The position numbers were made by a program, and so were the translations under genes. A stretch of DNA of 44,771 bases from Tannerella sp. (GTDB lineage: Bacteria > Bacteroidota > Bacteroidia > Bacteroidales > Tannerellaceae), in the NCBI GenBank assembly GCA_031271805.1, contig JAISUX010000129.1, positions 1 to 44,771 of the forward strand, read 5' to 3'. Positions within the stretch are counted from its first letter, which is position 1. The number at the start of each line of letters is the position of its first letter. The notes below the pieces were generated by a model. That model had not been told where the DNA came from, did not search any database, and saw only the letters and a list, made by a program, of their open reading frames with translations. Below are positions 1 to 44,771 of the stretch, in pieces.

Positions 1-147
<147 letters not shown>

Positions 148-168
148 CTACATCATCCTTTCACCCTG

Positions 169-198
169 CAAAGATAGTGTAATTTTTTGTATATCAAA
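169..198 (-). promoter_or_regulatory. Promoter of the PFOR gene
   Basis: On the minus strand the -7 box TATCTTTG (plus-strand CAAAGATA, 169-176) is followed downstream by the PFOR start at 117. A TTTG -33 box (plus CAAA, 195-198) lies 18 bases upstream. This matches the Bacteroidota sigma-ABfr consensus. Confidence 0.7.
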
Positions 199-223
199 CA
201 AAAAAACCTAAATAAATATTACA

Positions 224-1654
224 CTATTTTACATCTACTTCAAAATCATAATCCCATAAATTATAATAAATATTGCCGCCACGCCATTCGAGTTCGCCGC
301 GTTGGAAGTCCACATTGTCGCTACGTGGAAAGAGTTTGGCGGGATATAGGGCTTGTGATAAATCGTTGTTGACGATCCAACGGTAAGGGTCGATGCCACC
401 GGCAAAGAAGAAACGTAAACCGGCCTCATCTACATTTGAATTTTGTCCGTGCGACTGGTCGAGGGGTATCCATCCTATGCCCTCGATGTAGTATTCACAC
501 CAGTCGTGCAGGTTTTTCGTTGCCGGAAGAACTGCGAATCCGCTTTGCCAACGCGCCGGAATACCGTTATAGCGGGCGAGGGTGATGAACAGCAACGTTA
601 CCTGCCCGCAGTCACCATGCCCGTTTGCAAGCACATATTCGGGAATATTTTCTATTGTAGAATATTCGCGTGCGCCGGCCCAGGGATAGTTTTCGTCTAT
701 CCATCGGAAAATTTTCTTCACTTTTTGATAAGGATCTGTCTCCGAGCCGACAACCCGCTCTGAGATCGCTTTTATTGAATCGCTGAAAACTATATGCGGC
801 GGACGTTCGGCAGTATAAGTTTTATACTCCTCATTATAAGTACTATACGAAGGAAAAGATCCGTGAGATTCGAGGTCGAACCATTCCGCAACGGAACGAT
901 ACGAAAACTCGTAGGCAAACACAAGCGGTTCACCCTTATGCGCCACTTTCTCCATATATAACGAACGGTGCGGATAATGCTGAGGAGCAATGAGATAGAC
1001 ACTGTCGTTGACCGAGTGAAGGCGGACGTCGAACTGCCGGCGGTGGTCTTCGCGCGGATAAGGAAGCCAACAGCGTACCACTTCTCCGTCAGGCACGGCA
1101 TCGGCATGAAGCGTCAACCTGTAACGCACATTTACGGATACCGGCGACGACTGCGTTTTGCCTGTCCGCTTCAATTCCGCAACGAGTTCGGGCAGCCGGT
1201 AGATTTCCGACTGAGGCGTTACGGTAGGATTGTCAACCTCACGCTTCCTATCAATAGCCTCTTTATCAATGCGAAACAGATTGTTAGCCGAGCGATCGAA
1301 ATAGCGTTTTTCGCCGTCAATGACCATTGATTCGAGCGAGCGGGCATGTTCCCATTGCGCTAATTGCTCGTCGGTCACGTCGGGATAATATTTGCGAATC
1401 ACTTCCAGTACATCGTCTTTGCTCTTGTCAAAATCAATGATGATACGTCTCATGCGGTCTTTACGCCATTGTAATTGATAGACAAGATCCTCTGTAAGAG
1501 CGTTTTGTGCTATGTATAAATCAATCAATTTCTGCGCTTCGGTGAAATTACCGGCCTGTTCCGCTTTGTCGATCTGCTCCATGCTAGCCTTTTCATTCCC
1601 AAGAGTGCAGGCCGTTATCAGGCTTATTATCAATAAGTAATACAGATTTTTCAT
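224..1654 (-). CDS. Transglutaminase-like cysteine peptidase lipoprotein
   Basis: The 476-residue product begins with a lipoprotein signal (hydrophobic stretch ending LITAC), so it is probably anchored in the envelope. The C-terminal half carries a transglutaminase-like fold: GHGDCGQ with Cys349, LHDWCEYY with His383 and PLDQ with Asp399 form the expected Cys-His-Asp triad. Such bacterial proteins are usually peptidases or amidases rather than crosslinking enzymes. The N-terminal 150 residues are charged and helical and are not recognised. The ATG overlaps the end of the epimerase gene by 4 bases, so the two are translationally coupled. Together with the epimerase, the NlpC/P60 protein and the serine hydrolase upstream it suggests a role in breaking down cell-wall peptides; that role is inferred. 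Confidence 0.8.
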   Translation of the reverse strand: MKNLYYLLIISLITACTLGNEKASMEQIDKAEQAGNFTEAQKLIDLYIAQNALTEDLVYQLQWRKDRMRRIIIDFDKSKDDVLEVIRKYYPDVTDEQLAQWEHARSLESMVIDGEKRYFDRSANNLFRIDKEAIDRKREVDNPTVTPQSEIYRLPELVAELKRTGKTQSSPVSVNVRYRLTLHADAVPDGEVVRCWLPYPREDHRRQFDVRLHSVNDSVYLIAPQHYPHRSLYMEKVAHKGEPLVFAYEFSYRSVAEWFDLESHGSFPSYSTYNEEYKTYTAERPPHIVFSDSIKAISERVVGSETDPYQKVKKIFRWIDENYPWAGAREYSTIENIPEYVLANGHGDCGQVTLLFITLARYNGIPARWQSGFAVLPATKNLHDWCEYYIEGIGWIPLDQSHGQNSNVDEAGLRFFFAGGIDPYRWIVNNDLSQALYPAKLFPRSDNVDFQRGELEWRGGNIYYNLWDYDFEVDVK

Positions 1655-2796
1655 GTCTCATTAATTTTTTTTATTCCTATTCCGGGTAGATCATTGAGAG
1701 TAAGCACGCCGTTGACGACTGTTGTGCCTACGTATAAATCGTTGCTTATAAGCAGATTACCGTCAAGGTCGGCAAAATCCACTGCAGGCGATAATTGTGA
1801 CGCGGCAGAGATAGCGCACGACGTTTCGGTCATACATCCTATCATCACTTTCATTCCGAGAGCGCGAGCCATTGTTTGGATTTTCCGGGCTTCACACATT
1901 CCCGTACATTTCATAAGTTTGATATTCACGCCGTTAAAAGCACCGCGTATCCGCATAAGATCGGTCTGGCGCTGGAAAGATTCGTCGGCAAAAACAGGCA
2001 GCGGACTGCGTTCCGTAATCCATGCAATGTCGTCGAGTCGATGCTTCGACATAGGCTGCTCTATCAGCACTATTCCACGCTCTTTCAGCCAATTAATCAT
2101 ATCGAGGGCATAGTGTTTGTCTTTCCAACCCTGATTGGCGTCTATTGCGATGGGCTTGTCCGTAACCGTGCGTATTGCCTCTATCATCTCTTTATCATTA
2201 TCGCGTCCGAGCTTGACTTTCAGGATGTTATACTTCGGAGCGTCCTCCTTTGTCTTTTGAATGACCACATCGCGCGTATCAATCCCGATAGTAAACGTTG
2301 TTGAAGGGGCTTTTGACTTGTCCAAACCCCAGATGCGATGCCAGGGTTGGCGCATTATTTTGCCCGTCAGATCGTGCAAAGCTATGTCTATTGCCGCTTT
2401 TGCCGCGGTGTTATTTTCGGCGATGCCATCAACATAAGTCAGGATGTCCTCCAAAGCAAACGGGTCGGCAAACTGCTCTAAATCAACTTTTTTAAGAAAC
2501 TCAATAACGGAAGCCTGCGTCTCGCCGAGATATGGCGGCATAGACGCCTCGCCATAACCCGTATATCCCTCATATTCAATGGTTGTGAGCACTACGGGAG
2601 TAGTTTTGCGCGACGAGTTGGCGATAGTGAACACATGCTTCAGTTGCAGTTCATAAGGGCTGAAAGTCAGTTTCATCTTCGCTTTTCCGACCGATTTTGC
2701 AATATTGAACCTAAAAAGGGGTTCCGCTTTTGCCGTCGCCGCCATTACAGCAGCTAAAGCTGTAGTTTTCAGAAAGATGCGTCTTGAATTATACAT
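1651..2796 (-). CDS. Tat-exported dipeptide epimerase (L-Ala-D/L-Glu epimerase type, enolase superfamily)
   Basis: The 381-residue protein is a muconate-lactonizing subgroup enolase-superfamily enzyme. It shows the K-V-K acid/base motif (Lys193, Lys195), the metal-ligand series DANQGW, IEQP and ADES, and the second-half lysine in NIKLMKCTG. L-Ala-D/L-Glu epimerases convert L-Ala-D-Glu from murein into L-Ala-L-Glu so that it can be hydrolysed. The N-terminus has a twin-arginine signal (SRRIFLK followed by an Ala-rich hydrophobic stretch), so this enzyme is predicted to be folded in the cytoplasm and exported; E. coli YcjG and B. subtilis YkfB are cytoplasmic. The gene lies 6 bases after the NlpC/P60 gene, the same partnership as ykfB-ykfC. 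Specificity for Ala-Glu is inferred; other dipeptide epimerases look alike. Confidence 0.85.
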   Translation of the reverse strand: MYNSRRIFLKTTALAAVMAATAKAEPLFRFNIAKSVGKAKMKLTFSPYELQLKHVFTIANSSRKTTPVVLTTIEYEGYTGYGEASMPPYLGETQASVIEFLKKVDLEQFADPFALEDILTYVDGIAENNTAAKAAIDIALHDLTGKIMRQPWHRIWGLDKSKAPSTTFTIGIDTRDVVIQKTKEDAPKYNILKVKLGRDNDKEMIEAIRTVTDKPIAIDANQGWKDKHYALDMINWLKERGIVLIEQPMSKHRLDDIAWITERSPLPVFADESFQRQTDLMRIRGAFNGVNIKLMKCTGMCEARKIQTMARALGMKVMIGCMTETSCAISAASQLSPAVDFADLDGNLLISNDLYVGTTVVNGVLTLNDLPGIGIKKINET

Positions 2797-2802
2797 GATG
2801 AT

Positions 2803-3990
2803 TTATTGAAAAGAATGATAAAAATTTCGCAATGACTTAACACCGAGCGTATCCACTGACCCGATAACACGCGCTGCCAGCACAAACTCGCGGGTATTAT
2901 CCTCGTCGTAATTAACTTTTGTCGAATCGAGGCTGTTGATGCGCACATAACCCGCCGAATGAATAAACTCGCTGTTACCCAAATAGATAGCGACATGACG
3001 AATATGTTCTTTGGCACCGAAAAACATCAAATCACCGGCGCGAAGATTAGAATAACCATCGGAAATATCAACCGGAATACCTGTTTGGGCCTGCTGTGAA
3101 GCGTCGCGTCGAAGTATCACACCATTCATCAGAAATACAGTTTTGGTAAAACCGCTACAATCCATGCCTTTTGTTGACGTGCCGCCCCACTGATAAGGTA
3201 TTCCCTTCAATATCATAGCATTAGCAACAATGCCCTGTTCGCTAAGTTTGGTTGACGACAGCCATTCGTCCAAGTGTTTGCTTTGATTGCAGGGGACATA
3301 GATGACGCGACCGTCAGGACATTCGGCTTTATAAAAACGTCCTTCAACACCCTTGTAGCGCAGAATATTGCCTGCGACGAGATCCTGTGCATGTTGTCCG
3401 TTTTCGTCGGGCGTCTCGAAAGCGAAACCGTAGATATCCGTAAAAACAATTTTGGGCGACTTGAGCCAATCCTCATATTCATCCCTGTTGACGCGCACGA
3501 AAGAACTGCCCGTGATCCATGCGACATAGCCCTCTGCAACACTTTTTACACGCCACCATCCTTCATGCTGTAAAAGCTCTACCGGCGCACCCAGCAGCCA
3601 TTGCGTAGCCATCTCGGCGCCGAAATCCGCTTTCATCCGCGCATCTGCAACCGACACATTTACAATGCCGTAGCATCGCTCGCCAACCGATTCGTCAGGC
3701 AATACACGGACACTGTCTATCGCATAATCAAAGCGTTCCTCGACAAGCCGCCGAAGTTCGTTTTTTGCCTCCAAAACAGATGTAACTCCCTTAATAACAG
3801 CACGTCCGTTACTATTTGATATTTTAATATCGAACACGTTATCACGGCTGTCGGGCGCATATTTCTGCCGTATGCTGTCAATAACAACGGCAAGTTCGGA
3901 GTAAACCGGCTTCTTATCTCCGGTACATCCCATTCCGAAAATCCCCAAACAGATAATCAATGACCTTATTATTAAATATTTGCACTCCAT
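2803..3990 (-). CDS. SH3-domain NlpC/P60 gamma-D-glutamyl endopeptidase lipoprotein (YkfC-like)
   Basis: The 395-residue product starts with a lipoprotein signal (lipobox FGMGC). Residues about 80-245 match bacterial SH3-type domains, and the C-terminal NlpC/P60 domain has the catalytic cysteine in GMDCSGF (Cys278) and the histidine in HIRHVAIYLG (His332). Family members with this layout, such as Bacteroides YkfC, cleave between gamma-D-Glu and the diamino acid of free murein peptides carrying an N-terminal L-Ala. The gene sits 4 bases after the serine hydrolase and 6 before the epimerase, so it is almost certainly in the same operon. All catalytic elements look intact. The lipoprotein signal places it on the periplasmic or outer face, matching the exported epimerase. 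Confidence 0.88.
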   Translation of the reverse strand: MECKYLIIRSLIICLGIFGMGCTGDKKPVYSELAVVIDSIRQKYAPDSRDNVFDIKISNSNGRAVIKGVTSVLEAKNELRRLVEERFDYAIDSVRVLPDESVGERCYGIVNVSVADARMKADFGAEMATQWLLGAPVELLQHEGWWRVKSVAEGYVAWITGSSFVRVNRDEYEDWLKSPKIVFTDIYGFAFETPDENGQHAQDLVAGNILRYKGVEGRFYKAECPDGRVIYVPCNQSKHLDEWLSSTKLSEQGIVANAMILKGIPYQWGGTSTKGMDCSGFTKTVFLMNGVILRRDASQQAQTGIPVDISDGYSNLRAGDLMFFGAKEHIRHVAIYLGNSEFIHSAGYVRINSLDSTKVNYDEDNTREFVLAARVIGSVDTLGVKSLRNFYHSFQ

Positions 3991-3994
3991 AATA

Positions 3995-5197
3995 TTACTT
4001 TTTTACCGCAACGCCAACCGATCCGGCGACAATATTTGCAATCACGTCGCGAAGACGATTTGTTGAGCCGCTGTCGTTAGGATGAACACGGTTTGTAAGA
4101 ATAATAACGCCGGTATGTGATTCGGGGTCAATAGTCAGTGAAGTGCCAGTGTATCCGGTATGTCCGAAAGCCTCCGCCCCGAAAATGTCGCCGTCGTGCT
4201 CATAGTCGGAATAGACATCCCAACCTAAAGCGCGTCCGAACTCGGTGAATTTACGAGGTACACGAGTCATTGCCTTGACAGTCAGAGGACTAAGGATGCG
4301 CACATCGCCAATCTGGCCGCCATTGAGAATCATAGCGATATAAACGGCAAGGTCTTCGGCATTGGAAAACAGCCCTGCATTACCGGAAATACCGCCATTC
4401 ATGATATTTGCCAACGGATCATGGACTTTGCCGCGCAATACACTGCCGTCGGGCTGCTTCTCGGTTGGCGCCGTTAATGCAAGCGTCTCACCCACAGGGT
4501 TATAGTCGGTATGATACATCCCAAGCGGACGGAACAGGTATTGTTGACTGAACTCCTGCAAACTCAATCCTGAAATAGTTTCGATAATACGCTGTAATGA
4601 TATGAAATTCAGGCAACTGTAATCAAAAACCGTTCCGGGAGGATTATTTCTTTTGACGGTTGAAATATGCGTGATAAGCCCGTCGGGATTAGGCGTCGTA
4701 TATATTTTTTTCAGTTCTTCGACCGGCGCGTAAGGCGGCAAACCCGAAGTATGCGTCAGCAGATGCACAATCCTGATAGGGCTTTTGGCGCCGCTGACCG
4801 TATCCGTCCACCCCTGATAATCGGGGATATACCGTGCGACATCGTCCATCAGGCGCAGTTTGCCTTGTTCCATTAGAATCATGACGCAGGTAGCGGTGGA
4901 AACAGGCTTACTCACCGACGCAAGGTCGAACACGGTATTCGCAGTCATAACAACTGTGTCGGGATAAACCTGCTTGTTGCCATAGGCTTCGAGGAACACT
5001 AATTTGTTATAGCGCACCACTCCTACAACAGCTCCGGGTATATCGCCCGCGGCAATCGACTCATTTACAACATCGGCAATCTTTGCCAATTTGCGGCTGT
5101 CCATATCGACAGCCGCAGGTTTTTCCCGGCGCAATTGTGCTGATAAAAAGCCGTTTATACATATCATCAAAATAAAAACAAAGACAATCCTCTTCAT
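3995..5197 (-). CDS. Serine hydrolase of the beta-lactamase/penicillin-binding-protein family
   Basis: This 400-residue protein has a cleavable signal peptide (hydrophobic residues 3-20, ending SAQ). It carries the SxxK motif (S94-V-S-K97) and the third-box equivalent HTG in GHTGYTGTS. The second box is Y-S-C instead of the usual Y-S/A-N, a small departure. The family holds class C beta-lactamases, D-aminopeptidases, carboxypeptidases and esterases. The context (NlpC/P60 peptidase, dipeptide epimerase, transglutaminase-like protein) favours a cell-wall peptide or amino-sugar substrate over antibiotic resistance, but the exact reaction cannot be read from the sequence. It is 24 bases after the YjbR-like gene and 4 before the NlpC/P60 gene. 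Confidence 0.85.
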   Translation of the reverse strand: MKRIVFVFILMICINGFLSAQLRREKPAAVDMDSRKLAKIADVVNESIAAGDIPGAVVGVVRYNKLVFLEAYGNKQVYPDTVVMTANTVFDLASVSKPVSTATCVMILMEQGKLRLMDDVARYIPDYQGWTDTVSGAKSPIRIVHLLTHTSGLPPYAPVEELKKIYTTPNPDGLITHISTVKRNNPPGTVFDYSCLNFISLQRIIETISGLSLQEFSQQYLFRPLGMYHTDYNPVGETLALTAPTEKQPDGSVLRGKVHDPLANIMNGGISGNAGLFSNAEDLAVYIAMILNGGQIGDVRILSPLTVKAMTRVPRKFTEFGRALGWDVYSDYEHDGDIFGAEAFGHTGYTGTSLTIDPESHTGVIILTNRVHPNDSGSTNRLRDVIANIVAGSVGVAVKK

Positions 5198-5221
5198 ACT
5201 TTTTAATTTATTTCATATCAA

Positions 5222-5602
5222 TTATTTCGCCGTACCAAACATATCATAATACTCCGCTTGTTTTTTCCTCGGAAGAGCCTTAATCACCTCATCTGCGGAA
5301 TGATATACAAGTTCACGGATAAGGCTGTCGGGCACATCACTCTGGATATATACGGAGTTCCATTTCAGGTTGTCGCCTGCATGGATCGCTTTTGAGACGC
5401 CGGTATAGCGGTCGCGCAAGTCCGCCGAGCGCTCCGGATCGCACTTCATACTGACCACAAACCGGCCGTCTTTGGGCGTCAAGCCATAGTAAGCAAACAT
5501 CTTACCCATAACTTTGTAAACCGGAGTATCCTCGTCGAACGGCAGAGATTCCTCCACTCCCGGTACCGATAAACATATCTCGCGTAACTCTTCTATATTC
5601 AT
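5222..5602 (-). CDS. MmcQ/YjbR family protein
   Basis: The 126-residue product has the typical MmcQ/YjbR layout: LREICLSVPGVEESLPFDEDTPVYKV at the start, a central FVVSMKCDPE segment and WNSVYI near residue 80. Proteins of this family have a CyaY-like alpha-beta fold and are thought to bind DNA, but no firm role is known. The length is normal (about 115-125 residues). The start codon overlaps the end of the antiporter gene by 4 bases, so it is co-translated with it. It is probably a passenger gene of this operon. Confidence 0.85.
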   Translation of the reverse strand: MNIEELREICLSVPGVEESLPFDEDTPVYKVMGKMFAYYGLTPKDGRFVVSMKCDPERSADLRDRYTGVSKAIHAGDNLKWNSVYIQSDVPDSLIRELVYHSADEVIKALPRKKQAEYYDMFGTAK

Positions 5603-7935
5603 TTTGCAATAATATTTTCAACGAAACGATCGAGTTTTTCCTGCTCACCTGCGATAAGCAAGGTATCTCCGACACAAAACTTAAAGTCGGCGTGAAAATC
5701 GACTATAGACTTGCCGTCGCGCTCAATGGCCACTATCAAAGTCTCTGTTTTTTCACGCAGGCGCAGGTCGCCGATAGTCTTGCCGACGAAAGGTGAATCG
5801 CTCTCTATCTCAAACTGTGAGAGGTTGATATGATGTTGAGGAATCTCTTCATGTACAGCCTCGTCCGAGCGGCTGCCGGTTCCGATTGCGGCATCAAGGC
5901 GCTTGAGTTCTTCATCGCTTCCTGACACAACGATTTTATCGCATGGATAAATGTACTCGCGCGCGCCCGGGATATTGATTTTGCGGTTGCCACGCAGGAT
6001 TGTGATAACGGAAACACCTGTTCGCTGCTTAAATTGCAGCTCTTGCAGCGTCTTTCCGATTATAGGTGAGTTGGGTGATATTTCAAATTCTTCGATATGT
6101 ATGTCTTTGGCAAGCATGTCGCTGGCAACTTTGGACGGGATAGCGGCACGCTTTTCATCGTATATCTGCTTTTGCGTGAAGTTTTCAAGGAAGCGCGCTT
6201 CGATACGGCGCGACTGTTTCTTGAGGTTGCGCGAATAGAGAAAGCCGATTATGACTGTCAATGCAATGACGATGAGCAGGGCGCGTGCCGTCTCGAACAA
6301 TGGGAATAGCACTGTCGAAACAAGCGCCACCGCAAGTGCGATGCGCAAGATTATCATCGAAATCAGGGCGCCCTGATTGAAATGTCCGTCCGCCCACAGG
6401 GTTTTAAATTCTTCGGAAGTATTCTTTTTCATAACCATAGCTCTGATAAATGGCGACATGAGCGTCAGCGTCAGCACAGCCGCTACAAGCCTTCCCAAAA
6501 AGCCCGATATATTATCGGTCACAAAGGGAATGAGCGCGAACTTGCATATCAGCATCACGGCGACGGATATGGTGAAATAAATCGCAACCTGTATCAATAT
6601 GTTTTTCAACAGCCGATTCCATTCATTTTGCTTATTAACGACTTTGTAATCGGAAGTCGCATATCCCGTCACGAGGCGACTGAAACGAGCCGGGACATGA
6701 CTTTCGAGATAGTCGGCGACAGACGGGGCGGCTTTTATGAGGTATGGCGTAGCGAAAGTCGTGATGACAGAGACTGCGACAATGATAGGATAAATGACAT
6801 CGCTTATAACGCCGAGACTCATGCCGAGTGTTGCAATGATAAACGAAAATTCGCCTATCTGCGAGAGGCTGAAACCCGACAAGATAGCCACGCGAAGCCC
6901 TTGCCCCGAAGCAAGTATGCCGACTATTGCAAAAAAGACTAATCCCGTCATCACGACCGCCGTTAAAAGCAGTACGATAGGAGCAAATTCCACAATCGGC
7001 TTAGGGTCCATCATCATTCCGACAGAAACAAAGAATATCGCCCCAAAGAAATTCTTCAGCGGCTCGACAATCTTCTCTATATGCATTGATTCGATAGTTT
7101 CGGCCAATATCGACCCCATTATGAACGCGCCGAGCGCCGACGAAAAACCTACCGACGAAGCAAACATCACCATTCCGAGACACAATCCTGTCGCAACAAT
7201 CAACAATGTTTCGTCGTTAAGGAAACTTTTCAACTTCTTGAATATCGTGGGAATCAGGTAAATACCGACCACAAACCATATAAAAATGAAAAACGACAGG
7301 CGGACTATGCTACCGACAAATTCACGCCCTTCAAAATGCCTGTTTACTGCGAAAGTCGAGAGCAGGACGAGAATCAGTATCGCCGCAAGATCTTCAACAA
7401 TCAACATACCGAAGACAATGTTGGCGAATTTGGTCTTTTGCAGGTTCATGTCGTTGAAAACTTTTATGATGATTGTTGTCGAAGACATCGAAATCATGGC
7501 TCCGAGGAAGATGCTGTCCATCTCCGACCAGCCGAGCAACTTGCCTGTCACGAAGCCGAGAACAATCATCGAAACCATACTGATGAGCGTAGCAATCGAC
7601 GCCTGACCGCCTACTTTCAACAATTTCTTAAAACTAAATTCCAAGCCAAGAGCGAAAAGCAGGAAAATAACGCCTAAATCAGCCCAGGTTGTGATATTAG
7701 CCATGTCGGACACCGACGGCAGTTTTTCGAGATAAGAAGCTATAGGGATGTCCTCGCTCGACAATCGGCTCGCTAAATCGGCCAGAAGCGAGTGAAAATG
7801 CGGCCCGGCAAGGAAACCCGCTACAATGTATCCCAGCACAACAGGTTGCTTGAGCCATTTAAAAAGAATAGTAAAAATGCCCGCCGAAATCAGTATCAAA
7901 GCGAGGTCTCGTATCAATTCGGGTAGATGTCCCAT
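5599..7935 (-). CDS. Kef-type monovalent cation:proton antiporter with two RCK_C (TrkA-C) domains
   Basis: The 778-residue protein is an inner-membrane CPA2 antiporter. About 12 hydrophobic segments fill residues 10-400, including GYIVAGFLAGPH and the GLEFSFKKLLKVG region. A second group of about four predicted helices lies at roughly 440-570. Two RCK_C-like modules follow, each opening with F-E-I and a P-x-x-GKT motif (EISPNSPIIGKTL and EIESDSPFVGKTI). No Rossmann-type TrkA-N domain is present between membrane and RCK_C, unlike KefB/KefC. Such RCK_C modules usually sense small cytoplasmic ligands. The gene begins a minus-strand run of six closely spaced genes and has its own -7 box at 7962-7969. 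The ion (K+ or Na+) is not known. Confidence 0.88.
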   Translation of the reverse strand: MGHLPELIRDLALILISAGIFTILFKWLKQPVVLGYIVAGFLAGPHFHSLLADLASRLSSEDIPIASYLEKLPSVSDMANITTWADLGVIFLLFALGLEFSFKKLLKVGGQASIATLISMVSMIVLGFVTGKLLGWSEMDSIFLGAMISMSSTTIIIKVFNDMNLQKTKFANIVFGMLIVEDLAAILILVLLSTFAVNRHFEGREFVGSIVRLSFFIFIWFVVGIYLIPTIFKKLKSFLNDETLLIVATGLCLGMVMFASSVGFSSALGAFIMGSILAETIESMHIEKIVEPLKNFFGAIFFVSVGMMMDPKPIVEFAPIVLLLTAVVMTGLVFFAIVGILASGQGLRVAILSGFSLSQIGEFSFIIATLGMSLGVISDVIYPIIVAVSVITTFATPYLIKAAPSVADYLESHVPARFSRLVTGYATSDYKVVNKQNEWNRLLKNILIQVAIYFTISVAVMLICKFALIPFVTDNISGFLGRLVAAVLTLTLMSPFIRAMVMKKNTSEEFKTLWADGHFNQGALISMIILRIALAVALVSTVLFPLFETARALLIVIALTVIIGFLYSRNLKKQSRRIEARFLENFTQKQIYDEKRAAIPSKVASDMLAKDIHIEEFEISPNSPIIGKTLQELQFKQRTGVSVITILRGNRKINIPGAREYIYPCDKIVVSGSDEELKRLDAAIGTGSRSDEAVHEEIPQHHINLSQFEIESDSPFVGKTIGDLRLREKTETLIVAIERDGKSIVDFHADFKFCVGDTLLIAGEQEKLDRFVENIIAK

Positions 7936-7961
7936 AGTCAGTTATTTGTTATTATTTGATA

Positions 7962-7969
7962 CAAAGTTA
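7962..7969 (-). promoter_or_regulatory. -7 promoter box for the antiporter/murein-peptide operon
   Basis: The minus strand reads TAACTTTG here, a full TAnnTTTG match 27 bases upstream of the antiporter ATG. No clear TTTG -33 box is visible. The next five minus-strand genes follow with gaps of 24 bases or less, so this may drive the whole block to 224. Confidence 0.55.
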
Positions 7970-8053
7970 GTAATAATTTTTTAATTCCGGCTATTTTTTT
8001 TAGTTTTTTTATACATTTGTCGAATTTTTAAATATACGCTCAATTAAGTGTAT

Positions 8054-8084
8054 TTTGTAATGTCAAGAAAAAACCGTACTTTTG
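8054..8084 (+). promoter_or_regulatory. smpB promoter
   Basis: TTTG (8054-8057) and TACTTTTG (8077-8084) are separated by 19 bases, a textbook Bacteroidota promoter. The ATG is only 16 bases after the -7 box, so the predicted 5' leader is about 10 bases and lacks a Shine-Dalgarno site. Confidence 0.75.
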
Positions 8085-8100
8085 CGGCGATTTTTATGTT

Positions 8101-8568
8101 ATGGCCGGAAAAGAGAAATTTAACAATAACGTGCTCATAAAGAACAAAAAAGCATCGTTCGACTATGAGTTTATTGAGACATTCACAGCAGGGCTTGTGC
8201 TTACGGGAACCGAAATAAAGTCAGTCCGTTTAGGTAAGGCGAGCCTTGTAGATACTTATTGTGTCGTTGAAAGGGGTGAGGTCTGGGTAAAGAACATGTA
8301 CGTTGCCGAGTATTTCTACGGGACTTACAACAACCATGCAGCCCGCCGCGACCGCAAGTTGCTGCTCAACCGCAAAGAAATACGCAAAATCGCCTCGGAA
8401 ATCAAGAATACCGGCTTCACGGTCGTCCCTACCAAACTCTTTATTAATGATAAAGGCCTTGCAAAGGTTGTCATAGCCGTCGCCAAAGGCAAGAAGGAAT
8501 ACGACAAAAGGCAAAGCCTGAAAGAACGGGACGATAAACGGGAAATCGCTCGCTCTTTCAGGAAATAA
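8101..8568 (+). CDS. smpB: SsrA-binding protein SmpB
   Basis: The 155-residue protein is a full-length SmpB. It shows [10 protein letters not shown], the [13 protein letters not shown] signature and [12 protein letters not shown], and ends in the basic [14 protein letters not shown] tail that enters the ribosomal mRNA channel. SmpB binds tmRNA and is needed for rescue of stalled ribosomes and tagging of incomplete proteins. The start at 8101 is chosen because it gives the normal MAGKEKFN N-terminus; an earlier ATG at 8096 is out of frame. The tmRNA gene itself was not found in this window. The stop lies 3 bases from the convergent DUF5009 gene. Confidence 0.97.
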
Positions 8569-8571
8569 ATA

Positions 8572-9684
8572 TTATACTTTCAGGAATATTTTTTGTTTAT
8601 ACATATACGTTAGAATAGCAAACAGCGTTGCGAAACTGCCCAACGAAACGAGCGCCGGGAAAAAGTCGCCCGTAAACTGTTGGAAACCATGCAACAAATG
8701 TTCTACATCCATTTTAAAGCTCCACACGGTTTCGAATATCATATATGCAGCTATGGAGTTCATTCCCAATATTTTAAGGCCTTTCACCCACCAACCCTTA
8801 AACCGGTAAATATCCGTCAGCATGAATGAAAGGGCCAACAACAGGTAACACCATCCACTGGCAAGCAGTATCATCGACGGCGACCAAATCGGCTTTATTA
8901 TCGGCATCTGCAGCGACCACAGCAGGCCGCCCACAACCAATGCAACGCCAACGCCGGCCAGCACCTGCAACTTCTTTATCTGGGCTATCACCTTATTTTT
9001 CAGCAATAAACCCGCAAAATAGCCGGAAATAACGGTTGCCCCAAACCCTAAGGAAGAGAGTATCCAGGTATATTGATGTGTTTCGTCCTGAAAATGCCCC
9101 ATCAGCAGTTGGTCGATATATTGTGCTATGTTGATCTCACGATTAGTAAAGTCAATACCCTTGCCCGGCACAGGAATGAAAGACAAACATGCCCAATATA
9201 CCACTACAAGCGAAAAACCGACAATCAACTGTTGTTTCCACTTCTTGATATTCAGCACTATAAGCGAGGTAATCAGATAGCCGAAGGCAATGGAATGTAG
9301 CGTGTTACAATAGATATTAAACGTACTGATATTCAAGTCGAGCAGATTGCCCTGTGCTATCCATCCCAGCACAAACAAAATACAAAAACGCCTGATTATC
9401 TTGCCATAGAGTTGCGCTTTACTATGTCCCTGTCCCAGAAATCCGGAAAAAGAAAACGGCATGGACAGGCCTGACGTAAACAGGAAAAGCGGCATAATAA
9501 TGTCCCAAGCAGTAAATCCAAGCCAATGATGGTCTAACTGGTAAAGCACCGGTTGAAGCGATTCCGAATGGAATGCCCTGAAGAAATTGCGCAGTACGTC
9601 GCCCGCGCCTACTAAAAAAAACATGTCGAAACCCCGCAATACATCAATGGAGTCAAGACGATTAGAATTAATTGATTTCATCAT
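8572..9684 (-). CDS. DUF5009/acyltransferase-type membrane protein (heparan-alpha-glucosaminide acetyltransferase-like)
   Basis: This membrane protein (371 residues from the proposed start) has about ten hydrophobic segments and the N-terminal signature RLDSIDVLRGFDMFFLVG seen in DUF5009 and HGSNAT-related acyltransferases. Such proteins may transfer acyl groups to sugars across the inner membrane. The start at 9684 (or 9681) is preferred over the longer frame from 9747, because that extension overlaps the upstream lipoprotein gene and looks like non-coding translation; the chosen start gives MMKSINSNRLDS. The gene follows the lipoprotein by 22 bases and is probably co-transcribed with it. 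The acyl donor and acceptor are unknown; specificity for glucosamine is not established. Confidence 0.8.
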   Translation of the reverse strand: MMKSINSNRLDSIDVLRGFDMFFLVGAGDVLRNFFRAFHSESLQPVLYQLDHHWLGFTAWDIIMPLFLFTSGLSMPFSFSGFLGQGHSKAQLYGKIIRRFCILFVLGWIAQGNLLDLNISTFNIYCNTLHSIAFGYLITSLIVLNIKKWKQQLIVGFSLVVVYWACLSFIPVPGKGIDFTNREINIAQYIDQLLMGHFQDETHQYTWILSSLGFGATVISGYFAGLLLKNKVIAQIKKLQVLAGVGVALVVGGLLWSLQMPIIKPIWSPSMILLASGWCYLLLALSFMLTDIYRFKGWWVKGLKILGMNSIAAYMIFETVWSFKMDVEHLLHGFQQFTGDFFPALVSLGSFATLFAILTYMYKQKIFLKV

Positions 9685-9706
9685 AATTATTTTTATTTGT
9701 ACATTA

Positions 9707-10594
9707 TTATTCGGGAAAAGAGCCGGACAGTTTGTAAACGCCGCCATCGGACTGGCCGCAATACAATATTATATTTCCGTCGTGAAAATCCATGTCTTCG
9801 GGTTCGCCTTTTACTAAGTGGTGAATATCAATAGTTTGTACGACTTTTTTTGATTTCAGGCTGACGACGATGATGTCACGGTGGGAATAATGCGGACGTT
9901 CGGCAGCGGCTGGATAGTCGTGCAGCCCGACCGGCAAATACAGGTAATCGCCATATATTGATGCGCCTTGCGAAAGATTAGGGAAACTGATTTCAAACTG
10001 TTCTATAATATCATTTTGCTTAAAAACGACATTATCGAGGTCGAGCGCAGGCAGCGGCAGTTTGGTTATCAGATATTTTCGCGTGCCGATGGCGTCAAGT
10101 TCTTCCGAGGCGGTAGCAATGGCATAGAGAAATTTCTGTTTCCTATCAACCACCCAGTCGAAACTCCTGCTTTCCACGCCGTCGGTGCCGAGGCTCAAAG
10201 TCTGTATTAATCGGGAACCGTTGCTGGTAATGCTTTCTACAAAACAACGCCGCTCGCCGTAACATTCCGAAACGTAAAATGCCGGAAATTCCTCGTTGCC
10301 TTCGGGAAAAGCCACTCCGAAAGACGCGCTGTTGCAATGGTTCTCCTTGTCGGCGCTTTCCAAATCAAAATCGGAAACCAACTCCTTGCTTTTCAGGTCG
10401 TAAATACGGCAATGCCCGCCATTGTTCAGCAGAAACAGCGTGTTTCCATAAACCGCCATCCCCTGCGCCGCAGCTTTTTTATAAGGTCCAGGGAACGCAA
10501 ACTTCTCAACAACCATTACATCCCGCCGGACACATGCTACCATCAATAACAAAAACAATAAAGCAGACGCCTTTGATAATCTTCTAATTTTCAT
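9707..10594 (-). CDS. Putative beta-propeller lipoprotein of unknown function
   Basis: The 295-residue product has a lipoprotein signal peptide (lipobox LLMVAC near residue 21). Its body alternates short beta-rich stretches such as GMAVYGNTLFLLNNGGHCRIYDL, ASIYGDYLYLP and MDFHDGNIILYCGQ, which suggests a beta-propeller, but no named family was recognised. It is the first gene of a two-gene unit with the DUF5009 membrane protein and has a promoter at 10650-10681. A surface or periplasmic binding role is possible but not shown. Confidence 0.75.
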   Translation of the reverse strand: MKIRRLSKASALLFLLLMVACVRRDVMVVEKFAFPGPYKKAAAQGMAVYGNTLFLLNNGGHCRIYDLKSKELVSDFDLESADKENHCNSASFGVAFPEGNEEFPAFYVSECYGERRCFVESITSNGSRLIQTLSLGTDGVESRSFDWVVDRKQKFLYAIATASEELDAIGTRKYLITKLPLPALDLDNVVFKQNDIIEQFEISFPNLSQGASIYGDYLYLPVGLHDYPAAAERPHYSHRDIIVVSLKSKKVVQTIDIHHLVKGEPEDMDFHDGNIILYCGQSDGGVYKLSGSFPE

Positions 10595-10649
10595 AGTTTT
10601 ATATTCTATTTAATAATTGTTTGAAAACAATAAAGCACTCATGAGACGA

Positions 10650-10681
10650 CAAAAATATGAAAAATTTTGTCTCATTGCAAA
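10650..10681 (-). promoter_or_regulatory. Promoter of the lipoprotein-DUF5009 unit, overlapped by an inverted repeat
   Basis: The minus strand has TATTTTTG (plus CAAAAATA, 10650-10657) and TTTG (plus CAAA, 10678-10681) with 20 bases between. An inverted repeat TGAGAC/GTCTCA (10642-10647 and 10668-10673), with AAAA/TTTT inside it, straddles the -7 box and could be an operator; this is inference. Confidence 0.6.
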
Positions 10682-10744
10682 TGAAGAAGGAAAAAATTTA
10701 TATGTTAATTTTATTTTTAACACGAGATTCTTATCATATCTCAA

Positions 10745-10774
10745 TTTCCACGTTGTAAAACCGCCGTACCTTTG
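10745..10774 (+). promoter_or_regulatory. Promoter of small RNA 1
   Basis: TACCTTTG at 10767-10774 is a full -7 match, with a TTTC element at 10745-10748 18 bases upstream. About 50 bases around it are nearly identical to the promoter of small RNA 2 at 11118-11147, including the shared run ACCGCCGTACCTTTGCACCC. Confidence 0.8.
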
Positions 10775-10780
10775 CACCCA

Positions 10781-10937
10781 TAATCAGAGATGATTGCATA
10801 TTCATAGACAAGTGACTCCTGTCGCCATTAAAATGAACTGTAGGTTAGTAGTTGCCAATAATCCCGACAACACTCCTTCATATATGAAAGGTGACGAAAG
10901 GCCGACAGAACACAGTGCGGCGACAGGAGTTTTTTTC
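10781..10937 (+). ncRNA. Structured small RNA 1 (possible 6S-like RNA)
   Basis: The predicted transcript (about 157 nt, start inferred from the -7 box) has no plausible ORF. It opens with a small hairpin AATCA-GAGA-TGATT (10782-10795). A perfect 12-bp closing stem pairs ACTCCTGTCGCC (10815-10826) with GGCGACAGGAGT (10919-10930), which runs straight into seven T, so the closing stem also looks like the terminator. The enclosed part holds ATAATCCCGAC and ACTCCTTCATA, repeated in small RNA 2. A long irregular rod closed by its own ends is the general plan of 6S RNA, including the 6S-Flavo group of Bacteroidota; membership is inference and was not tested against a covariance model. Confidence 0.7.
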
Positions 10938-10991
10938 GCATAACCTAAGGTAACTATGCTATTTTTAGAATCTATTCAAGTTTTTTTTAGT

Positions 10992-11026
10992 AAAGCCGTA
11001 GTTAATTCTATGGCTTTCTTTTTTTC
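10992..11026 (+). terminator. Rho-independent terminator after small RNA 1
   Basis: A 10-bp stem AAAGCCGTAG/CTATGGCTTT (10992-11017, one G-U pair, loop TTAATT) is followed by C and seven T. It is a second stop signal about 60 bases after the end of small RNA 1, with only a small GCATA/TATGC hairpin (10938-10959) in between. It may catch readthrough or end a separate short transcript. Confidence 0.75.
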
Positions 11027-11117
11027 TTAAGTGTCAAAGTAAATTGAAATTAACATGTAAATAATTCTAACTATACGTTAAATTTCATATTAACAAAACG
11101 TTCTTAACATAGCTCAA

Positions 11118-11147
11118 TTTACATGTCGCAAAACCGCCGTACCTTTG
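11118..11147 (+). promoter_or_regulatory. Promoter of small RNA 2
   Basis: TACCTTTG at 11140-11147 with TTTA at 11118-11121, spacing 18, exactly as in the small RNA 1 promoter. The surrounding sequence is a near copy of 10738-10780. Confidence 0.8.
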
Positions 11148-11153
11148 CACCCG

Positions 11154-11359
11154 TAATCAAGAGAGATTACATATTTTCACGTGGTGTATATAAAATGAAT
11201 AAGCGAATAATAACCCGTGGATAGTGAATTGTTTAGCATTTGTTCTCGCCGTCTTTGAGAAAAAAATCCGGGGTAATCGTTACCGATATAATCCCGACAC
11301 TCCTTCATACGAACGGTGACGGTACCCATCGCGGATCGAAAAGCGGCGAGAACTTTTTT
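11154..11359 (+). ncRNA. Structured small RNA 2, paralogue of small RNA 1
   Basis: The predicted transcript is about 205 nt. It begins with the hairpin GTAATC-AAGAGA-GATTAC (11153-11170), the counterpart of the 5' hairpin in RNA 1 with different pairs but the same fold. A 10-bp closing stem GTTCTCGCCG (11242-11251) / CGGCGAGAAC (11344-11353) leads into six T. The closing stems of the two RNAs differ in sequence but are both perfect, which supports selection for structure. The enclosed part repeats ATAATCCCGACACTCCTTCATA-like sequence (11288-11310). No convincing ORF is present. Function is unknown; a 6S-like role is the leading guess. Confidence 0.7.
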
Positions 11360-11401
11360 AAAAGAATGTTCATAAGAAATAAATATATTATTTAGCTCTA
11401 A

Positions 11402-11461
11402 GTGACTGATACTATTTATGTTAAGATCACACATTCAGTCACATCTGTGATTTTTTTTTTT
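11402..11461 (+). other. Pair of mutually exclusive hairpins resembling an attenuator
   Basis: GTGACTGA (11402-11409) can pair with TCAGTCAC (11435-11442). Alternatively AAGATCACA (11423-11431) can pair with TGTGATTTT (11446-11454), forming a terminator followed by a run of T to 11461. The ATCACA arm lies inside the loop of the first stem and its partner lies outside, so the two cannot form together as simple hairpins. No promoter was found just upstream and no plus-strand gene follows, so it may belong to an extended small RNA 2 transcript. Confidence 0.5.
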
Positions 11462-11463
11462 GA

Positions 11464-11503
11464 TAGAGCCATCGCATAATATGTCGGTGGCTCTATTTTT
11501 TTT
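11464..11503 (+). terminator. Strong plus-strand terminator
   Basis: TAGAGCCATCG (11464-11474) pairs over 11 bases with CGGTGGCTCTA (11485-11495), with one G-U pair and a 10-base loop, followed by eight T (11496-11503). It abuts the stop codon of the minus-strand gene at 11504. On the minus strand no T run follows the stem, so it ends plus-strand transcription only. Confidence 0.85.
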
Positions 11504-12487
11504 CTACATATCCGAATGAATCAATACCCTGCTAACTTTCTGATTTGAAAATGTCCATGAACCTCCGAACAGCATATAATATGTCCACGACGACTTGTAT
11601 AACGACAAGTTACTATTCTCATAATCAATATCTTGTATAAATTTCAGCTCAAAGCCTTTATATACCCTGACCCCGACCGCGAACTGGGAAAGGATATAGG
11701 GATGTACCTTTGCGAACTCCGGGTAGCGGTCGCAAATGACTTCGCTGTATGGCGACTTAAGGCTCTGTTGAAATGATGTGTTGAGATTAAAAGTTACAAT
11801 GTCGCTGATGCGGTAGTTGAGATTCAAAAGCAGCATCGGGCGCCATTCCGAATGGTTCTGGTACATGTTGTCCGTCATCTTTATATGGCTGTTAACGAAC
11901 AGGATACGTTCACGTCTATCCTCCGGGAGCGCATCTATCTCTACGTTATTATTGACTTCCCAAGATGACCAGTCGCGCACAACCCCTACCCCAATGTTCA
12001 TCTTGAATTTCGGCTTGACAAAACTCCATGGGTGTACAAGCGCGCCGACCTGCCACCGCCAATGTAGCCCCCTGTCGTCGTTGTTCTGAAAAATAAACAA
12101 CGGTTCAATGTAAATCTTTCTCACCTTGGTCGAAAACATGCTCAAAGGCCTGTATTTATAAAGTCCCGAAGACAGCATCACGTAATGTTTGCTGTTAAAC
12201 TCCCCCTTACTCGTCCGCTCAAGTATCTGCCGGAAACTCAATTCAACGTCGGTATGCCGGAACAAATAACTCAAACGAGCCGAGTTGACGAACTTGAAAG
12301 CCACATACTTATAATTTTCATTGTCGGAAATCGAAAAGAGCATATTGATATTAGCATATATAGAGTTAACTCTCAGTGTGTCAAGCCTATATGATTTGTC
12401 GGCGATAGCGTCGATCTGCCCGACGGCATGCAAAGCGAAGGCGGTAATCATAAGAAAAACAGCTAATATCCTGACTATCATTTTCAT
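11504..12487 (-). CDS. Predicted outer-membrane beta-barrel protein of unknown family
   Basis: From the ATG at 12487 the product has 327 residues and a clear signal peptide (MKMIVRILAVFLMITAFA ... VGQ). A longer frame from 12586 overlaps the upstream gene and puts non-signal sequence first, so it was rejected. The mature part has alternating aromatic and polar segments such as WRPMLLLNLNYRISDIVTFNLN and SWTYYMLFGGSWTF, typical of outer-membrane strands, and no catalytic motif. No named family was recognised. It lies 44 bases downstream of the cyclophilin chimera and could share its promoter. Confidence 0.7.
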   Translation of the reverse strand: MKMIVRILAVFLMITAFALHAVGQIDAIADKSYRLDTLRVNSIYANINMLFSISDNENYKYVAFKFVNSARLSYLFRHTDVELSFRQILERTSKGEFNSKHYVMLSSGLYKYRPLSMFSTKVRKIYIEPLFIFQNNDDRGLHWRWQVGALVHPWSFVKPKFKMNIGVGVVRDWSSWEVNNNVEIDALPEDRRERILFVNSHIKMTDNMYQNHSEWRPMLLLNLNYRISDIVTFNLNTSFQQSLKSPYSEVICDRYPEFAKVHPYILSQFAVGVRVYKGFELKFIQDIDYENSNLSLYKSSWTYYMLFGGSWTFSNQKVSRVLIHSDM

Positions 12488-12531
12488 ATTTAGATAATTT
12501 TTTTCGCAGTCAAACAAATCAACCGCTCTTA

Positions 12532-13482
12532 TTATTCCCCATACCAAAAGATTGTCGAAGCATAATCTACAAAACCTTCTTCCCAACTCATCATTTCAAA
12601 ATAAAAACGCATCACCCCTATCCTATCCTGAGTCGTTAGCCAGATCCTTGTAATAACGCCCGGCCCGTCAGCTTCAAAAAGCACTTTTTCGGTTCTTCCG
12701 TCTATTGTATCGGTTCTGTAATAACCGCTACCGTCGTTGTTGGCATACCAATCGCTATTACCCGGACTTAGCGAACGGCGGTCGTAACTGCTCTGTTGAA
12801 GGCATTTATATTCGGGGAAATAAGTGTTTGCCTCGCACGATACCATCTCTTCCAACAACGTTTCAAGTGTAACATCATATTGTTTCATGCTTTTCCGTCG
12901 TATTGCGCTAATAGGTAGCGGATTAACGAGATATTGTGCCGTGTCCGGCAGTTGTTGTATTTTGCGCACTATGTCCATGCCGCCGACTACTCGCCCAAAG
13001 GCGGCAAAGCCTTGACCGTCAGGGTTTCGCTGACCGCCAAAATCCAATTCCGGTTGGTCTCCGATACAGATAAAAAACTCCGAACTCGCCGTGCCCGGTT
13101 CCGACCGCGCCATAGAAATCGTCCCGTCCAAATGCTTCAGGCCTGTCTGCGCCGTCGTTTCGTGGGGGATAGGCGCCGCAACTTCGCGATCGTCAAGTCC
13201 TCCCTGAATAACCTCTATCTTGACCTTGTTGCGAGGCTGGTTATCCTGTCGTACAACACGATAGAATGCCGCCCCACCCTTGTCGTAAACCCCTTCATCG
13301 GTCAATTTCAAGAAGTTAGCGGACGTAACCGGCGCCTTGTCGGTATAAATCTCGACCGTGATATTACCCATAGGCGTCTCAATCACAACCTGCGGAACCT
13401 TCTCTGACCTGCATCCGAACATTATCGCAGCCAGCGCAACAATGCTAATAATCGGAATGTGCTTTAATGATGTCGTTGTCAT
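12532..13482 (-). CDS. Cyclophilin-type peptidyl-prolyl isomerase lipoprotein fused to a shortened DUF2961 protein
   Basis: The 316-residue product begins with a lipoprotein signal (lipobox IMFGC). Residues about 30-195 are a cyclophilin domain: ETPMGNITVEIY, FYRVV, VIQGG, SSEFFICIGDQPELD and FGRVVGGMDIV. It would speed proline isomerisation during folding in the envelope. From Met199 the sequence changes family: TLETLLEEMVSCE, SSYDRRS and ADGPGVITRIWLT match the start of mature DUF2961 proteins, which are glycan-associated. After VMRFYF it jumps at about residue 295 to EMMSWEEGFVDYAS, typical of the C-terminus of that family, so the central part of the domain is missing. The result looks like two deletions fusing two genes in frame. 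The cyclophilin part seems intact; the DUF2961 part is probably non-functional. Confidence 0.8.
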   Translation of the reverse strand: MTTTSLKHIPIISIVALAAIMFGCRSEKVPQVVIETPMGNITVEIYTDKAPVTSANFLKLTDEGVYDKGGAAFYRVVRQDNQPRNKVKIEVIQGGLDDREVAAPIPHETTAQTGLKHLDGTISMARSEPGTASSEFFICIGDQPELDFGGQRNPDGQGFAAFGRVVGGMDIVRKIQQLPDTAQYLVNPLPISAIRRKSMKQYDVTLETLLEEMVSCEANTYFPEYKCLQQSSYDRRSLSPGNSDWYANNDGSGYYRTDTIDGRTEKVLFEADGPGVITRIWLTTQDRIGVMRFYFEMMSWEEGFVDYASTIFWYGE

Positions 13483-13514
13483 ATTTTTTATTTTTTATGT
13501 GTTCATATTGCACA

Positions 13515-13522
13515 CAAAAATA
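13515..13522 (-). promoter_or_regulatory. -7 box for the cyclophilin chimera
   Basis: The minus strand reads TATTTTTG here, 32 bases upstream of the ATG at 13482. It lies back to back with the plus-strand promoter of the DUF6377 regulator, whose -33 box starts 10 bases away. Confidence 0.55.
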
Positions 13523-13531
13523 CGACATTCA

Positions 13532-13562
13532 TTTGATATCGGCAAATTTTTTTATATATTTG
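13532..13562 (+). promoter_or_regulatory. Promoter of the DUF6377-type regulator
   Basis: TTTG (13532-13535) and TATATTTG (13555-13562) are spaced by 19 bases, a complete consensus promoter in the intergenic space shared with the divergent cyclophilin gene. Confidence 0.75.
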
Positions 13563-13587
13563 CACCGTATATAGTTATAATACTATT

Positions 13588-13592
13588 GGAGG
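13588..13592 (+). promoter_or_regulatory. Shine-Dalgarno-like GGAGG site
   Basis: GGAGG lies 7 bases upstream of the ATG at 13600. Nearly every other gene here has an A/T-rich leader without such a site. It supports the start at 13600 over the nearby ATG at 13606. Confidence 0.6.
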
Positions 13593-13599
13593 ATTTGCT

Positions 13600-15222
13600 A
13601 TGGCAATGAATATTAATAAATTGATTGTGAGCTACTTGTTTTCTCTTTGTTTCACCGCAACACTTGCTTCGGTGAATGATTCGTTATTGTGGCATCTTTA
13701 CAAACACATTGATAATAAGGAGTTATACATTCAACGGAAGGAGGAAAAAATCGGAAAACTTAAGGGATTGTTAAGCGTCGAGGGATTATCCGATTTGCAT
13801 GTTTATGACATCAACAAACGGCTGTTTGAAGAATACAAGAAGTACAGGACGGATTCGGCGCTGTTGTATGTCAATAAAAATATGGAGATAGCCAAAAGAG
13901 CTGATAATAAAAGACTTGAATATGAAAATATGTTTCATCTGACTTACATGTACTGTTCGCTTGGGATGTACATTGAAGCGCGAAACATCCTTGACGGCAT
14001 TGATAAGGACAAATTACCGCCGGAACTGTTGCCCGATTATTTCGAGACTTACGGTTCATTTTGCAGCCGTTACGGGCAGAGTAACGGCAATACCGCGTAT
14101 TACATCGAAAGCGAAAGGTATAGGGATTCACTGCTTTCGGTGCTTGATACCACGTCTTTCCGCTATAAAGTCGCTTATGCGGCCAAGCTGCTTTACGGCA
14201 ACCAACCTGTCGAGGACAGGCTTTTGTCATTGCTTGACGGAAGCGATGAAGAACGTGGCACAATCGCCTATTTCCTCGGATATTACTATCAAAAGATGGG
14301 CGATAACGAGCTTGCCGAGAAATATTTTATCATATCGACAATCACAGACATTGAAAAATGTATCAAGGACAATGCGTCTATCCGTGCGCTGGCGCTCATA
14401 TACTATGAGAAAGGCGATATCGACAAGGCTTATAAATTGATGCAATCGGCTATCGACGACGCCGTTTCGGGCAATGTGCGCTACCGGACTGTCGAGATTT
14501 CGGAGTCCTACCCGATAATCAACGCCGCCTACCAGTCCAAAGAAAACAAGTCGAAAACAAACCTCCAGATTTTGCTTACGGTCATCAGCATTATGTCGCT
14601 TTTCCTGATTGCCGGGCTGTTGTATATTTACAGACAAATGAAACGGCTGTCGGGTATCAGGAAAGAACTGTACCACACCAACAAGGCGCTGAGCCGCCTG
14701 AATGACGAACTAACGACTACCAACAGTGTGCTCAAAGAATCCAATTACATTAAGGAGGAATATATTGCGCACTTTTTTGACCTCTGCTCGGCATATATCG
14801 ACAAGTTTGAAAAATACCGCAAAACTCTGAATAAGTATGTCTCCAACAATCAGATCAACGAGGTAGTCAAAACATTGCGTTCCACATCCTTTGTCGAAAG
14901 CGAACTGGAGGAACTGTACAAGAGATTCGATATTATTTTCCTGAACCTTTATCCTACTTTTGTCGAAGATTTTAACGCTTTGCGCGTGAAAGAAGAAAGG
15001 ACGATAATCAAACGCGGAGAACTGATGAACACCGAATTACGCATATTCGCCCTGATAAGGCTCGGCATCAACGACAGTGTCAAAATTGCCGGATTCCTGC
15101 ACTACTCAATCAGCACGATATACAACTACCGTGTAAAAGCGCGCAACAGCGCTTTAGTTCCGCGCGATAAATTTGAAGAAGAAGTGATGAAAATAGGTAG
15201 CATAATAGACAAAAACACATGA
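13600..15222 (+). CDS. Membrane-bound TPR/DUF6377-type transcriptional regulator of the Sus locus
   Basis: The 540-residue protein has a signal-like N-terminus (residues 6-24), a helical TPR-like region (about 90-300; for example YYQKMGDNELAEKYF and YYEKGDIDKAYKLM), one membrane helix at about 320-343 and a charged coiled region. The C-terminal segment includes MNTELRIFALIRLGINDSVKIAGFLHYS and STIYNYRVKARN, a helix-turn-helix resembling the LuxR type. It would sense a periplasmic signal and act on DNA from the membrane. Such proteins in Bacteroidales commonly neighbour SusC/SusD operons; here the SusC gene begins 155 bases downstream in the same direction. Control of this locus is inferred from position. 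The DUF6377 name is from recall of family layout. Confidence 0.8.
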   Translation: MAMNINKLIVSYLFSLCFTATLASVNDSLLWHLYKHIDNKELYIQRKEEKIGKLKGLLSVEGLSDLHVYDINKRLFEEYKKYRTDSALLYVNKNMEIAKRADNKRLEYENMFHLTYMYCSLGMYIEARNILDGIDKDKLPPELLPDYFETYGSFCSRYGQSNGNTAYYIESERYRDSLLSVLDTTSFRYKVAYAAKLLYGNQPVEDRLLSLLDGSDEERGTIAYFLGYYYQKMGDNELAEKYFIISTITDIEKCIKDNASIRALALIYYEKGDIDKAYKLMQSAIDDAVSGNVRYRTVEISESYPIINAAYQSKENKSKTNLQILLTVISIMSLFLIAGLLYIYRQMKRLSGIRKELYHTNKALSRLNDELTTTNSVLKESNYIKEEYIAHFFDLCSAYIDKFEKYRKTLNKYVSNNQINEVVKTLRSTSFVESELEELYKRFDIIFLNLYPTFVEDFNALRVKEERTIIKRGELMNTELRIFALIRLGINDSVKIAGFLHYSISTIYNYRVKARNSALVPRDKFEEEVMKIGSIIDKNT

Positions 15223-15314
15223 CAGGCCGGTTCTATTTGAACTACTTTTTTCAACAACTAAATATCTCATTATCAATTATATAAATAAATTATTCACTAC
15301 TTTTTTATTTGAGA

Positions 15315-15346
15315 TTTGAAACCTGTCGTAAGAAGTATTATATTTG
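15315..15346 (+). promoter_or_regulatory. Promoter of the SusC/SusD operon
   Basis: TTTG (15315-15318) and TATATTTG (15339-15346) with 20 bases between, 31 bases upstream of the SusC start. It separates the operon from the regulator gene. Confidence 0.7.
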
Positions 15347-15377
15347 ATGAGTTTTTTATTTATTAAATTTAATTCGT

Positions 15378-18377
15378 ATGAAAGCGTATTTTTCGAAAAA
15401 AGGACTGCTTTTCCTGTTCGTTTTTCTTTTACCTTTTTCATTTGCGGCTTATAGTCAGGATGTTATCCATATCAGAGGCGCCGTAACAGATGAAACAGGC
15501 GAACCCTTAGCAGGTGTTTCGGTTATTCAGAAAGGCACAGGAAACGGCACTGCAACGGACACTGACGGCAAATTCACGCTCAATGTCCCTCAGAATGTGA
15601 CAATTGAATTTTCATACATCGGTTATGCAAAGCTCGAACTGCCTGCAAAAGCCGAAATGAATGTCCAATTGAAAGAATCCGACCAAGTGCTCGAAGAAAT
15701 CGTCGTAATAGGCTACGGAAGCGTTAAGCGGAAGGATGTCACAACGGCTGTTTCTACCGTGTCAACCAAAGACATCGACGAGCGACCAATCATCTCTGCC
15801 GCACAAGCTATTCAGGGCAAAGCTGCGGGAGTCTCGGTAGTTCAACCTAACGGATCTCCCGGAGCGGAAACCGTCATACGCGTGCGCGGTACAACTTCTT
15901 TTAACGGCAACAACTCGCCGCTCTACGTTGTGGACGGCGTCCCTGTTGACAATCTTAACTTCTTGGCGCCTACCGATATAGCATCCATACAGATTCTGAA
16001 AGATGCTTCGTCGGCAGCTATCTACGGCTCGCGCTCGGCTAACGGCGTCGTGATTATCTCTACAAAAGCGGGCGCCGAAAAAGAGGCTAAGGTGGCGTTC
16101 AACTCACAGTTCGGCGTGAACAAAGTCTCAAACATGATCGAATCACTTAACGCCGCTCAGTACAAGGAACTTATTGACGAAATCCGACCCGGCGCAATAC
16201 CCGCCGGCACCACCGACATAACAGACTGGTACAAAGAGACTTACAAAACAGGTATTACGCAAAACTATCAACTCTCGTTTTCCGACGGGACGGAGAAACT
16301 GAAGTATTTCCTCTCCGCAGGTTATCTTGACGAGAAAGGTATCTTGAACGCGGCTTTTTTCAAGCGGTATAATTTCCGCGCTAATGTTGACAGCCGTATT
16401 CGTAAATGGCTTAACCTCAGCGCCAACATCTCGTATTCGGATAATGCGAGTAACGGCATTACAACCGGTCAAGGCTCAAACCGCGGCGGTGTAGTGCTGG
16501 CCGTAGTGAACCTGCCGACAGCGGTGTCGGTAATCAACGAATCGACAGGCTATTACAACCGTACCTTCTTCGGACAGAATATAACCAATCCGGTCGAATC
16601 AATGGAAAACGGCAAAGACGACAAGTCGCGCGAGAACCGCTTGATAGCCTCTGCAAACGCAACAGTCACCTTCTTGGAAGGACTGACTTTCAAGTCGTCA
16701 CTGACTTTAGACCGTCGAAATGCCGTTCAAACCGGCTTCTCTCCCGTTATACATGTCGAAGGAATCGACGAATACGGCTCAGGATGGGATAACCGTAACA
16801 TGAACACCGTCATGACTTTCGATAATGTCCTGAACTTCACCCGTTCCATCAAAAGTCATAATATCGACCTGATGCTCGGCTCATCATGGACGGATTCCGA
16901 ATATACGAACAGTTGGATCAACGGTTCGTATTATCGTGATAATCAGATTAAAACCCTGAATGCCGCCAATAAGATAGCATGGGACAATACAGGCACCGGC
17001 GCATCGGAATGGGGCATAATGTCGTATTTCGGACGCGCTTCCTACAATTACGAAAGCAAATACCTCGTAACGGCCAACCTCCGCGCCGACGGCTCATCAA
17101 AATTGCATCCCGACCATCGCTGGGGCATATTCCCCTCATTCTCAGCCGCCTGGCGCATTTCTTCCGAACAATTCATGAACGATTACGAATGGCTCAACGA
17201 CATGAAAATCCGCGGCGGATGGGGACAAACGGGTAACCAGTCGGGAGTCGGCGATTATGCCTACCTGATGAGTTACAACATCTCACGCCAACCATGGGCG
17301 CAGGCGCAATACAACTCGACAACGGGCGTCGTAGAATATCCTTATGACAAGGCCGTACCGCTGATTTCGCCGGCAAACTTGCGCACAAGCGACCTGACGT
17401 GGGAAACAACGTCGCAAACCAACATAGGATTGGAATTTTCGATATTGAAAAGCCGTCTCACCTTCACCTTAGATTATTATTATAAATATACTACCGACAT
17501 GCTGATGTATGTCTCGCTTCCCGCCGGAAGCAGTTATGCAAGCAGCATAGTGCGCAACGAAGGCGAGATGAGTAACAGCGGCTTTGAATTTTCCGTCAGC
17601 TCGCAAAACCTCAAAGGAGGCGCCCTGACATGGAACACCGATTTCAATATATCGTTCAATCGCAACAAACTCGAAGCCCTTGAATTACAACAGATTTACT
17701 ATGACGCCGAAACAACCGACGCCTTCCACCAGACAAATGTCGTACGTAATGAACCCGGTCGGCCGCTCGGCGGCTTCTACGGATATATCAGCGACGGCGT
17801 TGATCCCGAAACCGGCGAACTGATTTACCGCGATGTGAACAAAGACGGACGTGTCTCATCAACCGACCGCACCTATATCGGCGACCCGAATCCGGACTTT
17901 ACATACGGTATGACGAACACCCTGTCGTGGAAAAACTTCAATCTTAACGTGTTCATACAAGGCTCTTACGGCAACGATATTTTCAACGCCTCCAAAGGCG
18001 ATACCGAGGGTATGTATGACCTTAAAAATCAGTCTAAAAACGTGCTGAAACGCTGGCGTACACCCGGACAGATAACCGACGTCCCGAAGGCGGGCTTCAA
18101 TATCCAGCCTTCGACGTATTTCATTGATGACGGCAGTTATCTGCGCCTCAAAGACTTGTCGCTGTCGTATAATTTCACCGGCGGAGCGCTCCGCAAATGG
18201 GGAATTACGCGCCTGCAACCTTATTTTACTGCTAATAACCTGCTGACTATCACCGGATACAAAGGGATGGACCCGGAAGTAAATCAATGGGGTAACAGCG
18301 GTCATGTGATGGGAATCGACTGGGGTACATATCCCCACAGCAAGTCGTATGTGTTTGGTCTTAATATAGAATTTTAA
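15378..18377 (+). CDS. SusC-type TonB-dependent outer-membrane glycan transporter
   Basis: The 999-residue protein has a signal peptide ending near AAYSQ. A carboxypeptidase-D regulatory-like domain (VTDETGEPLAGVSVIQKG, residues about 34-105) is followed by the TonB-box/plug region (EEIVVIGYGSVKRKD and LYVVDGVPVD, about 110-230). A 22-strand-type barrel reaches the terminal residue F in GLNIEF, as usual for outer-membrane proteins. SusC proteins import oligosaccharides with energy from TonB, working as a complex with the SusD lipoprotein encoded 12 bases downstream. The GH30 in the same operon suggests beta-1,6-linked gluco-oligosaccharides as cargo; this is inference. The gene is intact and of normal length. 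Confidence 0.96.
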   Translation: MKAYFSKKGLLFLFVFLLPFSFAAYSQDVIHIRGAVTDETGEPLAGVSVIQKGTGNGTATDTDGKFTLNVPQNVTIEFSYIGYAKLELPAKAEMNVQLKESDQVLEEIVVIGYGSVKRKDVTTAVSTVSTKDIDERPIISAAQAIQGKAAGVSVVQPNGSPGAETVIRVRGTTSFNGNNSPLYVVDGVPVDNLNFLAPTDIASIQILKDASSAAIYGSRSANGVVIISTKAGAEKEAKVAFNSQFGVNKVSNMIESLNAAQYKELIDEIRPGAIPAGTTDITDWYKETYKTGITQNYQLSFSDGTEKLKYFLSAGYLDEKGILNAAFFKRYNFRANVDSRIRKWLNLSANISYSDNASNGITTGQGSNRGGVVLAVVNLPTAVSVINESTGYYNRTFFGQNITNPVESMENGKDDKSRENRLIASANATVTFLEGLTFKSSLTLDRRNAVQTGFSPVIHVEGIDEYGSGWDNRNMNTVMTFDNVLNFTRSIKSHNIDLMLGSSWTDSEYTNSWINGSYYRDNQIKTLNAANKIAWDNTGTGASEWGIMSYFGRASYNYESKYLVTANLRADGSSKLHPDHRWGIFPSFSAAWRISSEQFMNDYEWLNDMKIRGGWGQTGNQSGVGDYAYLMSYNISRQPWAQAQYNSTTGVVEYPYDKAVPLISPANLRTSDLTWETTSQTNIGLEFSILKSRLTFTLDYYYKYTTDMLMYVSLPAGSSYASSIVRNEGEMSNSGFEFSVSSQNLKGGALTWNTDFNISFNRNKLEALELQQIYYDAETTDAFHQTNVVRNEPGRPLGGFYGYISDGVDPETGELIYRDVNKDGRVSSTDRTYIGDPNPDFTYGMTNTLSWKNFNLNVFIQGSYGNDIFNASKGDTEGMYDLKNQSKNVLKRWRTPGQITDVPKAGFNIQPSTYFIDDGSYLRLKDLSLSYNFTGGALRKWGITRLQPYFTANNLLTITGYKGMDPEVNQWGNSGHVMGIDWGTYPHSKSYVFGLNIEF

Positions 18378-18389
18378 AATGTCAAAATC

Positions 18390-19925
18390 ATGAAATATAA
18401 TAATGTAATTGGGATACTGTTCGTCATTTGTCTTGCGTCATGCTCGCTTGATTATGACCCTGTTGACACTTATTCGGATGTTACCGAAGGCGTTACGACG
18501 GATACGACGCAAGTTGTTTTCAAAGACAAAGCCGCCGTCGAGAATCAAATGCAGGTGATACACAACAAATTCCGCGATGGACAGGAACATTGGTACCTCG
18601 ACATGCTGCTGCTTGCCGAAAGTCATTCCGACAACGCTTATGCAGGCTCGCCCAATGCTGAGACAACGCCTTTTGAGATCAACTCAATCGAAGGCTCGAA
18701 TACGAACCTCAATCGCGACTGGAACAATCACATGGCGAATGTTGCCGTCGCTAACCTGCTCATTAACAACGTGGACGCTGTAACCGACCCGGCCTTGACT
18801 TCCGCCGAAAAAGAAAGCTACAAGGCACAGGGTAAAATCTTCCGCGCTATGGTCTATTTCGATATGGTACGTATCTGGGGCAATGTGCCGCTCGTAACGA
18901 CTATTGCCGGCGATATTACAGCCGAAACTATTGCCGATGTTTATGCGGCATACTTCCCTCCACAAACCGACGAACTGACTGTTTATGAGCAGATTGAACG
19001 CGACCTGCTCGAAGCCTTGCCTAATGCGCCCGACAATAATCCGGCGGATAAAACGCAACTCAGCAAATCGGTCGCACGAGCGCTGCTGGCCAAAGTTTAC
19101 GCCGAAAAACCGCTTCGCAACTACGATAAGGTAATTCAATACTGTGACGAACTTGCTGCTGACGGCTTCGATCTGGTAAGTGATTACGGCGACCTGTTCG
19201 GCGTAGTGCTGACCAATCCCGACCTGCCCGCCGGACCGGATAATTTCGCTGTTAACGGCAAAACCCACAGCTCGAAAGAAACCATCTTTGAAGCCGAATT
19301 TTCGCCCGGAAATGCAAACTGGGTAACGTGGATGTTCGCCCGCCCGCTTAACGACTGGAATTTCTATTTCACATGGGCTAAATGGATTACGCCTTCGCGC
19401 GACATCGTAAAAGCGTTCAAAAGCGAAGCCGGCGACAAACGCCTGGACGAATCCATAGTCTATTATTCATGCGGTTGGAATATCTATTACCCCGCTGATA
19501 ATTACGCATTTATGTATAAATGCCGCTCGGCTTACAACAGCGTAATAAAATTCCGTTATGCCGACATCCTTCTGCTCAAAGCCGAAGCGTTGATACTCGG
19601 CAAAAACGACTTGAACGGAGCTGCCGCTATCATTAATCGTACACGCGCCCGCGCAGGACTTGGCAATCTGCCGTCGTCGGCAACCGCAAGCAAAGAGGCT
19701 CTGCTCAATGCTTACCTCAAAGAACGGCGCTTGGAACTTGCTTTTGAAGGGCAACGCTGGTTCGACCTTGTCCGCCTCGACAAAGTTGAAGAGATAATGA
19801 ATGTGCTCGTTGACGAAGGACGACCCGCTCTCGTCTATCCTTACAATGCTAATTCCTACCGTTTGCCTATCCCGCAGGCAGTTATGGACCAGAATCCAAA
19901 CCTGATACAAAACCCCGGTTATTAA
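18390..19925 (+). CDS. SusD/RagB-type glycan-binding lipoprotein
   Basis: The 511-residue protein has a lipobox (CLASC) near residue 18, so it is anchored to the outer membrane. It shows the usual SusD features: helical TPR-like segments, RYADILLLKAEALI and RTRARAGL in the second half, and the C-terminal block ERRLELAFEGQRWFDLVRLDK followed by PIPQAVMDQNPNLIQNPGY. SusD proteins form the lid over the SusC pore and bind the polysaccharide or its fragments. It is 12 bases from susC and 19 from the next lipoprotein gene, so one transcript is expected. Confidence 0.96.
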   Translation: MKYNNVIGILFVICLASCSLDYDPVDTYSDVTEGVTTDTTQVVFKDKAAVENQMQVIHNKFRDGQEHWYLDMLLLAESHSDNAYAGSPNAETTPFEINSIEGSNTNLNRDWNNHMANVAVANLLINNVDAVTDPALTSAEKESYKAQGKIFRAMVYFDMVRIWGNVPLVTTIAGDITAETIADVYAAYFPPQTDELTVYEQIERDLLEALPNAPDNNPADKTQLSKSVARALLAKVYAEKPLRNYDKVIQYCDELAADGFDLVSDYGDLFGVVLTNPDLPAGPDNFAVNGKTHSSKETIFEAEFSPGNANWVTWMFARPLNDWNFYFTWAKWITPSRDIVKAFKSEAGDKRLDESIVYYSCGWNIYYPADNYAFMYKCRSAYNSVIKFRYADILLLKAEALILGKNDLNGAAAIINRTRARAGLGNLPSSATASKEALLNAYLKERRLELAFEGQRWFDLVRLDKVEEIMNVLVDEGRPALVYPYNANSYRLPIPQAVMDQNPNLIQNPGY

Positions 19926-19944
19926 GAATTTAAAAGATACAGAT

Positions 19945-21303
19945 ATGAGAACAATATATAAAATCTTTTTATCCGCCCTGTTTGCCGCATGTATCTTCAC
20001 TTCGTGCGACAATGATGACAAATATGTAATTTCGACCCCCGTAATAGAATCGGCCGAAATAACTCCCACTACGTTTACTTTCGGCGAAACGGTGACGCTC
20101 AACGCAGTTCTGGCCGACACAGATTCCCCGCTTTCGGCATTAACAGTAGAAATCGTTGCCGACAACCGCACCATATCCGTTCAATCCATTACAGTTGGCG
20201 GTAACAAAGACGAAATAAGCGTTTCGATAAAAGTTCCGTTGGCGGTAAATATGCCCGACAACGCAACGGTCGGCTTCAAACTTATCCTGAGCAACGTCCT
20301 GAAAGGTACGGCGGAAAAAGAATTGACCGGTTTGACCGGCAAACGCCCATACTACAACAGCCTGTACCTTGTGACGGATGATAATAATATCATTACGCTT
20401 AGGCCCCAGGCTTCATCAAAAGACAAATATGAAGCGCTGGGACTGAGCCTGCACCGCTCTTTCAACTACAGGATTGCGCAGAAAATCAGCGATAACCAAA
20501 TCGACTATTCCGGTCTTGTGTGGGGCAGTGTGAACGGCAAAATATCACCGGTTGACAATAGTGCAGACCCGATTTTCGCTTTCGCGCAGGGAGCCGATTA
20601 CACGCAGTCGTTCGTGTTCGACAGTTATGCCTTTACAACTTCGCTCGAAGGCAAAAACTTCGGTGCTAACGACCTTGTACTTAGCGCCTTCGGCGAACAG
20701 ACTATCGACGGCGAACTGTTCCGCACTCTTAAGCGCACACTCACGAAAAATGCCGAGTACACACTGTTCAACGACCTTGCCGACCCGATAATCATTTATA
20801 ATCCCGATTTCTTCGAGAGAATTTCCGACAGCAAAGTGAAATTCCTCGGCGAGACGCGCGAATATACCATCTATTTCAATACTTACCGCATGCACGTGAT
20901 ACTCGGCGTCGATAATCCGGCATATCCCGAATTTCTGCTGATAACGGGCGGCGGTATAGGCTACCCGACGAAAGTTTCAGGCATCAGCAAGGAACATACA
21001 TGGTGGGGATTCGGTAATGTGCGCAATTTTATTCTTTTGCGTAAAACAGCCGAAAATGTCTATCAGGGAACGATAGTATTTCACGCAAAAGACGACTCGT
21101 GGGTAGGCTTGAAACCGTATGAGAATACAAGTTGGGGCGGCGAGAAACGCTTCGACGCTATGACCTTCACAGGTATGAAACTGTTTGAAAGCGCAGACGG
21201 CGGCGACTGGCATCCAACAGCCGACGTCGATCCCGACGCCTTTTATCGCCTGACTATCAATTGGGCTACAAATACCGTTAATGTTGAAAAAGTAACTCTT
21301 TAA
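19945..21303 (+). CDS. Surface glycan-binding lipoprotein (SusE/DUF5121-like), first copy
   Basis: The 452-residue lipoprotein (lipobox IFTSC) has an Ig-like N-terminal domain (residues about 35-130), followed by RPYYNSLYLVTDDNN and beta-rich modules. The layout matches the protein encoded after the GH30 gene (22825-24165): both have a similar N-terminal domain with SPLSAL/VPLSVL, the RP-Y-Y/P junction, and an FxRxSD segment leading into a SusE/F-like module. Such proteins bind glycans at the cell surface and help SusCD. The assignment to DUF5121 is from recall of the family and is less sure than the general role. It lies 3 bases before the GH30 gene. Confidence 0.75.
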   Translation: MRTIYKIFLSALFAACIFTSCDNDDKYVISTPVIESAEITPTTFTFGETVTLNAVLADTDSPLSALTVEIVADNRTISVQSITVGGNKDEISVSIKVPLAVNMPDNATVGFKLILSNVLKGTAEKELTGLTGKRPYYNSLYLVTDDNNIITLRPQASSKDKYEALGLSLHRSFNYRIAQKISDNQIDYSGLVWGSVNGKISPVDNSADPIFAFAQGADYTQSFVFDSYAFTTSLEGKNFGANDLVLSAFGEQTIDGELFRTLKRTLTKNAEYTLFNDLADPIIIYNPDFFERISDSKVKFLGETREYTIYFNTYRMHVILGVDNPAYPEFLLITGGGIGYPTKVSGISKEHTWWGFGNVRNFILLRKTAENVYQGTIVFHAKDDSWVGLKPYENTSWGGEKRFDAMTFTGMKLFESADGGDWHPTADVDPDAFYRLTINWATNTVNVEKVTL

Positions 21304-21306
21304 ACT

Positions 21307-22803
21307 ATGGAAAAAAAATTGTTCAAATACATAAGTTTTATTGTTTTTTTCTTTATCGCTATGTCCCTGTCGTCATGCGATAAGTCTAAGGCAAACAATA
21401 GTGTAAGCGATGAAACGGAAAATCAATCCGGAGATGTAACAGTCTGGTTGACAAGCTCTAATCGCAATTATGACCTCAAAAAGGAGACAATTGCTTTCAG
21501 CGCCAAACAAAACATGTCGCCCTCGACTATCAACATCAATCCTTCGGAACGATTCCAGAGTATGGACGGTTTTGGGGCGGCCTTGACCGGATCGTCCTGT
21601 TATAACCTGCTTAAAATGAGCAAAGAAGACCGCGCGAAGTTTTTAAAGGAGACATTTTCTGACTCCGAAGGGCTTGGATTCGGCTATATACGAATCTCTA
21701 TCGGCTGTTCCGATTTCTCGCTCAGCGAATACACCTGTTGCGACACGAAAGGAATTGAAAATTTCGCCCTTACAACGGAGGAAACCGACTATGTAATCCC
21801 CATATTGAAGGAGATTCTCGCCATTCAACCCGGTCTGAAAATAATGGGTTCGCCCTGGACATGCCCACGATGGATGAAAGTCAACAACCTGACGGAACTG
21901 AAACCTTTCGAGTCATGGACAAGCGGACAACTCAATCCAGATCATTATCAGGATTATGCGACGTATTTTGTAAAATGGATACAGGCTTTCACCGGCGCCG
22001 GGATACCGATTTATTCCGTCACGCCGCAAAATGAACCGCTGAACCGCGGCAATTCGGCGTCACTGTTTATGGGCTGGGAAGAACAGCGTGACTTTGTGCG
22101 CGACGCCCTACTTCCGGCATTCAAAGCCGCAGGTATCACGTCGAAAATCTATCTGTTCGACCATAACTACAACTATGACAACATGGCCGACCAGAACGAT
22201 TATCCTGTGAAAATTTATGAAGCGGGTGTTTCCGACGGCATTGCCGGCGCCGCTTATCACAACTATGGCGGCCGGCGTAGCGAACTGCTTGATATTCACG
22301 AGAAAAAGCCCGACAAAGAACTTGTTTTCACCGAAACGTCAATCGGTACATGGAATGACGGGCGCAATCTCGAAAATCGCCTGACTGCCGATATGGAGGA
22401 TATAGCGCTCGGAACAGTCAATAACTGGTGTAAAGCGGTGATAGTGTGGAACTTAATGCTCGACAGCGAACGCGGTCCTAATCGCGAAGGCGGATGCCGG
22501 ACTTGTTACGGCGCCATTGATATTGACCGCTCTAATTATAAGACGATTACACGCAATTCTCATTACTACATCATCGGTCACCTTTCTGCGGTAGTCAAAG
22601 CAGGCGCCGTCCGCATCGGCACATCAGGCTACGCTGCCGACGGCATAATGTCATCCGCTTTTGAAAATACGGAAGGTTCCTACGCATTCGTTGTTTCCAA
22701 CAGCTCGACGGAAAGCAAAAAAATCACTATCGACGACGGCGAACATCACTTCGGATACGAAATACCCTCCAAATCGGTCGCCTCATTCAAATGGAATAAA
22801 TAA
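21307..22803 (+). CDS. GH30 glycoside hydrolase lipoprotein, probable endo-beta-1,6-glucanase
   Basis: The 498-residue protein has a lipoprotein signal (lipobox SLSSC). Its GH30 catalytic domain shows MDGFGAALTGSS, GSPWTCPRWMK, the acid/base Glu243 in TPQNEP and the nucleophile Glu343 in VFTETS, followed by a C-terminal beta domain. GH30 enzymes are retaining hydrolases; subfamily 3 members in Bacteroides cut fungal beta-1,6-glucan outside the cell. The surrounding SusC/SusD and surface-binding genes resemble the described B. thetaiotaomicron beta-1,6-glucan locus. The subfamily is inferred from this context and overall similarity; other GH30 subfamilies act on xylan, fucosides or glucosylceramide. 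No GH3 beta-glucosidase, part of the B. thetaiotaomicron locus, is present here. Confidence 0.88.
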   Translation: MEKKLFKYISFIVFFFIAMSLSSCDKSKANNSVSDETENQSGDVTVWLTSSNRNYDLKKETIAFSAKQNMSPSTININPSERFQSMDGFGAALTGSSCYNLLKMSKEDRAKFLKETFSDSEGLGFGYIRISIGCSDFSLSEYTCCDTKGIENFALTTEETDYVIPILKEILAIQPGLKIMGSPWTCPRWMKVNNLTELKPFESWTSGQLNPDHYQDYATYFVKWIQAFTGAGIPIYSVTPQNEPLNRGNSASLFMGWEEQRDFVRDALLPAFKAAGITSKIYLFDHNYNYDNMADQNDYPVKIYEAGVSDGIAGAAYHNYGGRRSELLDIHEKKPDKELVFTETSIGTWNDGRNLENRLTADMEDIALGTVNNWCKAVIVWNLMLDSERGPNREGGCRTCYGAIDIDRSNYKTITRNSHYYIIGHLSAVVKAGAVRIGTSGYAADGIMSSAFENTEGSYAFVVSNSSTESKKITIDDGEHHFGYEIPSKSVASFKWNK

Positions 22804-22824
22804 CAACTTTAATATCAGAGTTAT

Positions 22825-24165
22825 ATGAAAAATTTAATATTCATAATTTGCGCAATATATGCAATAAATTTATTCTCATCATGTAAAGATGACGATAATT
22901 ACGAACTGTCGCCCGGCAATCCGGTTCTCGAAGCCAAAACAGATGTGTCGAGCGCTTTGTTCGGTGATAGTCTGCCGTTTACGGCCAACGTTAGCGACAA
23001 TGTGCCGCTGTCGGTACTCAAAGCTCAACTGTTTTTCGGCGACGATATTGTTGACGAACAAACTATCCGTACAAAGACCGACGGCGAATACTCCGGCAAA
23101 CTGTTTATCCCTTATTATAAGAATGTTCCGGACGGTACGGCGACCCTCGAACTGACACTCACGGATACTCATTTGAGCCGTGTCACCAAATCGCTCGACA
23201 TAAATGTCAAACGACCGGAATATCCTTATCTCATCCTCGTAACGTCAGACAAATCCTATCCAATGGTGCCAACCGGAAAGGCTTACGAATACTCTGCCAC
23301 CGAATCATTCCCGTCAACCGACCTGAACGCCTACATCAAAACGCCTGCCGTAGGTGCAAACGGAAATGAGATAACTTTCGGATGGGAAAACGGCGCTATT
23401 ACCGAGGGTTCAAAAGGCGAAATACCTTTCTCAAGTTCTGTCGGCGGCGTCTATTCCGTTACTTTCAATACGAAAACATACGAAGCCGGACCGTTCTTTG
23501 AACTGACTGTCAACGGACAACGGATGTCAATGGTTGATAAGGAGAATTTCAGTATAGACATGAATGTGACGCAGGGCGAAACGCTCAAAATCGAAGGCTT
23601 GGGTAATATCGCGGAATGGTGGATAGATCCGGATTTCTTCACCCGCAAGTCGGATAATGAGTTCGCTTTTGCGCCTATCACGGGCAAATACCGCATCATC
23701 GCCAACACTACCTTGCAATATTTCCGCATCGAAACGCTTTCTGGCAACGATCCCGCAACACTCCAGGCCGACGGAACGGGTGCAATATGGGTTATCGGAA
23801 CGAATGTGGGCAAACCTACCGTTGCCGCTAACGAAGTCGGATGGAACACCGACAAGGCTTTGTGTATGGCTCCTATCGGCGACAAGAAATACCGGTTGAC
23901 CGTAGTCGGCGGACAATCCGTAAGCCTCGGCGAGATTAACTTCAAGTTCTTCCACCAGAAAGGATGGGGAGGAGAGTTTACCGATGCCGTGCTTACTACT
24001 ACAAGCAATATCGTCTTCGTAGGCAGCGGCGGAACCAGCGGACGCGACCCCGGCAACCTCGGCCTTGTTGACGGCGTAACCCTCGAAGCAAACGCAACAT
24101 ACGTATTCATAGTCGATGTCTCTGCCGGCATCTCCAATGGAGTACTGACAGTGACAAAGAAATGA
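22825..24165 (+). CDS. Surface glycan-binding lipoprotein (SusE/DUF5121-like), second copy
   Basis: The 446-residue lipoprotein (lipobox LFSSC) repeats the layout of the protein at 19945-21303: an Ig-like N-terminal domain, the junction RPEYPYLILVTSD, and SusE-like beta modules with FFTRKSDNEFAF and GAIWVIGTNVGKP. The end, GISNGVLTVTKK, is typical of SusE/F-type starch- or glucan-binding proteins. It probably binds polysaccharide beside the GH30 enzyme. It is the last gene of the operon, with a strong terminator 25 bases downstream. Confidence 0.75.
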   Translation: MKNLIFIICAIYAINLFSSCKDDDNYELSPGNPVLEAKTDVSSALFGDSLPFTANVSDNVPLSVLKAQLFFGDDIVDEQTIRTKTDGEYSGKLFIPYYKNVPDGTATLELTLTDTHLSRVTKSLDINVKRPEYPYLILVTSDKSYPMVPTGKAYEYSATESFPSTDLNAYIKTPAVGANGNEITFGWENGAITEGSKGEIPFSSSVGGVYSVTFNTKTYEAGPFFELTVNGQRMSMVDKENFSIDMNVTQGETLKIEGLGNIAEWWIDPDFFTRKSDNEFAFAPITGKYRIIANTTLQYFRIETLSGNDPATLQADGTGAIWVIGTNVGKPTVAANEVGWNTDKALCMAPIGDKKYRLTVVGGQSVSLGEINFKFFHQKGWGGEFTDAVLTTTSNIVFVGSGGTSGRDPGNLGLVDGVTLEANATYVFIVDVSAGISNGVLTVTKK

Positions 24166-24190
24166 TATTATTACAGGTTTTATTTTTTAA

Positions 24191-24227
24191 TTGACGGCTT
24201 CACACTTTGTGAGCCGTCAATTTTTTT
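24191..24227 (+). terminator. Terminator of the Sus operon
   Basis: TTGACGGCT (24191-24199) pairs with AGCCGTCAA (24212-24220), with an inner CAC/GTG pairing, followed by seven T. It ends plus-strand transcription before the convergent panB gene. Confidence 0.9.
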
Positions 24228-24240
24228 GGGGGGCTAAGCA

Positions 24241-25062
24241 TCAATATTGTTCATCTGCATTGGGGAAAGAGCCGCTTTTCACGTCCTTGATATACGATTG
24301 CACCGCATCGGTTATGACCTCATAGAGGTTTGCGTAACGACGCAAGAAACGTGGGGAGAACTCGCGGTTGATACCGAGCATGTCGTGCATGACAAGTACC
24401 TGCCCATCGGCGTACATACCTGCACCGATGCTTATAGTCGGTATCTTAAGTTCTTCGGAAACACGTTTTGTCAACATGGCGGGAATCTTTTCGAGAACGA
24501 TGGCAAAGCAACCAAGTTCTTCCAAAAGATGAGCGTCTTCGATGAGTTTGTTGGCTTCTTCTTCCTCGCGGGCGCGAACTGCATAAGTGCCGAACTTATT
24601 GATTGCCTGCGGAGTAAGCCCCAAATGCCCCATAATCGGGATTCCGGCGCACAGCACGCGCTGAATGGATTCCTTTATCTCGGCGCCACCCTCCAACTTG
24701 ATGCAATCAGCGTGCGTCTCTTTCATCACCCTGATCGCCGAAGCGAGCGCCTCCTTGGAATTGCCCTGATACGTGCCGAACGGCAAATCGACGACCACCA
24801 ACGCTCGTTTCACCGCCTTCATGACCGACTTACCATGGTAAATCATTTGGTCAAGCGTGATAGGAAGCGTCGTAATATTGCCCGCCATGACGTTCGACGC
24901 CGAATCGCCGACAAGAATCACGTCCATCCCCGCCTGGTCAATAATCTTGGCCATAGAATAATCATAGGCCGTCAGCATGGAGATTTTTTCTCCACGTCTT
25001 TTCATCTCTATAAGACGATGAGTAGTCACTTTACGACTATCATCCGATATTGCTACTGACAT
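24241..25062 (-). CDS. panB: 3-methyl-2-oxobutanoate hydroxymethyltransferase
   Basis: The 273-residue protein is a normal-length PanB. It has [14 protein letters not shown] near residue 30, the metal-binding [30 protein letters not shown], and the catalytic glutamate in [10 protein letters not shown]. PanB makes ketopantoate from 2-oxoisovalerate and methylene-tetrahydrofolate, the first step of pantothenate and coenzyme A synthesis, in the cytoplasm. No panC or panD is adjacent. It has its own -7 box at 25085-25092, inside the 54-base gap after tcdA. Confidence 0.97.
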
Positions 25063-25084
25063 AATTTAATGTTTTATGACGCTG

Positions 25085-25092
25085 CAAAGATA
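25085..25092 (-). promoter_or_regulatory. -7 box for panB
   Basis: The minus strand reads TATCTTTG followed by CAG, 23 bases upstream of the panB ATG, a full consensus match. Confidence 0.65.
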
Positions 25093-25116
25093 AAGATATT
25101 TTTACTATAAACAAAT

Positions 25117-25917
25117 TTATTTGCTGTTAGTCAAGTCCTGCAAAACCAATCCTGCCAGCACAAATCCGAAAATGGCCGTCGTATGCGCCATAGTGCCGTT
25201 GATTTGCGCTTTGAGGCTACACCATTCGTGGTTTACCAATTGCGGATCGCCTGGGCCAACGACGGCCTTGGGACACAGGCATTTCTCCGTGCCGCATGAT
25301 TCGTTACGCCCCTTATTTTTAAGCACTTCCTCGCTGAAAACGCAAAGGAATTTCTTCGCCGGCATCTCCGTTTTTTTTAATTTGCGCCTCAACGCCGCCC
25401 CAAGCGGACAACCTCGCACTTTCCAAAACTCGGCGACTTCAATCTTCATCGGATCCATCTTCAACGCCGCCCCCATCGACGAAAAAAATACCGCTCGACT
25501 CCGCGTAGCCCTCTGTATCAACAGCGCCTTGTTTTCGAGGCTGTCAATCGCGTCTATGACATAATCATACGTATCCAAATCGAACTGCGAATAGGTCTCA
25601 CGCGAATATATCATCTGCAAGGCCTCAATCTCGGCCGAAGGGTTGATCTCAAGCAATCGGTTACGCAGAGCTTCAACTTTGACCTCCCCTACCGTCTTGG
25701 TAGTAGCCATAAGTTGACGGTTAATATTTGTCACGCAAATTCTGTCGGAATCGACAATGGTAAGCCTGCGAATCCCTGACCTTACCAAGCTTTCGGCACA
25801 CCAACTACCGACGCCCCCGACGCCAAAAATCACAACGCGGCATGAGCGTATCCTCTCCATAAGTTCGTCACCAAGAAGCAACTCCGTACGGCGGAAAATT
25901 CCCTGTTCGATTCCCAT
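25117..25917 (-). CDS. tcdA: tRNA threonylcarbamoyladenosine dehydratase
   Basis: The 266-residue protein belongs to the ThiF/E1-like family. It has the nucleotide-binding loop FGVGGVGSWCAESL near residue 35, D-S-D-R and NINRQLMAT, and DAIDSLENKALLI. The C-terminal GPGDPQL and HTTAIFGFVLAG segments fit TcdA/CsdL, which uses ATP to cyclise t6A to ct6A at position 37 of tRNAs reading ANN codons. Length and motifs are complete. A small signal-anchored ORF lies 15 bases upstream and may be co-transcribed. Confidence 0.92.
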   Translation of the reverse strand: MGIEQGIFRRTELLLGDELMERIRSCRVVIFGVGGVGSWCAESLVRSGIRRLTIVDSDRICVTNINRQLMATTKTVGEVKVEALRNRLLEINPSAEIEALQMIYSRETYSQFDLDTYDYVIDAIDSLENKALLIQRATRSRAVFFSSMGAALKMDPMKIEVAEFWKVRGCPLGAALRRKLKKTEMPAKKFLCVFSEEVLKNKGRNESCGTEKCLCPKAVVGPGDPQLVNHEWCSLKAQINGTMAHTTAIFGFVLAGLVLQDLTNSK

Positions 25918-25932
25918 AAAGGCTTAAGTCGT

Positions 25933-26193
25933 TTATTTGAAGGGGATTTGCAACTCCGGTATATGATAAATATTTTGAAACTCAGGGTCGTATATGTTCC
26001 GGAAATTCCGTTGGGAATAATCGAAGAAACCCACATTATGGAACGCAAGCGCATCACGCATCGTGTTCATGAACGAGGGTGCATCTTCGTGTATGTAATT
26101 TATTTCGTCAACGGCCGCCGGCTTCTCCTCCTTGTCGAAGAACAGGGAGTAGCACAAAATTGCCGCGAAGAATGTCAAAATCAACTGTTTCAT
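25933..26193 (-). CDS. Small exported or membrane-anchored protein of unknown function
   Basis: This 86-residue ORF starts with a short hydrophobic stretch (KQLILTFFAAILCYSLFF) fitting a signal peptide or anchor. The rest is acidic and aromatic, for example DEINYIHEDAPSFMNTMRDALAFHN. It lies 15 bases upstream of tcdA on the same strand. A near-consensus -7 box (AATATTTG) reads at 26247-26254. Codon use and coupling suggest it is real, but no family was recognised. Confidence 0.55.
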   Translation of the reverse strand: MKQLILTFFAAILCYSLFFDKEEKPAAVDEINYIHEDAPSFMNTMRDALAFHNVGFFDYSQRNFRNIYDPEFQNIYHIPELQIPFK

Positions 26194-26270
26194 AATCTCA
26201 AAAACTTTTAAAGATGCGATTCTGGTATAAAACGCAGCAATATATGCAAATATTGTGTGTATGCGAAAAA

Positions 26271-26539
26271 TTATTTATATATTACCCTTTTAAAATCGAT
26301 CCAGTCTTCTACTCTGAATGCGCGAATATCCCTTATCGAAAGATTAAACCACGCTATATTTAAATGCTTGTGCCAAAAGTAGTCAAAAGCGATTGCATAA
26401 ATTAATACAACGCCATTTTATCCTTCCCAAGCAACCGAAAATGAAAAGGCATAAAGTTATATTTTGTCTCGAATTTTTGAAATTCATTACGAAGGCAAGT
26501 TGCGATAACGTGTTGAATATGACGTTTTGCTATATTCAT
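26271..26539 (-). pseudogene. Remnant of a TdeIII-like type II restriction endonuclease
   Basis: From ATG at 26539 the frame reads 45 residues ending [16 protein letters not shown], then a TAA (26402-26404), then [13 protein letters not shown], then a second TAA (26360-26362). Read through, this matches the start of TdeIII-family restriction enzymes (pattern MPFH-RLLGKD-MAL-SF-QSL-TTFG-SIFEP) as I recall them. The TAA codons fall where Ser and Phe are expected. A third segment in another frame, ending [13 protein letters not shown] at 26271, may be the C-terminus left after a large internal deletion. It begins 9 bases after the nuclease-like pseudogene, in the same AT-rich island. No intact enzyme can be made. 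Confidence 0.55.
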
Positions 26540-26548
26540 TGTAAATAT

Positions 26549-27482
26549 CTATAATCCAATTTCGTACCTCAATTCTTTCAAATTCTTTTCTGCTGCATAC
26601 AAATCACCAAGAATATCATTAGCAACAAAATGATATCGACTGTAATTCTCATACAATGAGGACATTACTTGATTGTATTTTTTCGCATCATTTGAAATCA
26701 CGTACAGACCAACATCCGAATAATCAATTAAAGTTGCCATTCTGCCCACTCCACTCCAAACACCCGTTGAAATTTCTACCTCAAAAGCATATTGTGGAAT
26801 ATAATTGTTGCCTTTGGGTCGAAACCATAAAACATCTATTTCCCGCAATAAATTGTAATCGGAAAATTGCAGTTGGGGACAGGTTTTTAACGTTGTTAAA
26901 TCTTCTAATTTTACATCATTAAATTTCCACGATCTATTGGGACAGTACGTTTCATATCCTCTTATATTCCCTATTTCAATTAACCTGCCTTGCAATATCG
27001 AATGTAAACTTTTCTCAACTGTGTTTCTCTCCGCAGTATCTTCCTCTTTAATAAATGGCGGCGATAGAAGTAAGTCCCAATTATTTATAAATGGCGTACA
27101 ATCAATTCTATTATTTTTTCCTGCCATAACAATATTTAAATCTCTATATATTTATTTTATATTCTCCGTTTCTATCGTGACTTATTTGCGGAAGATATTT
27201 GAAGAAAATTTTTGCGGGAATAATGACAATCTTATCTGTCGAACCACAAATAAATGCAATAAACGGATTATCCAAATTGGATATTTCCTCGACCGTCAAA
27301 TAATTTATGCCAAAGAAATAGCGTCTGTTCCCTTCCGAAGAGGCTCTTACCAAAACATTTGCCTCGCCAATGCTGTAAGTTCTTGATTTTAGGACTTTTA
27401 TCAACTCGACATTAGCGTTAAAGCGCTGTGCCTGTTCAAGGAATTGCATAGCCAATATGTCGGTATTACTAAGTCTGTTCAT
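26549..27482 (-). pseudogene. Frameshifted PD-(D/E)XK-type nuclease-like gene (about 311 residues if repaired)
   Basis: Two ORFs, 27144-27482 (112 residues) and 26549-27127 (192 residues), look like halves of one gene. The first stops at TAG right after a short TA run (plus-strand ATATAT near 27146-27151). Adding two bases (TA) there gives an uninterrupted reading, ending the first half YKINI and continuing YRDLNIV into MAGKNNRID. The second half has EIDVLWF, then YAFEVEISTG and GRMATL, a pattern like the D-(x)-ExE core of restriction-type nucleases. Host role is unknown; restriction is inferred from this motif and from the TdeIII-like remnant just downstream. Two separate genes with a 16-base gap remain an alternative. 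Confidence 0.55.
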
Positions 27483-27643
27483 TTTTTTATCATTTCTGTA
27501 AAAATTGTGTTATACGTAATATCCAAAGCATCACTAATTCCCCATTCTATTCCGTCTGTTGCAATTTCAATTTCCTCGTCATTTATTCTTCTTCCGATTC
27601 TTTGCTTTGCTTCATTTTGCAAATCTTCTTCTGTTATTTGAAG
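27479..27643 (-). pseudogene. 5'-truncated small ORF upstream of the nuclease-like gene
   Basis: An open frame of 54 codons runs from 27643 to a TGA at 27479-27481. It overlaps the next ATG by 4 bases (ATGA), typical of translational coupling. It reads ITEEDLQNEAK, then RRINDEEIEI and YNTIFTEMIKK, a coherent acidic helical protein. No ATG precedes this; a TAA sits immediately upstream, so the start seems lost at the nqrF junction. A TTG start within GATTTGCAA is possible. No family was recognised. Confidence 0.45.
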
Positions 27644-27649
27644 TTACTA

Positions 27650-27686
27650 ATTTTGGAGAATAAAAGCAAGTTTTATCCTCCAAAAT
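27650..27686. repeat. 16-bp inverted repeat spanning the nqrF stop codon
   Basis: ATTTTGGAGAATAAAA (27650-27665) and TTTTATCCTCCAAAAT (27671-27686) form a 16-bp stem with one G-U pair (in the minus-strand RNA) and a 5-base loop. The 3' arm codes for the last residues DFGG and the stop of NqrF; the other arm lies at the island edge. No T run follows on either strand, so it is not a standard terminator. It could stabilise the nqr mRNA end or mark an insertion scar. Confidence 0.75.
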
Positions 27687-28959
27687 CATCAAAATGCAGC
27701 ATTTCGCGGGGGACGCCGAGGTTGTCGAGCATTGCTTCTACGGCTTTTGACATTGGGCCTGGGCCGCACATGTAGTACTCGATTTCTTCCGGTTCCTCGT
27801 GGTCTTTGAGGTAAGTGTTGTAGATGACCTGGTGTACGAAGCCGGCGGTGTATTTCACTCCTGCAGCGTCGGCGGCAGGGTCGGGACGGTCGAGGGCGAG
27901 GTGGAACGAGAAGTTCGGGTAATCGCGCTCGATACCGAGAAAATCGTCGAGATAAAAGACTTCGTTGAGCGCACGGGCGCCGTAGAAATACGACATCTTG
28001 CGGTCTGTCGTATGCAACGTCTTCGTCAGGTGCATGATTTGCGCGCGAAGAGGAGCCATACCCGCGCCACCACCTATCCACATCATCTCGCGTTTGGAGT
28101 CGAAAATCGGGTGGAAATCGCCGTAGGGGCCGCTCATCGTGACCTTGTCGCCGGGCTTTAATGTGAAAATATACGACGATGCTATGCCGGGCATGACGTC
28201 CTGGAAACCGACCTGAGGCTTCGGCTTGAAGGGCGGCGTGGCGATGCGGACGGTGAGCATAATGCGGTCGCCCTCAGCGGGATAGTTCGCCATTGAATAG
28301 GCGCGGATGGTCGGCTCGGTGTTACGACACTTGAGGCCGAAAAGTCCGTACTGCTGCCATGCTTTGAGGTATTCCTCGCCGATAGTCTGCTTGTCGATAT
28401 CCTTATCATAATCCATTGAATATGAGGGTATTCGTATTTGAGCGTATGAACCTGGGATGAAATCCATGTGCTCACCGGGAGGCAGAGCGACAATAAATTC
28501 CTTGATGAAAGTCGAAACGTTGTTATTCGACAGGACGGTACACTCCCACTCTTTTACGCCGAACACTTCGTCGGGTACCTGCACTATGACGTCGTTTTTT
28601 ATTTTTGTCTGGCAGGCTAAGTGCCAATGTTCTTTGATTTGTCGGCGCGAAAAGAATGTTTTCTCTGTCGGCAGTGCGTCGCCGCCTCCTTCGAGTACCT
28701 GTGCGCGGCACTGACCGCACTTACCTCCACCGCCACATGCCGACGAAAGGAATATCCCCCCGCTCTGCAACGACGCCAAGAGAGTGCTTCCTATCGGCGT
28801 TTCGATTTCCTTCTCGCCGTTAACCGTCATCTTAACGTTGCCCGACGGCACTAACTTGGCCTTAGCTACAAGCAGCAACACGACCAACAAAATTACTATC
28901 ACAAGGAACACTACTACACTCGCTCCTATCGTAATGCCCGATATTTCCATTAAAGTCAT
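27673..28959 (-). CDS. nqrF: Na+-translocating NADH:quinone reductase subunit F
   Basis: From ATG at 28959 the product has 428 residues, normal for NqrF; a longer frame from 29133 runs into nqrE and is rejected. It has an N-terminal membrane helix (about residues 8-33), a 2Fe-2S ferredoxin domain (SACGGGGKCGQC with the last ligand in LACQTK), and an FAD/NADH domain (RAYSMANYP, GGGAGMAPLRAQI, CGPGPM). NqrF takes electrons from NADH and passes them to the pump. Last gene of nqrABCDEF, 23 bases after nqrE. Confidence 0.96.
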   Translation of the reverse strand: MTLMEISGITIGASVVVFLVIVILLVVLLLVAKAKLVPSGNVKMTVNGEKEIETPIGSTLLASLQSGGIFLSSACGGGGKCGQCRAQVLEGGGDALPTEKTFFSRRQIKEHWHLACQTKIKNDVIVQVPDEVFGVKEWECTVLSNNNVSTFIKEFIVALPPGEHMDFIPGSYAQIRIPSYSMDYDKDIDKQTIGEEYLKAWQQYGLFGLKCRNTEPTIRAYSMANYPAEGDRIMLTVRIATPPFKPKPQVGFQDVMPGIASSYIFTLKPGDKVTMSGPYGDFHPIFDSKREMMWIGGGAGMAPLRAQIMHLTKTLHTTDRKMSYFYGARALNEVFYLDDFLGIERDYPNFSFHLALDRPDPAADAAGVKYTAGFVHQVIYNTYLKDHEEPEEIEYYMCGPGPMSKAVEAMLDNLGVPREMLHFDDFGG

Positions 28960-28982
28960 CTTCTTATCTTTTTGCGTTAAAC

Positions 28983-29600
28983 TTAAATTTTGAAACCTGA
29001 GAAACACATGAACGCCATGCCCATCAATCCTGTAAGTATAAAGGCTATACCGAGGCCGCGCAGGGGCTTTGGAATATCCGAATATGCGAGTTTTTCTCGT
29101 ATAGCTGCCATACCGAGTATGGCGAGCATCCATCCGATTCCCGAGCCGAAGCCGTATATTGTCGCCACACCGACATTAGGGAACACCTTTTGCTGCATAA
29201 ACAGCGAGCCACCCATGATGGCGCAGTTGACCGCAATAAGCGGCAGGAATATACCAAGCGACGAATAGAGCGCAGGCGCATATTTCTCGACTACCATCTC
29301 AACCAGCTGCGTGAACGACGCAATGACGGCGATAAACAGTATGAATGCGAGGAAACTCAGGTTGACATCCCTAAAACCTTCGCCGAGCCATGCCAAAGCG
29401 CCCTCTTTAAGCAGGTAGTTTTCGAGCATATAGTTAATCGGAAGCGTGCAAACGAGCACAAAAGTCACTGCTATACCAAGCCCGAACGCTGTCTTGACAT
29501 TTTTCGAAACAGCAAGGTAGGAACACATGCCGAGATAATAGGCAAATATCATGTTATCGACGAAAATCGATCTTACAAAAGTACTTAATACATTTTCCAT
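28983..29600 (-). CDS. nqrE: Na+-translocating NADH:quinone reductase subunit E
   Basis: The 205-residue integral membrane protein has six predicted helices and is homologous to NqrD and RnfA. It includes FAYYLGMCSYLAVSKNV with the membrane cysteine that, with one from NqrD, holds the intramembrane iron-sulfur centre. It is part of the electron path across the membrane during sodium pumping. It lies 21 bases after nqrD and 23 before nqrF. Intact. Confidence 0.95.
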   Translation of the reverse strand: MENVLSTFVRSIFVDNMIFAYYLGMCSYLAVSKNVKTAFGLGIAVTFVLVCTLPINYMLENYLLKEGALAWLGEGFRDVNLSFLAFILFIAVIASFTQLVEMVVEKYAPALYSSLGIFLPLIAVNCAIMGGSLFMQQKVFPNVGVATIYGFGSGIGWMLAILGMAAIREKLAYSDIPKPLRGLGIAFILTGLMGMAFMCFSGFKI

Positions 29601-29621
29601 AACTCTTTAATTTTAAAAAAA

Positions 29622-30251
29622 TTAGCTCTCCTGCAAATCCTTGTTCCTCGAACGATGAATCCATATAATCACAGCGCAGATGATCAAAGCCATAGGCGGC
29701 ATTATCATCAGTCCGTTATTGACATAACCGAGGTCGTAAACAGCCTGCGGTATCACCGTAAAGCCGAACAGCGTACCTGAACCGAACAGTTCGCGGAAGA
29801 AGGCCACAACGACAAGTATTATGCCATATCCGAGTCCATTACCAATGCCATCAAGGAACGAATCCCACGGCTTATTACCAAGCGCAAAAGCTTCGAGACG
29901 CCCCATAAGTATGCAGTTTGTTATTATAAGCCCCACATATACGGACAATTGCAAGCTGACATCGTATGCGAACGCTTTCAATATTTCGTTGACCACAGTG
30001 ACCAAAGCAGCAACTACGACCAACTGAATTATGATACGTATGCGGTTTGGAATAGTCTTGCGCAAGAGCGAGATTATCACATTAGCGAAGGCCACAACTG
30101 CCGTGACCGAGATAGCCATCACGAGCGCGGGCTGCAACTTGACCGTGACCGCCAACGCTGAACATATACCGAGCATCTGGACAATTACGGGATTGTCCTT
30201 GCTCAGCGGGTTAAAAAGTATTTCTTTATTTTTTGACGATAATAATCCCAT
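29622..30251 (-). CDS. nqrD: Na+-translocating NADH:quinone reductase subunit D
   Basis: The 209-residue membrane protein has six hydrophobic helices and the NqrD/RnfE-like features NPVIVQMLGICSALAV, which carries the conserved cysteine, and ITNCILMGRLEAFA. With NqrE it forms the inverted-repeat core around the intramembrane iron centre. It begins 3 bases after nqrC. Intact and of normal length. Confidence 0.95.
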   Translation of the reverse strand: MGLLSSKNKEILFNPLSKDNPVIVQMLGICSALAVTVKLQPALVMAISVTAVVAFANVIISLLRKTIPNRIRIIIQLVVVAALVTVVNEILKAFAYDVSLQLSVYVGLIITNCILMGRLEAFALGNKPWDSFLDGIGNGLGYGIILVVVAFFRELFGSGTLFGFTVIPQAVYDLGYVNNGLMIMPPMALIICAVIIWIHRSRNKDLQES

Positions 30252-30254
30252 GTC

Positions 30255-31085
30255 TTATTGCTTTTTAGAGGTTAGAAATTTGGAATAATTGCCTATACTC
30301 GCGGAAATCATTGCGTTAACGCCATTAGAGGTGATTGTGCCGCCGGAAATGCCATCGACATAATCCTCGTTATTGAGAGGCTGTTTGCCTTTCTTCAGCA
30401 CCGAGATCGAACGGAACTGTTCGTCCTTGAAGAAATGTTTGCCTATGAACTGCCGCGAGAAATCTTCTTTTGCTATTTCGGCTCCAAGTCCCGGCGTCTC
30501 GCTCGCGTGGCTGAAATCGGCGCCAAAAACGGTGTTACAGTCATCATCCAACGCGATATAGCCCCATAGCGGCCCCCACAATCCCGCGCCGCGCATGGCG
30601 AGGATATATTTTTTCTTGCCGTCAACCTTAGCGACAAAGACCGGGAATGCGCCGCGGTCAAAGGCTTTCGCAACATCTTCCGTGAAAGCGTCGTCGCCGA
30701 CTGTCCGACCATTGGCATCCACCATGAAGTCGTCCTCGATAAATTCGTCGTACTTGGCCTCAGCTTGCTTCGCCGTCACACGGACGTTTATAGAACGAAG
30801 TATCTGCTGCCGCTTGTCGTTTTCCTCGTTTGTCTTCTGGATCGACCTCAGCGACTGCGACGTGAAGGCGAGTAGCAAAGCTACTACTACGACCATTGCC
30901 GTAGCATATAATATTGTATATGCGTTGCCGTTGGTGTCGAGTTTTTTCTTGCCCGAAGCCGGGCTTCCGGTTGCGTCACTTATCAACTCAAACTCCGATG
31001 CAGGCGCCTTGCATATAGGGCACTGTGCCGGCGGGTTGTCGCCTTCGTGAATATATCCGCATACCTTGCATTTGTATTTGCTCAT
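30255..31085 (-). CDS. nqrC: NqrC with an N-terminal rubredoxin-like domain
   Basis: The 276-residue protein has two parts. Residues 1-35 form a short rubredoxin-like domain of the rubrerythrin type, CKVCGYIHEG and CPICKAP, with Cys6, Cys9, Cys22 and Cys25 (C-x2-C-x12-C-x2-C). After a linker comes a membrane helix (56-76) and the normal NqrC periplasmic domain, with the covalent FMN site DGISGGTIT (Thr250). In known Nqr the NqrC N-terminus is cytoplasmic, so the added iron site should face the cytoplasm close to NqrF. It may receive or donate electrons besides NADH; that is inference. The start is secure: the ORF opens with the domain, in frame and 17 bases after nqrB. No second ATG starts a plain NqrC. 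Confidence 0.93.
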   Translation of the reverse strand: MSKYKCKVCGYIHEGDNPPAQCPICKAPASEFELISDATGSPASGKKKLDTNGNAYTILYATAMVVVVALLLAFTSQSLRSIQKTNEENDKRQQILRSINVRVTAKQAEAKYDEFIEDDFMVDANGRTVGDDAFTEDVAKAFDRGAFPVFVAKVDGKKKYILAMRGAGLWGPLWGYIALDDDCNTVFGADFSHASETPGLGAEIAKEDFSRQFIGKHFFKDEQFRSISVLKKGKQPLNNEDYVDGISGGTITSNGVNAMISASIGNYSKFLTSKKQ

Positions 31086-31102
31086 ATTCTTAATTATTTT
31101 TG

Positions 31103-32284
31103 TTATTTACCTTTCACCCTTTCAAGCCTCCGTTTAATATTCCCTTCGACTACATAATAATCAATCAGCGGAGCGAAAATATTCATCATCAGTATCGCCA
31201 GCATCATTCCTTCGGGATAACCGGGATTGAGCACCCTGATGCAAATCGCAAGAAAGCCTATCAAAAGGCCGTATATCCATTTCCCGCGCTCAGTACGGGC
31301 TGATGTGACCGGATCTGTCGCCATGAAGACCGCACCGAAGCAGAAACCGCCGAGTACGAGATGTTCGTACCACGGCATATTGGCCATAGCGTTGCCCTCA
31401 AGCCCGATGAGGTTGAAGGCTAAAGCCGTAACTGCGCCTCCCAGGAAAACGGAAAACATAACTTTATAACTCGCGATACCGGTGAAAAGAAGCACGGCAG
31501 CGCCAAGCAGTATCGCGATGACGCTTGTTTCGCCTATCGAACCAGGAATGAGGCCGGTTATCATATCGCACGAAAAAGCCGGATAGCCGCTGCCTGAAGC
31601 CGCTGTCGAAGCGATTCCGAGAGGCGTAGCGCCCGAAAAACCGTCGATAACACTCCCTGCTCCAAGGCCAAATGTCGCATCGGTACGCACAAAAACTTTG
31701 TCGCCCGACATCGCCGCCGGATAGGCGAAAAACAGAAACGCCCGCGTCACAAGCGCGACATTAAACACATTGTAGCCCGTCCCTCCGAACACTTCCTTGG
31801 CAAAAATCACCGCAAAAGCCGTAGCCACTGCAATCATCCACAGCGGCGTGTCAATGGGCACAATCATCGGTATCAACATGCCTGACACGAGGAAGCCTTC
31901 CTGAATTTCCTCATGCTTAATCTGGGCTACGATAAACTCAATGCCAAGCCCTACTACGTAGGAAACGACGATTTTAGGCAACACGGCGAGGAAGCCATAT
32001 AGAAACGTCATTCCGAAACCCGGATCGGCTCCTATAGCTAAGTTGTGCTGCCAACCGGTGTTGAACATGCCGAACAGCAACGCCGGCAATAATGCGATGA
32101 TAACCACCGTCATCGTCCGTTTTGAATCAATGCTGTCGTGAATATGCACGCCGGTACGCGAGGTGCTGTTCGGGACAAAGAGGAAAGTCTCGAATCCGTC
32201 GAAGACCGACTGCAGCATCGACAACTTGCCGCCCTTTTCAAAGTTCGGCTTAATCCTGTTTAGATAATTCCTTAACGCTTTCAA
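31103..32284 (-). CDS. nqrB: Na+-translocating NADH:quinone reductase subunit B
   Basis: The 393-residue membrane protein has about ten helices and the FMN attachment motif GFSGATPLG (Thr220). NqrB carries a covalent FMN and riboflavin and is central to sodium transport and quinone reduction. It includes the usual GYNVFNVALVTRAFLFFAYP and FMATDPVTSARTERGKW segments. It is 21 bases after nqrA and 17 before nqrC. Confidence 0.96.
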   Translation of the reverse strand: MKALRNYLNRIKPNFEKGGKLSMLQSVFDGFETFLFVPNSTSRTGVHIHDSIDSKRTMTVVIIALLPALLFGMFNTGWQHNLAIGADPGFGMTFLYGFLAVLPKIVVSYVVGLGIEFIVAQIKHEEIQEGFLVSGMLIPMIVPIDTPLWMIAVATAFAVIFAKEVFGGTGYNVFNVALVTRAFLFFAYPAAMSGDKVFVRTDATFGLGAGSVIDGFSGATPLGIASTAASGSGYPAFSCDMITGLIPGSIGETSVIAILLGAAVLLFTGIASYKVMFSVFLGGAVTALAFNLIGLEGNAMANMPWYEHLVLGGFCFGAVFMATDPVTSARTERGKWIYGLLIGFLAICIRVLNPGYPEGMMLAILMMNIFAPLIDYYVVEGNIKRRLERVKGK

Positions 32285-32305
32285 TCTATTATGCTTTAAT
32301 TGTTA

Positions 32306-33661
32306 TTAATTCATTTCCTTGTAGAGCAGGTCAAGCCCATTACGGACTATGCTCTGCAACTCGATTTTCGATGTATCGACGAACTCGCAAAGCGCGAAGT
32401 CTTCGGGCGCAACCTCGTAAATGCCAAGGTTTTCCATCTTGTCGATATCAAATGCTATAACGGCTTTCAGGAGATATTCGGGCATGATGTCCATAGGGAA
32501 TACCTTTTCGTACTCGTTCGACATTATCATCGCCCGCTTCCCGCCTTTGATTCGTGCGTCGATAACCCATTCTTTCTTCTTCGGCGAGAGCCATGCGAGA
32601 TATGAGCGCGAGACGCTATACTTGCCGAAGCCCGGCGTTGCCCATCCGAGAAACTCATCCGTATTGTCGCCTTCGGGAATGGCGGTTATCTGGTTGTTGT
32701 ACGCGCCGAGATAGTCCTCTAAACCGGCCTTCACGCCGGTCAGGACATTGCCGCTAATCAGGCGGACATGCTCGACGCCATCCGACAGTTTGCCGTCAAC
32801 AAGGCTGCCGATCGTACAGCCGGCCGTAACTTTCGCGTACCCGCGTATTTTAAATTCGGGACCGGCGAGCGCAACCGCCCTCGTGAAATCAACATGCCCT
32901 GTCTTTAAGAACCGCCCGATATAGAGCAGGTCGGGAGCGCTTATGGTATAAACCGTTTCGCCTTTGTTGACCGGCTTGATGTTGTTGATAATGACCCCCG
33001 CATTGCCAACCGGATGCGGCCCGTAGAGTTCGACTATTTCCACTCCCTTGATACTGCTTGCCAAGGCCGAACCGGGCTTGACGCCAAGATAAACTTTCCC
33101 GTCGGTAAGCCGCATCAACGCATCAATGCCGGTTTGCAGAGCATCTTCCTCGCCCTTGACGATAAAGTCGAAGTCGGTAGCGAGCGGTGCAGTGTCATAA
33201 GCCGTAACAAATATGTCGCGAGCCTCGACGGAAGGGTCGGCAATCCTGTCGTACGGCCTTTGCCTGAAGAATGGCCACAAACCGGATTCCAAAAGCAGGG
33301 CTTTCAGTTCCGATCGGTCATAATCGGCGGGATTCTTGACGTCGAACTTCACGTATTCACCCTCTCCATCAGGTTTTACCGTGACACTCAGGATCTTACG
33401 TTTCTCACCGCGGTTGACCGCAATGACTTCACCGCTAACAGGCGAGACAAACTTGATGTCCGGCTTCACCTTATCAATGAGCAAGGGCGAACCGGCCTTA
33501 ACTTTGTCGCCCGGGTGGACAACAACCTTCGGCGCGAAGCCGTTGAAATTATCCGGCACAACCGCATAACTTTCGGATTTTCCGACATTTACAAACTCCT
33601 CAGGAGCCTTACCTTTAAGGTTTATGTCTAATCCTTTTTTAATTTTGATAACACTTGCCAT
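32306..33661 (-). CDS. nqrA: Na+-translocating NADH:quinone reductase subunit A
   Basis: The 451-residue soluble subunit has the usual start KIKKGLDINLKGKAPE, the RPYDRIADP segment, and a C-terminal CEFVDTSKIELQSIVR. NqrA is on the cytoplasmic side and contributes to quinone binding. It opens the six-gene operon with a -7 box at 33699-33706. Length and content are normal. Confidence 0.96.
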   Translation of the reverse strand: MASVIKIKKGLDINLKGKAPEEFVNVGKSESYAVVPDNFNGFAPKVVVHPGDKVKAGSPLLIDKVKPDIKFVSPVSGEVIAVNRGEKRKILSVTVKPDGEGEYVKFDVKNPADYDRSELKALLLESGLWPFFRQRPYDRIADPSVEARDIFVTAYDTAPLATDFDFIVKGEEDALQTGIDALMRLTDGKVYLGVKPGSALASSIKGVEIVELYGPHPVGNAGVIINNIKPVNKGETVYTISAPDLLYIGRFLKTGHVDFTRAVALAGPEFKIRGYAKVTAGCTIGSLVDGKLSDGVEHVRLISGNVLTGVKAGLEDYLGAYNNQITAIPEGDNTDEFLGWATPGFGKYSVSRSYLAWLSPKKKEWVIDARIKGGKRAMIMSNEYEKVFPMDIMPEYLLKAVIAFDIDKMENLGIYEVAPEDFALCEFVDTSKIELQSIVRNGLDLLYKEMN

Positions 33662-33698
33662 GTCCTAAAATATATTTCAGTTTCGTAAAAAAGCACCG

Positions 33699-33706
33699 CA
33701 AAATTA
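33699..33706 (-). promoter_or_regulatory. -7 box for the nqr operon
   Basis: The minus strand reads TAATTTTG, 37 bases upstream of the nqrA ATG. A TTTTG lies about 22 bases further upstream, a slightly wide spacing. It is divergent from the promoter at 33747-33777. Confidence 0.6.
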
Positions 33707-33746
33707 CAATAATTTTTCAGTCCGTAAGCAAAAATCTCTGTTTTTT

Positions 33747-33777
33747 TTTGCATGTTGATAAAAAAAACATACCTTTG
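33747..33777 (+). promoter_or_regulatory. Promoter of the T9SS plug-like gene
   Basis: TTTG (33747-33750) and TACCTTTG (33770-33777) with exactly 19 bases between, 20 bases upstream of the ATG. Confidence 0.75.
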
Positions 33778-33797
33778 CATAAAATAGGAACATTGAT

Positions 33798-35036
33798 ATG
33801 AGAGTATTATTGTATATTATTATATTGTTCGCGTGCGCAGGAGTTTCGGCACAGGAAGCGGTTTTTCGCACTAACGTTTACCGCGAAGATATCAAAAGTC
33901 TCGAAGTGAAAGTCGAAGGCGAGTTGATTTCATCACCCTTCATCACGCTTGGAGGAGAGGATCGGATTAGCATTTCTTTCGACGCCCTGCATCACTCAAG
34001 CGGTTATTACACCTACTCGATAGTGCATTGCAACGCCGACTGGCAGAAATCCATGCTTATGCCGATAGAATACATGAAAGGATTTCAAAACGCCTATATT
34101 CCGGACTTCGCGAACTCAATCAATACGACCGTCAACTATACGAACTACAAGCTATCCCTGCCTAACGACGATGTGCAGTTCCTTGTTTCGGGCAATTACG
34201 CCGTGCAGATCTTTGACGAGAATGAGCCGGATAAACCGGTTATCACGGCTTGCTTCTCAATAGTCGAGCCTTTGATTGAGATCGGAGCGACAGTCAGCGG
34301 GAACACCGATATCGACTTCAACAAGACGCATCAGCAGGTCGATTTAACGATAAACTACAAGGATATTAACATAGCGTTCCCACAGTCCGACCTTAAGATT
34401 TTTGTCTGCCAAAACAACGATATCGACAATATGCGCACCGACTTGCAACCGTCGCTTATCGGCAACGGCCAATTACAATACACCCACCAGCGCAAACTTA
34501 TTTTTGATGCCGGCAATGAATATCGTCGCATTGAGTTCCTGACGCATCGCTACAAAGGCATGGAAGTTGCCGATATCGGCTTTTTTAATCCTTATTACCA
34601 CCTGACTTTGTACGAAGACCGGCGCCGCGACGGAAAGACGTATCTCTACGACCAGGACCAGAACGGACGCTTCTTCGTCAGATGCAGCGAGTGCAATAAC
34701 CCGGATACCGAGGCCGACTATTATGTCGTGCATTTCGCGCTCATCTCGGAGTTCATCGAAAACGGCGAAATACATCTCTACGGCGACTTTTTCAATAACA
34801 CTATCGATGATCGTAGCCGTATGGAATACAACCCCGAAACAGGCATGTATGAGGCCGCAGTAATGCTAAAACAAGGGCTGTACAACTATAAATATGCCTT
34901 TGTCGAAGACTCGAAAGTAACCTTCGCACCCACCGAAGGCGACTATTTCGAGACGGAAAACGAATACACGGTAACGGTCTTTTATCGCCCCGCAGCAGCA
35001 CGCTACGACAGGCTAATCGGTTTCGCAAAATTTTAA
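33798..35036 (+). CDS. DUF5103 / type IX secretion plug-like protein
   Basis: The 412-residue exported protein has a short signal peptide (RVLLYIIILFACAGVSA). Its features match the DUF5103 family: YREDIKSLEVKVEGE near the N-terminus, YTYSIVHCNADWQKS, and the C-terminal Ig-like module with YNPETGMYEAAVMLKQGLYNYKY. A member of this family was seen as the plug closing the periplasmic side of the SprA translocon of the type IX secretion system. It is a single gene here with no other secretion genes nearby, as is usual for T9SS components. Its stop overlaps that of the convergent methyltransferase-like gene (shared TTAA). Confidence 0.8.
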   Translation: MRVLLYIIILFACAGVSAQEAVFRTNVYREDIKSLEVKVEGELISSPFITLGGEDRISISFDALHHSSGYYTYSIVHCNADWQKSMLMPIEYMKGFQNAYIPDFANSINTTVNYTNYKLSLPNDDVQFLVSGNYAVQIFDENEPDKPVITACFSIVEPLIEIGATVSGNTDIDFNKTHQQVDLTINYKDINIAFPQSDLKIFVCQNNDIDNMRTDLQPSLIGNGQLQYTHQRKLIFDAGNEYRRIEFLTHRYKGMEVADIGFFNPYYHLTLYEDRRRDGKTYLYDQDQNGRFFVRCSECNNPDTEADYYVVHFALISEFIENGEIHLYGDFFNNTIDDRSRMEYNPETGMYEAAVMLKQGLYNYKYAFVEDSKVTFAPTEGDYFETENEYTVTVFYRPAAARYDRLIGFAKF

Positions 35037-37606
35037 ATCACCGCAGCATCAACGAAAGCCCGCTCATCGTCCGTCAATTCATAAAGTTCATAAACAAGCT
35101 CATCAATTCTCGCATCTATCTCGTATCGTTCTTCGTCAGTCATCGTGTTTTCGGTGATAAGGCGGTTGACAAGCGTTATCATGTCGGACTCCATATCTCC
35201 GCTTGGCGGCGGCACTAACATCGACTCGACGGCAAATACGCTCAACTGCGAATTTTTAGCCGACAAACGACCGGAATCCGTCAGCATATACCGTCCCATC
35301 TTCGAATTGAGCACGCCAAGGATGAATTTCAGATGCTGCCCAACCATATAACAAGCGTTGTCAAGGACAATACAACCGCCATAGTCTATACCAAACCGGC
35401 AATCCGACGCATCTCGCTGCCAGACTATCTTTTGCTCCGCAAAATAATTCCGGTTATCTTTCATGTCCAAACTTTGCAATACATACCATTCAAATAAGAC
35501 GCCGACCTCATTATTGCGTGAATAAAGAGTGTCCTTATATTTCATCAGATGTGCGTAAATATCAGGATATTGCACCTGAAATCTCTGTTCGGCGCGATCC
35601 GATGCCGATGTAATACTTGCGTCAAATTCCAACGGGAAATGCCAAGGAAGAAACAAAATCCATTTTTCAGGCGTTTCATTCTTATACCTCTTTATGCAAT
35701 CACTTGATAATAATGGTTTTATAAAATCGGAATTTTTAGGATCGGAGAATATCAGTTCCTCTCGCTCCGATGCACTTATGATAAATGCCTCGTCACAACC
35801 GGTCAAAATACCGGAATGAACGCTGATATCCCAACTCCTGAGATTCATTCCTGCATGGATTATTTTATATTTTATATTTTCATAAATCTCCTCATCGGTG
35901 ATTAATGATGAATATGGTATCTTAACCTTTTTCTCGACAAGCCACGGCACAGTCTCGGAAAATTTCCATATATATTCCTCAATATTAATGGCTTTCGGAT
36001 TATAAGAAGATTCTATCACACACTTTATAACACGACGACGATTGATGTCTTTTTGAATAATCAGGGCGCAATTGTCCTTTAATGCCGCTTCTTCAAACAA
36101 AACCAACCGAAGCGGATTCATATTTGCCGCCAGATAATCGCACAGGTTCGATGTCTCATAAATACATCTGCAAGGTATGAAATACGAAGCGTAACCGCCT
36201 TGAACCAAAAGTCGGTTAGTCAATTCGCAAAACAGGTCGGCTACATATCCCGAACGTTTTAAGGACGTGAAATTCATGCGTTTATAGACATTATACTTAT
36301 CTCCGAGATCGTCTATCGACATATCCGGCAATGCTCCGACCATTGCATCAAATCCCAAAAATTTACCTTTCTCATCAAGCAATTCGGGAAAGACATAGCG
36401 CCACTCAATCGCCTTATTAAAAGCCTGATGAAAGCGATATGCGTACAACTGCTGCTCATGCTTTTTTATCTTTGCCTGTAGCAGCGAAACCTTGTCGTAA
36501 TGCGTCTGCTTCTCCGTTTCATCCAAAGGAAATAGACTTGGCGCCAGCGCTTCCGACAACTCGCGACGCAAACGCAACAATTCTTCCGAATCCTTGCTAT
36601 ACCATCCGATACCTTCGACAAGCCTGTTCCTGATTAGCCCAATCGTTTCTGCAATATAATAGCGCTCATCCGGATCTTCGTTGGTCTTCAAATTTTCCGC
36701 AAGTCGCTTGTAATCAACGACATTATAATTTATCCTTTTCAATGCCTCAAGCAAGTCGTCTTTCAACGAAAAACGACTGACAAGCGCATCTCCACAAATT
36801 ATATTACCTTCTAATATATGTAACGATTTTATTCTCCGGCCATTAAATGTCTTAACAATGTGTAACCACAATCTTAATTTGCTGATCAACACGACATAAG
36901 GATCGCAATCAACTCCAAAAAGACAATTCTTTATTAATGCCGATTTTTCCTCGCATATAATATCCTGAATATTAACACTTTCGGCATTGCAGCCATCTAA
37001 AGCGACATGCCTTAATCCCTTCTTATCAAACACAACTAATCCGCCTTCGACGGAGATAAACTTATACTGATATAGCGGGTTCCCATCCCTATCCACAAGC
37101 AAACCCAAACTCGACTTAACGGCAATCATCTCGTCAAGCATCACATCCAAAAACTCCCCGCACCCGACCGCCGGATCACAAATGCGCAGAGAAAGGAATA
37201 TGCGGTTGGCATCCGAAACATTATTCCCGATTGCATTGGCAAGACTTTGCAAATCAACGTATTGAGCGCCAAGAACGGCATTAAATTTCTTTAATACGGC
37301 ATTTTGGACTGCTTGCCGGCAAAGGTAAGAGGTCAAAAAATAAGTCTGTGGGGAGTTAGCGTTCAATTCCGACAAAAAGCAGTCCAAGGTATCGGAAATC
37401 GCCCTGACGCTAACTCCTTGCCGCGAAAATATTGAATTGAGCAACGCCACAACCTCATCAAACGACGGGATTTCGCCGTCCGTTGATTCTACAACAGACT
37501 CCGATTTTTCAGCCGACCCATCTATCGAATCTTCCGCCGACAAATCCGCGCCGCCAAACAAAGCCTTCAACTCGGTATATATATAAACATCAACCTCTTT
37601 TCCCAT
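35033..37606 (-). CDS. Eco57I/TaqI-like N6-adenine methyltransferase homologue with a degenerate catalytic motif
   Basis: The 857-residue protein resembles the methyltransferase and target-recognition parts of Eco57I/type IIG enzymes. The SAM-binding motif I is present as DPAVGCGEFL (residues 144-153). Where these enzymes have NPPY (motif IV), this one reads FDAMVGALPDM (G424-A-L-P-D428), and no other NPP occurs in the protein. A TaqI-like specificity region follows (GILTGCDEAFII near 640, then DFIKPLLSSDCIKRY). It lacks an obvious nuclease domain and has no restriction or specificity partner nearby. It may bind DNA without methylating it; this is inference. It has its own -7 box. Confidence 0.75.
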   Translation of the reverse strand: MGKEVDVYIYTELKALFGGADLSAEDSIDGSAEKSESVVESTDGEIPSFDEVVALLNSIFSRQGVSVRAISDTLDCFLSELNANSPQTYFLTSYLCRQAVQNAVLKKFNAVLGAQYVDLQSLANAIGNNVSDANRIFLSLRICDPAVGCGEFLDVMLDEMIAVKSSLGLLVDRDGNPLYQYKFISVEGGLVVFDKKGLRHVALDGCNAESVNIQDIICEEKSALIKNCLFGVDCDPYVVLISKLRLWLHIVKTFNGRRIKSLHILEGNIICGDALVSRFSLKDDLLEALKRINYNVVDYKRLAENLKTNEDPDERYYIAETIGLIRNRLVEGIGWYSKDSEELLRLRRELSEALAPSLFPLDETEKQTHYDKVSLLQAKIKKHEQQLYAYRFHQAFNKAIEWRYVFPELLDEKGKFLGFDAMVGALPDMSIDDLGDKYNVYKRMNFTSLKRSGYVADLFCELTNRLLVQGGYASYFIPCRCIYETSNLCDYLAANMNPLRLVLFEEAALKDNCALIIQKDINRRRVIKCVIESSYNPKAINIEEYIWKFSETVPWLVEKKVKIPYSSLITDEEIYENIKYKIIHAGMNLRSWDISVHSGILTGCDEAFIISASEREELIFSDPKNSDFIKPLLSSDCIKRYKNETPEKWILFLPWHFPLEFDASITSASDRAEQRFQVQYPDIYAHLMKYKDTLYSRNNEVGVLFEWYVLQSLDMKDNRNYFAEQKIVWQRDASDCRFGIDYGGCIVLDNACYMVGQHLKFILGVLNSKMGRYMLTDSGRLSAKNSQLSVFAVESMLVPPPSGDMESDMITLVNRLITENTMTDEERYEIDARIDELVYELYELTDDERAFVDAAVI

Positions 37607-37626
37607 TCCGAATGATTTTCAACAGA

Positions 37627-37634
37627 CAAAAATA
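37627..37634 (-). promoter_or_regulatory. -7 box for the methyltransferase-like gene
   Basis: The minus strand reads TATTTTTG, 20 bases upstream of the ATG at 37606. No clear -33 box is seen. The rest of the gap to 37703 is A-rich with two TTTTCAACAG copies (37614-37623 and 37673-37682). Confidence 0.5.
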
Positions 37635-37702
37635 TAAACAACTATTGAAAAAGAAAAAGAAATCGGAAAAAAGTTTTCAACAGGTAAATTGAGATTTTGC
37701 AA

Positions 37703-39184
37703 TTACCACGTCACATTATGCATGTCGCCTGATTTTGCAAATTCTTGGTGGAAGGCGAAGCAGTTATTGAGGTTGTGCGGGGTCTGGCCGGCAATGCCTT
37801 GATTGAGGTATTCGCTGAGCAGCGGGCGGTAACTCGGATCGACACAGTTCTCAATAATCAGGCGGGCGCGCTGAACCGGCGACTTGCCGCGGAGATCGGC
37901 GACACCATGCTCGGTTATCATGATCTTTACCGAATGTTCACTATGGTCAAGATGCGACACCATGGGGACGAAAGCGCTGATTTTACCGTCTTTAGCTGTT
38001 GAGGGAGTTGTGAAAATCGACAGGTAGGCCGCACGGGTGAAATCACCGGAACCGCCAATACCGTTCATCATTCTCGTACCGAGAACATGGGTAGAGTTGA
38101 TATTGCCGAAGATATCGGCTTCCAAAGCCGTATTGATAGTCACGAGGCCAAGACGCCGCGCTATTTCAGGGTTATTAGATATTTCCTGCGGGCGCAACAG
38201 TATTCTTTCCTTGAAGAAATCGAACTTGGAATAGACCTCTTTGAGGGCGTCGGGGCTAACACTCAGCGAGCAGCCGCTGGCGAAACTGACACGGCCTTCC
38301 TCCATCAACTTAATGACGGCGTCCTGTATAACTTCGGTATAAATATTGAAAGCCGGAATGGCGGTATTTTCGCCCATCGCGCCAAGGACAGCGTTAGCGA
38401 CGTTTCCTACACCACTCTGTACGGGCAGGAATGTTGACGGGATACGGCCGGCTTTCATTTCGTGTACAAGAAAATCGGAAACATTCTTGCCTATTGCGAG
38501 CGTCACATCGTCAAGAGGTGTGAATTTGCCGCCGTCGTTGATGTTGTTTGTCTCGACAACGCCTACGATTTTCCTGGGATCCACCTTGACGTACGGCAGG
38601 CCGATACGGTCAGACGGCTTGTAGATTGGTATTTCGCGACGCATGGGCGGGTCTGCCGGTTCGTATATGTCGTGCATACCGCGAATTTCTTTGGGATGAT
38701 AGGAGTTTAGTTCGATGATGATTTTATCTGCGAGGCGACAGATTGTCGGCAGGATACCTACACCTTCCGTCGGCACAATTTCACCGTTGTCGGTAATATC
38801 GGCGGCCTCCACAACAGCAACATCGACTTTGCCGAGAAAGCCATAGCGCAGGTCTTGCGCGAGTTCCGAGAGGTGCATGTCGAAATAATGCGTGCCGTTG
38901 CTATTGATAAGTGCACGCAAGTCTTTGTTAGCCTGATACGGAGTGCGGAACTTGACTGCTTTAGCACGTGAAAGCGCTCCATCAAGACGGTCGCCCGTCG
39001 ATGCACCTGTAAACATTCCGATACTGAACGGATTACCTTTAGCATGTTCTTCCTCAGCTTTCTTTGCAATAGCGTTGGGGATTTCTTTAGGACAGCCGGC
39101 AGGCGTAAAGCCGCTAAACCCGACATTGTCATTATCTTTCACATACGAAGCGGCTTCTTCAGCCGTAATACTCTTATATACCAT
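37703..39184 (-). CDS. Acetyl-CoA hydrolase/succinate (propionyl-CoA:succinate) CoA-transferase
   Basis: The 493-residue protein is a class I CoA-transferase of the acetyl-CoA hydrolase/transferase family. It shows VGFSGFTPAGCPKEIP at the start, the FNIYTEV active-site glutamate region, and GIGGSGDFTRAAYLSIF. In Bacteroidales such enzymes move CoA between succinate and acetyl- or propionyl-CoA in the succinate-propionate pathway. It has a strong -7 box at 39223-39230 and appears to be a single-gene unit. The exact CoA pair is not readable from sequence. Confidence 0.9.
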   Translation of the reverse strand: MVYKSITAEEAASYVKDNDNVGFSGFTPAGCPKEIPNAIAKKAEEEHAKGNPFSIGMFTGASTGDRLDGALSRAKAVKFRTPYQANKDLRALINSNGTHYFDMHLSELAQDLRYGFLGKVDVAVVEAADITDNGEIVPTEGVGILPTICRLADKIIIELNSYHPKEIRGMHDIYEPADPPMRREIPIYKPSDRIGLPYVKVDPRKIVGVVETNNINDGGKFTPLDDVTLAIGKNVSDFLVHEMKAGRIPSTFLPVQSGVGNVANAVLGAMGENTAIPAFNIYTEVIQDAVIKLMEEGRVSFASGCSLSVSPDALKEVYSKFDFFKERILLRPQEISNNPEIARRLGLVTINTALEADIFGNINSTHVLGTRMMNGIGGSGDFTRAAYLSIFTTPSTAKDGKISAFVPMVSHLDHSEHSVKIMITEHGVADLRGKSPVQRARLIIENCVDPSYRPLLSEYLNQGIAGQTPHNLNNCFAFHQEFAKSGDMHNVTW

Positions 39185-39222
39185 GATTCATTAAATGTTA
39201 AATAGTTTCTTAAAAACGGGTG

Positions 39223-39230
39223 CAAAGATA
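39223..39230 (-). promoter_or_regulatory. -7 box for the CoA-transferase gene
   Basis: The minus strand reads TATCTTTG followed by CA, 38 bases upstream of the ATG, a full consensus match. Confidence 0.65.
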
Positions 39231-39273
39231 GTGATTTCCCGCGAAATATTTCAATTTATTCTAAAAAATTTAC

Positions 39274-40824
39274 TCAAATACACGAGTTGACGCTAAATTT
39301 TCTCACACCAAGTCTTAACAAATGCCCTATTGCCGCCTGATTAGACGCCAGTTCGCCGCATACAGACACTTCGATTCCGTATTTTTGCGCCGAAGACACA
39401 ACCCGGGCTATACTCCTTTCGAGCGCTTCGGGGAAGACTTCTGCCATGTATCCTTTGTATGGATCGTCCCGGTCGATTGCGAAAAGATACTGCAAGAGGT
39501 CGTTTGTGCCGATGCTGAAAAATGCCGCTTTTTCGGCAAAAACGTCGGACATCATAACCGATGCAGGAGTTTCAATCATCATCCCTACACAAAGATTCTC
39601 ATCGGAATCCATCCCTTCAATGCGGAGTTCCGACTTACATTCGTCCAACAATCGGCAAGCCTCATCGAACTCGTTAATGGTTGTAATCATCGGAAACATC
39701 AGTCGGACATTGCCTGTGGCGGCAGCCCTCAGAACCGCTCTCAGTTGGGTTTTGAATATTTCCGGGTATAACAGTGAAAAGCGGATGCCCCGCAATCCCA
39801 TCAACGGATTTTCCTCCTTGCGGATTTGAAAATACGGCAACCGTTTATCGGCTCCTATATCGAGAGTCCGTATTACAAGCGGCTTTTCGCCACATATCTT
39901 CGCACATTCGGAATAGATACGGAACTGTTCTTCTTCGCCGGGGAAGCTGTCAGCCTGCATGAAAATAAACTCCGTCCGCAGCAAACCGATACCCGCAGCT
40001 CCACACTCAATTGCCCGCCGTACATCCGATACGCTACCGGTATTGGCTAAAACCGAGACCTCAATTCCGCCGGTTTCTATTTTGAAATTCCGCATCAAAT
40101 CATCTTTACGTCTTTGTTTTTCTATGGCTCTTGATAACGTTTCTTCATCAGGGTCGATTACCAGCAAGCCTGCTTCGCCATCCAAAACGGCAGTCACACC
40201 CCCGCTTACCGACTGCAAGGCTTTCCCAAAGCCGATTGCAGCAGGCAAAGCCCGGTTCCTGGCGATAATACATGCGTGACTTGTCGTACCTCCATGTTCC
40301 AAGGCAATACCCGCAACCTTATCCATGTCGATAAGAGCCATGTCGGAAGGCATCAGATTGTCGGCAACGACGATGCTTCCGTCGGGGATTTCGGCAAAAG
40401 GACTGACCGAACGACCTCTCAATTCCTCCTTAATACGGCTACAGACGTCGATAATGTCGTCGGCACGTGAACGCAGATATTCGTCGTCAATATCGACAAA
40501 AAGGGCTGTTATCTCGGAACATGTCTGTTCGAGCGCAGATAAAGCATCCGGATTTCCGGCGGATAATTTCGAAATCACCCCATCAATCAGCATTTCGTCG
40601 TCGATAATGTCAATATGCGAGACCAAGAGTTCATTCTTCGCCGCATAACCGACAATCACTTCTCGCGCACGTTGCCGGGCTTCATGAAAGCGATTCGCCT
40701 CTTTTTCAACGGAATCAGCAGCCGTATTTAGAGCGACCGGCGTGTCGTCGCCCCTTAATACGACGAACGTCTTTCCTATGGCTATACCCAACGATGCGGC
40801 AATTCCTCGTATCGTTACCATCAA
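39274..40824 (-). CDS. ptsI: PTS enzyme I (phosphoenolpyruvate-protein phosphotransferase), C-terminally short
   Basis: The 516-residue protein takes phosphate from phosphoenolpyruvate and gives it to HPr. It has the phospho-histidine motif GGTTSHACIIAR (His183), PEP-binding elements LLRTEFIFM, RTLDIGADK and SIGTNDLLQY, and the catalytic Cys489 in VCGELA. It ends just after RKFSVNS, whereas E. coli EI (575 residues) continues for about 45 more residues in the C-terminal helices. All active-site residues are present. The start overlaps ptsH by 4 bases. No coding sequence continues in the 90 bases to the CoA-transferase gene, so the short end is not a simple frameshift. Confidence 0.93.
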   Translation of the reverse strand: MMVTIRGIAASLGIAIGKTFVVLRGDDTPVALNTAADSVEKEANRFHEARQRAREVIVGYAAKNELLVSHIDIIDDEMLIDGVISKLSAGNPDALSALEQTCSEITALFVDIDDEYLRSRADDIIDVCSRIKEELRGRSVSPFAEIPDGSIVVADNLMPSDMALIDMDKVAGIALEHGGTTSHACIIARNRALPAAIGFGKALQSVSGGVTAVLDGEAGLLVIDPDEETLSRAIEKQRRKDDLMRNFKIETGGIEVSVLANTGSVSDVRRAIECGAAGIGLLRTEFIFMQADSFPGEEEQFRIYSECAKICGEKPLVIRTLDIGADKRLPYFQIRKEENPLMGLRGIRFSLLYPEIFKTQLRAVLRAAATGNVRLMFPMITTINEFDEACRLLDECKSELRIEGMDSDENLCVGMMIETPASVMMSDVFAEKAAFFSIGTNDLLQYLFAIDRDDPYKGYMAEVFPEALERSIARVVSSAQKYGIEVSVCGELASNQAAIGHLLRLGVRKFSVNSCI

Positions 40825-41084
40825 CGCAAGCCTTTTATAAAGTTAACAATCTCATTTACAGTATGTTCGCAATTATCGCCACGAACAAAAACTTCGAGTA
40901 TGCTACCTCGTTTCAGGCCGAGGGCAAGAATACCGATGATACTCGAAGCCTTCGCCTCTTTAGAATTGAAACGTAAAACGACCTCACATCCAAGGCTTTT
41001 CGCTAATTTTGCTAATTCTGACGCCGGACGTGCATGTATGCCGTCACTCGCCGTTATCTCCACATTCACGCTAATTTCGTTCAT
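40821..41084 (-). CDS. ptsH: HPr phosphocarrier protein
   Basis: The 87-residue protein is a typical HPr. The phosphorylated histidine lies in DGIHARPAS (His17), and a serine equivalent to Ser46 lies in AKASSIIG (Ser48). HPr carries phosphate from enzyme I to EIIA. The retained serine is compatible with control by an HPr kinase, which was not found here. It overlaps the EIICBA gene and ptsI by 4 bases each, so the three are translationally coupled. Confidence 0.94.
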   Translation of the reverse strand: MNEISVNVEITASDGIHARPASELAKLAKSLGCEVVLRFNSKEAKASSIIGILALGLKRGSILEVFVRGDNCEHTVNEIVNFIKGLR

Positions 41085-42862
41085 CTTAATTTATCTGATA
41101 ATATATTGTAAATAAACTGTTTATCCTTTGCCGCCAGTATTTTTTCCAAAGTCGCTTCGTCGCTAAATGCACGGCTTAAGGCGGTCAAGATATCAAGATG
41201 TTCCTCTCCCTGAGCGGCGATACCTACAAGCAGATACACCTTTTCATCCTCAAAATCAACGCCTTCTGGATATTGGATGATGGCGATTCCGGTATGAAGA
41301 ATATGCTCGCGCGATTCCGGCGTCCCGTGAGGCACGGCGATACCCATGCCAATACACGTGGACGCCGTCTTTTCCCTTTCCAACATCCCGACTATGTAGC
41401 CTTCGTTGACATAGCCGCCTTCGACAAGCAGCCTGCCCGCACGCATGATGGCAGCGTCTTTATCATCATCCTTTGCGCTGACGACTATCATGTCGGATCG
41501 CAGCACAGGAACGGCGTTACTTTGTTGCGTCGGGTTATCCGTCAACCGCTCCGCCAAAGCATCGAGGACAGGATCGGAAAGGAATCTTTCTATAACTACT
41601 ATCTCCGGCTCCGAGGAAGAAGTGCGCTCTTTTATTCTTTCATAAAACACTGATTGACATACTATTATGTCGAAATCGGCAGGAATTGCATTTATGGCCG
41701 AGTTTGTAACAATGATATCCTTCGACTTCAACCGTTCTCGAAAATTAGTCGCCCCCATAGCGCTCGAACCCATACCTGCCTCGCATACGAAAACGACTTT
41801 ACGCGGCTTTTTTATTCGCTTATTTTGCTCAATTGCTTCATTGAAACTGTTCCGGCTTTTGGTCTTGATAAACAGGCAAGCGACGAGAAAAGATACCGTC
41901 GCACCGACAATAACGCCCGTCAGGACAGGTATCAGTCCGCCTTTGGGCGACATGGCCATCAACGAAATCACACTACCCGGCGAGGCGGCCGAAACAAGCC
42001 CGCTTCCTGTGGCGGCATAATAAGCAATCGCGCTCGCCGACCCTGCTATCGTGGCTATAATAAGCAACGGTTTCATAAGGATATATGGGAAATAAATCTC
42101 ATGGATTCCCCCGAAAAAATGAATTACAGCCGCACCGGGAGCGGTTTTGCGAGCCGTACCGTCGCCGAAAAACGAATATGCAAGCAGCACACCAAGACCT
42201 GGACCGGGATTAGTCTCAAGCAAGAAAACGATTGATTTGCCCAGTTCACGTGACTGCTCAAGACCTAATGGCGTCATAATGCCGTGATTTATAGCATTAT
42301 TCAGAAACAAGACCTTGCCGGGTTCTACAAAAACCGATAGCAACGGCATAAGGCCTCTATTCAATAGAAACTCAACGCCCGACTGAAACATGTCCGTCAA
42401 CGACTTCATCACCGGCCCGACGGCAAAAAATCCTGCAATTGCGCACAACAAACCGATAATACCAAGCGAAAAATTATTCACAAGCATCTCGAAGCCTGCC
42501 GAAACGCGCTGTCCGACGTTGTCATCAAACCACTTGATAAGATAACCCGCTGCCGGCCCTATAACCATCGCTCCGAGAAACATAGGGACATCACTGCCGA
42601 CAATTACTCCCATAGTAGCGATTGCGCCTGTCACACCGCCGCGCAAACCGGCAACATTACTGCCGGCAGTGTATCCGATCAGCAACGGCAACATATAGCG
42701 CAGCATTGGGGATACAAGTTGCGCCAACGTTTCATTCGGAATCCATCCCGATGGGATAAAAAGAGCCGTCATAAGCCCCCATGCGATAAATGCTCCTATA
42801 TTAGGCATAATCATCGCCGAAAGCCTGCTCCCGAACGCCTGTATATATCTTCCGACCCGCAT
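41081..42862 (-). CDS. Mannitol-type PTS transporter EIICBA
   Basis: The 593-residue protein has three parts. EIIC (about 1-340) is a membrane domain of the mannitol class with NNAINHG and GGIHEIYFPYILM. EIIB (about 350-440) has the phospho-cysteine Cys360 in VFVCEAGMGSSAMGA. EIIA (about 450-593) has the phospho-histidine His512 in IAVPHGTPESREH. The domain order matches E. coli MtlA. It imports and phosphorylates a hexitol or related sugar. Mannitol is the reference substrate of the class but the actual one is unknown, and no mannitol-phosphate dehydrogenase is nearby. It follows a GH99-like lipoprotein by 7 bases and overlaps ptsH by 4. Confidence 0.93.
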   Translation of the reverse strand: MRVGRYIQAFGSRLSAMIMPNIGAFIAWGLMTALFIPSGWIPNETLAQLVSPMLRYMLPLLIGYTAGSNVAGLRGGVTGAIATMGVIVGSDVPMFLGAMVIGPAAGYLIKWFDDNVGQRVSAGFEMLVNNFSLGIIGLLCAIAGFFAVGPVMKSLTDMFQSGVEFLLNRGLMPLLSVFVEPGKVLFLNNAINHGIMTPLGLEQSRELGKSIVFLLETNPGPGLGVLLAYSFFGDGTARKTAPGAAVIHFFGGIHEIYFPYILMKPLLIIATIAGSASAIAYYAATGSGLVSAASPGSVISLMAMSPKGGLIPVLTGVIVGATVSFLVACLFIKTKSRNSFNEAIEQNKRIKKPRKVVFVCEAGMGSSAMGATNFRERLKSKDIIVTNSAINAIPADFDIIVCQSVFYERIKERTSSSEPEIVVIERFLSDPVLDALAERLTDNPTQQSNAVPVLRSDMIVVSAKDDDKDAAIMRAGRLLVEGGYVNEGYIVGMLEREKTASTCIGMGIAVPHGTPESREHILHTGIAIIQYPEGVDFEDEKVYLLVGIAAQGEEHLDILTALSRAFSDEATLEKILAAKDKQFIYNILSDKLR

Positions 42863-42869
42863 TTAATCT

Positions 42870-44072
42870 TTAATGAAAGACCGCCTTTACCGCTTCCAAA
42901 TATGCAGTTCCGGTGATTATATCCGGCTCTAAATAACTGCCTTCAGTCCACTCATTCCAGCAATTGATATTAAGTATTCGAGGGCCGTTAGGGTCGGACA
43001 GCAATTTTTCTTTGGTCATCTCAAGCGCTGTTTTAAAGTTTTCCGGTGTGTTATTGCCGATTATATTGGTAAACGGATAGCCCCAATTGCCCCATTCATC
43101 GCTTAAATCACAGCGGGGACTGGAATCCCATCCCATCGTAACATTCGGGAAATAAGGAACCTGATATTCTTTTTTCGCCTGCTCCCAATGTGCAAAATAA
43201 GCATCACGCACCTGATTATAATCCGTTTGGACATCATTCAACCCGACATGATGAATCCATACATACGAGGTGGCCGAATCAAAACCCAGCCGGCGGATAA
43301 GTTCGGCAGTATTTTCCGGTGGGTTTTCGACAGGCAGTATCGGGCGTCCCCATGCCACAAGATTCCAGTGCACCCCTTTTAGTCCGGCTGCGACGGCCTT
43401 TTCACGCAATCGGTTCATGGCAAGGCGTGTCGCCTCAATAGAGCCGAAGCCTTCCACAAACTTTTGAACGTCATAGATTGAAAAATACGGTTTACCATCT
43501 ATTAGCCAATAATTTGACTTGGTAAAATAGTCCTTGATAAGCATGTCGCAAATTTCATCATATCGTTCAGGAGATATTTTCGCATAATACAGGATTTGCT
43601 GAGGCGTCCCCCGTTTATACGGGTGGATTTCCATCCAATCATGATTTGCCCACATCAATGCAAATTTGATGCGCCCGGTGTTTGGCGCTTTCAAGAAGCC
43701 CTCATCCAAACAGCGATTCAGGAATGGCCCGTCTTCATACATATACCAATCGAAAATAAATGCGTCTATCCCATTATCAGCAGCGGCGGCGATTTTTTGC
43801 GCCATTACCGCAGGATCTTTTTCGTCGGTATAACCCCATGCAGGCGCCTTTGGCTGCTGATGCCCCGCGAAACGCGGCTGGGCGGCCTTTACAAGTTCCC
43901 ATTCCGACCAACCTTCGCCCTTATGACCGACATTTCTCGGATCACCGGTATGATAATTCGGAAAATAATAACTTGCAACCGTAATCTCGTCGCCAAGAGA
44001 CCGGTTTTCTTTGTTCGTTTTACATGCAAACAATGCAGGTAATAATGCAGCAATAAATATAAACTTTTTCAT
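42870..44072 (-). CDS. GH99-like (WbsX-type) glycosidase-domain lipoprotein
   Basis: From ATG at 44072 the product has 400 residues and a lipoprotein signal (MKKFIFIAALLPALFAC). A longer frame from 44162 adds a non-signal stretch across the promoter and is rejected. The body is the GH99-like/WbsX domain: VASYYFPNYH, KGEGWSEWELVKAAQPRF, GIDAFIFDWYMYEDGP, and a terminal NCWNEWTEGSYLEPD with candidate catalytic acids. GH99 enzymes are endo-acting alpha-mannosidases or mannanases; WbsX-type relatives are found in polysaccharide clusters. It heads the PTS operon, which hints that it releases or prepares the sugar taken up by the EIICBA; this is inference. Confidence 0.85.
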   Translation of the reverse strand: MKKFIFIAALLPALFACKTNKENRSLGDEITVASYYFPNYHTGDPRNVGHKGEGWSEWELVKAAQPRFAGHQQPKAPAWGYTDEKDPAVMAQKIAAAADNGIDAFIFDWYMYEDGPFLNRCLDEGFLKAPNTGRIKFALMWANHDWMEIHPYKRGTPQQILYYAKISPERYDEICDMLIKDYFTKSNYWLIDGKPYFSIYDVQKFVEGFGSIEATRLAMNRLREKAVAAGLKGVHWNLVAWGRPILPVENPPENTAELIRRLGFDSATSYVWIHHVGLNDVQTDYNQVRDAYFAHWEQAKKEYQVPYFPNVTMGWDSSPRCDLSDEWGNWGYPFTNIIGNNTPENFKTALEMTKEKLLSDPNGPRILNINCWNEWTEGSYLEPDIITGTAYLEAVKAVFH

Positions 44073-44111
44073 CGGAGTAATTATTATGTTATTTTTCTTT
44101 GTTTCATATTG

Positions 44112-44119
44112 CAAAGATA
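44112..44119 (-). promoter_or_regulatory. -7 box for the GH99-like/PTS operon
   Basis: The minus strand reads TATCTTTG followed by CA, about 40 bases upstream of the ATG at 44072. A TTGC lies about 19 bases upstream. It should drive all four genes to 39274. Confidence 0.65.
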
Positions 44120-44181
44120 GCAAGCATTTCCGATATGCAAGCAGAATGACGTTTTTTAACACTCGCCAATATTTTTATTCG

Positions 44182-44215
44182 TTTGTGTATAATTGAAAAT
44201 TTTATGCTATCTTTG
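44182..44215 (+). promoter_or_regulatory. Plus-strand promoter divergent from the PTS operon
   Basis: TTTG (44182-44185) and TATCTTTG (44208-44215) with 22 bases between. A transcript would cover a tiny ORF (44229-44264, MKAKIKIFENG) and the broken ORF at 44257, then run antisense into the barrel gene. Confidence 0.5.
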
Positions 44216-44256
44216 CAAATAATAAATTATGAAAGCAAAAATTAAAATATTCGAAA

Positions 44257-44484
44257 ATGGATAAAAATGAGAAACGCAAGTGGGCTGCATTGAACGAAAA
44301 AGGGTATTCTTCGCATATTGAGTAATCAATCCGCAAATATGGACTTGTTGTTTCCAAATTTAATGATTATCGTATATTGTGCCTGATAGCCCGAATGTCC
44401 TTGATTCGTCAAAAACCGAAAGAGAGAGTAACGGCTGATGAGACATTGCGGATATTGGCAGTTTTGCCTTCTTCAAAAGGCTGA
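44257..44484 (+). pseudogene. Possible broken small gene
   Basis: ATG at 44257 reads MDKNEKRKWAALNEKGYSSHIE, then TAA (44323-44325). Read through, the same frame gives SIRKYGLVVSKFNDYR and stays open to 44484. The join looks protein-like, and a CAA-to-TAA change (Gln) would explain the stop. The tail overlaps the opposite-strand barrel gene from 44409. The 44163-44408 gap otherwise holds only two promoters. No family recognised. Confidence 0.3.
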
Positions 44485-44771
44485 ACGGCAACAGGTTCAC
44501 GATTGAAATTCTTCAAGGCATGACGATAGACGTAACCTATGCGCAGGTGGCCTATGCATACGTCGAATCCGTAATTCCAACCCGCTTCGTTAGGGAAAAA
44601 CCTGTCATACAGTTTGTTGTTGAAAAAATGTCGATAATATCCTCCGAAAAATATGTCGAAGCAAGGCGTCGGGCTTTTCGTTTGAAACACAAAACTCAGA
44701 GGGGCAGTAAAGCAATGACTTTTGATTTTGCCATCCGGATATTCTGCTTGCAAATAATCATAGAGCAGTTC
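44409..44771 (-). CDS. C-terminal part of an outer-membrane beta-barrel protein
   Basis: The frame is open to the window edge (120 codons plus stop), so the 5' part lies outside. It has alternating aromatic/polar segments (FDIFFGGYYRHFF, GWNYGFDVCIGHLRIGYVYRHAL) and ends SAVTLSFGF, with the terminal Phe typical of outer-membrane barrels. The family is not recognised; it could be a porin-like or surface-antigen protein. It is unrelated by strand gap to the PTS operon. Confidence 0.65.
   Translation of the reverse strand, partial: ELLYDYLQAEYPDGKIKSHCFTAPLSFVFQTKSPTPCFDIFFGGYYRHFFNNKLYDRFFPNEAGWNYGFDVCIGHLRIGYVYRHALKNFNREPVAVQPFEEGKTANIRNVSSAVTLSFGF

Follow-up and report, generated by a model that had tools for sequence, protein, structure and literature searches.

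A rubredoxin domain at the N terminus of NqrC in Bacteroidales, a possible electron tap on the Na+-NQR pump

A rubrerythrin-type rubredoxin (Rd) domain has been added to the NqrC subunit of Na+-NQR in Bacteroidales, and this addition to a well-known respiratory pump is real and recurrent. Abundant gut anaerobes use Na+-NQR as an NADH dehydrogenase, and in textbooks its electrons leave by a single exit, quinone. If a second, conserved metal site faced the cytoplasm, the pump could send electrons along a branch. We studied the fusion in a contig of Tannerella sp., called the window below, which is the whole stretch of 44,771 nucleotides that was analysed. As to function, we give an even chance to a reading that draws on sequence comparisons: the Rd would be a flexible cytoplasmic electron tap by NqrF, feeding soluble acceptors such as reverse rubrerythrin. 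A broader proposal is more tentative and falls short of even, namely, that the Na+-NQR of gut Bacteroidales is branched and serves both quinone and a built-in cytoplasmic Rd, from which reverse rubrerythrin and further soluble reductases draw their electrons.

The rubredoxin domain and its NqrC

The window holds an intact nqrABCDEF operon, six genes in order on the minus strand. nqrA (32306..33661, TIGR01936) and nqrB (31103..32284, TIGR01937) come first, nqrC (30255..31085) is the third gene, and nqrD (29622..30251, TIGR01939), nqrE (28983..29600, TIGR01940), and nqrF (27673..29133, TIGR01941, E 6.3e-167), encoding the NADH/FAD/[2Fe-2S] subunit, follow. The nqrF ORF is open for about 60 codons upstream of a likely start at MTLMEISG, and the nqrF model matches from residue 71. 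The nqrC ORF, recognized by its reading frame and profile matches, has its ATG 17 bases past the nqrB stop and encodes 276 amino acids; its translation begins MSKYKCKVCGYIHEGDNPPAQCPICKAPASEFELI. This protein scores 202 bits against the NCBIfam nqrC model TIGR01938, above the cut-off of 144, and 290.3 bits against the narrower NCBIfam model NF003750, under the cut-off of 352. Its FMN-binding domain (residues 168-262, 30300..30584, minus strand; Pfam PF04205, 61.2 bits, cut-off 22, E 1.5e-16) is periplasmic by homology. The motif SGGT250 is aligned to SGAT in the V. cholerae protein, and Thr250 (30336-30338, minus strand) is the predicted FMN site from alignment to NqrC structures. Elsewhere in the window, at 35033-37606 on the minus strand, an Eco57I-type methylase (PF07669) with a match to a TaqI-like specificity domain slightly under cut-off is a candidate single-chain restriction-modification protein.

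The initial annotation had read the start of the nqrC ORF as a rubrerythrin-type Rd with Cys6/9/22/25 fused to the N terminus of NqrC, and this was borne out by the match to PF21349 together with that to TIGR01938. PF21349 (RUBY_RBDX) covers residues 4-33 with 55.9 bits (Pfam cut-off 26.5, E 2.7e-15); the short-spaced domain as a whole spans residues 1-36 (30978..31085, minus strand), and the match to NF045767 is confined to it (residues 3-37). The canonical rubredoxin model PF00301 reached 10.9 bits in the window protein, below its cut-off of 23, and only over residues 3-14. The diiron domain PF02915 had no match there at E 1, so the protein is neither a rubrerythrin nor a reverse rubrerythrin. 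We compared folds through sequence profiles. When a profile of residues 1-40 was run against solved structures, rubrerythrin (1ryt/1b71) ranked at the top with E 6.6e-13, and rubredoxins came next; a zinc finger appeared far down the same ranking, at E 8.3e-5.

An AlphaFold2 model built with 40 sequences gave residues 1-30 a mean pLDDT of 94-97 per ten-residue block, disorder at residues 39-47 (pLDDT below 50), a long helix at 54-97, and an FMN domain with a mean pLDDT of 90.7. Residues 1-40 modelled alone formed the same strands, with a mean pLDDT of 90.5. The disordered residues lie in a flexible linker (residues 37-53, 30927..30977, minus strand) that places Lys46/47 near the membrane. It leads into a predicted membrane helix at about residues 54-76 (30858..30926, minus strand), homologous to the anchor helix of NqrC. 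From what is seen in its relatives, the Rd would bind iron and would lie in the cytoplasm. Both the sequence and the predicted model show that this ORF encodes a true NqrC of Na+-NQR, to whose N terminus an Rd has been added on a flexible tether.

One alternative is that the Rd has a structural or assembly role, as a metal knuckle (Fe or Zn) for stabilizing or docking the complex, with no part in electron transfer. The domain is accessory, since many NqrCs do without it: the set analysed, which was chosen partly for fusions, comprised 141 distinct plain and 92 distinct fused proteins. However, the closest solved structures are those of rubrerythrins and rubredoxins, with the zinc finger far below them, and a disordered linker is poorly compatible with rigid docking. 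Fusions of the same type of domain to NqrF-like reductases, described below, place it at the position of a redox carrier. We regard the structural role as unlikely.

Spread, conservation, and origin of the fusion

Comparing NqrCs for the fusion and its spread was a check named in the initial annotation. The fusion recurs, and 92 distinct fused proteins were gathered. From the family of the window, 98 genomes were examined; NqrC was readable in 84, and 25 of these 84 carried the fused form. In a sample of the order, 8 of 393 genomes (G000, G014, G022, G115, G138, G324, G464, and G476) had a match that spans the Rd into the helix, each confirmed by inspection. In a sample of the phylum, 4 of 395 genomes matched at E ≤1e-20. 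Two of the four, the window genome and G014, were fused and belong to the window's family, and the other two, from the window's order, aligned only past the Rd. A scan of contigs from named species, with alignment of residues 1-100, gave at least 80 loci, and 80/80 among the matches listed were fusions; since the query itself started with the Rd, these counts do not measure how frequent the fusion is.

Carriers include Parabacteroides distasonis, P. massiliensis, P. acidifaciens, P. chinchillae, and P. faecalis, as well as Paraprevotella clara, Paraprevotella xylaniphila, and Segatella paludivivens. Carrier metagenome-assembled genomes (MAGs) bear the titles Tannerella, Phocaeicola, Paludibacteraceae, and Dysgonamonadaceae. 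The fused NqrC from a record titled Clostridium sp. (L145) sits beside Paraprevotella on the tree, and we therefore take this record to be a mislabelled MAG. The NqrC of G068, a genome of the window's genus, is the same as that in a MAG titled Tannerella sp. (L089). An uncultured Phocaeicola MAG (L152:2153-3298, plus strand) encodes an NqrC of 382 amino acids with three tandem Rd domains. Four genomes of the window's genus that are 91-99% complete (G011, G021, G033, and G038) have a plain NqrC and a canonical rubredoxin each; a PF21349 match is absent altogether from these four, though their NqrC is close to that of the window.

The initial annotation had named cysteines that vary among orthologues as evidence against its reading. 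The cysteines are kept, and the C-x2-C-x12-C-x2-C spacing is exact, in all 92 distinct fused NqrCs, which excludes chance. Across these 92 rows the commonest residue has a mean share of 0.84 (Rd), 0.76 (helix), 0.58 (periplasmic part), and 0.53 (linker). We obtained pN/pS values of 0.22 for the Rd, 0.25 for the linker, 0.18 for the periplasmic part, and 0.16 for the helix (331 pairs among 30 closer sequences, with synonymous changes partly saturated). On this short scale, the Rd is therefore under purifying selection, no more so than the rest of the protein.

These data bear on the possibility of an artefact: a misread start codon, a chimeric assembly, or a neutral leftover. In favor of it, the genome from which the window comes is an 86% complete draft in 138 contigs. 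The fusion is also found in named strains and in single-contig genomes (for example, G049, G066, and G086), and the counts, the cysteine spacing in 92/92 proteins, and the Rd pN/pS of 0.22 refute an artefact. Translation that starts after the domain was likewise considered at the outset; codons 2-60 of nqrC include no ATG or GTG and a single TTG, which falls at residue 34, where the domain ends and before the helix begins. An artefact is hardly credible.

The linker varies in length, with 20-37 residues between the last Cys and the first Tyr of the helix in the 92 fused proteins; Lys46/47 are almost invariant in 40 sequences. The position that corresponds to the start Met of plain NqrC is Leu in 51 fused proteins, Ile in 28, Met in 7, Phe in 4, and Val in 2 (n=92). 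It looks as if an Rd and a linker had been placed before a complete NqrC, with most of the old starts having drifted since. The median net charge of the 11 residues around the old start is +2, as would be expected for a cytoplasmic N terminus.

Where did the Rd come from? Each of 61 distinct fused Rd domains has another fused Rd as its nearest neighbor, which points to a single origin of the Rd module; for the window's own Rd, the nearest fused Rd comes from another family. The same count of 61/61 leads us to reject the idea that individual genomes recently captured the Rd, each from its own reverse rubrerythrin. Mean identity, for the first 60 fused Rds, is 0.75 to a fused Rd versus 0.57 to reverse rubrerythrin. 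For comparison we used 29 Rds from reverse rubrerythrins, no more than 2 from classical rubrerythrins, and 2 small ones (one spurious); fused Rds have a mean identity of 0.57 to the 29 and of 0.44 to the 2 classical rubrerythrin Rds. Identity in the Rd follows identity in the periplasmic domain (Mantel r 0.35, 0/999 permutations, 92 rows).

On NqrC trees built with the Rd columns removed, the fused state changes repeatedly, and the Rd is therefore not required for the pump as such. A tree of 107 of the 146 distinct NqrC rows had 12 changes, of which at least 9 fell on well supported branches; the other 39 rows had been omitted by hand, intended as near-duplicates and truncated rows. In a larger tree of 173 rows there were 11 changes, at least 10 well supported. 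This tree combined the 84 of 98 family genomes with 89 genomes of the order outside the family with a readable NqrC, most of which had matched the window's protein more strongly. If the module arose once, as the Rd comparison suggests, repeated loss, lateral exchange, or both must have followed. Upstream of the 141 plain nqrC genes, we found no remnant of an Rd within up to 250 bases in three frames (best E 2.2). By eye, the longer N termini of some plain NqrCs (G021, G033, G011, G409, G481, and G340) give the impression of linker leftovers.

Position and electron transfer

The initial annotation had placed the Rd near NqrF, and this fits the published structure of the Vibrio complex, in which the NqrC helix contacts NqrD helix 3 and NqrF helix 1 (PMC9325719). 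The tether starts at this helix, so the metal site should adjoin the NqrF reductase. A linker of 20-37 residues should let the Rd reach the NqrF zone, by homology with that structure; the cytoplasmic parts of NqrF are described as mobile in passages of PMC9325719 and PMC10643135. In the mechanism we propose, NqrF would reduce the Rd positioned beside its reductase, and the Rd would then hand single electrons to soluble acceptors, chiefly reverse rubrerythrin, which would use them to remove H2O2 and O2. The pump may thus double as a membrane-bound NADH:rubredoxin reductase, that is, an electron tap.

In the family of the window we found fusions of a short Rd to the FAD/NADH module of NqrF, without the membrane helix and without the [2Fe-2S] part (L374:7283-8260, minus strand; L362:64-840, plus strand; and pieces on L363, recognized by profile matches). 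They occur in at least 3 of 98 genomes of this family, versus 0 of 30 hand-picked other genomes. In protein P0002 of G006, the Rd at residues 3-31 is followed by a match to the nqrF model of 407.8 bits (cut-off 295) that covers profile positions 128-403 of 405; this copy is imperfect, as no start codon precedes the Rd in its frame. The copy in G040 (L362:64-840) has the Rd and nqrF profile positions 120-332 (E 1.7e-85, 287.4 bits, just under cut-off) and ends early, and G023 has broken pieces. All three genomes have a plain NqrC, and each has at least part of a reverse rubrerythrin. The G006 gene adjoins genes for a sulfite-reductase-like/TusA protein, a tetrapyrrole methylase, and a PAPS-reductase-domain protein. 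These are sulfate-assimilation genes and not peroxide genes, and the acceptors may therefore differ. The arrangement suggests a natural fusion of reductase and carrier and, by extension, that an NqrF-type flavin may be able to reduce such an Rd.

We then considered which genomes also encode the putative acceptor. Reverse rubrerythrin is present in 29 of 30 genomes with a fused NqrC, G088 being the sole exception, versus 61 of 143 with a plain NqrC. Within the window's family, the counts are 24/25 fused versus 16/59 plain, with a p of 2.7e-9 that treats relatives as if they were independent, which they are not; outside the family, they are 5/5 versus 45/84 (p 0.065). Ten independent pairs gave a mean of 3 for the association, about 0 against, and 7 ties, with a median p of 0.25, which is not significant. 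The link between the fusion and reverse rubrerythrin is therefore suggestive only, and the co-occurrence could also stem from reverse rubrerythrin as the donor of the Rd. In the window genome, the reverse rubrerythrin gene lies downstream of a gene of the Fur family; the best NCBIfam match of that Fur-family gene, PerR, is below cut-off (102.8 against 180). In G138, a stand-alone short Rd of 41 amino acids (L279:4314-4439, plus strand) has a similar Fur-family gene on one side and reverse rubrerythrin on the other. According to the text available from PMC7482061, reverse rubrerythrins are NADH-linked H2O2/O2 reductases in vitro, working via a reductase and an Rd domain.

A related possibility is that the Rd is an electron buffer or safety valve, briefly storing electrons from NqrF and so cutting flavin semiquinone and stray reduction of O2; this needs no dedicated soluble acceptor. 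The position beside NqrF would be the same, a peroxide-type enzyme is present in 29/30 carriers, and an extra cluster in complex I has such a proposed role in passages of PMC5210497. However, Rd-NqrF-type fusions and a lone Rd that adjoins reverse rubrerythrin speak for carriage and not storage, and we consider the buffer rather unlikely.

The initial annotation had allowed for an extra electron entry or exit. The exit gained support from the Rd-NqrF fusions and from the co-occurrence with reverse rubrerythrin, which is not significant after phylogenetic control; for the entry, nothing was found. An Rd that served for entry would be reduced by rubredoxin, ferredoxin, or another reductase and would pass the electrons to NqrD/E, driving the pump without NADH. 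The linker might permit it to reach the NqrD/E inlet. However, Rd centres lie at about -130 to +281 mV in the accessible portions of PMC6033852 and PMC7482061, values that are probably too high for the pump's low-potential end, and among potential partners the lone rubredoxin PF00301 had no association after pairing. Entry is improbable. We had also considered that the fused Rd replaces lone rubredoxin PF00301; we rejected this, as the raw family contrast of 4/25 fused versus 23/59 plain (p 0.044) did not persist when 6 independent pairs were compared.

Can the potential of the Rd be predicted? Two positions in the NqrC Rd presumably correspond, with the help of a structure-profile alignment, to those of an Asn and a His in rubrerythrin. 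The first is Val in 84 fused NqrCs, Ile in 5, Thr in 2, and Leu in 1, with Asn in 0/92; the second is Ala in 81, Val in 6, Ser in 3, and Gln in 2, with His in 0/92. Classical rubrerythrin Rds have both Asn and His (2/2), and reverse-rubrerythrin Rds have neither (29/29). According to passages of PMC6033852, rubrerythrin Rd centres have potentials of +185 to +280 mV, the high potential being ascribed to the Asn and His near the cysteines of D. vulgaris rubrerythrin, and the short Rd of FDP_F, without that Asn and His, has about -110 mV. With no Asn or His in the fused Rds, a low or middle potential is predicted from their residues. This argument is weakened by a statement in the accessible part of PMC7482061 that Rd potentials vary widely, with shifts not yet assigned to residues. 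The same source gives +10 and -10 mV for the Rd centres of C. difficile reverse rubrerythrin, and electrons could therefore flow from NADH through NqrF and the NqrC Rd to reverse rubrerythrin and then to peroxide.

Significance and comparison with known systems

The addition of an Rd to NqrC is undescribed so far as our literature searches reach. We recognized no description of an NqrC-rubredoxin fusion in the open-licence literature, where most papers were judged by title and the start of the abstract. The main text of an RNF/NQR review (PMC12174285) contains 0 occurrences of rubredoxin or rubrerythrin, and a study of NQR evolution states that fused or chimeric sequences were dropped before alignment (PMC4014512). 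In B. thetaiotaomicron, the known NADH:rubredoxin reductase (NROR) is one electron source for rubredoxin and others exist, according to excerpts of PMC5210497. The fused pump is a candidate NADH-to-rubredoxin source in those relatives of this species that carry it. If so, it would be a missing route, apart from NROR, by which NADH electrons reach the defences against oxygen and peroxide that depend on rubredoxin, and it would couple these defences to membrane energetics. The electron-tap hypothesis is plausible but unproven, and it is testable. A pump with branched electron flow would open the route from NADH to rubredoxin and rubrerythrin in Bacteroidales to direct testing. The fused gene is present in culturable species, such as Parabacteroides distasonis, part of whose protein has already been crystallized (PDB 3LWX).

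The statement in the initial annotation that known NqrC lacks the domain held for Vibrio but not for P. distasonis. The V. cholerae NqrC shares with the window protein the membrane helix and the FMN domain with its Thr motif. Its chain 7xk3_C (257 amino acids) enters the helix region from about residue 11, which aligns to residue 57 of the window protein, too close to the chain's start for an Rd to fit. In contrast, all 197 of 197 aligned residues of 3LWX fall exactly within L016, a fused NqrC of 270 amino acids; the solved chain begins past the helix. 3LWX is named as the NqrC of P. distasonis in PMC4348036, and the available text of that paper, which discusses this structure, contains 0 occurrences of rubredoxin.

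Other proteins also carry a short-spaced Rd. Reverse rubrerythrin has the same N-terminal, short-spaced Rd, with 57% mean identity to fused Rds (29 sequences) and no Asn or His, but its diiron domain is absent from NqrC. The class F flavodiiron protein FDP_F of C. difficile also bears a short-spaced Rd on a redox enzyme, in a chain that starts from an NADH/FAD reductase (passages of PMC6033852); unlike Na+-NQR, it is a soluble O2 reductase with an unrelated core and no ion pump. The Rd-NqrF-type reductases (P0002 and L362:64-840) come from the same family as the window and have the same Rd type on a part of the NQR machinery. They differ from fused NqrC in that they have no membrane helix, the Rd replaces the ferredoxin domain, and all copies are imperfect.
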